Of a stretch of 52,711 nt of DNA, positions 1-52,711 are shown in pieces (the stretch's first letter is position 1; every line of letters starts with the position of its first letter). The position numbers were made by a program, and so were the translations under genes. Location of the stretch: positions 1 through 52,711 of the forward strand of contig JAFQSS010000004.1 in assembly GCA_017409455.1 (NCBI GenBank), written 5' to 3'. This stretch comes from Clostridia bacterium. GTDB taxonomy: Bacteria > Bacillota > Clostridia > TANB77 > CAG-508. The notes under the pieces are model-generated. The model was given only the letters and a program-made list of their open reading frames with translations, was not told the DNA's origin and made no database searches.

Positions 1-48
1 AAAGTACAAAATAATGGATAGAAATATCCATATATTTTGTACTTTTTT
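1..48. terminator. hairpin at left edge, terminator-like
   Basis: An inverted repeat pairs AAGTACAAAAT with ATTTTGTACTT around an inner ATGGATA/TATCCAT stem. It is followed on the plus strand by a T run. It probably ends a transcript coming from outside the window; the left edge may be cut. Confidence 0.5.
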
Positions 49-60
49 ATAAATTAAATG

Positions 61-106
61 AAAAATAGTGAATTAGAAAAATTATTTTCCAATTCACTAT
101 TTTTTT
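61..106. terminator. bidirectional terminator downstream of gatB
   Basis: AAAAATAGTGAATT pairs with AATTCACTATTTTT, with a T run on both strands. On the minus strand it lies about 55 bases past the gatB stop codon and is the likely end of the gatCAB transcript. Confidence 0.65.
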
Positions 107-111
107 AGAGA

Positions 112-160
112 CTTACTCGGCTACTTTTTCAGCAGCCTCCCTATTGGAAGTCTTTTTTGT
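112..160 (+). terminator. hairpin with plus-strand T run
   Basis: AGACTT/AAGTCT outer stem with an inner GGCTACT/AGCAGCC-like stem, followed by TTTTTTGTTTTT on the plus strand. With the two preceding hairpins this makes three tandem terminator-like structures in 160 bases, all able to stop plus-strand transcripts entering from the left. Confidence 0.4.
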
Positions 161-162
161 TT

Positions 163-1602
163 TTATTTCTTTAATTCTTCTGCAAACATTTTATTAAGCA
201 TTTGTGGATTAGCTTTTCCTTTAGTTTCCTTCATAGCTTGTCCAACTAAGAAACCTAAAGCTCTATCCTTTCCTGCTTTAAAATCTGCAACAGATTGAGG
301 ATTGGCTTCAATAATTTTCACTACAACTTCTTTAATTGCACCTTCATCAGAAATCTGAATCCAACCTTTTTCTTTTATAATATCTTCTGGATCTTTTGGA
401 TTTTCAAATAATTCTTCTAAAACTTTTTTACCAATGCTTGAACTAATTGTTCCTTTATCAATTAACATTACTAATTTAGCTAATTGTTCTGCATCAAAAG
501 GTATTTCAACTGGGTCCATTTCATTTTCATTTAATATTCTTGAAATGTCTGAAATTATCCAGTTATTAACTGCTTTGTGATTTCCACATATTTCAGATGC
601 TTTTTCAAACAAATCTGATAAATGTTTAGAAGCTGTTATAATTCCTGCATCTTTTTCAGATAATTTGTAATCATTTAAATATCTTTGTTTTCTACTTTCT
701 GGCATTTCAGGTAAGCTTTTTCTTATATTTTCAATATATTCATCTGATAGTTTTATTGCAACTAAATCTGGTTCTGGGAAATATCTATAGTCTTGAGCAT
801 TTTCTTTGTCTCTCATTGAAAAAGTTTTTCCTGAAACTTCGTCCCATCTTAATGTTTCTTGTGTTATAACTCCCCCATTCTCGATTACATCAATTTGTCT
901 TTCAGCTTCATAATTGATCAATCTTGTTATACTTCTAAATGAGTTCATATTTTTTGTTTCTGTACGTGTTCCAAATTTTGTTTCACCTTTTTTTCGTACT
1001 GAAATATTAACATCTGCTCTAAAAGAACCTTCTTGCATTTTACAATCCGAAACTTCTACATATTCAAGTATTGATTTTAATTTTTTCAAATATGCATCTA
1101 CTTCCTCTGCTGAACGAAAATCTGCTTCAGATACTATTTCTATTAGTGGCACACCTGCTCTATTTATATCTATAAGAGCTCCTCCTCCAAAATTATCATG
1201 GTCTAATTTAGCCGCGTCATCTTCTATATGAATACGAGTTATTCCTATCTTTTTAGTTCCTTGAGTTGTCTCTATTTCAATATATCCATGTTCACATAGC
1301 GGTTTATCATATTGTGATATTTGATATGCTCTAGGAGTATCTGGATAAAAATAATTTTTTCTATCATTTTTACTATCTCTTGATATTTCACAATTTGTTG
1401 CTAATCCTGCTTTTACTGCATATTCTACAACTTTTTCATTTAATTTGGGTAGTACTCCTGGCATTGCCATACATATTGGGCATACTTGTGTATTTGGTTC
1501 TGCTCCGAATGTTGTTGGACAACTACAAAATATTTTTGTTTTTGTTGAAAGTTCTGCATGTACTTCAAGTCCCATTACTACTTCGTAATCTTCTCTAGCC
1601 AT
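163..1602 (-). CDS. gatB: Asp-tRNA(Asn)/Glu-tRNA(Gln) amidotransferase subunit B
   Basis: 479 aa, normal length for GatB. GatB is the kinase and tRNA-binding subunit of GatCAB, which converts mischarged Glu-tRNA(Gln) (and Asp-tRNA(Asn)) to the amide form in the cytoplasm. Visible family marks are the N-terminal GLEVHAEL and FCSCPTTFG segments, CPICMAMPG, and a C-terminal YqeY-like tail with GKANPQMLNKMF. The start ATG (1600-1602) overlaps the gatA stop by one base (TAATG) and has GGGAGGTG upstream inside gatA, so translation is probably coupled. It is the last gene of gatC-gatA-gatB. Confidence 0.97.
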   Translation of the reverse strand: MAREDYEVVMGLEVHAELSTKTKIFCSCPTTFGAEPNTQVCPICMAMPGVLPKLNEKVVEYAVKAGLATNCEISRDSKNDRKNYFYPDTPRAYQISQYDKPLCEHGYIEIETTQGTKKIGITRIHIEDDAAKLDHDNFGGGALIDINRAGVPLIEIVSEADFRSAEEVDAYLKKLKSILEYVEVSDCKMQEGSFRADVNISVRKKGETKFGTRTETKNMNSFRSITRLINYEAERQIDVIENGGVITQETLRWDEVSGKTFSMRDKENAQDYRYFPEPDLVAIKLSDEYIENIRKSLPEMPESRKQRYLNDYKLSEKDAGIITASKHLSDLFEKASEICGNHKAVNNWIISDISRILNENEMDPVEIPFDAEQLAKLVMLIDKGTISSSIGKKVLEELFENPKDPEDIIKEKGWIQISDEGAIKEVVVKIIEANPQSVADFKAGKDRALGFLVGQAMKETKGKANPQMLNKMFAEELKK

Positions 1603-3080
1603 TATTGAACACCTCCCTTAAATGTTGGTTTATATTTTTCGCGGAAGTTTGTTTCTTGTTCATATGCATATGCTGCTTTTATAAGTGTTTCCTCTGAAAA
1701 TTTCTTTCCAATTAATTGCATACCTATTGGTAAACCTTGACTATCAATTCCACATGGTATTGACATTCCTGGAAGTCCTGCAACATTTATAGATACAGTA
1801 CAAATATCTGCTAAATACATTTCCATTGGATTTGTTGATTTTTCACCTATTTTAAATGCTGTTGTTGGAGATACCGGTGTTATAAGTACATCATATTTTT
1901 CAAATGCTTTACTAAATTCATTCATTACTAATGTACGAACTTGTTGTGCTTTTTTATAATATGCATCATAATATCCTGATGATAATACATATGTTCCAAG
2001 TATAATTCTTCTTTTTACTTCAGAACCAAAAGCTTCACTTCTAGATTTTTTGAAAACATCTTTTAATGTTTGTGCTTCTGGTGATCTATATGTATATCTT
2101 ATTCCATCATATCTTCCAAGATTTGAACTTGCTTCAGCACAAGCAATTATATAATATGCTGCTAATGCATATTGTGCAATATCTAATGAAAACTCTTCTA
2201 CTTCTGCTCCCATTTCTTTATATTTAGCAATTGCAGTTTCTAATGAAACTTTTACTTCTTCATTTATACCTTCTCCATAGAATTCTTTTGGAACACCTAT
2301 TTTTAAACCTTTTATATCTTTTTGTAATGCTTGTGTATAGTCTTTTTCTCCTACATCTACTGATGTTGAATCCATTTCGTCATATCCTGCAATTACATTT
2401 AAAAGCATTGCACAATCTTGTACATCTTTTGTTAATACTCCCACTTGATCAAGTGATGATGCATACGCTACTACACCATATCTTGAAACTAATCCATATG
2501 TTGGTTTTAATCCTACTATACCACATAAACTTGCAGGCTGACGAATACTTCCTCCTGTATCTGTCCCTAATGCCCATGGTAGCATATTTGCTGCCACTGC
2601 TGCTGCTGAGCCTCCTGATGACCCACCTGGCACTCTTGATAAATCCCATGGATTTTTAGTTTTCTTAAAATATGAGTTTTCAGTTGAACTTCCCATTGCA
2701 AATTCATCCATATTTAGTTTTCCTAAACTTATCATTTCCTCGGCATTTACTTTATTCATTACTGTTGCATCATATGGTGCAACAAAGTTTTCTAACATTT
2801 TTGATGCACATGTAGTTTTTACACCTTTTGTACATATATTGTCTTTTATTCCTATTGGAATACCCGCTAAATTTCCTAATTCTTCACCATTATCTAGCCT
2901 AGCTTGAATTTCTTTAGATTGATTTATTGCCGCTTCTGTTAAGTCTGTTATAAAAGCTTGTACTTCTGGCTCTTTTTCTTTTATTTGTTTTATATATGCT
3001 TCATTTATTTGTGTTATTGTTAATTCTTTGTTTTTAAGTTTTTCTTGTAATTCATGTACTGTTAATTCAGTTATATTCAT
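1602..3080 (-). CDS. gatA: Asp-tRNA(Asn)/Glu-tRNA(Gln) amidotransferase subunit A
   Basis: 492 aa, an amidase-signature enzyme that releases ammonia from glutamine for GatB. The Ser-cisSer-Lys catalytic triad is visible as K79 (GIPIGIKDN), S154 (PGGSSGGS) and S178 (TDTGGSIR). The start follows AAGGAGGAAAGC. It overlaps gatB by one base and lies 74 bases after gatC; that gap holds a perfect 50-bp palindrome, so GatA output could be affected by a strong mRNA hairpin just upstream of its ribosome site. Confidence 0.97.
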
Positions 3081-3095
3081 GCTTTCCTCCTTGTT

Positions 3096-3145
3096 AAATT
3101 GGGGACGGTCCTTTTTTTCGCGAAAAAAAGGACCGTCCCCAATTT
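3096..3145. repeat. family A palindrome, copy 1 (gatC-gatA gap)
   Basis: Perfect 50-bp palindrome centred on CGCG at 3120/3121; each arm carries TTGGGGACGGTCC followed by seven T. It lies inside an operon and has no downstream U run in the transcript direction, so it does not look like a normal terminator. The same sequence recurs at 31214-31269, 39097-39165 and 43939-43988. Confidence 0.9.
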
Positions 3146-3154
3146 CGCGTTTTT

Positions 3155-3442
3155 TTAATTTAACACCTTTGGTATTTTAAACATATGTCTATCTTGTTCA
3201 GGTGCATTTTGTAATAAGCCTTCTATATTATCAAATACTTTTTTTTCATCTTTTCTAAATACATTTTTAGACTCGCTTGCCCCTATTGTAATATTTACTC
3301 CTTCTACAGGTGCATTGTTTACTATATTTGCGAAATTCAAAATGTCTTGTAAATTTACAATGTAATTTTCTATTTCATTTTCTTCTAATTCTAATTCCGC
3401 TAAATCTGCTATATGCAATATTTCTTCTTTGCTTACTTGCAT
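3155..3442 (-). CDS. gatC: Asp-tRNA(Asn)/Glu-tRNA(Gln) amidotransferase subunit C
   Basis: 95 aa, the small GatC subunit that clamps GatA and GatB together. The N-terminal helix with [14 protein letters not shown] and the C-terminal region with FRKDE and a proline-containing end match the family. AAGGAGGAAATTTTA precedes the ATG. It is first in the gatC-gatA-gatB set; a 73-base gap separates it from the upstream ldh gene, so it may have its own promoter or be read from ldh. Confidence 0.95.
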
Positions 3443-3515
3443 TAAAATTTCCTCCTTACTATTCTCATATAACTTAATCGTCCCTTATTATATCACGTTT
3501 TTTCAGATTTTCCTA

Positions 3516-4478
3516 CTATTTTTTCAAATTTATTACATTATCTATTCCGTTTTTAATATTTTGTTTCATTATTTCACAACTATGATCAAATAATTCTTGG
3601 TCTTTTTCATTTAAATTCAATTTCAAAATATCTTTTACACCGTTTTTATTAATAATTGCAGGTACCCCTATATAAATTCCTTCTTGCCCATATTCATTAT
3701 TTTGATATGCTGAAACAGTCAATATTGCATTTTCGTCATTTAAGACTGCTTTTATAAGTCGATTTAGAGCCATACCAATTCCATAATATGTTGCCTTTTT
3801 CTTTTCTATTATTTCATAAGCTGCTTGCCAAACTCCATCATGTATTTTTTTCAAATCTTCCATTGGGTGATTATTATCTTTCATAATATCAATTATTTTT
3901 TTACATCCCACATAGCAATGTTCCCAAGGAACTAATGATGAATCCCCATGTTCTCCTAAAATATATGCATGTACATTTTTACTTGATACTTCTAAATATT
4001 CAGCAATTAATTGTCTTAAACGAGCTGTATCTAATACAGTACCAGAACCAATAACTCTTGATTTTGGCATTCCTGACACTTCTGCTACTACATATGTCAT
4101 TAAATCAACAGGATTTGTTGCTATTATAAATATTCCATCAAATCCATTGTTCATTACATTTTCTGTTATGTCTTTCATTATTTTTGCATTTTCTACTGCT
4201 AATTCTAATCTTGATTGTCCTGGTTTTTGAGCTAATCCTGCTGTTATTACTACTATATTTGCATCTTTGCATTCTTTATAGCTACCTGCTTTTATTCTCA
4301 TTTTGTGTGGTGCATATGGTAATCCATGTGATAAATCCATTTCTTCTCCCATAGTTTTATCTTTGTTGACATCTATTAAAACTAATTCATCAACACCCCC
4401 TTGATTTAGTAGTGAATATGCCATACTCATCCCTACAAATCCAGCACCTACTAATACAACTTTTCTGCTTGTTTTCAT
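3516..4478 (-). CDS. ldh: L-lactate dehydrogenase
   Basis: 320 aa, NAD-dependent reduction of pyruvate to L-lactate, a fermentation end step in the cytoplasm. The Rossmann loop GAGFVGMS is at residues 11-18, the substrate-loop QKPGQSR around 84-90 (Gln at the specificity position favours lactate over malate dehydrogenase), and the catalytic GEHGDSS contains H177, with D150 and R153 nearby. I start at the ATG at 4476-4478 because AAAGGGGGAG lies just upstream; an earlier in-frame ATG at 4517 lacks a ribosome site. Confidence 0.93.
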   Translation of the reverse strand: MKTSRKVVLVGAGFVGMSMAYSLLNQGGVDELVLIDVNKDKTMGEEMDLSHGLPYAPHKMRIKAGSYKECKDANIVVITAGLAQKPGQSRLELAVENAKIMKDITENVMNNGFDGIFIIATNPVDLMTYVVAEVSGMPKSRVIGSGTVLDTARLRQLIAEYLEVSSKNVHAYILGEHGDSSLVPWEHCYVGCKKIIDIMKDNNHPMEDLKKIHDGVWQAAYEIIEKKKATYYGIGMALNRLIKAVLNDENAILTVSAYQNNEYGQEGIYIGVPAIINKNGVKDILKLNLNEKDQELFDHSCEIMKQNIKNGIDNVINLKK

Positions 4479-4502
4479 AAAAACTCCCCCTTTAATATAT
4501 AA

Positions 4503-4540
4503 AAAAGTATATATCAATTTTGGCAGATATATACTTTAAA
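4503..4540. terminator. hairpin terminator between DUF3048 gene and ldh
   Basis: AAAGTATATATC pairs with GATATATACTTT around a 10-base loop, with T-rich flanks on both strands. It lies just past the stop of the DUF3048 gene and upstream of ldh, so it probably ends the pdaA-to-DUF3048 transcript. Confidence 0.65.
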
Positions 4541-4543
4541 TTT

Positions 4544-5683
4544 TTATTCTATTACTATATTTACATCTGTTGGACAAATATTTATAAAAGTATTTCCATC
4601 ATTAACATCGATTTCATTTCCATCTAAATCTTTATAAACTGTTTGCTGATTTCTATCTGTCTTTGTACATTTTATTTGTATAGCTTTTCCATTTGTAATG
4701 TAATATCCATCAAATGTTCCTATATTTTTAAGACCTTGTCTACCTTTATTTTCACTATCTGTTAGTGTGTAATTATCACACATTGTAATTATTATATTTT
4801 TAGTTGTTACAGGCTCACCTGTTATATAATCTGTTTGAAGTTTATTTCTTGCATATCTTGTATATCTTTTAGTTTCTTCATTATACTCATATTTTACTGT
4901 TTGAAGTTTAGAATGTGGTATTGTTACACTCATAGCTGATGTTGCTACTGTTCCTTTTACTTCTTGTACACTTTCTGTTTGTACATTAGCATTTTCAGGA
5001 ACTTCTGTTTCAGGAAGTTTAACTTTATATTTATCTCCTAAATCAAATTCATATGCCACATAATTCAATACACTATCTTTTGTCGATGTTGTTTTATAAC
5101 CTTTTCTATCTGCTATTTTTAATATACTTGCTGTTGATGTGAACATATTGTGAGGTGCAGATTTATCTTTTACTCTCGAAAAATCTTTTGAACTTTCTTG
5201 TATTCCATTTATATTATTTACACCTAATTTAGGAATATCTGCTTGTGCTTGTGGACTCCATCCATGATGAACATATATTGCATCATTTTCTAATGCATAG
5301 TCTAGAAAATAATGTCTTGAACTTCTTACTGGTCCAACCTTTTCTAATTCTTGACCTTTAAACACAGCCATCAATCTGGTTTCTCCACCTTCAACAACTA
5401 TTTCGTAAACAATATATGCTTTTTCTAAGTTTGCTTGTGGCCATGCCCCTGAATGGTTATCTATCATTACTGCAATTGCTCTATCTTGTCCACTAAAGAT
5501 TTGTACCTGTTTATCTGGTACTACTAATTTGTCTTCTTCTTTTTCTGTTTCTGTATCAATAATATCACCCGAATTAGCTTGTCTGTGCATAGTTGCATAT
5601 TTATATACAAACACTCCTCCAGCTACTATTACAAGTAGCATTAAAATTATAATTAATGAATTACTAGATTTTTTATTCTTCAT
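4544..5683 (-). CDS. DUF3048 (YerB-like) membrane-anchored protein
   Basis: 379 aa. A basic N-terminus and one hydrophobic segment (about residues 9-28) predict a membrane anchor with the rest outside; there is no lipobox Cys. The first half contains the DUF3048 signature VGPVRSSRHYFLDYALE and the HHGWSP motif, and a second domain follows. The B. subtilis relative YerB is a lipoprotein of unknown role. The start codon overlaps the ybeY stop by 11 bases, with AGAAGGGA as ribosome site, so the two are cotranscribed. Function unknown. Confidence 0.85.
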   Translation of the reverse strand: MKNKKSSNSLIIILMLLVIVAGGVFVYKYATMHRQANSGDIIDTETEKEEDKLVVPDKQVQIFSGQDRAIAVMIDNHSGAWPQANLEKAYIVYEIVVEGGETRLMAVFKGQELEKVGPVRSSRHYFLDYALENDAIYVHHGWSPQAQADIPKLGVNNINGIQESSKDFSRVKDKSAPHNMFTSTASILKIADRKGYKTTSTKDSVLNYVAYEFDLGDKYKVKLPETEVPENANVQTESVQEVKGTVATSAMSVTIPHSKLQTVKYEYNEETKRYTRYARNKLQTDYITGEPVTTKNIIITMCDNYTLTDSENKGRQGLKNIGTFDGYYITNGKAIQIKCTKTDRNQQTVYKDLDGNEIDVNDGNTFINICPTDVNIVIE

Positions 5684-6161
5684 TCATTTCATCCCTTCTT
5701 ATTCCTAATTGATTCAGAACATTTTCTTCTTTTGGTCTCATTATAACTTTATCTTCATCTTTTATGTGGTCATATCCCATAAGATGATAAAAACCATGTA
5801 CTAACATGTATGAAAATTCTCTTTCAAAACTATGTCCATATTCTTCAGCTTGGGCTCTCACCCTTTCAATTGATATAACAATATCTCCAAGAACATCTTC
5901 ATGTTCAAAATTTTGATTTCTTATTTTATTCTCTAATTCATTTTTTTCAAACATTGGAAATGATAATACATCAGTTTCTTTATCTACATTTCTGTATTGT
6001 TTGTTTATTTCATGAATATGTTCAGGAGTTGTTAAAATTATGCTTATATATAATTTTGAGTTTTCTAATTTCTCTTCTTTAAAGCATTTTTCTATTACTT
6101 TTTTTATTATGTCTTCATAATTTTTGTTTTCTTGTAAATCTAGATATTCTAATTGATACAT
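5673..6161 (-). CDS. ybeY: endoribonuclease YbeY (rRNA maturation)
   Basis: 162 aa. YbeY is a zinc-dependent RNase needed for 16S rRNA 3' end maturation and ribosome quality control. The metal-binding HGFYHLMGYDH motif gives H122, H126 and H132. The start ATG follows TAGGTGGTAAA. In many Firmicutes ybeY sits after phoH; here an unknown 400-aa gene lies just upstream instead, followed by the DUF3048 gene downstream with an 11-base overlap. Confidence 0.95.
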   Translation of the reverse strand: MYQLEYLDLQENKNYEDIIKKVIEKCFKEEKLENSKLYISIILTTPEHIHEINKQYRNVDKETDVLSFPMFEKNELENKIRNQNFEHEDVLGDIVISIERVRAQAEEYGHSFEREFSYMLVHGFYHLMGYDHIKDEDKVIMRPKEENVLNQLGIRRDEMNEE

Positions 6162-6178
6162 TTTACCACCTATGTATT

Positions 6179-7381
6179 TTAAATTCTTGCACTTACCTTA
6201 TGTCTTTGATATTTTTGATGTTGTGTTATATATGTTTTTAATTCTTTCATCACACCATAATCTACTAACTTTCTCTTATAGTATTTAACTAATCTACTAT
6301 AATCAGTTTTATCACTTTGAATTCTTTTAATATCTTCTTTAACAAATAGTATTTCTTTTTGTTTTACATATTCTATAAAATCCAATTCTTTTAATTTTTC
6401 AATTTCTTTATATTTTTCATGGAATCTTTTGAATATTTCTCTGTCTTTTGCATTTTCCCAATATACTTTTGTAGCTAATAGTCTTATGTTATAATCTTCT
6501 ATCAAATTTAATAACATCGTATAAGCTTTTTCTCTTTTTGCAGCTATTTTTGTATCTTGTATTAAACATCTTGCATCTTTTAATAATTTCATATAACATT
6601 GTTCAGCTACTACTAATGGTAAACTATGTGTAAATAAGTTTCTACTTAGTCCTAACAATATCATATTTTTTTCGATATTATCTCTTGCATCTAGTTTTCC
6701 TACTGCAAATTTCTCATACTTTTCATACTCTTTTGCTACTTTTGCTAGCTTTGGATCATTTATTTTTAATGGTAATACATTTTTTATATAATCTTCAACT
6801 GTTTCAAATATTTTTACATATGTTGAATCTTTTGATGAATCATATACATTTGTACTATCTGCTAATTTTATTGAATAATTTTTTAATATTCCTTTATATA
6901 AATTATCTTGTTTTGAAATATAGAATTGTTGGTATTTTTCTACCACTTTTGCTTTACCTGAATTCATTACAGTTTCTTTATCTAATTCTAATAGGTATTT
7001 TTGTTTTCTATATTTATATTCTACAAATTCACTTTGTTTTAGTTGCACTATTCCATAATATTGTGATAATGCTATACTTTCTAATTTTGTTGCAGTATCA
7101 TTTTTAACTTTTTTGTATATTGTATCTAAAACATATTTGTCTAGTGATTCTAGATATGCAGTATAAGCATCTTCATATTTCTTTTCTATTGCATCTTGTT
7201 TGCTTGCATCTTCTATATTTTCGGTCGCTTCATATGCTTTTATTAATGCATTTCTTTTTATGCTTATACGCATTCCATTAATACCTATTTGTGTTGGTAT
7301 TAATAATTTATTTAATGTATTTGTTAACTTATTAAAAAATGTCTTATCTGTCCCTACTACTCTTAGACTTCTCTCTTCCAT
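6179..7381 (-). CDS. unknown 400-aa helical protein
   Basis: I do not recognise this 400-aa protein. It is rich in Lys, Glu and Tyr, looks almost entirely helical, and has no signal peptide, membrane segment, Cys cluster or nucleotide-binding motif that I can see. It begins 20 bases after the frame-corrected end of yqfD, behind an AAAGGGTG ribosome site, and stops 17 bases before ybeY, so it belongs to the same operon. Its place is where phoH is often found in related operons, but it has no P-loop and is not PhoH. A sporulation-linked role is only suggested by position. Confidence 0.8.
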   Translation of the reverse strand: MEERSLRVVGTDKTFFNKLTNTLNKLLIPTQIGINGMRISIKRNALIKAYEATENIEDASKQDAIEKKYEDAYTAYLESLDKYVLDTIYKKVKNDTATKLESIALSQYYGIVQLKQSEFVEYKYRKQKYLLELDKETVMNSGKAKVVEKYQQFYISKQDNLYKGILKNYSIKLADSTNVYDSSKDSTYVKIFETVEDYIKNVLPLKINDPKLAKVAKEYEKYEKFAVGKLDARDNIEKNMILLGLSRNLFTHSLPLVVAEQCYMKLLKDARCLIQDTKIAAKREKAYTMLLNLIEDYNIRLLATKVYWENAKDREIFKRFHEKYKEIEKLKELDFIEYVKQKEILFVKEDIKRIQSDKTDYSRLVKYYKRKLVDYGVMKELKTYITQHQKYQRHKVSARI

Positions 7382-7400
7382 ACTCTACACCCTTTCCAAG

Positions 7401-7558
7401 TTATTGGTAGGCAGGTTCTTCTATTTGTTGTTCTTGTGGTACTATTTTTTCCTGCATTCCTATATTTTCAATTACTTCATATGTCACAGTTATTTCTATA
7501 TATTGTTCCATTTCTGTTACTGTTGCATTTTTTCCGAAGAATGTTTTCCTTTTCTTCA
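7401..7558 (-). pseudogene. yqfD: out-of-frame C-terminal segment of yqfD
   Basis: Read one base off the main yqfD frame, this stretch is open and encodes KTFFGKNATVTEMEQY, then ITVTYEVIENIGMQEKI, and stops at a TAA (7401-7403) only 19 bases before the next start codon. A beta-type YEVIENIG tail is what I would expect at the end of YqfD. The in-frame reading instead ends in CNSNRNGTIYRNNCDI, which looks like noise. One surplus base in about 7541-7558 explains this. Confidence 0.65.
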
Positions 7559-8619
7559 ATTTCTGCTTCAATTTCTTCTTCTAACTGTTTTGTACCTTTT
7601 TCTGTTATTTCTTCTATAGTGTATTCTTTTGAAAAATTTTCCAATTCTTCATTTGTTAGTTTTATCACTGAAATCGGTAAATATAAGTTCGAAAATATCT
7701 TAAACTTTTTTTCTTCCTCTATTGTATCATAAATTTTAAATTTTGAAAGGGTTTTATAAAAATTTATTTGAAAATTATTAATTTTTATTCCATATTTATT
7801 TTCTTTATTTCCTGTTTTTATTTTTTGTTCTTCTTTTAATGGATATTGTCCTGTTTTTGTATATTGTACAATTGCTTTTGCTTCTCCTAAACTATGTACA
7901 TATCTTATCCCTGTATACTTTCCTTCCATTATTCCCTGTATAAGAATTTGACCTTCTTGTACTTGGTCCCCAATTTTAACTTGCGCTGTACCATTTTGAG
8001 CAATTATTTGTGTTATTGTTCCAGATTTTTTAGCTACTATATTACAATAATCTTTTTCATCTATTATTTCAGGAGCCTCTTTTGCTTTTACAGCTTTTAC
8101 TATAGCATTTGTTCCTTTTAGAGATATCCCGATCCATGAAACGTCTTTTCTTTTTAATCGTATTTTATTAACTATTTCTTGGGTATTTATTTTGCTTTTG
8201 CTCTTTCCTATTTCAAGACCTGCTTCTTTAATGTCTTGTTCTAGATTTTCCATTTGCGCATTTTCTTCTATATGTATATCTATATTCCACACGAAATTTG
8301 AGCTAATATATAATGACATAATAATTATTATTAAAGATATTAAAAATATTTTTCTTTTTCTGTATTTATTTATTAAAAATGGAATTCCTCTCTTTTTTTC
8401 TATTTTAACTTTACATTTTAGTTTTTTAGCAACCTTTACCGCTCTATAAAAATCTTGAATTCCTATATTTAAGTGTAGCTTTACTCCTTTTTCTCTTTTT
8501 AGATTCCATATTAATATTTTATTAGTTGTACATATATTTATAAATCTTTCTATATAATAGCCTTCTACAGTTATTTTTACATACCCTAATATATATTTTA
8601 ATAAAATTTTAATTAGCAT
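7477..8619 (-). CDS. yqfD: sporulation protein YqfD (3' end probably frameshifted)
   Basis: 380 aa as read. YqfD is a sporulation membrane protein made in the mother cell; B. subtilis mutants fail at an intermediate stage of spore formation and the biochemical role is unknown. A basic patch RKRKIFLI precedes one strong membrane segment (about residues 90-110), followed by a large extracytoplasmic region. yqfC lies 9 bases upstream, the standard pairing. The last ~25 residues look wrong; the natural C-terminus is probably in the adjacent frame, down to 7401. Confidence 0.88.
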   Translation of the reverse strand: MLIKILLKYILGYVKITVEGYYIERFINICTTNKILIWNLKREKGVKLHLNIGIQDFYRAVKVAKKLKCKVKIEKKRGIPFLINKYRKRKIFLISLIIIIMSLYISSNFVWNIDIHIEENAQMENLEQDIKEAGLEIGKSKSKINTQEIVNKIRLKRKDVSWIGISLKGTNAIVKAVKAKEAPEIIDEKDYCNIVAKKSGTITQIIAQNGTAQVKIGDQVQEGQILIQGIMEGKYTGIRYVHSLGEAKAIVQYTKTGQYPLKEEQKIKTGNKENKYGIKINNFQINFYKTLSKFKIYDTIEEEKKFKIFSNLYLPISVIKLTNEELENFSKEYTIEEITEKGTKQLEEEIEAEIEEKENILRKKCNSNRNGTIYRNNCDI

Positions 8620-8628
8620 GTGTTCCTC

Positions 8629-8907
8629 CTAATTCGAACAATCTTCAGTTCTCTCTAATTCTATACTTTCAATCTTTCCAGTTATTTTTATATCATCATT
8701 TGTCATTTTTTCTAAATTGATATTGAAACCATTTATATTTACGATTCCAATATAAGTACTTATACTAGCAAAAAATTCTTCATATTCTAATATCCCCTTA
8801 TAATTTTCCAAAACAATTTCATTAAAACCTGTAATTGTTAATTTAGGTGAATTTGTATACAATTCTTCAGGCATCTCTAAAATTTTATTTAATCTCCCTT
8901 TTCTCAT
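8629..8907 (-). CDS. yqfC: sporulation protein YqfC
   Basis: 92 aa, a small protein that nearly always precedes yqfD in spore formers. It shows the family pattern PKLTITGFNEIVLENYKGIL followed by a short beta-rich region. No membrane segment. GGAGGCAAGT precedes the ATG, 9 bases after the pdaA-like stop, and yqfD starts 9 bases after its stop. Confidence 0.88.
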   Translation of the reverse strand: MRKGRLNKILEMPEELYTNSPKLTITGFNEIVLENYKGILEYEEFFASISTYIGIVNINGFNINLEKMTNDDIKITGKIESIELERTEDCSN

Positions 8908-8916
8908 ACTTGCCTC

Positions 8917-9723
8917 CTATTTAAATTCGTCTAATGATTTGAACTCGTATCCTTGACTTTTACCCTCTTCTATAATAGTATCCAGAACCTCTGCATTTGT
9001 TTTTGAGTTTGGATGTAAAAGCATTATTTCACCACAGTGAAAATTATTAATTATTGTTTCTTGACTTTTTTCTATTGATGGTTGATTCTTTTCATCCCAA
9101 TCAACGTAGGCAAAACTCCACATAACAGTTTTATATCCTAATTCAAATGTTTTCTTTAAAGTTCTTTCATTAAATTCTCCTTTAGGTGGTCTTATATATT
9201 TCATTTCATAATTAAATTTTTCATATACTGATTGATGTAATTGCATTATTTCTTCTTCAATTTTCTCATTTGAAATACTTGGCATACTTGGATGGTTTAC
9301 AGTATGATTTCCTACAATATGTCCCTCTTTTATCATTCTCGCAACTAAATCTGATGCAGTATTTAAGTAATGTGCTGTTATGAAAAAAGTTGCTTTCACT
9401 TCATTTTCTTTTAATGTATTTAAAATACTTTCTGTATATCCAGCTTCATAACCTTCATCAAATGTTAAATATATAACTTTCTCTAATTCACTGCCTAAAC
9501 ATATTCCTCCATTTTCTTCTAGTAATTGCTTATTAGATGCTCCAACATCTGGCTGCATATTCTTTTCACCCCTTTTTATTCCCCAGCCTATTGTTTTATT
9601 GTTTTCAGCCTCTGCTGTTGTTTGGATTATATTATCATTTAACTGAATTACACATATTGAAAATATTATTAATACAGCTCCTATTATTATAAAATTTTTA
9701 GCTTTTTCTCTTTTAGTTTCCAT
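8917..9723 (-). CDS. pdaA: PdaA-like polysaccharide deacetylase (spore cortex)
   Basis: 268 aa with an N-terminal membrane anchor (about residues 10-28) and an extracytoplasmic NodB domain. Metal-binding residues are visible: TFDEGYE with D89, then GNHTVNHPS with H140 and H144; RPPKGEFNE is the conserved Arg motif. TFDEGYE is typical of PdaA, which removes the N-acetyl group from stripped MurNAc during muramic delta-lactam formation in spore cortex. First gene of the pdaA-yqfC-yqfD-unknown-ybeY-DUF3048 operon; AATGGAGGAGACGG precedes the ATG. A vegetative deacetylase is possible but less likely beside yqfC and yqfD. Confidence 0.88.
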   Translation of the reverse strand: METKREKAKNFIIIGAVLIIFSICVIQLNDNIIQTTAEAENNKTIGWGIKRGEKNMQPDVGASNKQLLEENGGICLGSELEKVIYLTFDEGYEAGYTESILNTLKENEVKATFFITAHYLNTASDLVARMIKEGHIVGNHTVNHPSMPSISNEKIEEEIMQLHQSVYEKFNYEMKYIRPPKGEFNERTLKKTFELGYKTVMWSFAYVDWDEKNQPSIEKSQETIINNFHCGEIMLLHPNSKTNAEVLDTIIEEGKSQGYEFKSLDEFK

Positions 9724-9899
9724 TCCGTCTCCTCCATTTATAACTTTTTTATTAAAACATATTTACTTTATGAAAAAATTATTACAAATACAATATTCAT
9801 ATTTCTGACACGCTTTTACATTTTCTGGATATGTGTTTTTTATATTCGAATCAATATAAAACTTTGTTTTTCAAGCATTTGGTGCATTCAATTAGCCTA

Positions 9900-9928
9900 T
9901 TGACATTTTAATCTTTTTGTTTTATATT
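9900..9928 (+). promoter_or_regulatory. SigA-type promoter of the agr regulator operon
   Basis: TTGACA (9900-9905), 17-base spacer, TATATT (9923-9928), upstream of the response regulator gene that starts at 9982. Confidence 0.7.
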
Positions 9929-9938
9929 TATTATGTAA

Positions 9939-9955
9939 TTGACAAAAAATGTCAA
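9939..9955. promoter_or_regulatory. inverted repeat in the agr regulator leader
   Basis: TTGACA-AAAAA-TGTCAA, a perfect 6-bp inverted repeat about 15 bases past the predicted promoter and 27 bases before the start codon. Placement fits an operator or a short leader hairpin; which protein would bind it is unknown. Confidence 0.4.
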
Positions 9956-9981
9956 ATTTCTTATATACAGAGGAGAAATAT

Positions 9982-10701
9982 ATGTTAAATTTTATTATTT
10001 GTGATGATGAAAATCATATGCTCAATAGGCTTTCAGCATTGTTCGAAAAAGCTTTTATTAAAAATGATTTTGATGCAAAAATAGTTTTGAAAACGTCAAA
10101 CTATAAGGAACTTCTTTCTTATATGTCGACTAACATCGTAAATGTGGTTGTTTTAGACATTGAATTTAAAAATTCAAATGTGAATGGATTAAATATCGCT
10201 GAAGAAATTAGAAAAATTAATAAAGATTGTTATATTATTTTTATTACAAGCCATTTTGAATATCTAGTACAAGCTTATGATTACAAAACTTTTGCATATC
10301 TTTTTAAAACTTCTCTAAGTGTTGATACACTTTCTGATACTTTATCAAGATTATTTGATGATGTTTCTAGTAATTCCAAAAGATTCTTAAAAATTGATAC
10401 TAAAGGAACATTTATCGATTTAAATGATATTCAATATATAGAAAAGAATGGTATGAAACTTATTTATCATACTTCTCATGGAAATTTCGAAACTTATAAT
10501 TCTTTCTCTAAAATCGAAAATGATCTTCCTGAAAATTTTGTCCGTTGTCACAAATCTTTTATTGTAAATGTTATCAATATTGCTAATATTTCTTTGCTTA
10601 ATAGCGCTATTACTTTTAAAAACGGTGATATCTGCTATATTGGTCCTAAATATAAAAATTATTTTATGGAGGTAATTAATTATGATACAGTTTCTAAATA
10701 A
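9982..10701 (+). CDS. AgrA/LytTR-family response regulator
   Basis: 239 aa. N-terminal receiver with IICDDE at the start and phospho-acceptor D59 in VVVLDIEF; C-terminal LytTR DNA-binding domain from about residue 135, including FVRCHKSFIVNV. This is the layout of AgrA, which activates agr promoters when phosphorylated. I start at ATG 9982 because AGAGGAGAAATAT lies directly upstream; an earlier ATG at 9949 lacks one and overlaps the inverted repeat. Its end overlaps the kinase gene by 20 bases. AgrB and AgrD genes converge on this pair from the other strand. Confidence 0.88.
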   Translation: MLNFIICDDENHMLNRLSALFEKAFIKNDFDAKIVLKTSNYKELLSYMSTNIVNVVVLDIEFKNSNVNGLNIAEEIRKINKDCYIIFITSHFEYLVQAYDYKTFAYLFKTSLSVDTLSDTLSRLFDDVSSNSKRFLKIDTKGTFIDLNDIQYIEKNGMKLIYHTSHGNFETYNSFSKIENDLPENFVRCHKSFIVNVINIANISLLNSAITFKNGDICYIGPKYKNYFMEVINYDTVSK

Positions 10702-12052
10702 TATTTGGATTGCTTTAAGTAGTGAGAATGTTGAGTTGGTGAATTTGCTGTCATTACCACTTTTCCCAGTAGAAAATTTTATATTGATGAATTTATTTTT
10801 AGTAATACTTAATGTGAAAACTACTCTTAGAGAAAAATTATTGTATGTGTTTGCCATGTCAATAATAAGTGCTATAAGTTCATATTTCATACCAAGTCCT
10901 ATTAATGTGCTATTAAATTATACTTGTATGTTATTCTTTATAAAAATTATTTTCCATTTGAATTTATTAAAGAGTTTCCTTTCTCTTATAATTTCAATTT
11001 TCATTTTTGGTGTATTAAATGTTTTAATTCAAAATCCTTATTTGATAATTTTAAACATAGAACCTAATATTTTTATAAGTACACCTCTATATAGAATTCC
11101 ATACTTAATTATTGTATACACATCTCTTTTCTTAATTTGTTTAATAATTAAACATTTAAATTTTTCTAAATTGAATTTAGAATTATTAGACAACTTAGAT
11201 AAGAAAACTCTCGTACTTTTAATAATTAACTTATTACTAGGTTTCTTGACACTATGTATTCAATTAATAACCACTACATTTTATATAGACATAGTCCCGC
11301 TAATTATAAGCGTTCTAAATTTTGTACTACTTATCGCATTTCTTATATTAAGCATTTATAGCATAACTCGTGTAATAAAATTGTCAAATACTAGAAAAGA
11401 ACTTGCCAGTGCTGAGGAATACAATAGATCTTTGCAAATCTTGTATGATGAAGTTAAGGGTTTTAAACATGATTTCGATAATATAGTTTCTACCATATAT
11501 GGTTATATAGAGAATAATGATATGCCTGGATTAAAACAATATTTTCATGGTGTGAAAAAAGATTGCAAATTTACTAATGATTTATCAATCTTAAATCCTA
11601 GCACTATTAACAACCCAGGATTATATAGTTTATTAAATAATAAATATTTTAAAGCTATAAATCTAGGTATATGTTTTGAAATAGAATATTTCTTAAATTT
11701 AGACAACTTAGATGTTAATATGTATCAATTTTCGAGAATACTTGGTATATTAATTGATAATGCAATGGAAGAAGCAGAAAAATGTGAAAAGAAGATTGTA
11801 AAAGTTTCTTTTATCCGTCAAAATAAAAATAATAGAAATATAATAACTATTGAAAATACATATTCAAATAAAGATGTAGATTTAGAAAAAATATTCGAAA
11901 AAGGTAAATCTGGTAAAGAAAATCATTCAGGTATAGGATTGTGGGAAGTCAAAAAATATGTTAGTAAAAGTAAAAACTTAGATTTATTTACAAGCAAAAC
12001 AGATGAATTCTTTAAACAAGAATTATCTATTTATGATATTATACAGAAGTGA
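10682..12052 (+). CDS. AgrC-like sensor histidine kinase (GHKL)
   Basis: 456 aa. About six hydrophobic segments fill residues 1-230, followed by a cytoplasmic kinase: H-box KGFKHDFDNIVS with H263, N-box ILIDNAMEEAE near 358, and G-box GIGLWEVKKYV near 420. The short H-box with Asp-Phe-Asp is typical of peptide-sensing HPK10 kinases such as AgrC. TATGGAGGTAATTAATT precedes the ATG, inside the regulator gene. Expected role: senses the cyclic peptide made from agrD and phosphorylates the neighbouring regulator. The stop codon lies within a terminator hairpin. Confidence 0.88.
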   Translation: MIQFLNNIWIALSSENVELVNLLSLPLFPVENFILMNLFLVILNVKTTLREKLLYVFAMSIISAISSYFIPSPINVLLNYTCMLFFIKIIFHLNLLKSFLSLIISIFIFGVLNVLIQNPYLIILNIEPNIFISTPLYRIPYLIIVYTSLFLICLIIKHLNFSKLNLELLDNLDKKTLVLLIINLLLGFLTLCIQLITTTFYIDIVPLIISVLNFVLLIAFLILSIYSITRVIKLSNTRKELASAEEYNRSLQILYDEVKGFKHDFDNIVSTIYGYIENNDMPGLKQYFHGVKKDCKFTNDLSILNPSTINNPGLYSLLNNKYFKAINLGICFEIEYFLNLDNLDVNMYQFSRILGILIDNAMEEAEKCEKKIVKVSFIRQNKNNRNIITIENTYSNKDVDLEKIFEKGKSGKENHSGIGLWEVKKYVSKSKNLDLFTSKTDEFFKQELSIYDIIQK

Positions 12053-12070
12053 TAAAATCACTTCTTTTTA
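12046..12070 (+). terminator. terminator overlapping the agrC stop
   Basis: GAAGTGAT-AAA-ATCACTTC followed by TTTTTA; the TGA stop codon of the kinase lies in the left arm. Confidence 0.7.
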
Positions 12071-12080
12071 TTAATAGTAA

Positions 12081-12110
12081 AAAAGAAACCTCTTATGAGA
12101 GGTTTCTTTT
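12081..12110. terminator. bidirectional terminator between agrC and agrD
   Basis: AAAAGAAACCTC and GAGGTTTCTTTT pair across a 6-base loop, with T runs on both strands. It separates the convergent agrA-agrC and agrB-agrD transcripts. Confidence 0.8.
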
Positions 12111-12149
12111 CGAATTGATTTATAATGTTTAAGTACATTATCAGTTTAA

Positions 12150-12269
12150 TTAATCTTTTTTTATTAAAGAAGCTGGCATTTTTGGTTGATGTCCCCACCA
12201 AGCCACTAAACATGCTGTATTTGTTGCTTTCGCATATTTTTCTGCCACTTTTGCTAAAAATTTTATCAT
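12150..12269 (-). CDS. agrD: AgrD-like cyclic lactone autoinducer precursor
   Basis: 39 aa, starting MIKFLAKVAEKYAKATNTAC and continuing LVAWWGHQPKMPASLIKKD. It has the three AgrD parts: an amphipathic N-terminal helix, a core with a single Cys (C20) that could form a thiolactone, and a C-terminal PKMPASL motif recognised by AgrB in this family. AAAGGGGAATAACA precedes the ATG. It lies 69 bases downstream of agrB on the same strand and ends before a shared terminator. The mature ring most likely begins at or near C20; its exact end cannot be read from sequence alone. Confidence 0.88.
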   Translation of the reverse strand: MIKFLAKVAEKYAKATNTACLVAWWGHQPKMPASLIKKD

Positions 12270-12338
12270 TTGTTATTCCCCTTTCTTTAGTAAAATCTAT
12301 AATATAAGAGTAGTTGCATGACTCTTATATTACCAAAA

Positions 12339-12950
12339 TTAAATATTCGCATATATCTCATATCCATATTTATTGTTAGTTATTTTATATGCGAATCTTG
12401 TTATTGTTAAAGTTTGTATTAAATCTCCTAATATTATTATTCCAGCAATTGTTGTATTATTAATTAATATTGCTATTATAAATTCTATTGTCAAAATAAC
12501 ATATGAAAAAATTTGCTTTTGTCTTCTTTCTTGTTTTCTAAGTATTGGTACATTTTCTGTATCTGCTGGTGCATATAGTTTTATCATTATCATACAGAAC
12601 ATCCATACTACAAAAGCTACAATATATTTTGTTATCCCTGTTAATACTATATATTTTCCAATTAATACGGAACCACTATAAAGCATTAATGTATATAAAA
12701 TACATCCCATATGTGTTTTCATGTGTACTCCACCAGAAAAAACTCTATATGGTGCAATTATTAAGACTGCCATAAGTGTTAATTCCAGTATTCCTAAAAA
12801 ATAAGAAATTATAAATATAATAAATATTTTTGGAATTTCTCCAATTATGTTTTGAAGTCCATACATAATAATTTCTGCTCGTTCATCATCTATTTCAGGT
12901 ATTTCTTTTCTAATTTTGTTTGTTAGATATGTACAGATTTTATCAACCAT
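12339..12950 (-). CDS. agrB: AgrB-like peptide-processing membrane protease
   Basis: 203 aa, multi-pass membrane protein. AgrB cleaves the C-terminal tail of AgrD and cyclises the peptide. The catalytic pair is visible as H76 and C83 in RVFSGGVHMKTHMGC. Several hydrophobic segments follow (about 85-105, 110-128, 150-190). The N-terminal ~25 residues are polar. It precedes agrD on the same strand, and together they converge on the kinase-regulator pair. The start at 12950 has AATGAGGGATAAAC upstream, a modest ribosome site. Confidence 0.92.
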   Translation of the reverse strand: MVDKICTYLTNKIRKEIPEIDDERAEIIMYGLQNIIGEIPKIFIIFIISYFLGILELTLMAVLIIAPYRVFSGGVHMKTHMGCILYTLMLYSGSVLIGKYIVLTGITKYIVAFVVWMFCMIMIKLYAPADTENVPILRKQERRQKQIFSYVILTIEFIIAILINNTTIAGIIILGDLIQTLTITRFAYKITNNKYGYEIYANI

Positions 12951-13117
12951 GTTTATCCCTCATTTCTTATCTTTAGCACATATAAAATTTTATCACTATA
13001 TATGTGTTTTTAATTTTTATTTTATAAAACTATCGTTTACTAATATAAAATTATAGAATTTTATTTTTATATATAATTCCTCCACTTTCATAAAGAAAAT
13101 TAAAAACACAATTCTAA

Positions 13118-13149
13118 TTTTAATTATGGCGAATTCGCCATAATTAAAA
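13118..13149. promoter_or_regulatory. perfect 32-bp palindrome upstream of agrBD
   Basis: TTTTAATTATGGCGAA and its exact reverse complement meet at 13133/13134. The core GGCGAATTCGCC is GC-richer than its surroundings. There is no T run beyond the arms. It could be an operator or a cruciform site; position is about 170-200 bases upstream of agrB. Confidence 0.5.
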
Positions 13150-13232
13150 GTCAAGAATGTTTAAATAGTTATAAATTAATCGTTAAGGAATAGGTAAATA
13201 ACAAAAAATATTAAAAGAAGCTTAAACTATAT

Positions 13233-13272
13233 AGAGGGAATTTAGATAAAGTATTATCTAAATTCCCTCCAT
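13233..13272 (-). terminator. hairpin after the RluA-family gene
   Basis: GAGGGAATTTAGATA pairs with TATCTAAATTCCCTC, a 15-bp perfect stem with a short loop, just past the stop codon at 13288. The T run on the minus strand is weak. Confidence 0.5.
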
Positions 13273-13287
13273 AAGTCTTTTCCTATT

Positions 13288-13974
13288 TTAAATTTCTATA
13301 TCTCTTAAAATACACCATGTTCCATTACTTTCAGGCAAACATTTAAATGTCATTTCTTCTTTTGTTACTGGATGTTGAATTGTTAATTCATACGCCCATA
13401 ACGCAATCTGTTTACCTTGCCCTCTTGTACCATATTTCTGATCTCCAAATATGCTATGACCTGCATGTGATAATTGAACTCTTATTTGATGATGTCTACC
13501 AGTGTGAAGATTTACTCTTACTAAAGATAAATTTTTCAATTCATTATATGCCAATTGTTCATAATCTAGTTTTGCAAGTTTAGCATTTTTCTTGTCTTTA
13601 TTTACAACTTTGCTCATATTATTTCTTTCATCTTTGTATAAATAATCCTCTAGACTTCCTGTTGCGTTTTCAAACTTACCATCTACAACTGCTAAATATT
13701 TTTTCTTGAATATTTTCTCTCTTACTTGGTCACTTAGTCTTGAAGCCGCCTTAGATGTTTTGGCAAATACCATTACTCCTCCAACAGGTCTATCAAGTCT
13801 ATGAACTAATCCTAAATATACATTTCCAGATTTATTATACTTTTCTTTAATATATTCTTTTATTAGTGTCAACATATCCATATCTTCTGTTTTATCAGCT
13901 TGTGATGGAATATTAGGTTGTTTTTTTACTACAATTATATGATTATCTTCATATATTACTTCTAAATTTTGCAT
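13288..13974 (-). CDS. RluA-family pseudouridine synthase
   Basis: 228 aa. RluA-type enzymes isomerise uridine to pseudouridine in rRNA or tRNA. The catalytic Asp lies in VHRLDRPVGGVMVFAKT; later GRHHQIRVQLSHAG is the second family motif. There is no N-terminal S4 domain. The ATG at 13972-13974 is chosen because GAAAGGAGAGAAA lies just upstream. A longer in-frame reading to 14058 is an artefact: its first ~28 residues are encoded by a family B palindrome. The specific RNA target is not clear. Confidence 0.92.
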   Translation of the reverse strand: MQNLEVIYEDNHIIVVKKQPNIPSQADKTEDMDMLTLIKEYIKEKYNKSGNVYLGLVHRLDRPVGGVMVFAKTSKAASRLSDQVREKIFKKKYLAVVDGKFENATGSLEDYLYKDERNNMSKVVNKDKKNAKLAKLDYEQLAYNELKNLSLVRVNLHTGRHHQIRVQLSHAGHSIFGDQKYGTRGQGKQIALWAYELTIQHPVTKEEMTFKCLPESNGTWCILRDIEI

Positions 13975-13994
13975 TTTCTCTCCTTTCAAAAAAC

Positions 13995-14050
13995 CGTAAA
14001 AAAGGACCAGGTCCCAAATTACGCAAAAAGGGACCTGGTCCCTTTTTACG
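13995..14050. repeat. family B palindrome, copy 1
   Basis: GGGACC(A/T)GGTCCC-type arms at 13995-14015 and 14030-14050, flanked by A and T runs, with a 14-base centre AAATTACGCAAAAA. The methyltransferase stop codon (14046-14048) is inside the right arm, and the next gene starts 21 bases past the left arm. Nearly identical to 29861-29915. Confidence 0.88.
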
Positions 14051-14909
14051 TTTCCCATCTACCATAAATTCCACATGGTAACACTAATTTAGATTCCTCC
14101 ATAGGAAGTCCTATTTCCCCAGATGATACTTTTCCTTTATGATTTTTATTTACTGTTAAATTTAAAATATTTTCTAATACTTTACTTGAAATTCCTGTTG
14201 TATATGAATTTATCAAGAAAAATAATGGATTATCTGAAAGTACATTTGTACACAATTCTACTAAATCATAAATATTATTTTCAAATTGCCATACTTCCCC
14301 ATTTGCCCCTCTTCCATATGATGGTGGATCCATTATTATCGCATCATATTTATTTCCTCTACGAATTTCTCTATTTACAAATTTAACAACATCATCAATT
14401 ATATATCTTACTGGTCTATTTTCTAATCCTGATGAAACAATATTCTCTTTTGCCCATGTCACCATTCCTTTTGAACTGTCAACATGGCATACAGATGCTC
14501 CTGCAGCGCTACACGCTACTGTTGCTCCTCCTGTATATGCAAACAAATTCAATACTTTAATTTCTCTTTTTTCATTTCTAATTTTGTCCATCATCCAATC
14601 CCAGTTTACAGCTTGCTCTGGGAATAGTCCTGTATGTTTAAATCCCATTGGTTTAATATTAAATGTTAATTCTTTGTATTTTATCTGCCATTGTGAAGGC
14701 ATTTTTTTATTATATTCCCATGAACCTCCACCAGTTTTACTTCTATGATATGTTGCATTTATATTTTTCCATTTTTGTGGATATGACTTTTGTTTCCAAA
14801 TTATTTGTGGGTCTGGTCTTGATAAAACTACATCTCCCCATTGTTCTAACTTTTGACCATCGGCCATATCTAATATTTTATAATCCTTCCAATTATTTGC
14901 TATATTCAT
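14046..14909 (-). CDS. class I SAM-dependent methyltransferase (RlmI-like)
   Basis: 287 aa. The SAM-binding motif NLFAYTGGAT and the catalytic-loop DPPSYGRG are those of the RlmI/RlmK group that methylate 23S rRNA cytosine or guanine. The usual N-terminal PUA domain is absent; instead there is a ~100-residue region including HRSKTGGGSWEYNKKMP. Its last codons run into a family B palindrome. Next gene on the strand is a pseudouridine synthase, so both probably modify RNA. Exact target unknown. Confidence 0.85.
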   Translation of the reverse strand: MNIANNWKDYKILDMADGQKLEQWGDVVLSRPDPQIIWKQKSYPQKWKNINATYHRSKTGGGSWEYNKKMPSQWQIKYKELTFNIKPMGFKHTGLFPEQAVNWDWMMDKIRNEKREIKVLNLFAYTGGATVACSAAGASVCHVDSSKGMVTWAKENIVSSGLENRPVRYIIDDVVKFVNREIRRGNKYDAIIMDPPSYGRGANGEVWQFENNIYDLVELCTNVLSDNPLFFLINSYTTGISSKVLENILNLTVNKNHKGKVSSGEIGLPMEESKLVLPCGIYGRWET

Positions 14910-14980
14910 ATCTAATTCCTTTCTTTTAAAACATTTATATTATATCATATTAAGGAAATTTTTTCAATACACACAAAATT

Positions 14981-15010
14981 AGGAGTTCAGATAAAATATC
15001 CGAACTCCTT
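14981..15010 (-). terminator. hairpin after the MazG-like gene
   Basis: AGGAGTTC pairs with GAACTCCT, extended inward by AGATA/TATCC. It lies just past the stop codon at 15020 on the minus strand. Confidence 0.55.
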
Positions 15011-15019
15011 GATTCCTAC

Positions 15020-15631
15020 TTAAAGATGCACCATATTTCCTAACTCGTTCTGTCTATACACTCTACTTTTGTTTTTCTCTACCTTTCTAACAATCTCAGT
15101 TCCAAGGTCAATCCCATTAACTTCTGCAAGTTCCATTAGATAGATTGCAACATCAGCAAGTTTTTCTGTAAAGTTACCCAACCCTTTGTAGTATGCATCA
15201 TAGGCTTCGCCTACTTTTCCATACACATTACAAAACTTTTGCTCAATAGTGGTCAGATACTCTTCCTGTAGAATGTCGTTTTCACGAATTTCTTTCTGGA
15301 GTTCTTTCATTGGCTTACTTGCATCTGTTATGTTGGGGTTCAACTGCAGAACAATACCCTCTTTTTGCTGTAATGCATTATCTCCATTTTTAGCAACCTT
15401 TTTTAATATTTCAGTTGCCAAGTCAATTCCCTTGATTTCTGCAATTCCCATCAAAAAATTGGTAACATCTGCAAGCTCTTCTCCAAATATATCCCACCCT
15501 TTTACATATGCTTCGTAGGCTTCTCTTAGTTCCCCATACAAATAACAAAATTCTTGTTCAATATTTGTTGTATTGAAACCATGCCGCTTCTTATTTTCAA
15601 GAATCTCTTTTTGAATTTCTTTCATCTGCAT
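15020..15631 (-). CDS. duplicated MazG-like nucleotide pyrophosphohydrolase-type protein
   Basis: 203 aa made of two similar halves (about residues 1-90 and 110-200). Each half has a MazG-like helical pattern: EFCYLYGELREAYEAY then EELADVTNFLMGIAEIKGID in the first, EQKFCNVYGKVGEAYDAY then EKLADVAIYLMELAEVNGID in the second. MazG folds hydrolyse NTPs, using Glu/Asp to bind Mg. The second half has lost one Glu of the ELxEA motif (GKVGEA), so it may be weaker or structural. AAGGAGGCATAATT precedes the ATG at 15631. Base composition is a little richer in GC than neighbours, suggesting transfer. Confidence 0.75.
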   Translation of the reverse strand: MQMKEIQKEILENKKRHGFNTTNIEQEFCYLYGELREAYEAYVKGWDIFGEELADVTNFLMGIAEIKGIDLATEILKKVAKNGDNALQQKEGIVLQLNPNITDASKPMKELQKEIRENDILQEEYLTTIEQKFCNVYGKVGEAYDAYYKGLGNFTEKLADVAIYLMELAEVNGIDLGTEIVRKVEKNKSRVYRQNELGNMVHL

Positions 15632-15650
15632 AATTATGCCTCCTTGAAAT

Positions 15651-15863
15651 TTATTCATAATGGCTTACATTTTTACTTGAACGAAGTATACCACAATACA
15701 AATTTAATGTAAAGCATTTTTTTATTTCTTGCATTGCTTGTGTACCTATATTTTCCCGAATCACCCTAACAAGCTCAAAAATCATATAAAAATTCACTCC
15801 TGAGAGCATAAAAAAAGAAATTACTGCAAATGAAAGCCACTTATGTTTTTTTAAAAATTTCAT
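15651..15863 (-). CDS. small single-pass membrane protein
   Basis: 70 aa. KKHKWLS precedes one hydrophobic segment (about residues 8-30, FAVISFFMLSGVNFYMIF), then a short charged tail. A G-rich stretch (GGGGGTTGTTAT) precedes the ATG at 15863. It lies 19 bases upstream of the MazG-like gene and may be cotranscribed with it. The C-terminal 25 residues look unlike a normal tail and could be the result of rearrangement. Function unknown. Confidence 0.5.
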   Translation of the reverse strand: MKFLKKHKWLSFAVISFFMLSGVNFYMIFELVRVIRENIGTQAMQEIKKCFTLNLYCGILRSSKNVSHYE

Positions 15864-15971
15864 ATAACAACCCCCCCTTATTACGTACAACTTGTCCGTA
15901 ATAATATGTATATGTGAGATTTTTTATATTATTCTAAAAAACAATTACTTTTCATCGCAGTAATCTACAAA

Positions 15972-17756
15972 TTATCTTTTATTTTTTATTTTTTTAGCTA
16001 AACTATCATTTATTCCTTTCACTTTTGTCAATTCTTCAATACTTGCATTTCTAATTTTTTCAACACTACCAAATTGTTTTAATAATGCTAGTTTTTTAAC
16101 TTTTCCAATACCTTCAATTTCATCCAATTCTGATTTTGTTATATTTTCATCTCTTAATTTTCTATGATAAGAAATTGCTGTATCATGAACTTCATCTTGA
16201 AATTTAGTAATTAAGTTCTTTAAGTTTTCTGATATTTCTAACTCACGATGCTTTTCATCCATTAATGCTCTTGTTTGATGTTTATCATTTTTAACCATTC
16301 CAAAAACTGGTATGTTTATTTCGTATTTTTCAATTGCTGTTTTTATGGCTCTAATTTGTGTAATTCCTCCATCTGCAAATATAACATCTGGCAATCTTCC
16401 AAAACCACTTGAATTACTGTCTATTGAATGTTTTAATCTTCTTGTTACAACTTCTTCCATACATCTTGGATCATCTTGTCCATATACTGTTTTTATTTTG
16501 AAACGTCTTGACATATTTCTTTTTACTTCTCCATCTATCATTACACACATTCCGGCAACAATATATTCTCCTGAAATATTTGATATATCAAATGTTTCGA
16601 TTTTTCTTGGTAACTTATCTAATCCAAGAACTTCTTTTAATTCTACTAATATTTCACTTCTATCTCTTTCTTTGTTTTCTAGTGTGATTTTAGCATTATT
16701 ATCTGCCATTTCTACAAATCTTAATTTTTCACCCTTTTTAGGAGACTTTAATTCTACTTTCCTTCCAGCTTCTTTACTTAGCCATTCTTCAATTGCATTT
16801 TTATCTTCTAATTCTTCTCTTACCATTATTTTATTTGGAAGAGTTTGCGCATCTATATAATATTGCTTTATGAAACCAGATATTATCTCTTTATCATCCA
16901 TTTCCTTCAAATCTGGAAAAAAGTAATGTTCTCTCCCAACCATTTTACTTCCACGAACAAAGAAAATTTCAATACAAACTTCCATTTCAGATTTTGCAAT
17001 TCCAATAACATCAATATTATTTTCTGTAATATTTGAAACTTTTTGCTTTTCATTAACTCTTTCAATTGCTAACATTCTATCTCTTATATAAGCTGCTTTT
17101 TCAAAATTCATATTATTGGCTTCTTCTAACATCTGATTTTGCAAATCTTTTAAGACTTTATCCACTTTTCCTTCCAAAATGTCTATAATTTCATCTATCT
17201 GTTTTCTATAATCTTCTTTTGATATATAACCCATACAAGGTCCTAAACATCTATTTATGTGATAATTTAGACAAGCTCTTGTTTCTGACCTAAAGTTTTT
17301 GCATTGGCGAATTTTATATTTTTGTTTTATAAAATCTAGCATTTCCTTCGCTGCACCTGGATTTGCATATGGTCCAAAGTATTTTGACCCGTCATTTACA
17401 ACTTTTCTCGTAATAATTACATTAGGATAATCCGATTTTACGTCTATTTTTATATAGGGATATGTTTTATCATCTTTTAATAATACATTAAATCTTGGAC
17501 GATTTTTCTTTATTAAATTACATTCTAATATAAGAGCTTCTGCCTCATTATCTACAACTATATATTCAAAATGGTCTATTAATGAAACCATTCTTTTTAT
17601 TCTCTCTGTTTTTTCTGTTTTTCTAAAATATGATCTTACTCTATTTTTTAAATTAACAGCTTTTCCAACATATATAATTTTATCTTCTACATCTCTCATA
17701 ATGTATACTCCTGGTTTATCAGGCAACATTTTTAGTTGTTCTTCTATATTAAACAT
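15972..17756 (-). CDS. uvrC: excinuclease ABC subunit C
   Basis: 594 aa, usual length. UvrC makes both incisions around damage in nucleotide excision repair, recruited by UvrB. Domains: GIY-YIG nuclease at residues 12-90 (PGVYIM, YVGKAVNLKNRVRSYF), UVR motif near 200-235 (NMNFEKAAYIRDRM), RNase H-like C-terminal nuclease (FDISNISG, IFADGG), and a helix-hairpin-helix pair at the end. AATGGAGGGATAAA precedes the ATG. Divergent from glmS; the two promoters share a symmetric element. Confidence 0.97.
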   Translation of the reverse strand: MFNIEEQLKMLPDKPGVYIMRDVEDKIIYVGKAVNLKNRVRSYFRKTEKTERIKRMVSLIDHFEYIVVDNEAEALILECNLIKKNRPRFNVLLKDDKTYPYIKIDVKSDYPNVIITRKVVNDGSKYFGPYANPGAAKEMLDFIKQKYKIRQCKNFRSETRACLNYHINRCLGPCMGYISKEDYRKQIDEIIDILEGKVDKVLKDLQNQMLEEANNMNFEKAAYIRDRMLAIERVNEKQKVSNITENNIDVIGIAKSEMEVCIEIFFVRGSKMVGREHYFFPDLKEMDDKEIISGFIKQYYIDAQTLPNKIMVREELEDKNAIEEWLSKEAGRKVELKSPKKGEKLRFVEMADNNAKITLENKERDRSEILVELKEVLGLDKLPRKIETFDISNISGEYIVAGMCVMIDGEVKRNMSRRFKIKTVYGQDDPRCMEEVVTRRLKHSIDSNSSGFGRLPDVIFADGGITQIRAIKTAIEKYEINIPVFGMVKNDKHQTRALMDEKHRELEISENLKNLITKFQDEVHDTAISYHRKLRDENITKSELDEIEGIGKVKKLALLKQFGSVEKIRNASIEELTKVKGINDSLAKKIKNKR

Positions 17757-17793
17757 TTTATCCCTCCATTCTTTTGTCTTTTCTTACTCTATT

Positions 17794-17822
17794 ATGATAC
17801 ACTATTTTTATCTAATTTGCAA
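17794..17822 (-). promoter_or_regulatory. uvrC promoter
   Basis: On the minus strand: TTGCAA (17817-17822), 17-base spacer, TATCAT (17794-17799), about 40 bases upstream of the uvrC start. Confidence 0.6.
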
Positions 17823-17837
17823 TAGAAACTATTGCAA
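17817..17837. promoter_or_regulatory. symmetric element between uvrC and glmS promoters
   Basis: TTGCAATAG-AAA-CTATTGCAA is a perfect 9-bp inverted repeat. Its ends are the -35 boxes of both divergent promoters, so one bound protein could block both. Confidence 0.5.
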
Positions 17838-17860
17838 CATTTTACATTTTGTTGTAATAT
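17832..17860 (+). promoter_or_regulatory. glmS promoter
   Basis: TTGCAA (17832-17837), 17-base spacer, TAATAT (17855-17860), about 35 bases before the ribozyme begins. Confidence 0.6.
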
Positions 17861-17890
17861 AATATGGTAAATTGAAACATAATAAATAAA

Positions 17891-18043
17891 AAATAAGCGC
17901 CAGGACACTAAAAAATATTGTGTTGACGAGGTCTAGAGTTATCGAAACATTCGGCGGATGCTCTAGTGGTTCACTTAAGCCATAGTATCAAATAAAAAAT
18001 AGTAGTAATACTATAACAGAGGTTGATACATAAGTATATGTTT
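17891..18043 (+). ncRNA. glmS ribozyme riboswitch
   Basis: Self-cleaving leader that uses glucosamine-6-phosphate as cofactor and so lowers glmS mRNA when product is plentiful. The conserved core is readable in order: AAGCGCCAGGAC, GTTGACGAGG, ATCGAAACATTCGGCGGATG, CTCTAGTGGTTCACTTAAGC and ACAGAGGTTGATAC. Cleavage is expected between A17896 and G17897. It sits 37 bases before the glmS start, as usual for this class. Confidence 0.95.
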
Positions 18044-18079
18044 CAATTCCACAAATTATTTATATAAGGAGGATTCACT

Positions 18080-19921
18080 ATGTGTGGAATTATTGGTTAC
18101 ATAGGAGCACAAAAAGCCACTCCTATTCTTATTAATGGGCTTTTAAGATTAGAATACAGAGGTTATGACTCAGCAGGTATTTCTACTATGGAAAAAAATG
18201 GACTTTCTGTTATGAAAGATAAAGGTAGAGTAAAAAATCTTTATGATTTGGATGGTATTAATGACTTAGAAGGAACAATTGGTATAGCTCATACAAGATG
18301 GGCTACTCACGGAAAACCTTCTAAGGAGAACTCTCACCCACATCTAGATAATAGTAAAACATTTGCAGTCGTTCATAATGGTATTATTGAAAATTATAAT
18401 GATTTAAGAGCTTTCTTAATAGAGAATGGATATACTTTCTATTCTCAAACAGATACAGAAGTTATTCCAAATTTAATACATTATTATTATTCAAAAGATG
18501 CTGAAAAAGACGAATTTAAACTTTTACGAGCAGTTCAAAAAACATGTAAAGATTTGAAAGGAAGTTTTGCACTTCAAGTACTTTCAAAAGATTTACCTGA
18601 TAATATGCTTGTTGTTAGAAAAGACAGCCCTCTTGTAATTGGAAAGGGCAATGGAGAAAATTATATTTCTTCAGATATACCTGCAATATTATCATTTACA
18701 AAAGATTTCTATTTTTTGAATGATTATGAATTTGCTATATTATCAAGAGATAAAATTGACTTTTACGATATTGATTTGAATAAAATAACAAAAAAAATAA
18801 AAAGCATTGATTGGAATGCAAGTGCTGCAGATAAAAATGGATATGAAGATTATATGTTAAAGGAAATCTTTGAACAACCAAATGCAATACGAGAAACTAT
18901 AGGCTCTCATTTACCAGAAAACGAACGTTGCACTTTTGAAAATTTAAATTTTAGTAAAGCATTTTTACAAAGTATAAATAAAATATATATAGTAGCTTGT
19001 GGTACAGCTATGCATGCTGGGCTTACTGGAAAAATTGCAATTGAACAGCTTTGTAATATCCCTGTAAGTGTTGATATAGCTTCAGAGTTTAGATATAGAA
19101 ATCCTATTATAGATAAAAATACCTTATGTATTTATATTTCTCAATCAGGAGAAACAGCTGATACTATTGCAGCATTAAAATTATCAAAATCTAAAGGTGC
19201 AACAACTCTTGCTATATCAAATGTTATAGGAAGTTCTATTACAAGAGAAGCAGATTATTGTATTTATACTCATGCAGGTCCAGAAATTGCTGTTGCATCA
19301 ACAAAAGCTTATACATCACAAGTTATGCTACTTAATATTTTAGCAATTTACTTTGCTGAAATTTTAGAAAGTACTCCTTACTCAGAAATTGTTAAGATAA
19401 AAAATGAAATTTTATCTCTACCTGCAAAAGCTGAAACAACCTTAAAATGTTGTAATGAAATAAAAAATTTCGCTAAAAATATGTATCAAGAAAAAGATGT
19501 ATTTTTCTTAGGTAGAGGTGTTGATTACAATACATCCCTTGAAGCATCTCTAAAATTAAAAGAAATCTCATACATTCATTCAGAAGCTTATGCTGCTGGC
19601 GAATTAAAACACGGACCTATTGCTTTAATAGAGAATGGAATTACTGTAGTAAGTATCTTAACAGATGAACTTTTAGTAGAAAAAACTATTAGTAATATTC
19701 AAGAAGTTATTACTCGTGGTGCAAATACTTTAGTTATTACTAATAAAACTTTACCAAGTAATAATATTGATAAAATAGTACCTATTCCAGATACACATAC
19801 ATCACTTTCTTCTATCCTTTCTATTATTCCTTTGCAATTACTTGCTTATTATATTTCAAAGGAAAAAGGATTAGATGTTGATAAACCTAGAAACTTAGCA
19901 AAATCAGTAACAGTAGAATAA
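18080..19921 (+). CDS. glmS: glutamine-fructose-6-phosphate aminotransferase (isomerising)
   Basis: 613 aa. Makes glucosamine-6-phosphate from fructose-6-phosphate and glutamine, the entry step to UDP-GlcNAc for peptidoglycan. The N-terminal nucleophile is C2 (MCGIIGYIG), followed by the glutaminase motifs HTRWATHGKP and HNGIIENY; two SIS domains fill the C-terminal half (CGTAMHAG, SQSGETADT, GRGVDYNTSLEASLKLKEI), ending in KSVTVE. ATAAGGAGGATTCACT precedes the ATG. Controlled by the glmS ribozyme upstream. Confidence 0.98.
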   Translation: MCGIIGYIGAQKATPILINGLLRLEYRGYDSAGISTMEKNGLSVMKDKGRVKNLYDLDGINDLEGTIGIAHTRWATHGKPSKENSHPHLDNSKTFAVVHNGIIENYNDLRAFLIENGYTFYSQTDTEVIPNLIHYYYSKDAEKDEFKLLRAVQKTCKDLKGSFALQVLSKDLPDNMLVVRKDSPLVIGKGNGENYISSDIPAILSFTKDFYFLNDYEFAILSRDKIDFYDIDLNKITKKIKSIDWNASAADKNGYEDYMLKEIFEQPNAIRETIGSHLPENERCTFENLNFSKAFLQSINKIYIVACGTAMHAGLTGKIAIEQLCNIPVSVDIASEFRYRNPIIDKNTLCIYISQSGETADTIAALKLSKSKGATTLAISNVIGSSITREADYCIYTHAGPEIAVASTKAYTSQVMLLNILAIYFAEILESTPYSEIVKIKNEILSLPAKAETTLKCCNEIKNFAKNMYQEKDVFFLGRGVDYNTSLEASLKLKEISYIHSEAYAAGELKHGPIALIENGITVVSILTDELLVEKTISNIQEVITRGANTLVITNKTLPSNNIDKIVPIPDTHTSLSSILSIIPLQLLAYYISKEKGLDVDKPRNLAKSVTVE

Positions 19922-19923
19922 AA

Positions 19924-19957
19924 AAAAATTACCTCGGAGACGGGGTAATCTTTTTTA
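19924..19957. terminator. bidirectional terminator between glmS and M23 gene
   Basis: ATTACCTC pairs with GGGGTAAT (one G-T pair), with an A run before and T run after. Serves convergent glmS and the M23 peptidase gene. Confidence 0.75.
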
Positions 19958-20941
19958 TTTGTATAAATAATTTTGTGGATTTAATGCTTTTCCATTTAAT
20001 CTTACTTCTAAATGTAAATGGTTACCTGTTGAATTTCCTGTTGAACCAACTGTTGCAATAACATCTCCTGCATTAACTTGTTGACCTACAGTTCCATATA
20101 ATTCTGTACAATGCGCATACCAAGTTTCGACACCATTTCCGTGAGAAACTTTAATTAGGTTACCATATGAACCATTCCAGCCTGCAAAAGTTACTGTTCC
20201 TGAATTTACTGCTTTAATTGGAGTGCCTTGAGGACATGCAATATCTGTTCCTGTATGTGCACCTGATCTTATACCACTTACATGACCAAATCTTGATGTT
20301 ATTCTTCCTTGTACTGGCGTTACTGCTAATAAGATTCCATTTACTATTGGTTTCTTAGTTTTTTGATCTATTTTTATAAGTTTTGCTACTTTTTGTTCAA
20401 TTTTTGCTTGTGCAACTTGAACACTTTCTAATGTCACAGAATTAATATCCTCTGTATAATTTTCTGTAATTGCTAAATCCAATTTTATAGTTTTATTTTT
20501 GTTTTCTTCTTTTATTTCGTTTACAGATTCTTGTGCTTCTTCAATATTGTCTACTAATCCTATAGTTTCATTATTTAAGATAACTGCATAATATTTATAC
20601 ATTATTTTCGCATTTTCTTTTAATGCTATAATTATTTCTTCTTCGTTAGTTTCTTGTTCTCTGCTTACTAATTTTAATTCATAATTTGGCATTTCATCTA
20701 ATGAAACAAAATCAATATTTTTTCCTTCCATTCCTATAACTTCTTGTTGTATTCTATTATCAAATTCTGTTCCACTTTCTACATAACCTATTTCTTGTCC
20801 TGATAAAGTTACTTTATATGTTGGTTTATATTTCAATAAAATAATCGCTGTTATTAACCCTAATGCAACTGCCATTATGCTAAATAGTTTGCACATTTCT
20901 TTAGTATAGTATTTTATCTTTCTTTTTAAAATAATATACAC
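19955..20941 (-). CDS. membrane-anchored M23 peptidase
   Basis: About 328 aa. One N-terminal membrane segment (SIMAVALGLITAIILL), a ~170-residue extracellular spacer, and a C-terminal M23 LytM domain with HTGTD and NHLHLEVR supplying the zinc ligands. Such proteins cut peptide cross-links in peptidoglycan or activate other hydrolases, including in sporulation. The start is uncertain: AAAAGGAGA lies right before the GTG at 20941, too close for ideal spacing; an ATT is better placed, and ATG 20896 would trim the basic tail. An upstream ATG at 21016 lacks a ribosome site. Confidence 0.85.
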   Translation of the reverse strand: MYIILKRKIKYYTKEMCKLFSIMAVALGLITAIILLKYKPTYKVTLSGQEIGYVESGTEFDNRIQQEVIGMEGKNIDFVSLDEMPNYELKLVSREQETNEEEIIIALKENAKIMYKYYAVILNNETIGLVDNIEEAQESVNEIKEENKNKTIKLDLAITENYTEDINSVTLESVQVAQAKIEQKVAKLIKIDQKTKKPIVNGILLAVTPVQGRITSRFGHVSGIRSGAHTGTDIACPQGTPIKAVNSGTVTFAGWNGSYGNLIKVSHGNGVETWYAHCTELYGTVGQQVNAGDVIATVGSTGNSTGNHLHLEVRLNGKALNPQNYLYK

Positions 20942-21183
20942 TCTCCTTTTTTGCGCGACAAGAATAATTATACCATATTTTTGCTCATTTTGCAAATTTT
21001 GTATCCTTGATTTCACTTTTTTAAGCCTTTTTGCCCCTTTTTTTCTTTGATTTTCCTTTGATATGTTTATAGTTTACTCATTTTTCCTCGTTTTTATTCA
21101 TTTTTTCGACTTTTTTCGATGTATGTTGAAAAAAACCGAAAACTATGGTATATTTAATTATATTAAATAAAAGGATTTATATT

Positions 21184-22035
21184 ATGAGAAAATTAAATGT
21201 ACCAGAAAAATATAATGGAAAAAAACTTACAAAATTCATATTGGATAGTTTCCCTCATTTATCACCAAATATGTTATATAAAGCATTAAGACAAAAAGAT
21301 ATCAAAATTGATGGAACTAGAACAAATAAGGATTGCACTATATATGGGGGTAGTGAAATTCTTATTTATATCACAGATGATTTGCTTTGCCCTACTGTAA
21401 ATTTAGATATTATATTTGAAGATGAAAATATATTCATTATTAATAAACCTGCATGTTTGGAAGTTACTGGTGAAGATAGTTTGACTAGTATTGTTCACAC
21501 CAAATACTCTAATTCTAGTTTTCTACCTATGCCTTGCCATAGACTTGACAGAAATACTACTGGTTTAGTTTTATTTGCCAAAAATGAAGATTCTTTAAAT
21601 ATATTGCTTGATAAATTCAAAAATCATGAAATTAGTAAGAAATATTTAGCATTAGTTTATGGCATTCCTAAAGTCAAGAAAGCTAGATTAGAAAGTTTTT
21701 TATTCAAAGATAATAAAAAATCTTTGGTGTATATTTCAGATGAGTTTAAAATAGGATATTTAAAAATTATAACTTCATATTCTGTTTTGGAAGAATATGA
21801 TAATAATTCTGCTTTATTAGAAGTTGAAATAGAAACTGGTAGAACACATCAAATTCGTGCTCATTTGGCTCATATAGGCCATCCAATTATTGGAGATGGT
21901 AAATATGGTATCAATTCTGTTAATAAAGATTTTGGCTTTAAATTTCAACAATTAAAAGCATATAATCTAAAATTTGAGTTTAAGACTGATAGCGGAATTC
22001 TAAATTATTTAAATGGTCAAAGTTTTAAAATCTAG
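21184..22035 (+). CDS. RluA-family pseudouridine synthase with S4-like domain
   Basis: 283 aa. N-terminal S4-like RNA-binding region (GKKLTKFILDSFP to GGSEILIYI, residues 9-65), then the catalytic domain with the key Asp in CHRLDRNTTGLVLFAKN and the later GRTHQIRAHLAHIGHP. Pseudouridine synthase for rRNA; the exact site is not clear. Start chosen at 21184 because AAAAGGATTTATATT precedes it. Second RluA paralogue in the window, only moderately similar to the one at 13.3-14.0 kb. Confidence 0.92.
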   Translation: MRKLNVPEKYNGKKLTKFILDSFPHLSPNMLYKALRQKDIKIDGTRTNKDCTIYGGSEILIYITDDLLCPTVNLDIIFEDENIFIINKPACLEVTGEDSLTSIVHTKYSNSSFLPMPCHRLDRNTTGLVLFAKNEDSLNILLDKFKNHEISKKYLALVYGIPKVKKARLESFLFKDNKKSLVYISDEFKIGYLKIITSYSVLEEYDNNSALLEVEIETGRTHQIRAHLAHIGHPIIGDGKYGINSVNKDFGFKFQQLKAYNLKFEFKTDSGILNYLNGQSFKI

Positions 22036-22061
22036 ACTTTTATGTTTTTTTGTAGTATAAT
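22033..22061 (+). promoter_or_regulatory. promoter of tRNA-Gly
   Basis: TAGACT (22033-22038), 17-base spacer, TATAAT (22056-22061), 15 bases before the mature tRNA. The -35 box overlaps the stop codon of the pseudouridine synthase gene. Confidence 0.6.
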
Positions 22062-22076
22062 ATCTTTATACTATGT

Positions 22077-22150
22077 GCGGGTATAGTTTAGTGGTAGAAT
22101 ACCATGCTTCCGACCTGGTTGCGCGAGTTCGATTCTCGCTACCCGCTCCA
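22077..22150 (+). tRNA. tRNA-Gly (anticodon TCC), atypical anticodon arm
   Basis: 74 nt with encoded CCA. Acceptor GCGGGTA pairs with TACCCGC; T arm GCGAG-TTCGATT-CTCGC. Anticodon loop CTTCCGA gives TCC. The anticodon stem CCATG/CCTGG has a T-C mismatch at 30-40 and G instead of A at 37, unlike the usual CCAGC/GCTGG stem with loop CTTCCAA. Confidence 0.85.
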
Positions 22151-22187
22151 ACTTTATGCATGTTAGAACCATAATAAAGAAAAATTA

Positions 22188-22216
22188 TTGACAAAACACT
22201 AAAATATTAGTATAAT
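22188..22216 (+). promoter_or_regulatory. promoter of the antisense RNA
   Basis: Consensus promoter: TTGACA (22188-22193), 17-base spacer, TATAAT (22211-22216), with no open reading frame behind it. Confidence 0.8.
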
Positions 22217-22222
22217 AAAAAT

Positions 22223-22310
22223 AGGAAGTGAAGAACCACAAACGTGGTTTGCCGATTAATATGTAAAAAACACATCTACAACGGTCAAATTACAGATGTG
22301 TTTTTTTATT
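22223..22310 (+). ncRNA. putative type I antitoxin RNA
   Basis: Predicted ~85-nt transcript from a consensus promoter to a T-run terminator (CACATCT...AGATGTG followed by eight T). It contains a 5' hairpin AACCAC-AAAC-GTGGTT and no ORF with a ribosome site. It converges on a 36-aa hydrophobic ORF on the other strand; the two transcripts should overlap in the shared terminator stem. The CAAAC of its hairpin loop is complementary to a GTTTG loop in the toxin mRNA leader. Confidence 0.65.
22270..22308. terminator. shared bidirectional terminator of the TA locus
   Basis: AAAACACATCT pairs with AGATGTGTTTT around a 17-base loop; A run on the left, T run on the right, so it works on both strands. 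Confidence 0.75.
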
Positions 22311-22312
22311 GT

Positions 22313-22423
22313 CTATTTGCTTAAAGTTATAACCAGTATAACTAATGCAAATACTATAATAGTTTCGACAACTAAGCCAAATAAAAGTAGATATATTATT
22401 TCTAACAAAATAGCTTCTATCAT
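22313..22423 (-). CDS. putative type I toxin, 36-aa hydrophobic peptide
   Basis: 36 aa beginning MIEAILLEIIYLLLFGLVVE and ending VILVITLSK; nearly all hydrophobic, one membrane span with an acidic N-terminus and a single C-terminal Lys. GAGGAGGTGGTGCT is a strong ribosome site. A promoter (22507-22535) lies ~85 bases upstream, leaving a leader with hairpins. A convergent small RNA overlaps its 3' end, the arrangement of Fst/par and TxpA-RatA loci, in which the peptide damages the membrane. Not a close sequence match to those toxins from memory, so the family is open. Confidence 0.7.
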   Translation of the reverse strand: MIEAILLEIIYLLLFGLVVETIIVFALVILVITLSK

Positions 22424-22506
22424 AGCACCACCTCCTCACTCGTGACACAAGTCACGGATTAAAAGTGGCAAACCACATCTGCTTATCTTCATTTCCTATG
22501 TTAGGT

Positions 22507-22535
22507 AGTATAACATAGGATTTTATAAAAATCAA
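22507..22535 (-). promoter_or_regulatory. promoter of the putative toxin
   Basis: Minus strand: TTGATT (22530-22535), 17-base spacer, TATACT (22507-22512). The leader then carries a GTGG-TTTG-CCAC hairpin and a CGTGACTTGTGTCACG hairpin just before the ribosome site, which could mask it. Confidence 0.65.
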
Positions 22536-22680
22536 TATAAAAAGAACAAATTTTTGCTACAAGTTGAAAATTTATATATATTATGATATAATAACCATCG
22601 TAATTATTCGTAGCTATGCGAACTATAATAATAATAGCAGTTTGAACATTCTCGTAAAACATTTGTTAGGAGGATAAAAT

Positions 22681-23046
22681 ATGAAAGAAATTGTAGTTGT
22701 TGATGACAACGAAATGTTTCTCAAAACCTTAAAGGATTTTGCTGAAAGCATAAGTAAAGACTTTAAGTGTACGGCATTTTCCAATCCAGTGGATGCATTA
22801 CGGTATGTGGTAGAGAAAAAAGAAATCCATGCTGTAATTTCTGATTATGAAATGCCTCAAATGAATGGTTTAACATTAGCCAAGAGAATCATTGAAGTTC
22901 TTCCTGCTGCAAAGGTAATTGTTATGAGTGGACACGACACTAATTATTTAAGAAAGCATGCTTTAAAAGCTGGAATTGATGAAAACAAAATTCGGCTCTT
23001 ATGCAAATCTAATATAATCAATTTGTCCGTGTTGCTAAACAGTTAA
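22681..23046 (+). CDS. stand-alone receiver (CheY-like) protein
   Basis: 121 aa, a single receiver domain with no output domain. VVVDDN at the start, phospho-acceptor D55 in ISDYEMPQMNG, Ser in VMSGHD, and Lys in LLCKSN are all present, so it should be phosphorylatable. TTAGGAGGATAAAAT precedes the ATG. No kinase lies nearby. Base composition is GC-richer than the neighbours, in line with an acquired segment. Confidence 0.85.
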   Translation: MKEIVVVDDNEMFLKTLKDFAESISKDFKCTAFSNPVDALRYVVEKKEIHAVISDYEMPQMNGLTLAKRIIEVLPAAKVIVMSGHDTNYLRKHALKAGIDENKIRLLCKSNIINLSVLLNS

Positions 23047-23049
23047 TCC

Positions 23050-23096
23050 TAAAATAGAAGGTATGTACATATCGGTATATATCTTCTGTTTTATTT
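23050..23096 (+). terminator. terminator after the receiver gene
   Basis: AGAAGGTAT pairs with ATATCTTCT (one G-T pair), then GTTTTATTTT. Confidence 0.5.
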
Positions 23097-23154
23097 TAAA
23101 TAAATAGGATTAAATTATTGAATAAATACAAAGTCTATGGATAGATTATAATCA

Positions 23155-23351
23155 AATAAATCGAATTATATAAAAACAGCATTACTTTGCAGATATATTT
23201 TTCGCATACCTGCTCCGTAACCGCTCTTAAAAGAATACACGGAAAAGATTACAGGCTTACTGCAGTAGTTACGTATGACAGTGCAAATGTGAACATCAAT
23301 CCACACGCAGTAATTCTTTGGATGGAATTACAAGCGGAATCAAAGACCTAG
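23155..23351 (+). pseudogene. remnant of a coding sequence, unrecognised
   Basis: A ~65-codon open stretch with no start codon, ending at TAG 23349-23351. Its middle reads like protein: RIHGKDYRLTAVVTYDSANV then NINPHAVILWMELQAESKT. I do not recognise it. Composition matches the following gene rather than the AT-rich core. It overlaps the beginning of the next ORF in another frame, so one or both are damaged or misjudged here. Confidence 0.35.
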
Positions 23352-24067
23352 AATCTTTGAATAAATTACTCAGAGATAGAGTAATTTATAATAAGCTTTT
23401 AGGTGGTGGCAAACTTAACAAGTATGTTATCTTTGGTAGATATTACCTTGATGAATTTGGTCAGGTATGGACACTGGGTGAGCAATACGAAATCCCTGGA
23501 ATGCCTATCGCTTGCACCCAAAGCACATTTAATCAGATTTACAATACAGTAAAGCCTGATAAATTTGCATCTTGGGAAGGTGTATGTGCTATTCCTTCTA
23601 AAGCTGATAATTGCCCTTGGTGTACAAAAGAATTTACTATTGAAGATGTTAAAACAGGAAGATTTGACACCATTAATGGCAAAATAGCCCACCGTGAATG
23701 TGCAAAGCAATATGAACATGAAAGGGAAATTGACAGAATTATTCATCAAATTATGGAATTTATCTATGAAGATGGATTAACATTTGAACTTCTTCCCAAT
23801 GGCTATTGCAGTCAGCCGTGTTGCGCACATAAACCTTGGTTTTTATGTCATACTCCTGATGGTGACATCGAAATCGGTTGGAGAAAAAGAGTTATATCGA
23901 TTGAATGGAAAGACAATTTCAAACCTTTCGATATGAGTATTTTTGAAAGCGAAGATGTTACTAAATGGAAACGTGGTATTCATGCGTGGGGAAGCGACAA
24001 AGCATATGAGTATATTAAAAAGGTAAAGGAATTTGTTAATCCTAAACCTGAAGAGAAAAAAGCTTAA
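23318..24067 (+). CDS. unknown protein with Zn-finger-like CPWC...HREC motif
   Basis: 249 aa as read, but the first ATG has no ribosome site and overlaps a coding remnant, so the N-terminus is doubtful; the convincing part begins near KYVIFGRYYLDEFGQVWTLG. A CPWC pair (near residue 99) and HREC (near 127) could bind one zinc ion; a second cluster CSQPCCAHKPWFLC follows. Composition is GC-richer than neighbours and the protein resembles nothing I can name, like many phage or integrative-element proteins. A terminator follows directly. Confidence 0.6.
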   Translation: MDGITSGIKDLESLNKLLRDRVIYNKLLGGGKLNKYVIFGRYYLDEFGQVWTLGEQYEIPGMPIACTQSTFNQIYNTVKPDKFASWEGVCAIPSKADNCPWCTKEFTIEDVKTGRFDTINGKIAHRECAKQYEHEREIDRIIHQIMEFIYEDGLTFELLPNGYCSQPCCAHKPWFLCHTPDGDIEIGWRKRVISIEWKDNFKPFDMSIFESEDVTKWKRGIHAWGSDKAYEYIKKVKEFVNPKPEEKKA

Positions 24068-24096
24068 AAGCAACATTACTAAGAAATTCAGCTGAA

Positions 24097-24132
24097 AAGG
24101 GGCACTAGATTCTAGTGCCCTTGATTTTTTAA
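24097..24132 (+). terminator. terminator after the Zn-finger-like gene
   Basis: GGGCACTAGA and TCTAGTGCCC form a 10-bp stem, followed by TTGATTTTTT. Confidence 0.75.
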
Positions 24133-24156
24133 TAAAATATCATTAAATATAAGTAA

Positions 24157-24801
24157 TTAATACCCCAACTCTTCCCCAATTAAAATAACCTTAATTCTAT
24201 TAGGAATTCCTGAACGTCTTGTAACAATAAGTTGGCCACACATACAATCAGGAGAATAACAATTTTCACATTTTCCTGTAATAGCACAAGGAGTTTTTCT
24301 TTTTAATCTGATTGCATTAGGTGATGCAGCTATATCTCTCGTTCTCTTAAAACCTGATTCAACATCTGTAACAACTTTGTTCATTCCTACCAAAACCAAT
24401 ACATTTTGAGGACCATAACATAAAAAAGCAACTCTATTTCCTCTTCCATCAATATTAATTAATTCACCATCTAAAGTAATTGCATTTGTACTCATTAAAA
24501 AATAATCAGCACAACAAATTTCTCCATATATTTTTCTTAATTCCTCTAAATTTGTTGTTATATCTCTATCAATTACTTTATAATCTCCATTTTTTATAGC
24601 ATTAATTAATCCAATTTCTATAAGAGTCATCGACCCACCCCATCCAACACTTGCCCCTTTTGGAATTAATTCTAATGCTTTTTGCACAGCACACTCTCTA
24701 TCTGAGCAATAGTATCCTTCTATCTGACGTTTGCTTAAATTTTTGATAATTGTATTTGCAACAATTTCATAATACTTCTCTCTATTTTTATCCATAAACA
24801 T
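24157..24801 (-). CDS. LUD-domain (lactate utilisation-like) protein
   Basis: 214 aa. The pattern GASVGWGGSMTLIEIGL, then TTNLEELRKIYGEICCADYFL and GMNKVVTDVESGFKRTRDIA, marks a stand-alone LUD domain (LutC/YkgG-like). A cluster CAITGKCENCYSPDCMC near the C-terminus may bind metal. LUD proteins are linked to lactate and organic-acid oxidation, but single-domain members in fermentative bacteria have no settled role. The start at 24801 follows AAAGGAGAAA; a second ATG two codons later is possible. Divergent from the membrane protein gene. Confidence 0.85.
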   Translation of the reverse strand: MFMDKNREKYYEIVANTIIKNLSKRQIEGYYCSDRECAVQKALELIPKGASVGWGGSMTLIEIGLINAIKNGDYKVIDRDITTNLEELRKIYGEICCADYFLMSTNAITLDGELINIDGRGNRVAFLCYGPQNVLVLVGMNKVVTDVESGFKRTRDIAASPNAIRLKRKTPCAITGKCENCYSPDCMCGQLIVTRRSGIPNRIKVILIGEELGY

Positions 24802-24858
24802 TTTCTCCTTTCTATATTAAAAAATTATATTTCTTTAATTTTTTAATATGAAAAAATG

Positions 24859-24887
24859 TGTACAATAAAAATTTTTTGTGCTATACT
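24859..24887 (+). promoter_or_regulatory. promoter of the membrane protein gene
   Basis: TGTACA (24859-24864), 17-base spacer, TATACT (24882-24887), about 45 bases before the start codon at 24934. Confidence 0.55.
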
Positions 24888-24933
24888 AAATGCAGGTGTT
24901 TTTAAAGAGACACACTAAAGAGGAGGAAAAAAT

Positions 24934-25542
24934 ATGGAACAAGTAGTAAACAAAAGAGTATATGAACTTTCAAAAGCAGGAGAAATAATCCAAACAATTT
25001 TAATTATTTTAGGAGCTTTATTAGTTCCAGCTGTCGTACCACAATTATTACAATTAGTATTTGGAAAAACTAGTGTTATTGCAAGTAATTCGCAAATTAT
25101 AGTTGGAAGTATAGTTAATACTGCTCTAATTATGGCAGGATTAAACTTAAAAGGCTGGAGAAAATTAGTATTAATCGCTACATTGCCAAGTTTATCTGCT
25201 GTAGGTAGTGGATATATTTTTGGAAATTTAACAAAAGTCACACTATTCATGATACCAGGAATTTGGCTTGGAAACTTTTCATTAATAATGCTTATGAAAT
25301 ACTTATATGCAAATAAAAACATTAATTATGCTATAAGTGCTGTTATATCAATATTAGTTAAAGTTGCACTAATATTTGGTCTCTTAAATATATGGATGGC
25401 ACTTTCAGTATTGCCAAACCAAGGTGCTGTTGCAAATACTTTAAGAAATACTATGGGATTAACACAATTAATAACAGCTTCTATTGGAGCTATTATTTCA
25501 GTTTTAATAATAAAATTAGGATTCAAAAAAAGAGCTATTTAA
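24934..25542 (+). CDS. multi-pass membrane protein, ECF-S-like appearance
   Basis: 202 aa with about six hydrophobic segments (near residues 18-40, 52-70, 80-100, 103-125, 132-152, 175-196). The spacing of IVGSIVNTALIMAG and SLSAVGSGYIFGN resembles small substrate-binding membrane proteins of ECF transporters, but I cannot assign a substrate or firm family. GAGGAGGAAAAAAT precedes the ATG. Transcribed away from the LUD gene and towards the alpha-amylase gene, with a terminator between. Confidence 0.75.
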   Translation: MEQVVNKRVYELSKAGEIIQTILIILGALLVPAVVPQLLQLVFGKTSVIASNSQIIVGSIVNTALIMAGLNLKGWRKLVLIATLPSLSAVGSGYIFGNLTKVTLFMIPGIWLGNFSLIMLMKYLYANKNINYAISAVISILVKVALIFGLLNIWMALSVLPNQGAVANTLRNTMGLTQLITASIGAIISVLIIKLGFKKRAI

Positions 25543-25555
25543 AGCTCTTTTTGTT
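25524..25555. terminator. bidirectional terminator
   Basis: AAAAAGAGCT and AGCTCTTTTT stem with A and T runs on either side, between the convergent membrane protein and alpha-amylase genes. Confidence 0.75.
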
Positions 25556-26995
25556 TTATTTTTTTACCCAAACTGAAACACTTCCACTATTGCAGTAAAA
25601 AATTCCGTTTCCTTCTTGGTCAACATATACTGTTTCTTGTATATTTCCTGTATAATCATAAAATACACTATTAGCAAGTCTAGTTCCTACATTTATCTTC
25701 TTTCCCCCTCCAGGGCCATCACTCATAATTGTAACTAAACCTGATTTTGGATGCATGTCATCACCAGTTCTTACCCAAGCAACTATATTATAATCATCAA
25801 AATAGTCTATTTGTTCTCCATATGCCTTATCTCTTCTTAATTCTAATAGTTTTTCTAAAGTTTCATTTATTGGATTAATATTATGAGATGGTATTCCATA
25901 ATAATCACCATAAAATACACATGGTAATCCATCTTTTCTTAATAAAGTTAGTGCATATGCCAATGGCTTAAACCAATCTTGTATCCAAGAAAATAAGGCT
26001 TGCCCTGGTTCTGTATCATGATTATCTACAAATGTTACTGCTAATTCTGGATACTGTTTTACTAATGTATTATCTAATATTTTTGATAAATCATAGTTTC
26101 CATTAGAATTTGATGCTTCATATAAATTATAATGTAATGGTACATCAAATAATGGAATTGTTGAATTGGTTTGATAAATATACCATTTTAATGTTTCTAA
26201 ATCTCTATTCCAATACTCTCCTACACATTGTATTGGTTTAACTTCATTCATACATTTTATCCAATCAGCCATAAATAATGATTTTATGTGTTTTACTGCA
26301 TCTAATCTAAATCCATCTACTCCTGTAAAATCTAAATACCATTTCCCCCATTTTTTTAGTTCATTTACAACTTCTGGATTGTTGAAATCTATATCTGCTC
26401 CCATTAGGTAATCATAATTTCCATTTTCTTGGTCCACATTTTGGTCCCAATTCTTCCCATAGAATCTAAATATACCATTTTTTCTTCCACTTTCATCCCA
26501 ATCTGTTCCATTAAAGTGATTATGATTCCATTTGAAATCTGAGTACTTATTTTTTCTGGCAAGAAAATTATATTTTGTCCATGCTTTTATTTTTTCAAAT
26601 GGAGCTTTATCTTTGTTTCTATCTTGAGCCTCTTCTTCATTTGCATATACAAATTCCGCTTCATCTGCTCCAATTTTATGATTTAATACAATATCTGCAT
26701 ATACACCTATACCATTTTCATGTAAATTGCTTATTGCTTGTATATATTCATCTTTTGTTCCATATTTTGTTTCTATACTACCTTTTTGGTTAAATTCTCC
26801 TAAATCATATAAATCATATGTTGCATAACCTGCATCATATCTACCACCTGCTGCTTTATATGCTGGCGGTAACCATACATCTGTTATTCCTATTTTTTTC
26901 AAGTTTTCAGCTTCTCTTGATACTTGTTGCCACAACTTATCTTCAGGTCTTAAGTACCATTCGAAATACTGCATTAGTACTCTATTCTCTTTCAT
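25556..26995 (-). CDS. cytoplasmic alpha-amylase, GH13
   Basis: 479 aa, no signal peptide, so it acts inside the cell on maltodextrin or glycogen. Starts with the typical ENRVLMQYFEWYL. GH13 catalytic residues: D232 in GFRLDAVKH, E260 in CVGEYWNRD, D327 in FVDNHDT; DIVLNHK is conserved region I. I use ATG 26995, 6 bases after GAAAGGA; a GTG at 27010 would add five residues. It follows the DUF5780-like gene almost directly, so both are probably one transcript. Confidence 0.94.
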   Translation of the reverse strand: MKENRVLMQYFEWYLRPEDKLWQQVSREAENLKKIGITDVWLPPAYKAAGGRYDAGYATYDLYDLGEFNQKGSIETKYGTKDEYIQAISNLHENGIGVYADIVLNHKIGADEAEFVYANEEEAQDRNKDKAPFEKIKAWTKYNFLARKNKYSDFKWNHNHFNGTDWDESGRKNGIFRFYGKNWDQNVDQENGNYDYLMGADIDFNNPEVVNELKKWGKWYLDFTGVDGFRLDAVKHIKSLFMADWIKCMNEVKPIQCVGEYWNRDLETLKWYIYQTNSTIPLFDVPLHYNLYEASNSNGNYDLSKILDNTLVKQYPELAVTFVDNHDTEPGQALFSWIQDWFKPLAYALTLLRKDGLPCVFYGDYYGIPSHNINPINETLEKLLELRRDKAYGEQIDYFDDYNIVAWVRTGDDMHPKSGLVTIMSDGPGGGKKINVGTRLANSVFYDYTGNIQETVYVDQEGNGIFYCNSGSVSVWVKK

Positions 26996-27009
26996 TTGTA
27001 TTCCTTTCA

Positions 27010-28119
27010 CTATTGTAATGGTTTTTCCTTATATTGTTCTATCCAATATGGATAATATGGATTTTCCCAAGTTGTACCATCATAATATGTTACATCTTTT
27101 ACAATAGCTAACACTTTTGAAATCCCATGATCTGAATCTAATTCCCAACCATAATCTTTTCCTCCAGTAGCCCCTGCAATTATATTCACATTATCTGCTT
27201 GTCCTGTAAATTCAAATGCACCGCCACGATAATCGTATTTTGGTTTTATTTTTAATGGATAATTATTTTTGTCATAAGCTAAAATAGCAAGATTATAATC
27301 TTTGATGGTTTTGTTAGTATTGTTTTTTATTATAACTTCTATCATGTCTGGATATAAAGATTTATATTCATCATGTTGTATAGCTATTCCTGTCCTTTCA
27401 ACAGTTACTTCTTGTTCATTTTTATATTTTTCTATTTCTTGTTGTTTTGCTTTATCCTTTATTTCGTTGCTTTTTTGTATTATTACATCATCATTTGGTA
27501 TTACTTTCTTTAATTCATTAATTTTTTGATTAGCAGTTATATAGTCATTATTAGAAATTAGTGTATCAACTTCTGTTAAAGTTTGTGTTTTTAATTTTTC
27601 TTTATTATCTTTTATATGGTTTTGTGCTGATTTATAATTTTTTTCATCTAGCTCAATAACTTCTTCAAATGTTTTTATTGCTTCTAATATTTTTCCATCT
27701 CTTTCGTAGTTTTGTCCTTCAACAAATTTATCTTTTGAATTTTTTACTTTCTCTATATCTTCTTTTGCAGCTTTGATATCACTAGCAAATCCACCAAGTT
27801 CTTTATATCTATCTATTTCTTCGATTGCTGTTTCATATCCTTTTGTTCCATTTATGAACTCATCTACAATATCTTTCAATTTATCTGTAAAAATTTTTTC
27901 TATGCTTTTCTTTTCATCATAACTTTCTGTTGTTTGATAAATCTCTTGTAATTCAGAAACATCTGCATTATCTAAATTACGTTCAAATCTTGTGACTGGA
28001 TTATTTAAGTGATCTGCTACTAATATTGCTATAAAAATGGCAACTACTGCAAGTACTATTAATATAACCTTTTTATTACTTTTTTTATTTACTTTTGTTT
28101 CTTCTATTTTTTCTTCCAT
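27010..28119 (-). CDS. membrane-anchored protein with DUF5780-like C-terminal domain
   Basis: 369 aa. Short acidic N-terminus, one membrane segment (about residues 18-40), then a long helical stretch (45-235) with TPR-like repeats (KDKFVEGQNYERDGKILEAI), and a beta-rich C-terminal domain (240-369) with VIIKNNTNKTIKDYNLAILA and GGKDYGWELDSDHG, as in DUF5780. Probably an extracellular binding or sensing protein; function unknown. GGAGAGTAAAA precedes the ATG. Followed on the same strand by alpha-amylase. Confidence 0.78.
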   Translation of the reverse strand: MEEKIEETKVNKKSNKKVILIVLAVVAIFIAILVADHLNNPVTRFERNLDNADVSELQEIYQTTESYDEKKSIEKIFTDKLKDIVDEFINGTKGYETAIEEIDRYKELGGFASDIKAAKEDIEKVKNSKDKFVEGQNYERDGKILEAIKTFEEVIELDEKNYKSAQNHIKDNKEKLKTQTLTEVDTLISNNDYITANQKINELKKVIPNDDVIIQKSNEIKDKAKQQEIEKYKNEQEVTVERTGIAIQHDEYKSLYPDMIEVIIKNNTNKTIKDYNLAILAYDKNNYPLKIKPKYDYRGGAFEFTGQADNVNIIAGATGGKDYGWELDSDHGISKVLAIVKDVTYYDGTTWENPYYPYWIEQYKEKPLQ

Positions 28120-28233
28120 TTTTACTCTCCTTTATTTTCTATATCATATCGTTATACTTATGAATCTTATTATATCATATCATTTTATTTTTTGTACATT
28201 TTTTTACATTATTTTTAACAATTTATTAATCAT

Positions 28234-28264
28234 TAAAAAAACCGTACAATATTGTTGTACGGCT
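28234..28264 (-). terminator. spo0A terminator
   Basis: CCGTACAA-TATTG-TTGTACGG, followed on the minus strand by TTTTTTTAATG. Confidence 0.8.
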
Positions 28265-28271
28265 TCTTTAT

Positions 28272-29096
28272 TTATGCACTTTTTAATTCAAGTCTTAATT
28301 TATCACTAATCATTGCTATAAATTCGCTGTTTGTAGGCTTTCCTTTTGCTGCTGAAATTGTGTATCCAAAAATATTTTCAACAACATCTTGTTGACCTCT
28401 GCCCCAAGCAACTTCGATTGCATGTCTTATTGCTCTTTCTACACGTGATGGTGTAGTATTAAATTTAGTTGCAATTTTAGGATATAAGCTTTTGGTTATT
28501 TGATTAATAACATCAATATCTTTTACAACCATAATTATAGCTTCTCTTAAATATTGATATCCTTTAATATGCGCAGGTACTCCCACTTCATGAATTACAT
28601 TAGTAACTAATGCTTCTAAGTTATCTTCTTTCTTCTCAGAACTTTTTGGTATATCTATATATTGCTGTTTTTGTATAGGAATATCTCTTGATATAAAATT
28701 ATTATTTTGAGCTGGTTTATAATTTTTTAGTTCTCTAATCCTTGAGATTAATAATTCAATATCAAATGGTTTTACCACATAATATTCTGCTCCTAGTTCA
28801 ACCGCCTTTCTTGTAATTTTGTCTTGGCCTACTGCTGATAACATTATGCAGATTGGTCTTTTATTCATTTTTATCATATTTAATTTTTCCAAAACTCCTA
28901 TTCCATCTAAATGTGGCATTATTACATCCAATAGTACTACATCTGGCATTAAGTTAGGTATCATATCTAAAGCTTCGTTACCATCTTTAGCTCTTCCTAC
29001 TACAACCATATCTTCTTGATTTTTTAGATATGTTGCTAACGTCATGCTGAATTCTTGATTGTCATCTGCAATTAACACTGTGATTTTTTCTCTCAT
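28272..29096 (-). CDS. spo0A: sporulation master regulator Spo0A
   Basis: 274 aa. Receiver at residues 1-120 with ADDN at the start and phospho-acceptor D57 in [13 protein letters not shown]; the C-terminal DNA-binding domain contains the highly conserved recognition region [20 protein letters not shown]. Phosphorylated Spo0A binds 0A boxes and starts sporulation. GGAGGAGAAAAC precedes the ATG. The usual upstream partner spoIVB is absent here; the upstream gene is a YigZ-type protein. Confidence 0.97.
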
Positions 29097-29196
29097 GTTT
29101 TCTCCTCCTAATTTTTTCTACTGTAAAAATTTTACATTTCAGATTATAATACTTTTGAAAAAATTTTGCAAGAGTTTTCTGGAAATTTTTCCCATT

Positions 29197-29841
29197 TTAT
29201 TTATTTTTTTCTACACTTTTGTCAATATATTTTTCTTGTATCACTTGAAAATTCTTTATATTAAGAGTTTTTGTGTCTACATCTTTCAAAAAAATATTTT
29301 TTCTATTTTTTTCCATTTCTATTTTTAAAACTATGTCTTCTCCATAGTTAATTGTTGTTATATTTATTTCGTTATTTTTACAATAATATTTAAAAATATC
29401 TAAATTTGAATAATCTAATTTTATTTCAATTTCAATTCCATCAACTTTATAAGCTTTTATGCATTTTTCGATGGCTTTTTGTGTTGCATCAGAATAAGCT
29501 CTAACAAGCCCTCCTGTTCCTAAAAGAATTCCTCCAAAATATCTTGTTACAACAACTACCACATTACACAAATTGTTTTTTTGTAATATATTTAACATAG
29601 GTCCTCCTGCTGTTCCTGAAGGTTCTCCATCATCACTAGACTTTTCTACAACTTGTCCGTTTTCTACTACTCTATATGCTACACAATTATGTTTTGAATC
29701 ATAATATTTCTTTTTTATACTTTTTATTTTTTCTTCCGCTTCTTCTATGCTTTTGACATGACAAATATTAGCAATAAATTTAGATTTTTTCTCTATTATT
29801 TCTGAGGTTTCATCTATTAAAATCGTGATAAATTCTTCCAT
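29197..29841 (-). CDS. YigZ/IMPACT family protein
   Basis: 214 aa. The N-terminal IMPACT domain shows EKKSKFIANICHVKSIEEAE and SSDDGEPSGTAGGPML; a small C-terminal domain follows (DUF1949-like, ends in a Lys-rich tail). Members are linked to translation control in eukaryotes, and the bacterial role is not settled. Start chosen at 29841, with AAGGAGATTTTT upstream; the longer reading to 29892 comes from a family B palindrome and is not real. Confidence 0.9.
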   Translation of the reverse strand: MEEFITILIDETSEIIEKKSKFIANICHVKSIEEAEEKIKSIKKKYYDSKHNCVAYRVVENGQVVEKSSDDGEPSGTAGGPMLNILQKNNLCNVVVVVTRYFGGILLGTGGLVRAYSDATQKAIEKCIKAYKVDGIEIEIKLDYSNLDIFKYYCKNNEINITTINYGEDIVLKIEMEKNRKNIFLKDVDTKTLNIKNFQVIQEKYIDKSVEKNK

Positions 29842-29860
29842 AAAAATCTCCTTTAAAAAA

Positions 29861-29915
29861 GTGAAAAAGGGACCAGGTCCCAAATTGCGCAAAAAGGGAC
29901 CTGGTCCCTTTTTAC
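29861..29915. repeat. family B palindrome, copy 2
   Basis: Arms at 29861-29881 and 29896-29915 (GGGACCAGGTCCC / GGGACCTGGTCCC) with a 14-base centre AAATTGCGCAAAAA. As in copy 1, the upstream gene's stop codon (29912-29914) lies in one arm and the next gene starts ~20 bases past the other. Confidence 0.88.
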
Positions 29916-31156
29916 ATTCCAGCTGTATATCCTGTAGAATATGCTATTTGCAAATTAAATCCCCCTGTATAAGCATCTACATCTATTATTTCACCTGCAA
30001 AATATAAACCTTTAATTAATTTTGACTCCATAGTCTTAGGATTAATTTCTTTTATATCTATTCCACCAGATGTTATAATAGCTTCTTCAACTGGTCTGAA
30101 ATCCTTAATAGTTACAGTAAAATTCTTTAATAATTTAATTATTGTTTTCCTTTCTTCTTTTGTTATTTCATTAACTCTCTTCTCTTCATCTATTCCAGAT
30201 AATTCTATTATTAAAGGAATCATCTTTTGCGGTAATAGTTTGTCCAAACTATGTTTAAATTGCTTATTCTTAACTTCTTTAAAATCTCTTAATATTCTAT
30301 CATCTAATTGTTCTTCTGAAAGCGCTGGTTTTAAATCCAAAGTTAGTGTTATATATTTATTTTTTAATAAATATTCTATATCCTTGTACCTTACTAAATG
30401 AGCTGACCCACTTAGTATTGTAGGACCTGATATCCCAAAATGAGTAAATATCATTTCTCCAAAATCTTCATAAATCGTTTTCTTTTTATTTGTATCTACG
30501 ATTTTAATTCCTACATTTCTAAGACTTAATCCCTGTAATTTTTGACATTGTTCTTTTTCATACACTTCTAAAGGCACTAATGATGGTTTTATTGGTGTTA
30601 CTGTATGTCCTAAAGATTTAGCAATTTTATATCCATCTCCTGTTGATCCTGTTAATGGATAGCTTTTTCCACCTGTTGCTAAAATGACTTTATCTGCTTT
30701 TATCATTTCTGTATTTGTTCTTACAGCTGTTACGTCATCATTTTGAACTAATATCTTTTCAACTGTTGTATTTAGCTTATAACTTATATTTAATTCTTTC
30801 ATTCTGTTTATAAAACAGTTTAGCACATCTATAGATTTATCTGTAACCGGAAAAATTCTATTTCCTCTTTCTTCTTTAACGTCTAGCCCCTGCTTCTTTA
30901 AAAATTCTATTATATCTGTATTTGTATAGTTTTGAAATACACTATATAAAAATTTCCCATTCCCTGGCGTGTTTTTTATAAATTCACTCATATATAGTGA
31001 ACTTGTTATATTACATCTTCCTTTTCCTGTTATAAGTAATTTTCTTCCAAATGATGGCATTTTTTCAATTATCAACACTTCATTTCCGCTTTCTGCTGCT
31101 GTTATAGCTGCCATCATTCCAGCTGGTCCGCCACCAATTACTACTACTTTTGGCAT
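29912..31156 (-). CDS. HI0933-family flavoprotein (NAD(P)/FAD oxidoreductase)
   Basis: 414 aa. N-terminal FAD-binding VVIGGGPAGMMAAITAAE, then FGRKLLITGKGRCNITS, which is characteristic of the HI0933/YhiN family; the C-terminal GLYFAGEIIDVDAYTGGFN and YSTGYTAG complete the FAD site. Substrate unknown; the gut bacterial bile-acid enzyme BaiN is in this broad family, but similarity alone does not assign that role. AGAGAGGTAGCATT precedes the ATG. Confidence 0.92.
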   Translation of the reverse strand: MPKVVVIGGGPAGMMAAITAAESGNEVLIIEKMPSFGRKLLITGKGRCNITSSLYMSEFIKNTPGNGKFLYSVFQNYTNTDIIEFLKKQGLDVKEERGNRIFPVTDKSIDVLNCFINRMKELNISYKLNTTVEKILVQNDDVTAVRTNTEMIKADKVILATGGKSYPLTGSTGDGYKIAKSLGHTVTPIKPSLVPLEVYEKEQCQKLQGLSLRNVGIKIVDTNKKKTIYEDFGEMIFTHFGISGPTILSGSAHLVRYKDIEYLLKNKYITLTLDLKPALSEEQLDDRILRDFKEVKNKQFKHSLDKLLPQKMIPLIIELSGIDEEKRVNEITKEERKTIIKLLKNFTVTIKDFRPVEEAIITSGGIDIKEINPKTMESKLIKGLYFAGEIIDVDAYTGGFNLQIAYSTGYTAGM

Positions 31157-31213
31157 AATGCTACCTCTCTTTCTTCTTTATATATATTAGCAGATTTTTA
31201 AAGATTTTGCAAT

Positions 31214-31269
31214 GTTAATTTGGGGACGGTCCTTTTTTTCGCGAAAAAAAGGACCGTCCCCAAATTAAC
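31214..31269. repeat. family A palindrome, copy 2
   Basis: Perfect 56-bp palindrome centred at 31241/31242, with the same GGGGACGGTCC core and TTTTTTTCGCGAAAAAAA centre as at 3096. It lies between the HI0933-family gene and tRNA-His. Confidence 0.92.
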
Positions 31270-31351
31270 TTAACAAATTATCAAAAAGCACTTGACAAAT
31301 CTATAAAATCATATTAAAATATTAAATGTGCTCACAAAGAGCCATAATGAT

Positions 31352-31428
31352 GGTGGATGTAGCGTAGTGGTTAACGCGCCAGTTTGTGGCACTGGAGACC
31401 GTGGGTTCAAGTCCCATCTTCCACCCCA
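31352..31428 (+). tRNA. tRNA-His (GTG)
   Basis: 77 nt with extra 5' G (G-1) opposite C73 and encoded CCA, as required for HisRS. Anticodon arm CCAGT-TTGTGGC-ACTGG gives GTG; T loop TTCAAGT. One T-T mismatch in the acceptor stem (6-67). Confidence 0.94.
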
Positions 31429-31440
31429 TATATTTTATAC

Positions 31441-31515
31441 TGGGCTGTAGCCAAGCGGTAAGGCATTAGACTTTGACTCTAACATGCGCTAGTTCGAATC
31501 TAGCCAGCCCAACCA
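31441..31515 (+). tRNA. tRNA-Gln (TTG)
   Basis: 75 nt. Acceptor TGGGCTG/CAGCCCA with A73 and CCA; anticodon arm TTAGA-CTTTGAC-TCTAA gives TTG. Likely one transcript with tRNA-His. This tRNA would be a GatCAB substrate in the same organism. Confidence 0.95.
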
Positions 31516-31526
31516 AAACTAGAAAC

Positions 31527-31557
31527 CTGTAGCAAAGCTACAGTTTTTTTATTTTTT
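31527..31557 (+). terminator. terminator after the tRNA pair
   Basis: CTGTAGC-AAA-GCTACAG followed by TTTTTTTATTTTTTT. Confidence 0.88.
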
Positions 31558-31617
31558 TGAATAATTTGTATTTTTTTGAATATACTACTTATAAATAAAT
31601 ATTATGGAGGTAATCTT

Positions 31618-31812
31618 ATGAAACTTTTATATAATATTGCACTTACTTTAGTTATTGTTGGTGCTCTTAACTGGTTACTTATTGGACTATTTGATTTTGA
31701 TTTAGTAGCAGCAATTTTTGGAGCTATGAGCGCATTTAGCAGAATTATATACACATTAGTAGGTATTAGTGGTATAATTTCAATTGGACTATATACAAGA
31801 ATTAATGAATAA
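31618..31812 (+). CDS. DUF378 small membrane protein
   Basis: 64 aa with two hydrophobic helices. ALTLVIVGALNWLLIGLFDFD and the second-helix YTLVGISGI are typical of DUF378 (YuzA-like). Inner-membrane protein of unknown role. TTATGGAGGTAATCTT precedes the ATG at 31618; a terminator follows. Confidence 0.92.
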   Translation: MKLLYNIALTLVIVGALNWLLIGLFDFDLVAAIFGAMSAFSRIIYTLVGISGIISIGLYTRINE

Positions 31813-31818
31813 AAACAT

Positions 31819-31852
31819 AACCCCAGAAAATATATTCTGGGGTTAATTTTAT
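31819..31852. terminator. bidirectional terminator
   Basis: AACCCCAGAA-AATATA-TTCTGGGGTT, between the convergent DUF378 and helicase genes. Confidence 0.75.
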
Positions 31853-31858
31853 AACAAA

Positions 31859-34800
31859 TTATAAAAACTTATAACTTATCTTTCTTAAAATTCCTTTTGC
31901 AGGGTAAATCTCTTTTATTATTCTTTTAGCATTTTTAATATTCTTTTTAGTCATATTATCTTTTTGCACTATATACAATTTGATTAAATCTTTTTCATTC
32001 AAATCTTGCGCTAATGACTTAAATCTTATCATTTTACTTCCGTTTTTTTGCATTTCTAATATAGCTAAAATCAACAATAAGCCAAACGAATATGTTTCTT
32101 CAATCAATTTTTCACATTTAACTTTCATCATTTCTGAATTTTCTAATTCAGCAATTTCATCAACTATCTTCCATGCATTTGAATCCATTCCTTGAAGACC
32201 ATAAACTCTCTCTATTATCATATCCTCTTTAGCTTTTTCTTTTCTTTGTGTAATCCTATTTATAACTGTTCTTCTATCATCTGTATTATCTACTAATTGA
32301 GGATTTACAATCTCTTTGTTTTTTGCACTTGAATTTGTTTTTTCATCATCCTTCATATTCTCTAATCCAGGATTATATATTTTTATGTTAAAATGTGTTG
32401 CTAAATTTTCTTCCATTATATTAGAATTTCCATCAAACTCTTCTAATAATTGATATGTATTTATAAGCATTTGTCTCTTTTGGAATAATATATTTTCATG
32501 AATCCAACGTATCATCCCTCTTACTATATCTTGCATGTTATTAGATTGACTAATTTCATCAATTAATTTATCATTATCTTTCATATTTATTTCAAGTATT
32601 TTTTGTATTGCTTTAGCTATATAATCATGCAAATCATAAAAATATAAGTTCTTACACCATAATTTATATGTTGTGATATAATCTCTTTTTATAGCACTTT
32701 TTGAATCTGTATATAACCAAACATCTATAAAAGATATTAAGAATAATATATATATTACAAAGTTATATTCTTTTCTACCTTTTGTATCTAACGATATTAT
32801 TACTCTGCTAGAATCAAGTTCTCCTTGAATATTTTTGCATATTCCATTATATAAAGTATCAAATGCTTTTAATTCCTCTTCTTCATCTTTTAAGTAATTT
32901 AATATATAGTTTTTGTTAGCTATATCTATATATTCATTATTATTTTTAATCATAATATCATGTATTTCATTTACAGGTATATTTAAATCAAATATACTGT
33001 CTAGAACTTTTTCTTTTCGTTTCATATATCCTATTATAATATTTGATTCTTGATCACTTCTACCAACTCTTCCACCTTCCTGATATAGCCATTCTTTTGA
33101 TGGTGGAATTCCTATACAAATTATATTTCTTAAATTAGGAATATTTATACCTACAACAAAATCATCATTAGCTAATAATATTGTTTTTATACCGTGTCTA
33201 AACATTTCATAAGTTTGCTTTGTATTATCCCATAAAACAACGTGATCTTTTAATGTTTCATTTTTATAAAATTCTTTGTATATTTCTCTTAAGATTTTAG
33301 GATCATTGTTAATTATCAATGTTAAATTAGGTTGAACTTTAGTTGAACAATCACACAAACTATTGGTTTCATAAGAATTTTCAAAAACATTTATTACATT
33401 TTTAATTAAAGAATCTAAGTTGTCTCCTTTAATAATATTATATTGTATATTTCCTCTACTCATTGAAACAGGTGACATTACTTTGATTTCTTTTTCTTTA
33501 AATTGTAATTTTATATCTTTTAAAACAACATTTGAAGCAGTAGCCGTAAACATTGTTATTTGGGCATTTTTAATTTTTTCTACTATAACTTTACTTAATG
33601 CTAAATAACTTGGGTTAAAACTATGTCCCCATACAGATATATAATGACATTCGTCTAAAACTATATTGAAAATTTCATTATTACTATCTAATAATTCTAA
33701 ATATTTCAACATTCTATCATGTAGAAAAGTCTCTGTTGTTGAATAATTTATTATAGATTCTTGTGTTACTTTATCTTTATCTAATACACTAACTAAATCA
33801 AATTCATTTTCATGCAAGTTTGTTATTTGGTCATATAATAATATTTCTGTCGGAGATATTATTATTGTTTTTAATGGCTGTAATATTGCCATATATTGAT
33901 AAATTAATGATTTCCCATATCCTGTTGGTAAAATTCCTACATTTAATTGTTGGTTTGTAGATTGTATAATATTACTAATAATTTCAAGCTGACCTTTTCT
34001 AAATTCTCTAAATTTAAATATTTCATATAAAAGTTTTTCGTAGTGTATTTTATTTGCTTGTGAAAAAGTATATTCAATTCTTCTACTAGTCCAAACTTGT
34101 TGTTTATTATTAAATTTAAAATCTTCGTCAATTATTTCATAAGGAATTTGTTTTTCATTTATTTTTATTCCAGCCTCACGATTTTCAATTATTCTACATT
34201 TTATATCTTCTACTTTATTTTTTACTAAATGATTAAATAATTTAATATAATAATTTAAATTATTACAAGCTAATTTTACATATTCTATATTTGATTTATT
34301 TATAGCAATTTGGTTATTTTGTTCTATTAAAAGTTCTCCATTCTTTATTGCATTCAATATAATCATTTGGAAGTAGTATACATTATTAATTTCTTGCTCA
34401 TTAAGTTTCATCTGTTCTAAGTAATCTGTTTTTGGTATTATTTTGGTTCTAATTAATAAATTATGTATTACTGCAAAAATAGCTAAATCGGGTTTTACAA
34501 TATTATTATAGTTCCTTTTTAATTTAAGAATCTTTCCATTTTGATTATAACAACTAGAATAGTATATATCTCCTTCTTTTCCTTGTGATTCATCAGCAAT
34601 TTCCTTATCTAGCTGAAGCTCTGTTTTGATTCTAAGTTCATTTTCAAAATCAAAATATGGAATACTATAATCAGTATTGTTTCTTTTCATGTATTTTTGA
34701 TATTCGTTTAATATTTCTAATATTTTCTTATAATCAATATTACTAATATCATTGTTATATATATAAGCATCTCTTTGATTTCTTATGTAATGAAGATTAC

Positions 34801-35002
34801 TTAATAGTATTACATCTTTGATTTTAAACCATTCTTTTACTTCTTCATTATCACTATTTTGAAAAGCATATTTATATATTAGGTCTATATAGTTCATAGC
34901 TTCATTTAGTATATATGGATCTTTTATTATAGTTCTTTGAATTATTGAGTTTTGTAAATTTCTTATTTTGCCTTTTATTTGTTCATAAGCCCCATTTTTC
35001 AT
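31859..35002 (-). CDS. large RecQ-like superfamily 2 helicase
   Basis: 1047 aa. The central helicase (about residues 320-690) has RecQ-type features: FKFREFRKGQLEII before motif I, motif I GILPTGYGKSL (356-366), DECH box (450-453) followed by SVWGHSFNPSYL, TATAS (487-490), and motif VI YQEGGRVGRSDQ (640-651). It lacks the RecQ zinc and HRDC domains. A helical N-terminal region of ~320 residues and a ~350-residue C-terminal region are unknown to me. AAGGAGTTGAACAT precedes the ATG. Possibly DNA repair or phage defence; the context does not decide. Confidence 0.88.
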   Translation of the reverse strand: MKNGAYEQIKGKIRNLQNSIIQRTIIKDPYILNEAMNYIDLIYKYAFQNSDNEEVKEWFKIKDVILLSNLHYIRNQRDAYIYNNDISNIDYKKILEILNEYQKYMKRNNTDYSIPYFDFENELRIKTELQLDKEIADESQGKEGDIYYSSCYNQNGKILKLKRNYNNIVKPDLAIFAVIHNLLIRTKIIPKTDYLEQMKLNEQEINNVYYFQMIILNAIKNGELLIEQNNQIAINKSNIEYVKLACNNLNYYIKLFNHLVKNKVEDIKCRIIENREAGIKINEKQIPYEIIDEDFKFNNKQQVWTSRRIEYTFSQANKIHYEKLLYEIFKFREFRKGQLEIISNIIQSTNQQLNVGILPTGYGKSLIYQYMAILQPLKTIIISPTEILLYDQITNLHENEFDLVSVLDKDKVTQESIINYSTTETFLHDRMLKYLELLDSNNEIFNIVLDECHYISVWGHSFNPSYLALSKVIVEKIKNAQITMFTATASNVVLKDIKLQFKEKEIKVMSPVSMSRGNIQYNIIKGDNLDSLIKNVINVFENSYETNSLCDCSTKVQPNLTLIINNDPKILREIYKEFYKNETLKDHVVLWDNTKQTYEMFRHGIKTILLANDDFVVGINIPNLRNIICIGIPPSKEWLYQEGGRVGRSDQESNIIIGYMKRKEKVLDSIFDLNIPVNEIHDIMIKNNNEYIDIANKNYILNYLKDEEEELKAFDTLYNGICKNIQGELDSSRVIISLDTKGRKEYNFVIYILFLISFIDVWLYTDSKSAIKRDYITTYKLWCKNLYFYDLHDYIAKAIQKILEINMKDNDKLIDEISQSNNMQDIVRGMIRWIHENILFQKRQMLINTYQLLEEFDGNSNIMEENLATHFNIKIYNPGLENMKDDEKTNSSAKNKEIVNPQLVDNTDDRRTVINRITQRKEKAKEDMIIERVYGLQGMDSNAWKIVDEIAELENSEMMKVKCEKLIEETYSFGLLLILAILEMQKNGSKMIRFKSLAQDLNEKDLIKLYIVQKDNMTKKNIKNAKRIIKEIYPAKGILRKISYKFL

Positions 35003-35029
35003 ATGTTCAACTCCTTCATTGGATTTAAA

Positions 35030-35060
35030 TAAAAGAAGCTAAATTTAACTAGCTTCTTTG
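35030..35060. terminator. terminator after the coiled-coil gene
   Basis: AAAGAAGCTA and TAGCTTCTTT pair across an 8-base loop with T runs on both strands. It separates the coiled-coil gene from the helicase gene, which weakens the case for one operon. Confidence 0.7.
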
Positions 35061-35061
35061 T

Positions 35062-35973
35062 TTATTCTCCTCTGCCTTCTGGTAAAGCATTTGGTAATTC
35101 AATTTTTATTCTAACTCTAATTTTTAATACATAAGAAACTGCTCTTCCTAATTTACTGTTTTTAATTTTTTGCCATAATGATGGTTTTTCTTCAAATAAA
35201 ACAGATTCTTCATACTCTAGTAGCTCTTGTTTTTCAGTTTCTTCTTTTATTGCTGATACTGGTGTTTCATTATTCTCCTGTACATTATCTATAGCTACCA
35301 TTTCTTCTATAGAAGCTTCTTCCTCTATTGTTTCTTCTACTACATCAACTGGCTTTGGAATCGTTTTTAATGCTTCTGCAACTTCAATTCCTATATAACT
35401 TAAAGCTTTTGATCTGTCTTCTGTTCTTTCCATATCTATTTCAATATGTAAATTAGTTTCTAAATTATTTATTCTTGCATTTAGTAGTTTTAAGGCATCT
35501 TGATAATTCTGGCTTTTTCTATTTTTGTCTTTACCTACTAATTTTAATGTTTCGATTAATTCTTCTGAAAATTGGCCATTTGCCTCTTCAACTTTTTCTT
35601 TCCAATCTTCTTCTCTATTTTCTACTGATTCTACAAGTTCTCTTAATTTACCTGCTAATGCAATATTTTCTTCTCTTTGTCTTATTAATTCTTCAACTTT
35701 TTTTGTATTTTCCTCAAATTGAATAGTTGCATATTCAACTAGACCGTAAGCTGCTTTATAAACATTTACAGGAAAGTTCTTTTTCTTTGGATATTCTATT
35801 AAATATGCTTTTACAGATTCAATTAAGTCTTTAAAATATGTATCATCTTCTAATTGAATTATTTGCTTTTTACTATTTGGATTTATCATCTTTTGAACTT
35901 TATCTATATTTGATAATATTTTCTCTTCAGTGATAACCATTCTCACATTTACTATGCCTGATTTTCTAGACAT
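35062..35973 (-). CDS. unknown coiled-coil protein
   Basis: 303 aa, no signal peptide or membrane segment. Residues ~85-165 form a likely coiled coil (EENTKKVEELIRQREENIAL; LNARINNLETNLHIEID), residues ~205-255 are an acidic linker, and a basic C-terminus (KKNSKLGRA-like, KIRVRIKIELP) ends the protein. I do not recognise the family. A good promoter (36021-36049) and GAAGGAGGAATTTGC ribosome site precede it. A terminator separates it from the helicase downstream. Confidence 0.72.
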   Translation of the reverse strand: MSRKSGIVNVRMVITEEKILSNIDKVQKMINPNSKKQIIQLEDDTYFKDLIESVKAYLIEYPKKKNFPVNVYKAAYGLVEYATIQFEENTKKVEELIRQREENIALAGKLRELVESVENREEDWKEKVEEANGQFSEELIETLKLVGKDKNRKSQNYQDALKLLNARINNLETNLHIEIDMERTEDRSKALSYIGIEVAEALKTIPKPVDVVEETIEEEASIEEMVAIDNVQENNETPVSAIKEETEKQELLEYEESVLFEEKPSLWQKIKNSKLGRAVSYVLKIRVRIKIELPNALPEGRGE

Positions 35974-36020
35974 TGCAAATTCCTCCTTCTTCCTATGTAG
36001 TCAATACAATAATTACTTTT

Positions 36021-36049
36021 ATTATAACTCAACTTTTTTAAACATACAA
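36021..36049 (-). promoter_or_regulatory. promoter of the coiled-coil gene
   Basis: Minus strand: TTGTAT (36044-36049), 17-base spacer, TATAAT (36021-36026). Confidence 0.65.
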
Positions 36050-36120
36050 GGCTTTTCTAAGCATTTTTATGTTACATTTTTATGACATTTTTCAACGCTT
36101 TTGTAATATTTTTGTAATAT

Positions 36121-37839
36121 TTATTTTGCCAAAATCTTTTTCATTTCTTCATGTCTCTTAATTTTTAAAGTAGTAGTTTTAATAAGCTCTTCTTCTGTAA
36201 TAATCATTTCTTTAATATATTTGTATTTAGGCATTAAACTATTTACCTCTTTAACTTTATTCCATAAAAATTCTCTAATATTATCTTCACCTTCAATGTT
36301 ATAAAGTTCCTTAATTAAATCTTTATCATAAACAAGTTTTGAACAAACTTTAATATCTCCATCATCATCTTTTTTCTCATAAACAAAAGATTCTTTAATC
36401 CCTTCAACTTTGTTTAATAAGTTTTCAAGTTCTTCTGGATATACATTTTTTCCGTTATTTAGTACTATTACACTTTTCTTTCTTCCTGCTATGTAGATGT
36501 ATCCGTCTTTATCAATTTTAGCTAAATCTCCTGTATGTAACCATCCTTGTTTATCAAGAGCTGATTTTGTAGCATCTTCATTTTCATAATATCCAAGCAT
36601 TATTGAAGGACCCTTTGCCAGCAATTCTCCTATACCCTCTTCATCTGGATTTTCTATTTTTACTTCTACACTAGGAAATTTCTTTCCTATTGCACCTATT
36701 CTTCTTTCCTTAGGAGTTTCAGCAGCTATTACTGGAGATGATTCTGTTAATCCATATCCTTGTATTAAACTAATTCCTAAATTATTAAAACCTTTTTGTG
36801 TTTCTATATCTAATGGAGCTCCACCTGCTACCGCTATGTTTAGTGCACCACCTAAATTGTCATGTATTTCTTTAAATACTTTCTTTCTAACATCTATTCC
36901 AAATTTTAGTAATGCTTGGGAAATTTTTATTCCTTTTTGTACAGCTTCTAGTTTTCCTTTTTTCTCAATAGTTTTCATTACTTTTCTATACATTACCTCA
37001 TAAACTGCTGGCACTGAAATCATAGCTGTTATTTTGAATTCCTTTAAATTATCTGCTATATGTTTTACACCTTCGCAAAAACATATACAAGCACCTATAG
37101 ATACTATATATAAGAATCCTACTGTACATTCAAATACATGATGTAATGGTAAAAATGATAGAAGTCTATCTTCATACGACATTCCAAATCTTTCATGTAT
37201 ATCCATTATGTTCGTAACAATATTTTTATGTGATAACATTACTGCTTTTGACATAGCTGTAGTTCCAGATGTAAATAACATTATTCCCATACTATCTGGA
37301 TATATTTTTGCATCTAAAAATTTTCTATTTCCTTCTAATAATAACTTTCTTCCCTTTTCTACTAATGCTTTTTGTGAATATATTCCATTTGTATTTTCTT
37401 CTAAATCCATTGATATGAAATATTTTAAATTTGTATTTTTCTTACTTCTTAATGAATTCATAATCTCGTCATATTTGCTTGAATAGAATATAGCTTCTAC
37501 TTGAGAACGTAGAATTAAACTTTCTATTTCATTTTCAGGTAAAGCTTTATCTAATGGCACAACAACCCCAGTACCTGTTGCAATTGACAAGTAAGCAAGT
37601 TCCCATTCATATCTATTGTCTGATATAACTGCTATTCTTTTATCTTTTAGCCCCATTTTTATCAGTGTTGTACCTAATGCATTTATATCGTCTCTAAATT
37701 CTTTATGTGTAATTGTTCTGAACTGTCCTGGTGTTTCTGTCTTATACATAAATGCTGGTCTATCTCCATATACTTCTCCTGATTGTTTTAGCATATCTTT
37801 TAAATCTCTAAATTTCATATTTTTTGATTTTACTCCCAT
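36121..37839 (-). CDS. AMP-forming long-chain acyl-CoA ligase-like enzyme
   Basis: 572 aa. Adenylation superfamily: P-loop LFTSGTTAMSKAV, LIQGYGLTESSP, and TGDLAKIDKDGYIYIAGRKK with the C-terminal lysine-bearing domain. Most like long-chain fatty acid-CoA ligases. The start ATG (37837-37839) overlaps the TetR stop by one base (TAATG), with GAGGAG upstream, so both are one operon and the TetR protein probably controls fatty-acid activation. Substrate is inferred only. Confidence 0.9.
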   Translation of the reverse strand: MGVKSKNMKFRDLKDMLKQSGEVYGDRPAFMYKTETPGQFRTITHKEFRDDINALGTTLIKMGLKDKRIAVISDNRYEWELAYLSIATGTGVVVPLDKALPENEIESLILRSQVEAIFYSSKYDEIMNSLRSKKNTNLKYFISMDLEENTNGIYSQKALVEKGRKLLLEGNRKFLDAKIYPDSMGIMLFTSGTTAMSKAVMLSHKNIVTNIMDIHERFGMSYEDRLLSFLPLHHVFECTVGFLYIVSIGACICFCEGVKHIADNLKEFKITAMISVPAVYEVMYRKVMKTIEKKGKLEAVQKGIKISQALLKFGIDVRKKVFKEIHDNLGGALNIAVAGGAPLDIETQKGFNNLGISLIQGYGLTESSPVIAAETPKERRIGAIGKKFPSVEVKIENPDEEGIGELLAKGPSIMLGYYENEDATKSALDKQGWLHTGDLAKIDKDGYIYIAGRKKSVIVLNNGKNVYPEELENLLNKVEGIKESFVYEKKDDDGDIKVCSKLVYDKDLIKELYNIEGEDNIREFLWNKVKEVNSLMPKYKYIKEMIITEEELIKTTTLKIKRHEEMKKILAK

Positions 37840-38426
37840 TATAATTTCTCCTCTTTCTGTTTTACTCGTAATCCATTTATTACTGTATTTTCATATTCAT
37901 TATACAATTTCATTATATCCATGTTTTCGTCTTCTCTTTTTTTATAAACAAGTGTTGAACATATTAAACCATATATTTCTGAAGCTATTGCTCTGGTGTC
38001 TCCATTTTTTATCTCACCTTTTTCGATTCCTTGTTGTACAATTTTTTCTATTTGTCCTATATATTCATACACTAGACTTTGACACTTTTTATGTCTTTCT
38101 TCATTTCCCCAAAATTGGCTTAATATAATTGTTATTATATCTTCATATTTAGCTACAATTTTTATTTGAATTAGTACTATTGCCTTTATTTTATCTATAT
38201 AATTATTTCGTTTCGCTGTTTTTATATCTACACTATTTTGTAGTAATTTTATTCCCTCTTCTATTAGAAAATTGAATATTTCTTCTTTACTCGAAAAATG
38301 ATAATATAACGTTCCTTTTGCCACACCAACTGTAGCTGTTATATCTTCTATGCTTGTTGCATCATACCCTTTTTCTGCAAATAGTTTCATTGAAGTCTCA
38401 AATATTTTTCTTTTAGTTTTATTCAT
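37839..38426 (-). CDS. TetR-family transcriptional regulator
   Basis: 195 aa. N-terminal HTH with IFETSMKLFAEKGYDATSIE, then TVGVAKGTLYYHFSSKEEI; the rest is the ligand-binding helical domain. Start set at ATG 38426 after AGGTGAAGT; a GTG three codons earlier is possible. Coupled with an acyl-CoA ligase gene, so a fatty acyl ligand is plausible. A strong promoter lies at 38462-38490 and a DnaA-box cluster further upstream. Confidence 0.9.
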   Translation of the reverse strand: MNKTKRKIFETSMKLFAEKGYDATSIEDITATVGVAKGTLYYHFSSKEEIFNFLIEEGIKLLQNSVDIKTAKRNNYIDKIKAIVLIQIKIVAKYEDIITIILSQFWGNEERHKKCQSLVYEYIGQIEKIVQQGIEKGEIKNGDTRAIASEIYGLICSTLVYKKREDENMDIMKLYNEYENTVINGLRVKQKEEKL

Positions 38427-38461
38427 ATACTTCACCTATTATCTCTGATTTTTTCACTGAT

Positions 38462-38490
38462 ATTATATAATGTTGTAGCTGTTTTTGCAA
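38462..38490 (-). promoter_or_regulatory. promoter of the tetR-acyl-CoA ligase operon
   Basis: Minus strand: TTGCAA (38485-38490), 17-base spacer, TATAAT (38462-38467), 36 bases before the TetR start. Confidence 0.75.
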
Positions 38491-38574
38491 GACTTTTTTA
38501 TTTTTCGAACTAGTAGTCAATTTTCTTTTTTTATTTTATGTATCCTTGCAGGTTTACGTTTTAAAAGTTTATTT

Positions 38575-38670
38575 TTATCCACATACCTGTGGATAATGTG
38601 GATAACTATGTGAATAACTTTAAAATAGCGATATCTTTTTTATAAGTTATTCACATACAATTGTTGATAA
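38575..38670. promoter_or_regulatory. cluster of DnaA-box-like 9-mers
   Basis: Exact consensus TTATCCACA occurs at 38575-38583 (+), 38588-38596 (-) and 38597-38605 (-). TTATTCACA occurs at 38609-38617 (-) and 38647-38655 (+), and TTATCAACA at 38662-38670 (-). A 29-base AT-rich gap splits the group. Candidate DnaA titration or regulatory cluster, or a replication origin element. Confidence 0.75.
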
Positions 38671-38739
38671 CTTTCTTTTTACATTTATTTGTATTTTTAA
38701 TTTTGATTTATGTAGCCTATATTTTAATTGTAAAAAAAA

Positions 38740-38767
38740 TACAGCGACATATCACTGTACTTTTTGT
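38740..38767 (-). terminator. DUF1294 gene terminator
   Basis: TACAGTGA and TCGCTGTA (one G-T pair) around a 4-base loop, then a T run on the minus strand. Confidence 0.65.
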
Positions 38768-38772
38768 TTAAT

Positions 38773-39078
38773 CTAATAAAAAAATTTAATATAAATAATT
38801 GCTACAATTTCTAAGATTACTAATGCAGGCAGTCCTACTGTGAATTTTAATTTTTTAGTTTTATGTCTAAACGTATACATTCCAGCTATTGTTCCAATTC
38901 CTCCACCTAATGCAGTTACAATAAATAATGTTTGTTCCGGAATTCTCCATTTTCCTTTTTTAGCTTTTCTTTTATCTGACCACATCATTAGAAATCCTAT
39001 TAAATTAATGACTAATAGATATATTAAAATGTTTTTTATTGTAAATATATCTGTTATTGAAATTGCATTTTCAAACAT
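38773..39078 (-). CDS. DUF1294 small membrane protein
   Basis: 101 aa with about three hydrophobic segments (near residues 12-28, 48-66, 82-100). DKRKAKKGKWRIPEQTLFIV then ALGGGIGTIAGMYTFRHKT is the DUF1294 signature. Role unknown. The ATG at 39078 has AAAAGGAGAAAAGTT upstream. A longer reading to 39171 encodes [17 protein letters not shown] from a family A palindrome and is not real. Confidence 0.9.
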   Translation of the reverse strand: MFENAISITDIFTIKNILIYLLVINLIGFLMMWSDKRKAKKGKWRIPEQTLFIVTALGGGIGTIAGMYTFRHKTKKLKFTVGLPALVILEIVAIIYIKFFY

Positions 39079-39096
39079 AACTTTTCTCCTTTTAAG

Positions 39097-39165
39097 GGTC
39101 TGTCCCAAATTTCGCGAAATTGGGGACGGTCCTTTTTTTCGCGAAATTGAGGACCGCCCCCAATT
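39097..39165. repeat. family A palindrome, copy 3 (degenerate, compound)
   Basis: A mutated and partly duplicated copy: GGGTCTGTCCCAAATTTCGCG, then GGGGACGGTCC with seven T and CGCG, then GAGGACCGCCCCC. Pairing is imperfect, unlike copies 1 and 2. It lies between the polC stop (39168) and the DUF1294 start. Confidence 0.85.
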
Positions 39166-39167
39166 TT

Positions 39168-42100
39168 TCACCCAAATAAACTTAATTGATTACTTTGGCT
39201 CATTCCTTCTAAACATCCAAATTGGCGTAACAATTCTGTTACAGAATCACCAACTTTTGCACGAATTTTCATATCATCTATTGACATAAATTTTTCTTCT
39301 TCACGTGCTTTCATTATACCCTCAGCAGCAACATTTCCAAGACCTGCTATACTATTTAAAGGTGGTCTTAAATATTCCCCTTCAATTAAGAATTTTGTTG
39401 CATGTGATTTGTATAAATCTATTGGTAAAAATTTAATTCCTCTTTCATACATTTCAAGAACGATCTCTAAATCATCATACATTTCTTTGTCTTTTGGTGT
39501 TGCGTTATTTCCCATCATTTCAATTTCTTTCATTTTGTTTTTTACTTTTTCTTTTCCATTTATCATAAATTCTGCATCAAACGCTTTTGCTCTGATTGAA
39601 TAATATGCAGCATAATATGCAAGTGGAATATGTACTTTAAACCACGCTATTCTAAAGGCATTTGTTACATATGCTGCAGCATGTGCTTTAGGGAACATGT
39701 ATTTAATTTTTTCACATGATTTTATGTACCAATCTGGAATATCATATTGTTTCATTATTTCTTTAAATCCATTCCATTTTTCTGGATCTTTAAGCGCTTT
39801 TCCCTTACGAACTGTTTCCATTATTTTGAATGCTTTATCTGGTGGCAATCCTTTTTTCATTAAAAATACCATAATATCATCTCTACAACATATTGCTTCT
39901 TTAAGTGTTACAGTTCCTTGTTCTATTAATGATTGAGCATTTCCAAGCCATACATCTGTACCATGTGATAAGCCTGATATACGTATTAATTCATCAAAAG
40001 TTGTTGGCAAGGTGTCTAAAAGCATACCTCTAGCAAATTTAGTACCATATTCAGGTATTCCATAAGTTCCTACTTTTGAATTAATTTGCTCTGGCGTTAC
40101 ACCTAATGCATCTGTGGAATTAAATATTGACATTGTTTGTTTATCATCTAATGGTATATCTGTTGGAGCTACACCTGTCAAATCTTGTAACATACGAATT
40201 ACAGTCGGATCGTCGTGTCCTAGTATATCTAGTTTTAAAAGGTTTGCATCTATTGAGTGATAATCAAAATGTGTTGTTATAATATCTGATGTTGGGTCAT
40301 CTGCTGGATGTTGTACTGGTGTAAATTCATATATTTCTCTTCCTTTTGGAACTACTATAATTCCTCCCGGATGTTGTCCTGTTGTTCTTTTTATTCCTGT
40401 ACATCCGGCTGATATTCTTGTTATTTCTGCTTTATTTACAGGTATATTTCTTTCTTCATAATATTTTTTTACATATCCAAATGCTGTCTTATCAGCAACT
40501 GTACCTACTGTTCCAGCCTTAAATGTTGTTCCTTTTCCAAATATTACTTCTGTATATTTATGTGCTTTTGCTTGATATTCTCCTGAGAAGTTTAAGTCTA
40601 TATCAGGTTCTTTATCTCCATTAAATCCTAAGAATGTTTCAAATGGTATATCCATTCCATCTTTTGCAAGCTTGTGACCACAATTTGGACAATCTTTATC
40701 TGGTAAATCATATCCATTCCCTATTCCATAATCTGTGAAATCTGAATATTTACAATTCGGACATCTATAATGTGGTTGTAATGAGTTAACTTCTGTTATA
40801 CCTGTCATAAATGCTACAAGTGATGAACCTACAGAACCTCTTGAACCTACTATATATCCATCTTCATTTGATTTCCATACTAATTTTTGTGCAATAATAT
40901 ACATTACTGAGTATCCATTATTTATAATTGAATTTAATTCTTTTTCTAATCTAGTTTCAATTATTTCAGGCAATGGATCACCATATAATTCATGTGCTTT
41001 TTCATAAGTTATTCTTCTCAAATCATCTTCACATCCTGGAATATGTGGTGGACATTTTTCTGGTGATATTGGACAAATTCTATCACACATGTCTGCAATT
41101 TTATTTGTATTTTCTACTACTACTTCATATGCTTTTTCTTCACCTAAATAGCTAAATTCTTGTAACATTTCTTCTGTTGTTCTTAAATATAATGGTGCTT
41201 GATTATCTGCATCTTTATATCCTTGACCCGCTTCTAATATACGTCTATATATTTCATCTTGTGGATCCATAAAGTGAACATCACAAGTTGCAACAACCGG
41301 CTTATTCAACTTTTCTCCTAGTTGTACAATTTTTTTATTTAAATCTTTTAAATATTCTCTATCAGGAACTCTTCCTTCTCTTACTAAGAATTCATTGTTT
41401 CCCAAAGGTTGAATTTCTAAATAATCATAATCTTCTGCTATTTTTTCAATTTCTTCATCAGATTTTCCAAGTAATATTGCTTGATACAACTCTCCTGCTT
41501 CACACGCACTTCCTAATATTAGTCCTTCTGAATATTTTTTGTATAAACTTTTTAATATTCTTGGTTTTTTATAAAAATAATGTAAATGTGATAATGATAC
41601 TAGTTTATAAAGATTTTTTAGTCCTACATAATTTTTTGCTAAAATTATAGCATGATATGTATTTAATTTTTTGTATTCTTCTTTTGCTGATTCTTCGTCT
41701 TTTCCAACTTCATCAATTTCTTTGAGTGTTGTCACTCCTTTATCTTTTAGCATTTTTATCATTACATTAAATACTTTTACTGTTGTATCAACATCATCTA
41801 AAGCTCTATGGGCAACTTCTACTTTTATTCCTAATTCTTCTGCAATTTTTCCTAATTTATATTTTTTGAAATTCGGAAATAAATCTTTTGCAAGTGATAA
41901 AGTATCTATGTATGTATAATCAAAATTATATCCAAGTACTTTTGCATTATGTTTTAAATATCCAACATCAAATCCAGCATTATGTGCTACAATTACTGAA
42001 TCTCCTAGGAATTCCATTAATCTTGGAAATACTTTATCTATAGTTTCAGCATCTTTAACCATATCGTCTGTTATATTTGTAACTTCTACAACTCTTGGTG

Positions 42101-43925
42101 GTATTGGTCTTTCTGGATTTACAAAACAACTAAATTGATCAATCACTTCTCCATTTTGAACTTTCATTACTCCTATTTCAGTTATTTTATCTGTAACAGG
42201 TGAAAATCCTGTTGTTTCTAAGTCAAGCACACAATATGTTGTATCTATACTTTGCCCTTTTTCATTTATTACTGAATTTTCTTTGTCTGGTGCAAGATAT
42301 GCCTCAACTCCATAAATAACTTTCATATCTGGATTATCTCTTCCAAGTAAATGATGTGCTTCTGGGAATGATTGTACCACTCCATGGTCTGTTATCGCTA
42401 TTGATTTCATTCCCCATTTCATTGCTCTTTTTATTAAATCTTCAGCTGAACTCATTGCATCCATTTGACTCATTTTTGTATGCATATGAAGTTCGACTCT
42501 TTTTACTTCTGATTTATCTTCTCTTGTTGTTTTTGGCAATGGTGTTGATTCTACTATTATATTGGCCATTATTGTTAATTCATTTGAAAATGCATCCATT
42601 TGTGCTTTACCTGCCAACTTTATTGCTTTTGTGCCTTTAAGTCTTTTTATTATTCTTTTTGCATTATTTGCAGGTAAAAATGCTTTACATGTCATTGTAC
42701 TTGTTCCATCATAAATATCTAAACTCAAAATTACTTTTCCTGATTTTGTTTCTTTATCTTCCATTGCTTGAATTTCACCATCAATGCATACATTTCCTGA
42801 TTCTGCATTTAGGTCTGCAATTTTTGTTAATGGATCATTTATATTTATCGATGATCCTAAAATTAATGGTGTACTGTCATCTTCTTCTGGTAAGGGTGGC
42901 ATTCCTTCATCTGATATTTCTGCTATAATATTTGCCATTACAGTTATATCTCCTGCATAAGCATCTAATCCTGCTTTACCTGTTGTTTTTATTGCTTTTG
43001 CAGCTTTTATTTTTTCTAATACTTCATTACCTTCTGCAGCATCTTTTGCAAATGCTTTACAAGTAATTATTCCTGTACCATCATATAACTCAAATATAAG
43101 CATTCCTTTTCCTGTTTTTGTTTCTTTACATTCTGAGTTTACTATTCTTCCTTCTAATGTAACTCTTGTATCATTTGAAGTTATATCTTTTATTTTCATT
43201 TTATTTTCTTTTGCTCTTGAAGGTTTTCCAAATATAAGATTTTCTGCTTGTGGTAGTTCCTCTATTTCCATTTCTGGTGCATATCCTAGTACGTCTTCTG
43301 GTGGCATAGCATAATCAGCATCATTATATGGTCCTTGTGGAATTGGTGGAACATCTTCTTCTTGATGTGCTTGTTGACTTGCTTTCATCGCCTCTTCAAC
43401 AGCTTGATGTTCCATTTGTTTTGTTTTTTCTTTAAATGCTTCAACTTCTTGCTCAGTTATTCTTTCTTCAATATTAACTGTATATTTTTTTCCAAATAAA
43501 TTTACAATTACCATTTCTAGCTCTTTGTCAAGTTTTCTTGCTTTTAAAAAATCTGCACCTTTTATTTTCATATATACATTAATTTTTGAATCTTGAACTT
43601 CTATTTTACTTTTCAATAATAGCAATGGTCTCATTAATGGATATTTGTGTGCCATATAACATATCAAATTTTCCCACTCTGTTTCTATTGATTTTTTACG
43701 CACACCTTCTTCATATTGAATCATCATATGAACTTGTCCAAATTGGAATCTTTCTCTTAAAAATTTTTCGAAATACCATATTTCTTTTATTTCTATATAT
43801 TCTTTTGATACCATTTCTATTTCAAGTGTATTTATCTTTTTTATTAAATTCATTTTTGTTATTTCAGCATCTGCGATGTTGCTGTTTGTTTTATAGTCAT
43901 TAAAGACTTCACTTATTTTTTTCAT
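39168..43925 (-). CDS. polC: DNA polymerase III alpha subunit, PolC type
   Basis: 1585 aa, longer than the ~1440 of B. subtilis. Replicative polymerase with built-in proofreading. Order: N-terminal domain (1-230), two OB-fold-like repeats (about 251-336 and 375-458), PHP (from VELHMHTKMSQMDA, 477), DEDDh exonuclease inserted in PHP (VLDLETTGFSP, HNAGFDVGYL, HRALDDVDT), zinc cluster CPNCKYSD/CPNCGHK, polymerase core with PDIDLNFSGEYQ, and a C-terminal ending in a QLSLFG clamp-binding motif. Start at 43925 follows GCAGGTGATAAC; a reading to 43985 is palindrome-encoded. Confidence 0.97.
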   Translation of the reverse strand: MKKISEVFNDYKTNSNIADAEITKMNLIKKINTLEIEMVSKEYIEIKEIWYFEKFLRERFQFGQVHMMIQYEEGVRKKSIETEWENLICYMAHKYPLMRPLLLLKSKIEVQDSKINVYMKIKGADFLKARKLDKELEMVIVNLFGKKYTVNIEERITEQEVEAFKEKTKQMEHQAVEEAMKASQQAHQEEDVPPIPQGPYNDADYAMPPEDVLGYAPEMEIEELPQAENLIFGKPSRAKENKMKIKDITSNDTRVTLEGRIVNSECKETKTGKGMLIFELYDGTGIITCKAFAKDAAEGNEVLEKIKAAKAIKTTGKAGLDAYAGDITVMANIIAEISDEGMPPLPEEDDSTPLILGSSININDPLTKIADLNAESGNVCIDGEIQAMEDKETKSGKVILSLDIYDGTSTMTCKAFLPANNAKRIIKRLKGTKAIKLAGKAQMDAFSNELTIMANIIVESTPLPKTTREDKSEVKRVELHMHTKMSQMDAMSSAEDLIKRAMKWGMKSIAITDHGVVQSFPEAHHLLGRDNPDMKVIYGVEAYLAPDKENSVINEKGQSIDTTYCVLDLETTGFSPVTDKITEIGVMKVQNGEVIDQFSCFVNPERPIPPRVVEVTNITDDMVKDAETIDKVFPRLMEFLGDSVIVAHNAGFDVGYLKHNAKVLGYNFDYTYIDTLSLAKDLFPNFKKYKLGKIAEELGIKVEVAHRALDDVDTTVKVFNVMIKMLKDKGVTTLKEIDEVGKDEESAKEEYKKLNTYHAIILAKNYVGLKNLYKLVSLSHLHYFYKKPRILKSLYKKYSEGLILGSACEAGELYQAILLGKSDEEIEKIAEDYDYLEIQPLGNNEFLVREGRVPDREYLKDLNKKIVQLGEKLNKPVVATCDVHFMDPQDEIYRRILEAGQGYKDADNQAPLYLRTTEEMLQEFSYLGEEKAYEVVVENTNKIADMCDRICPISPEKCPPHIPGCEDDLRRITYEKAHELYGDPLPEIIETRLEKELNSIINNGYSVMYIIAQKLVWKSNEDGYIVGSRGSVGSSLVAFMTGITEVNSLQPHYRCPNCKYSDFTDYGIGNGYDLPDKDCPNCGHKLAKDGMDIPFETFLGFNGDKEPDIDLNFSGEYQAKAHKYTEVIFGKGTTFKAGTVGTVADKTAFGYVKKYYEERNIPVNKAEITRISAGCTGIKRTTGQHPGGIIVVPKGREIYEFTPVQHPADDPTSDIITTHFDYHSIDANLLKLDILGHDDPTVIRMLQDLTGVAPTDIPLDDKQTMSIFNSTDALGVTPEQINSKVGTYGIPEYGTKFARGMLLDTLPTTFDELIRISGLSHGTDVWLGNAQSLIEQGTVTLKEAICCRDDIMVFLMKKGLPPDKAFKIMETVRKGKALKDPEKWNGFKEIMKQYDIPDWYIKSCEKIKYMFPKAHAAAYVTNAFRIAWFKVHIPLAYYAAYYSIRAKAFDAEFMINGKEKVKNKMKEIEMMGNNATPKDKEMYDDLEIVLEMYERGIKFLPIDLYKSHATKFLIEGEYLRPPLNSIAGLGNVAAEGIMKAREEEKFMSIDDMKIRAKVGDSVTELLRQFGCLEGMSQSNQLSLFG

Positions 43926-43938
43926 GTTATCACCTGCT

Positions 43939-43988
43939 AATTTGGGGACGGTCCTTTTTTTCGCGAAAAAAAGGACCGTCCCCAATTT
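43939..43988. repeat. family A palindrome, copy 4
   Basis: GGGGACGGTCC plus seven T, CGCG centre at 43963/43964, and the complement. Stem 43942-43985 is perfect; the outer bases differ. Lies 14 bases upstream of the polC start. Confidence 0.9.
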
Positions 43989-44044
43989 TTCACATTCTTG
44001 TCATATGTTATCATATTTTGTCAGAGTTTTCAATGTAAAAAAAG

Positions 44045-44070
44045 AAAAAGTTGTTATATAACAACTTTTA
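44045..44070. terminator. ddl terminator
   Basis: AAAAGTTGTTA pairs with TAACAACTTTT; the stop codon of ddl (44068-44070) sits at its edge. A-rich on the left gives a T run on the minus strand. Confidence 0.65.
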
Positions 44071-45054
44071 CTTCATCGCATTTTGTATCAATTTATCTAA
44101 CAATTCAGAATATGAAACTCCAACCGCTTCAAACAATTTAGGATACATACTAATTTTAGTAAATCCAGGTAAAGTATTAATTTCATTGATATAAATTTTA
44201 TCTGTTCCTTTTTCAACAAAAAAATCTACTCTTGATAATCCTTTTCCATCGATAGATTTAAAAGCTTTTACTGCTAATTCTCTAATCTCTTCAATTTGTT
44301 GTTCACTAATATCTGCAGGAATTACTGTTTTTGATTCTGGAATATTATATTTAGCATCAAAACTATAAAAATCTTCTGCAGACATTATTTCTCCAACTGT
44401 AGAAGCTAAAATTTGTTCTCCATCTAAAATAGCACATTCTACTTCTCTACCATTAATTCCTTGTTCAACTAAAATTTTAGTATCATATTGAGCAGCATTT
44501 TCAATTGCAGCCTTTAATTCTGTATCACAAGTAGCTTTCTTAACTCCAACAGATGAACCCGAATTAGACGGTTTGACAAACATAGGAAAATTTAATTTTG
44601 AAGTTATTTTATCTAATTTAAATTCTTCTTCATTAAAATTTTCATCTATAATTGCATAACCATCTTTATTTTTCTTAACATACACATATGTTGCTTGTGG
44701 TATTCCTGCTTTTTCAAATACGATTTTTGTATACACTTTATCCATTCCTACACTAGAAGCTAAAACTCCACACCCCACATATGGCACTTGAAGCATTTCT
44801 AGCATCCCTTGAATTGTTCCATCTTCTCCTCCTAGTCCATGTAAAACAGGAAAAACTACATCTAATTCTTTTAAAACCCAAATCAAATTGTATATTTCTT
44901 CATCATTTTCAAACCATTTTCCGTATTTATTTATATAAATTTCGTGTATTTCATATTTTTCTTTATCTAAATTTTCTATTACAGATTTCGCAGACATAAC
45001 TGATACATCATGCTCTGTTGATATCCCTCCATATATTACACCTAACTTTATCAT
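44068..45054 (-). CDS. ddl: D-alanine-D-alanine ligase
   Basis: 328 aa. ATP-grasp enzyme that makes D-Ala-D-Ala for peptidoglycan. YGGISTEHDVSVMSAKSV at the N-terminus, HGLGGEDGTIQG, FVKPSNSGSSVGV, and the metal-binding EINTLPGFT are all present. It is somewhat shorter than many Ddl proteins because the middle omega region is compact. AAGGGTGATATT precedes the ATG. Divergent from the PBP gene. Confidence 0.95.
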   Translation of the reverse strand: MIKLGVIYGGISTEHDVSVMSAKSVIENLDKEKYEIHEIYINKYGKWFENDEEIYNLIWVLKELDVVFPVLHGLGGEDGTIQGMLEMLQVPYVGCGVLASSVGMDKVYTKIVFEKAGIPQATYVYVKKNKDGYAIIDENFNEEEFKLDKITSKLNFPMFVKPSNSGSSVGVKKATCDTELKAAIENAAQYDTKILVEQGINGREVECAILDGEQILASTVGEIMSAEDFYSFDAKYNIPESKTVIPADISEQQIEEIRELAVKAFKSIDGKGLSRVDFFVEKGTDKIYINEINTLPGFTKISMYPKLFEAVGVSYSELLDKLIQNAMK

Positions 45055-45160
45055 AATATCACCCTTAACATTTATATTTGTTTTTTCTAATTTTATTCTT
45101 TTTATTTAATATTGTCAATATTTCAATTTGATACAGCATAAATTTAATAGAGGTGATTTT

Positions 45161-46927
45161 ATGCCAATATCATTGACAAACAAAAAGAAATTAAGAAATA
45201 CTTTATTAGTTGCATTATTTATTATAATTTTATTAACAGCACGTGTTTCTTATATTCAATTTATATGGGGGCCTGAATTAAGTAATAAAGCAAGCGCTCA
45301 ACAATCCCAAAGTAGAAGCATTACAGCCAAAAGAGGAACTATTTATGATAGCACTGGAAAATACATTTTAGCTGTCAGCTCAAGTGTCGAATCTGTTAAT
45401 GTAAATCCAACAAATATTCCTGCAAAGGACAAAGAAAAAATTGCGCAAGCTCTTAGCAATATTTTTGAATTAGATTACGAAAAAGTTTTAAAAAAGGTTT
45501 CTAAACGTAGTTCAATTGAAACTATTATAAAAAAAGTAGATAAAGAAAAAAGTGATGAACTCCGAAATTGGATGACCGAAAATAATATTACTACTGGAAT
45601 AAATATAGATGAAGATTCTAAAAGATATTATCCTTATGGCGATTTAGCTGCTCAGGTTATTGGTTTCTGTGGTAGTGATAATCAAGGATTAGATGGTATT
45701 GAAGCAAAATATGATGATGAACTAAAAGGTACAAATGGAAAAATTCAAAGGCAAACTAATGCTACTGGCGAAAGTCTTGGTGGAGAAGAATATATTGCTG
45801 CAATTGATGGAAATAACTTAATTTTGACAATTGATATGACAATTCAATCTATTGTTGAAAAATATTTAGAAGAAGCTTGTATTGATAATGTTTGTACCGA
45901 TGGGGGAAGTATAATAGCTATGAATCCTCAAAATGGTGATATCCTTGCAATGGCAACATATCCAAGTTATGATTTAAATAGTCCTTATGAACCTTATACA
46001 GATGAACTAAAATCTGCATGGGATGGAATGGAACAAAAAGATAAAACAACTGCTTTGCAAGGTATGTGGAGAAATAAAGCAATTTCTGATACATATGAAC
46101 CTGGTTCTGTTTTTAAAACTGTAACTGCTTCAGCAGCGCTAGAAGAAGGAATCATAAAAGACATTGATGCTCCAGGACAATTTTGTTGTACTGGTTCTAT
46201 TCAAGTTGCTGGCGCTAGAATTAAATGTTGGAGATATTATAGACCTCATGGTTCTGAAAGTTTAAGAGAAGGTTTAATGAATTCATGTAATCCTGTTTTT
46301 ATAGGTTTAGGGCAGAAAATTGGTGTTACAAAATATTATGATTATCTAGAAAAATTTGGACTTTTTTCTAAAACAGGAATAAGACTGCCAGGAGAAGCAA
46401 ATAGTATTTTTGTAAAAGAAGAAAAAGCAGGACCTGTTGAATTAGCTACAATCAGTTTTGGTCAAAGATTCGAAATTACACCTTTGCAAATGGTTACAGC
46501 TGTATCTACTATAGCAAATCATGGCGTTTATATAAAACCTCGTATTGTTAAATGTATTCAAAATAGTGAGACAGGTGAAATAACAGAAATTCCAGTTGAA
46601 ACTGGTGAACAAGTAATTTCTAAAGAAAATGCTGAAAAAGTTTTGAGTATGATGAATAGTGTTGTTTCTGAAGGAACTGGAAAAAACGCACAAGTTGTTG
46701 GATATAATGTTGGAGGTAAAACAGGAACTTCTGAAGATGGTGTTAATACTGGTAAATATGTTACTTCTTTCTGTGGTGTTGCTGAAACTGATAATCCTGA
46801 AATTGTATTATTAATTACTTTATATAATCCTACAGGTGAAGGCGGTCACCAAGGAGGTGGTGTTGCTGCTCCTGTTGGTGGGAAAATCTTAAGTGAAGTT
46901 TTGCCTTATTTAGATAGTAAAACGTAA
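45161..46927 (+). CDS. class B penicillin-binding protein (SpoVD/FtsI-like)
   Basis: 588 aa. A membrane anchor (residues 14-34), dimerisation region (RGTIYDSTGKYIL), and a transpeptidase domain with S316xxK (EPGSVFK), S375-C-N (SxN) and K520-TGT. No C-terminal PASTA repeats, which SpoVD often has, so it may be a short SpoVD or the FtsI/Pbp2B of division. Start at 45161, after AATAGAGGTGATTTT. Sits beside ddl, and its stop codon overlaps the arm of a large palindrome. Confidence 0.9.
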   Translation: MPISLTNKKKLRNTLLVALFIIILLTARVSYIQFIWGPELSNKASAQQSQSRSITAKRGTIYDSTGKYILAVSSSVESVNVNPTNIPAKDKEKIAQALSNIFELDYEKVLKKVSKRSSIETIIKKVDKEKSDELRNWMTENNITTGINIDEDSKRYYPYGDLAAQVIGFCGSDNQGLDGIEAKYDDELKGTNGKIQRQTNATGESLGGEEYIAAIDGNNLILTIDMTIQSIVEKYLEEACIDNVCTDGGSIIAMNPQNGDILAMATYPSYDLNSPYEPYTDELKSAWDGMEQKDKTTALQGMWRNKAISDTYEPGSVFKTVTASAALEEGIIKDIDAPGQFCCTGSIQVAGARIKCWRYYRPHGSESLREGLMNSCNPVFIGLGQKIGVTKYYDYLEKFGLFSKTGIRLPGEANSIFVKEEKAGPVELATISFGQRFEITPLQMVTAVSTIANHGVYIKPRIVKCIQNSETGEITEIPVETGEQVISKENAEKVLSMMNSVVSEGTGKNAQVVGYNVGGKTGTSEDGVNTGKYVTSFCGVAETDNPEIVLLITLYNPTGEGGHQGGGVAAPVGGKILSEVLPYLDSKT

Positions 46928-47025
46928 AAAGGGAGAGGCTCTTACCACGGGGACGGAGATAATGGTAAAATTAATTTAAATTTTACCATTATCTCCGTCC
47001 CCGTGGTAAGAGCCTCTCCCTTTTT
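46926..47025. repeat. family C palindrome, 47-bp arms; also terminator
   Basis: Perfect 47-bp arms with a 6-base loop AATTTA. Arms contain GGGAGAGGCTCTTACCACGG and GGACGGAGATAATGG, with A and T runs at the outside. Lies exactly between the convergent PBP and mazF stop codons and should stop transcription both ways. Single copy in this window. Confidence 0.92.
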
Positions 47026-47027
47026 CC

Positions 47028-47375
47028 CTATTCTAACCCGAAACTCACTCCGAGTGCATTGTTTAGCTTACTAATAATTTGATTATCATCTATATGACCA
47101 ATTTTTTCTTTTAACCTACTTTTATCAATTGTTCTTATTTGTTCAGTAAGGACTACTGAATTGCTCTTAAGTCCACATTTATTCTCTCCAAGTTCTATAT
47201 GTGTTGGTAATTTAGTTTTATTTGTTTGGGAAGTTATGGCTGCAGCAATAACAGTTGGACTATACTTATTTCCTAAATCATTTTGAATAATTAAAACAGG
47301 TCTAATTCCTCCTTGTTCTGACCCCACAACTGGACTTAAGTCTGCATAAAACATATCTCCTCTTTTTACTACCAT
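47028..47375 (-). CDS. MazF/EndoA-type toxin endoribonuclease
   Basis: 115 aa, nearly the size of B. subtilis EndoA. KRGDMFYADLSPVVGSEQGG, RPVLIIQNDLGN and VIAAAITSQTNKTKLPTH are the family core; these proteins cut mRNA at short sequences unless bound by an antitoxin. Start at 47375 after GGGAGTGAAGAAA. No ribbon-helix-helix antitoxin gene is visible upstream, where one is expected. Confidence 0.93.
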   Translation of the reverse strand: MVVKRGDMFYADLSPVVGSEQGGIRPVLIIQNDLGNKYSPTVIAAAITSQTNKTKLPTHIELGENKCGLKSNSVVLTEQIRTIDKSRLKEKIGHIDDNQIISKLNNALGVSFGLE

Positions 47376-47479
47376 TTTCTTCACTCCCAAAAACTACAAT
47401 TTTATTTCTATATTTTTTATTAGTTTGAAGTAAAGTCAATAGTCCGCTACATTTATATATTAAGGAAAGTGTACATATT

Positions 47480-48091
47480 TTAATTTGTACTATTTACCTT
47501 TACCTCATTATATAATATGTAAATTGTCGTTTTTTGTTTGTTGTCCTTTATTTCCATTTGTGTTGGATTATTTGTTTTTTTATCTATATGTAAAATCTTT
47601 TCATGTATATAAATATTTTCAATATTGCTATTTGCTCTCATTATTATTTCTGAATCTTTTTCTTCATAACTTGAATTGGCATCTTGTTTATAGTCTTCTA
47701 TAAAACTATATAAATCTAAACAGTTATCTCCTAGATAGTTATAATTTTCTAATATTGTGTTTAGATTCAGTTGACTGTTTTCTAATTTTAAGTTTGTTCC
47801 ATCATTTTCTAGTCTTACTCCTGCTATATTACTTGGTTCAATTACTTCTTGTATACTTTTATTAGGGTTTTGATATGTTTGTTTTAAAATATATTTGTTA
47901 TTATTTTTATTACTTGTTACATCAACTGTTACTTTTACCTCATATGAACTAATATTTAAAATATAGTCTACAATTTCTTGACTAGTTTTATTATTTCCAT
48001 TTTTGAAATCTTTAACCCTATTTTTATAAAAAATTATTCCTCCAATTAAAATCATTATAATTAATAATACTAACCAATATTTCTTTTTCAT
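47480..48091 (-). CDS. GerS-like germination lipoprotein family
   Basis: 203 aa. N-terminal membrane segment (YWLVLLIIMILIGGIIFY) and a LolA-like beta-rich domain with TSQEIVDYILNISSYEVKV and NNKYILKQTYQNP. No lipobox Cys is seen, so it would be held by the uncleaved segment. In C. difficile, GerS binds and activates the amidase CwlD during spore cortex modification. A CwlD-like gene is at the end of this window. Assignment from remembered pattern, moderate certainty. AGGAGGTAATTTTC precedes the ATG. Confidence 0.65.
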   Translation of the reverse strand: MKKKYWLVLLIIMILIGGIIFYKNRVKDFKNGNNKTSQEIVDYILNISSYEVKVTVDVTSNKNNNKYILKQTYQNPNKSIQEVIEPSNIAGVRLENDGTNLKLENSQLNLNTILENYNYLGDNCLDLYSFIEDYKQDANSSYEEKDSEIIMRANSNIENIYIHEKILHIDKKTNNPTQMEIKDNKQKTTIYILYNEVKVNSTN

Positions 48092-48147
48092 GAAAATTAC
48101 CTCCTGTGTAATATTTATTAGATTTTCAAAGATAATATTACAAAAAA

Positions 48148-48171
48148 ATGAAGGTATTAAATACCTTCATT
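48148..48171 (-). terminator. terminator after dusB
   Basis: TGAAGGTAT-TAA-ATACCTTCA with a T run on the minus strand (CATTTTTTTG), just past the dusB stop. Ends the minD-minE-rodA-dusB transcript. Confidence 0.75.
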
Positions 48172-49149
48172 TTAATTATTAGATTCAAAATATTTTTTTA
48201 TTACTTCCATTAATGTTTCTTTATTATCGATATGATTAATCTCATTTCTAAATGAACTTGAATCTTTCATATTTTTAGTATACCAACTAATATGTTTTCT
48301 CATTTCATTAAGAGCTATACATTCACCTTTCTCTTTAATATCAAGTTCTATATGTTCTTTTAAAATTTCATATTTTTGTTGACTTGTAGGTCTTGGCAAT
48401 TTTTCTCCTGTTCGCAAATAATGTTCTATTTGTTCAAATATCCAAGGATTACCCATTGAACCTCTACCTATCATAATACCATCTACACCTGTATATTCAA
48501 ACATGTATCTTGCACTTTCTTCATCAATTACATCTCCATTACCTATAACAGGAATATTTACAGATTCTTTTACTTTTTTTATAATATCTAAATCTGCTTT
48601 TCCACTATAAAATTCATCACGTGTTCTACCATGTATTATAATTGCAGAAACTCCATTTTTTTCTGCAATTTTTGCAACTTCACAAGCTACAATATTATTA
48701 TTATCCCAACCTTTTCTAAACTTTAATGTTACAGGCACCTTTGAGTGTTCCACAACTGCTTTTATTATTTCCTCTACTTTGCCTAAATCTAATAGTAATT
48801 TGCTTCCATCTCCGTTTTTTACAACTTTTGGAGCTGGGCATCCCATATTTATATCAACAATATCTGCAAGTTCACTAACATATTTAGCTGCAAATCCCAT
48901 AGACTCTGGGTCACTACCAAATATTTGCATACTAATTGGTTTCTTCTCTCCATCAGTTTTTAATAATTGTTTTGTTTTTTCATCTCCATAATACAATGCT
49001 TTAGAACTTACCATTTCTGTACATACTAATCCTGGTTGGAACTTTTCTACAATACGCCTAAATGGCAGGTCTGTTACACCTGCCATTGGAGCTAAAATCA
49101 AATTATTTTTTAATTCCACATTTCCTATTTTTAGACTTTTTATATACAT
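48172..49149 (-). CDS. dusB: tRNA-dihydrouridine synthase
   Basis: 325 aa. FMN enzyme reducing uridine to dihydrouridine in the tRNA D loop. LILAPMAGVTDLPFRRI at the start, the catalytic Cys in DINMGCPAPKVVKNG, and IIIHGRTRDEFYSG and GNGDVIDEESA in the barrel. Follows rodA by 9 bases, so cotranscribed with the min genes. Confidence 0.95.
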   Translation of the reverse strand: MYIKSLKIGNVELKNNLILAPMAGVTDLPFRRIVEKFQPGLVCTEMVSSKALYYGDEKTKQLLKTDGEKKPISMQIFGSDPESMGFAAKYVSELADIVDINMGCPAPKVVKNGDGSKLLLDLGKVEEIIKAVVEHSKVPVTLKFRKGWDNNNIVACEVAKIAEKNGVSAIIIHGRTRDEFYSGKADLDIIKKVKESVNIPVIGNGDVIDEESARYMFEYTGVDGIMIGRGSMGNPWIFEQIEHYLRTGEKLPRPTSQQKYEILKEHIELDIKEKGECIALNEMRKHISWYTKNMKDSSSFRNEINHIDNKETLMEVIKKYFESNN

Positions 49150-49158
49150 TTATTTCTC

Positions 49159-50271
49159 CTATTTATTAAACAATCCATTCTTTCTTTGACTACTAATATT
49201 TAATAAAATACCAATTAAAATAAAACTTGTCAGCATCGAACTTCCACCATAACTTACAAATAATAAAGGTACTCCTGTTATTGGAAGCAATCCCATTGTC
49301 ATTCCTATATTCTCTAATGTATGGAATAAAAATATTCCCGCAATTCCAATTGCCACATATGAACCTGCTTCATCTTTAATTCCTTTAGCCACTTTTATAG
49401 ATTTAGTAATTAAAATTATATTTAATATTATTACTCCTCCTGCTACAACAAAGCCCATCTCTTCTCCAATTACAGAAAATATAAAATCTGTTGTCTTAGG
49501 ATATAAATATCCTAACTGTGTCTGATTACCATTCATTATTCCCATTCCAGTAACTTGACCTGCACCTATTGCAAGTTTTGATTGCAATACATTATATCCA
49601 GCTCCTCTTGGGTCTGATTCCGGATTCAAAAATGTATCTATTCTTGTTTTTGCATGCTCTGGCAAAAAGAATTGATATCCAGCCACTACAACTATTATAG
49701 CTATTACTATTGCTGATATTATATACTTTTTATCTATACCCGCAACAAATATCATTAATAAAAATGCTATTATATATGCTGCAGCAGTCCCATAATCTGG
49801 CTCTATTATTATTAATCCTATTGGTATTAATATTGTTAATACTATTAAAGCTAATTTAGGAATTCTATTTATTTGTCCTCTTCCATTTCTTTGAATTGTA
49901 GAAATAACATATGCTAAAAATAATATTATAAATATTTTTGACATCTCTGCTGGCTGAAAAGAAAATAGTCCATCACCTATATTAAACCAACTTCTTGCAC
50001 CATTTATTGGCTTTGTAAAAAGTACTGCTATTAACATTATAATTGCAATTGCATACAATATAGGAGATAATTTTATTAAAATCTTGTAGTCTATAAGCAT
50101 TACTACAAGCATTATTATAAAACTTATCCCCATCCACATTGCTTGTTTTTTAAATTCATCTAAACCTGAATCATATGATGCAGAAAATAGTGCTATTAGA
50201 CCAATTCCACATAATATAATTGCACATATTGGTATTAACCACTCTATTTTTCTTAATTTTTTTATATTCAT
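49159..50271 (-). CDS. rodA: SEDS-family peptidoglycan polymerase RodA
   Basis: 370 aa, about ten membrane segments. GARSWFNIGDGLFSFQPAEMSKI and the Asp/Glu loop after DFIFSVIGEEMGF are SEDS marks; ISFGG-equivalent is FVSYGGSSML. RodA polymerises glycan strands for elongation. Lies 23 bases after minE and 9 before dusB. FtsW or SpoVE is less likely, given the neighbouring min genes and N-terminal sequence, but not excluded. Confidence 0.9.
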   Translation of the reverse strand: MNIKKLRKIEWLIPICAIILCGIGLIALFSASYDSGLDEFKKQAMWMGISFIIMLVVMLIDYKILIKLSPILYAIAIIMLIAVLFTKPINGARSWFNIGDGLFSFQPAEMSKIFIILFLAYVISTIQRNGRGQINRIPKLALIVLTILIPIGLIIIEPDYGTAAAYIIAFLLMIFVAGIDKKYIISAIVIAIIVVVAGYQFFLPEHAKTRIDTFLNPESDPRGAGYNVLQSKLAIGAGQVTGMGIMNGNQTQLGYLYPKTTDFIFSVIGEEMGFVVAGGVIILNIILITKSIKVAKGIKDEAGSYVAIGIAGIFLFHTLENIGMTMGLLPITGVPLLFVSYGGSSMLTSFILIGILLNISSQRKNGLFNK

Positions 50272-50294
50272 TTAACCACTCTTTTATAAGATTA

Positions 50295-50783
50295 TTAGTT
50301 TTTGCTCTCTTCTTTAGTTTCTTCTTTTTTCTCTTCTTTGTCTTCTGTTTTTTCAGATTTTTCTTCTTTTTTTGGCTTATCCTCTTTTTTTGTTTTGTCT
50401 GAAGATTGCCCTTGTTTTGTTTTTTTAGCCTCTTTCTTTTCTTGTTCTGATGAAGGAGTTTTTTCAACTTGCGCAGTTTTTCTTACTTCATCTTTGATAT
50501 TCATTATAGGGATATTTGCATATAATGCAGGTGCTCCATTTGTTCCATCATTATTTTCTTTGTTTGTTAGTCTTACATCCATTGCACTTTCATCTATATC
50601 TATATATTTTTTTATAACTTCTATTATTTCTTGTTTCATCAAATCTAAAAAGTCTGCTGATACATTTGCTCTGTCTTGCATTAGAACTAAATGTAGCCTT
50701 TCTTTTGCTGCATCTTTAGACTTTAATGTTTGATCTTCTTTTTTAGTCATTTTCTTTAAAAATTTCATTATGCTTTCAAACAT
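50295..50783 (-). CDS. minE: MinE with long Lys/Glu-rich tail
   Basis: 162 aa, nearly twice the usual ~90. Residues 1-95 are a normal MinE: KERLHLVLMQDRANVSADFL and MKQEIIEVIKKYIDID, which stimulates MinD ATPase and drives its relocation. Residues ~105-162 are a repetitive EKKEAKKTK / KPKKEEKSEK tail with no predicted fold. 24 bases after minD. Confidence 0.88.
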   Translation of the reverse strand: MFESIMKFLKKMTKKEDQTLKSKDAAKERLHLVLMQDRANVSADFLDLMKQEIIEVIKKYIDIDESAMDVRLTNKENNDGTNGAPALYANIPIMNIKDEVRKTAQVEKTPSSEQEKKEAKKTKQGQSSDKTKKEDKPKKEEKSEKTEDKEEKKEETKEESKN

Positions 50784-50807
50784 TATTTATTACCCCTCCA
50801 CATTTGT

Positions 50808-51599
50808 TTATTTTTTAAATAAGCTTTTTAATTTTGCAAAAAATCCCTTTTCTCTTCCAGGTATTGTTACTTCTATATTTTCACCTAACACTCTTTTAGC
50901 TATTTCTAAATATGCTTTTCCTGATGGTGCTTTTCTATTTTGAATTACTGGTTCTCCTTTATTTGTTTGTGTTATTATATATTCATCATCTGGCACTACA
51001 CCTAATAAATCTATTGATAACAAGTCCACTATATCATTTACATCCATCATTTCGCCTTTTCTTACCATATTAGGTCTTATTCTATTTATTACTAATTCTG
51101 GATTTTTTATTTCAGCCGCTTCTAATAAACCTATAATTCTATCGGCATCTCTTATTGAAGAAATTTCGGCTGTACTTACTACAATAGCACGGTCAGCTCC
51201 TGCAATAGCATTTTTAAATCCTTGTTCAATTCCTGCAGGACAGTCTATAAGTATATAGTCAAATTCTTCTTTCAATTTATTTGTCAATTCTTTCATTTGT
51301 TCTTCGTTTACTGCACTTTTATCTCTTGTTTGTGCAGCTGGTAACAAATATAATTCTTTAAATCTTTTGTCTTTTATTAATGCTTGTCTTAGTTTACATT
51401 TTTCTTCAACAACATCTACTATGTCATATACTATTCTGTTTTCTAACCCCATTACTACATCAAGGTTTCTTAGACCAATATCTGTGTCTATTAATACTAC
51501 CTTTTTCCCTTCTAATGCTAGGCTAGAACCTAGGTTTGCTGTTGTTGTTGTTTTACCAACTCCACCTTTTCCTGATGTTATAACTATAACTTCTCCCAT
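50808..51599 (-). CDS. minD: septum-site ATPase MinD
   Basis: 263 aa. Deviant Walker A KGGVGKTT with K11 and K16, switch II DCPAGIEQGF, and a C-terminal amphipathic GFFAKLKSLFKK helix for membrane binding. With MinE it positions the division site. Start at 51599 after TAAGGAGGAAGAAT; a reading to 51650 lacks support. Confidence 0.95.
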   Translation of the reverse strand: MGEVIVITSGKGGVGKTTTTANLGSSLALEGKKVVLIDTDIGLRNLDVVMGLENRIVYDIVDVVEEKCKLRQALIKDKRFKELYLLPAAQTRDKSAVNEEQMKELTNKLKEEFDYILIDCPAGIEQGFKNAIAGADRAIVVSTAEISSIRDADRIIGLLEAAEIKNPELVINRIRPNMVRKGEMMDVNDIVDLLSIDLLGVVPDDEYIITQTNKGEPVIQNRKAPSGKAYLEIAKRVLGENIEVTIPGREKGFFAKLKSLFKK

Positions 51600-51702
51600 A
51601 TTCTTCCTCCTTAGGATATTTCTTATGAATCTAAAATCCCAGTTTTTCAATTATTATAATACAATGAAAATGGTAAAAAGTCAATGTATTTAGATAAAAT
51701 TA

Positions 51703-51750
51703 CAAAAAAAATTGCCGGTTCCCTAAGGTTTCAGCAATTTTTGTAATAAA
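51703..51750 (-). terminator. terminator after the 410-nt palindrome
   Basis: Minus strand: AAAAATTGCTG pairs with CGGCAATTTTT (one G-T pair), then further T before GTAATTTT. Placed at the end of the palindrome, ~100 bases upstream of minD. Confidence 0.75.
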
Positions 51751-51751
51751 T

Positions 51752-52163
51752 CAATTTAAGATGGTATGTACGCAATGTGCCAATAATAAAATGTCATTAC
51801 AGATTTTGGATAAGCCAACCTTCCCAAAGAAATTCTAATTTAATAAAATGAGCCTCTTTCACTCAGGCTCACCTAATTATTTATATATTTTGAATAAATA
51901 ACGAATGCGACCGTAATAGTGTTACAAATTCTTAAACAAAAATCATAAAGGGTCCTGTTTTCGGGTATAGTTGTGATTTTTGTTTTAGAATTTGTTAACG
52001 TTATGTAGGGTAGCCGAGGAATTTATGAAAAATATATAAATAATTAGGTGTCCGTGAACGTCCCTCATTTTATTAAATAAGAATTTCTAATGTTAAGGTT
52101 AGATACACAAAATCCTTCATTTATTTTTTTATTGGTACAGTGCGTACATACCATCTCAAATTG
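51752..52163 (-). ncRNA. candidate structured RNA: 410-nt imperfect palindrome
   Basis: Two ~198-nt arms (51752-51950 and ~51966-52163) pair with each other at roughly three of four positions. Fully matching blocks include GATGGTATGTACGC, ATTTAATAAAATGAG, CACCTAATTATTTATATATTTT and AAACAAAAATCA, separated by internal loops. No ORF with a ribosome site. On the minus strand an intrinsic terminator follows directly. It may be the 3' UTR of the amidase gene, a free RNA, or a fold-back mobile element. Confidence 0.6.
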
Positions 52164-52165
52164 AA

Positions 52166-52711
52166 TTACTCATAAAAATAGTCTACTATTCCATTATATA
52201 TTCCCCATGCCAATTTATTTTGATATTCATCTTCAAGTAAAAGTTTTTCCTCATCAGGATTTGACAAAAATCCACATTCAACAATTGTAATCGGAATCTC
52301 TACATGTTTAACAATATAAATATTATCTATAGATTTAGCAACCCTATTATTTTCTTTTTGAATTGCATCATTTAAGTTGTTTTGTATTGATACAGCTAGT
52401 TTTTGGCCTTCTGCACTTTTAGCATTATAAAAAGTTTGCCAACCATCATATTGTTGTTGTGGTATTTTATTCAAATGAATTGAAACAAAAATATCTGCTG
52501 AACTTTCATTCCCTATTTTTACTCTATTATGAATATCTGATATTTTTTTCTGTCTTAATGTCTTGCTGTCTATGTCATAAATAGAATTTTCATCAGAACG
52601 CGTAAGTATTACGGATGAACCACTTTGTTCTAATAAATTTTGTAATTTTAAAGCTATTTTTAAATTTGTTTCAGCTTCAGTTGTGCCTCTACTGCTTTCT
52701 GCCCCTTCATC
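52166..52711 (-). CDS. N-acetylmuramoyl-L-alanine amidase, CwlD-like (5' part outside window)
   Basis: Last 181 residues; the gene continues past the right edge. Amidase_3 fold: SSRGTTEAETNLKIALKLQN, SSVILTRSDENS, ADIFVSIHLNK (zinc His), and near the end VEIPITIVECGFLSNPDEE (catalytic Glu) and AWGIYNGI. The size and pattern suit CwlD, which cleaves peptide from muramic acid ahead of PdaA in cortex delta-lactam formation; a vegetative amidase is possible. Ends at TAA 52166, three bases before the large palindrome. Confidence 0.88.
   Translation of the reverse strand, partial: DEGAESSRGTTEAETNLKIALKLQNLLEQSGSSVILTRSDENSIYDIDSKTLRQKKISDIHNRVKIGNESSADIFVSIHLNKIPQQQYDGWQTFYNAKSAEGQKLAVSIQNNLNDAIQKENNRVAKSIDNIYIVKHVEIPITIVECGFLSNPDEEKLLLEDEYQNKLAWGIYNGIVDYFYE

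What the first reader, a model, noticed from the sequence alone, without database searches (positions are those of the whole stretch)
51703..52166. Candidate structured RNA or fold-back element between cwlD-like gene and minD
A 412-base near-palindrome with two ~198-nt arms. Perfect blocks of 12-22 bases alternate with internal loops of unlike sequence, a pattern more like a conserved RNA rod than a decaying repeat. A strong intrinsic terminator follows at 51703-51750 on the minus strand, so transcription from the amidase side would yield an RNA ending there. There is no credible ORF. I do not recognise it as any named RNA class. The alternative is a MITE-like fold-back element.
Basis: partly seen in the sequence, partly recalled or inferred. 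Interest (0 to 1): 0.72.

Follow-up and report, generated by a model that had tools for sequence, protein, structure and literature searches.

The report
Nested, self-mirroring mobile DNA hairpin
This stretch is one copy of a family of short, gene-less mobile DNA palindromes stacked inside one another, found almost only in one genus of gut bacteria; it is not a one-off RNA gene, but because both sides of its stems change together while its loops stay the same, it can pass for a conserved RNA.

Summary
The palindrome is real (fold z = -15) but not a single-locus RNA gene. Six other loci of the same genome carry parts of it, in different, locus-specific arms. Its Q motif occurs exactly in 35 of 129 genomes of the genus and 2 of 256 others of the order; reversed control 0 of 385. 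The rod is a stack of modules (outer arms, R, Q, M2, tip A) that recur elsewhere in part, in other combinations or inverted. Relatives with recognisable ends carry 8-bp target duplications (24 of 52 candidates; control 1.9%). A sister species gives element-free sites, two of them the loop of a native hairpin. Bubbles are conserved while stems change on both arms at once (53 double-changed cells, no single-sided standard pair; 119 versus 8). G-T and A-C stem mismatches are about equal in the largest set, so no RNA strand stands out. Best reading: nested MITE-like palindromes whose arms are kept alike by replication template switching, with bubbles conserved as recognition sequence. The mobilising enzyme and the source of this copy's outer arms were not found.

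The parts
52125..52168 (-). outer arm O1, 5' side on the minus strand; locus-specific
   Evidence: pairs with 51747-51788; no other strong match in 25 genomes incl. own
52081..52124 (-). module R, 5' strand
   Evidence: also in C27, C1, C24, C13 and, in part, C15 of the own genome
52052..52067 (-). module Q, 5' bubble strand (TGAGGGACGTTCACGG)
   Evidence: matching 5' half in 99 of 110 Q sites
51986..52018 (-). module M2, 5' bubble strand and start of the inner stem
   Evidence: alignment A1; own-genome copies
51935..51985 (-). tip A hairpin with conserved loop ACCCGAAAACAGGACCC
   Evidence: A1; inverted in C13
51902..51934 (-). module M2, 3' strand (inner stem and bubble)
   Evidence: A1
51849..51866 (-). 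module Q, 3' bubble strand (CTGAGTGAAAGAGGCTCA)
   Evidence: exact 17-base core in 37 of 385 genomes of the order
51795..51841 (-). module R, 3' strand
   Evidence: own-genome copies
51747..51788 (-). outer arm O1, 3' side
   Evidence: pairs with 52125-52168
51703..51750 (-). separate hairpin with T-run just outside the element, possible terminator
   Evidence: fold; not listed by the simple scan

Best explanation
The window copy belongs to a genus-specific family of gene-less, MITE-like palindromic elements built like Russian dolls: a stem, a bubble of two unlike conserved sequences, another stem, another bubble, and a conserved tip. Shown by the calls: copies are dispersed; modules are shared between copies whose outer arms are unrelated; relatives with recognisable ends carry 8-bp direct target duplications; a few sit in the loop of a native hairpin; shortened copies exist; the tip occurs inverted in one own-genome copy. 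Inferred: copies are moved in trans by an unidentified transposase; replication stalls at the hairpin and the nascent strand switches to the opposite arm, which keeps the arms complementary and can invert the centre; the bubbles escape being closed because they are needed, probably as recognition sequence for the mobilising protein on double-stranded or folded single-stranded DNA. The window copy is probably an old resident, since no end motif or duplication is visible.
For: Dispersed copies in own genome and in 14 of 36 genomes, own included. Q motif in 35 of 129 genomes of the genus, control 0 of 385 genomes of the order. 8-bp direct repeats at 24 of 52 candidate end pairs, control 1.9%. Element-free alleles in a sister species. 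Stems change on both sides without single-sided standard pairs (53 to 0 cells) and 119 to 8 in 11 copies of one genome, while bubbles are 92% alike between copies. G-T and A-C mismatches balanced in Q elements (53:49; 49:42). Template switching is stated to homogenise arms and invert spacers (PMC8604942, start of abstract in listing) and to create and repair stems (PMC8794818, abstract).
Against: The window copy shows no target duplication (8-mers TTTTATGA and AAAAATTG beside its arms) and none of the six own-genome copies with arms shares an end sequence with another. 25 of 52 candidates have neither direct nor inverted flanks; 9 of the 24 duplications come from one family in one genome. No match to three transposase families in G000, G017, G020 and G007. 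Orientation of Q relative to codirectional neighbours is uneven (14:31, p = 0.016) and tip A elements show 11 G-T to 35 A-C; either could hint at a strand-specific, perhaps RNA-level, constraint. Conserved bubbles are not explained by template switching itself.
Confidence: 0.68

Rival explanations
1. A structured non-coding RNA family: each copy is transcribed, the rod folds as RNA, the bubbles are RNA motifs bound by a protein or acting in cis, and dispersal is secondary.
For: Conserved loops with covarying stems; extreme fold z-score; uneven orientation relative to neighbouring genes (31:14); possible terminator beside the window copy.
Against: No single-sided (wobble) standard pairs in A1; balanced G-T/A-C mismatches in Q elements; tip inverted in C13 and M2-like sequence inverted relative to Q in 23 of 89 Q flank clusters by a fuzzy pattern; no Rfam family; no excess of promoter-like sites.
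Confidence: 0.15
2. A hairpin-loop-seeking element: insertion into loops of terminators and of other palindromes is the rule, so nesting is by targeting, as in SMR-A repeats of Haloquadratum.
For: L208 lies without duplication in the loop of a terminator-like hairpin that is intact in the sister; L073 in the loop of a small native hairpin; L077 less cleanly; L206 has inverted flanks.
Against: Only 3 of 52 candidates have inverted flanks (control 0.9%, so about 0.5 expected), against 24 with direct duplications. Sister genomes lack the long outer arms at the C13 site and, in a weak alignment, the C27 site, so those arms were not old hairpins shared by the sisters.
Confidence: 0.12
3. An assembly artefact (chimeric inverted join).
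For: The window is from a draft assembly of 34 contigs.
Against: The two arms differ at many places, and the same modules occur in many other assemblies.
Confidence: 0.01

Closest known systems
[quoted passage not shown]
   Same: Short, gene-less, many dispersed copies, inverted-repeat ends, 8-bp duplications in relatives
   Different: Concentric modules with conserved bubbles; whole length palindromic; arms of a copy change together; window copy has no visible duplication; no autonomous partner found
SMR-A small mobile repeats of Haloquadratum walsbyi (PMC3119063, sections 25 and 31 read)
   Same: About 110 bp, prominent inverted ends, insert within palindromes of other elements without duplication, mobiliser unknown; compare L208
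   Different: Archaeal; targets are PATEs and IS605-type elements; most of our duplicated copies do have 8-bp repeats; no bubble modules reported in the sections read
IS elements that land in REP palindromes, such as ISPsy8, IS1397, ISKpn1 (PMC1525189, passages)
   Same: Insertion at the symmetry axis of a hairpin (ISPsy8); compare L208 and L073
   Different: Those are full IS with transposase genes and 3-bp repeats for ISPsy8; ours carry no gene
BOX elements of pneumococcus (recalled, no call)
   Same: Modular, gene-less intergenic hairpin repeats
   Different: BOX modules lie in tandem; here they are concentric

Membership tests
MITE | Short and without a transposase gene | tested here: met
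   No ORF of 60 aa or more inside
MITE | Several dispersed copies | tested here: met
   Six further loci in own genome
MITE | Shared terminal inverted repeats | tested here: inconclusive
   Met in relatives (GTTACARTTCA ends); the own-genome copies have unrelated outer arms
MITE | Target-site duplication | tested here: inconclusive
   24 of 52 candidate relatives; not seen at the window copy (read)
MITE | Autonomous partner with the same ends | tested here: inconclusive
   PF00872, PF12762, PF03050 give nothing in G000, G017, G020, G007; hits in G083 and G233 were not checked for ends
Haloquadratum SMR-A | Inserts in palindromes of other elements | tested here: inconclusive
   Three cases with inverted flanks of 52; two are native hairpin loops in the sister
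Haloquadratum SMR-A | No target duplication | tested here: not met
   24 of 52 candidates have 8-bp direct repeats; so not filed here
Structured ncRNA family | Conserved structure with covariation | tested here: met
   A1: covariation 0.449, shuffles 0.142, 0 of 500 as high
Structured ncRNA family | Strand-specific pairing (G-U tolerated more than A-C) | tested here: not met
   49:42 in 80 Q elements, 6:6 in 6 tip B, 11:35 in 20 tip A elements
Structured ncRNA family | Match to a described family | tested here: not met
   No Rfam match at gathering score in 6 related loci; window matches all below gathering
Structured ncRNA family | Transcription | not testable with these tools
   No RNA-seq available

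The most novel reading that the evidence does not exclude
A class of mobile element whose conserved part is not its ends but a set of bubble modules read in folded single-stranded DNA, and whose arms are renewed by copying one arm from the other, so that each copy comes to have its own perfect, locus-specific arms of 30-110 bp.
Probability: 0.2. Interest if true: 0.78.

Novelty: new variant of a known kind. Interest (0 to 1): 0.5.

Why it matters
It is a warning case for RNA discovery: a dispersed DNA palindrome that gives textbook covariation, conserved internal loops and an extreme folding score without evidence of an RNA. Missing wobble steps and balanced G-T/A-C mismatches are a simple check for such cases. 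It also offers a natural system for watching arm correction and nested insertion in bacteria, and raises two open questions: what recognises the conserved bubbles, and where perfect locus-specific arms come from.

Tried and rejected
Rfam at a permissive threshold gave only microRNA look-alikes far below gathering scores. Plasmid, phage and E. coli collections gave no match with the element; viral contigs none for exact Q and tip A motifs. I hoped that the cwlD-minD region of sister species would show an empty site, but a minD-like motif was found within 1500 nt after cwlD in 0 of 25 relatives' loci, 3 of which end within about 600 nt. The idea that the outer arms O1-O6 are dispersed repeats was rejected. 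The idea that hairpin loops are the general target was reduced to a minority. An uneven orientation of Q (14 sense to 43 antisense) shrank to 14 to 31 after merging shared flanks. The A-C excess in tip A elements was not taken as evidence for an RNA of the other strand because many of the 20 copies are one family. The arm-extension script over-extends in AT-rich flanks; its end points were not used, but its alignments fed the mismatch count. Global alignments were partly misaligned and its output was cut; one search replaced it. No protein structure was predicted, since the element encodes none.

Literature: ten-word-type searches (open PMC library only; nine searches) did not list a description of this family. 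Most subscription papers are not held, so nothing wider is claimed.

Full report
What is there. Window 51738-52177 is an imperfect palindrome of about 440 bp. Its minus strand folds at -177.3 kcal/mol; 100 shuffles average -82.56 (sd 6.24), z = -15.2. A further hairpin with a T-run at 51703-51750 is predicted by folding; the simple scan, limited to loops of 8, lists no terminator, and promoter-like sites are as frequent as in shuffles.

It is not unique. A search of the window's own assembly (1.33 Mb, 34 contigs) finds parts of the same sequence at six other loci: C27 (89% over 347 bp), C31 (95% over 163 bp, centre only), C1 (no tip), C24 (outer modules round another centre), C13 (outer module round an inverted tip) and C15 (fragment). 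From outside to tip the window copy reads: locus-specific arms O1, module R, module Q, module M2, tip A. C27 has R-Q-M2-A, C1 R-Q-M2, C24 R-Q and another centre, C13 R and an inverted A, C31 M2-A (order read). The outer arms of the six copies that have them, window included, were joined into one query; in 25 genomes, own included, they match nothing strongly but their own two arms (best other E = 2.6e-4).

Where it occurs. With the element as query, 14 of 36 genomes match at E <= 0.001, own included. A 17-base Q core is in 37 of 385 genomes of the order: 35 of 129 of the same genus (counted by hand from the listing), one of another genus of the family, one of another family; the reversed control is in 0 of 385. 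Plasmid, phage, E. coli and viral collections gave nothing.

Mobility. In genome G017 nine copies of a 232-235-bp palindrome with GTTACAGTTCAG-type ends carry the M2-tip A core; all nine have direct repeats matching at 7 or 8 of 8 positions. In G020 and G007 a second family (GTAATTATTC ends) carries R-Q. Over all 52 candidate pairs of GTTACA-type ends, 24 have direct repeats of at least 7 of 8 (mismatched-flank control 1.9%), 3 have inverted flanks of at least 9 of 10 (control 0.9%), 25 neither; the list holds some false pairs, such as two left ends for one right end. Flanks of 16 G020 elements were searched in sister genome G007 and 11 sites compared. The element is absent in the sister at L207, L208, L204, L209, L073 and L075, with short unlike stretches at most of them, and less cleanly at L077; L205, L069 and L079 were not interpretable; at L068 the sister has another palindrome in the same place. 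L208 is telling: the sister has an intact terminator-like hairpin (9-bp stem, T-run) and the element lies in its loop with no duplication. L073 likewise lies in the loop of a small hairpin of the sister, with CATG on both sides. For own-genome copies, sister G006 lacks element and outer arms at the C13 site and, in a weak alignment, at the C27 site; G013 and G006 have other hairpins at the C1 site.

How the modules change. Short and long versions coexist in G020: 78 beside 250 bp, and 126 beside 258 bp. The 141-bp L221 of G017 has an exact 8-bp duplication and lacks the tip, as if lost between two ACAT repeats; C1 of the own genome lacks the tip near a CGTT repeat (read by eye). M2-like sequence lies in opposite orientation to Q in 23 of 89 Q flank clusters by a fuzzy pattern (read).

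Stems and loops. In A1 (14 M2-tip cores from six genomes) 12 of 23 pairs have double changes, 96.6% of cells pair, 53 cells have both sides changed and none has a standard pair with one side changed; covariation is 0.449 against 0.142 in shuffles (0 of 500 as high) and at most 0.074 when slid; one measure, further pair types, does not exceed shuffles (417 of 500 as high). In 11 copies from one assembly (title Lapin-004, so probably rabbit) outer stems are 98.5% alike within a copy and 64% between copies; the bubble is 40% alike within and 92% between; 119 cells changed alike in both arms, 8 in one arm (columns chosen by me). If one RNA strand were selected, G-U would be tolerated more than A-C on it. 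Counts are 53 to 49, 49 to 42 in 80 Q elements, 6 to 6 in 6 tip B elements and 11 to 35 in 20 tip A elements, the last not independent. Q is more often antisense to codirectional neighbours: 43 to 14 before and 31 to 14 after merging shared flanks (p = 0.016; five motifs were examined, three of them even), which I cannot explain fully.

Reading. Dispersal, duplications and element-free sites show mobile DNA. Simultaneous arm changes without wobble steps, and an inverted centre, are what replication template switching does to inverted repeats: PMC8604942 states homogenisation of arms and spacer inversion (start of abstract); PMC8794818 describes creation and repair of stems (abstract and start of introduction). 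That process should also close the bubbles; their conservation suggests that they are needed, probably for recognition by whatever moves the element. This step is inference. The mobiliser was not found: PF00872, PF12762 and PF03050 hit none of G000, G017, G020 and G007; PF00872 hits in G083 and G233 and a PF03050 hit in G083 were not checked for matching ends.

Known relatives. MITEs fit for size, copy number and, in relatives, duplications. SMR-A repeats of Haloquadratum walsbyi insert in palindromes of other elements, without duplication and by an unknown route (PMC3119063, passages and sections 25 and 31). ISPsy8 lands at the symmetry axis of a REP hairpin (PMC1525189, passages). In what I read, none has concentric modules with conserved bubbles and arms that change together. 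I therefore call it a new variant of a known kind. The origin of perfect locus-specific arms, up to 110 bp without a mismatch (L106), is open and is the most novel part.

Noticed in passing
window 3096-3145, 31214-31269, 43942-43985: Three near-identical spacer-less palindromes (TTGGGGACGGTCCTTTTTTTCG and its mirror), REP-like; similar GGGGACG motifs lie in outer arms of elements in other genomes.
   Followed up: partly
window 46926-47025: A hairpin with 47-bp perfect arms and a 6-nt loop, no module inside; could be an unfilled locus-specific hairpin.
   Followed up: no
window 13992-14053 and 29864-29913: Two hairpins sharing an AAAAAGGGACCAGGTCCC-type arm.
   Followed up: no
L015 1-140, L016 1-140, L017 2590-2722, L018 2320-2449: Four contig ends of the own assembly share one repeat of about 140 bp, so contigs break at an unresolved repeat next to different genes; it contains ATAAAAATAAATGAAGGA, like the edge of module R.
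   Followed up: no
L106 2359-2739 and L194 5870-6244: Two genomes have different long palindromes just after what looks like the same gene end (EGEMGVTVV, read by eye); in L106 the 110-bp arm includes the last codons.
   Followed up: no
L091/L155 and L123/L147: Apparently the same insertion in two species (same gene distances) with arms that differ at the same positions on both sides: material for timing arm correction.
   Followed up: no
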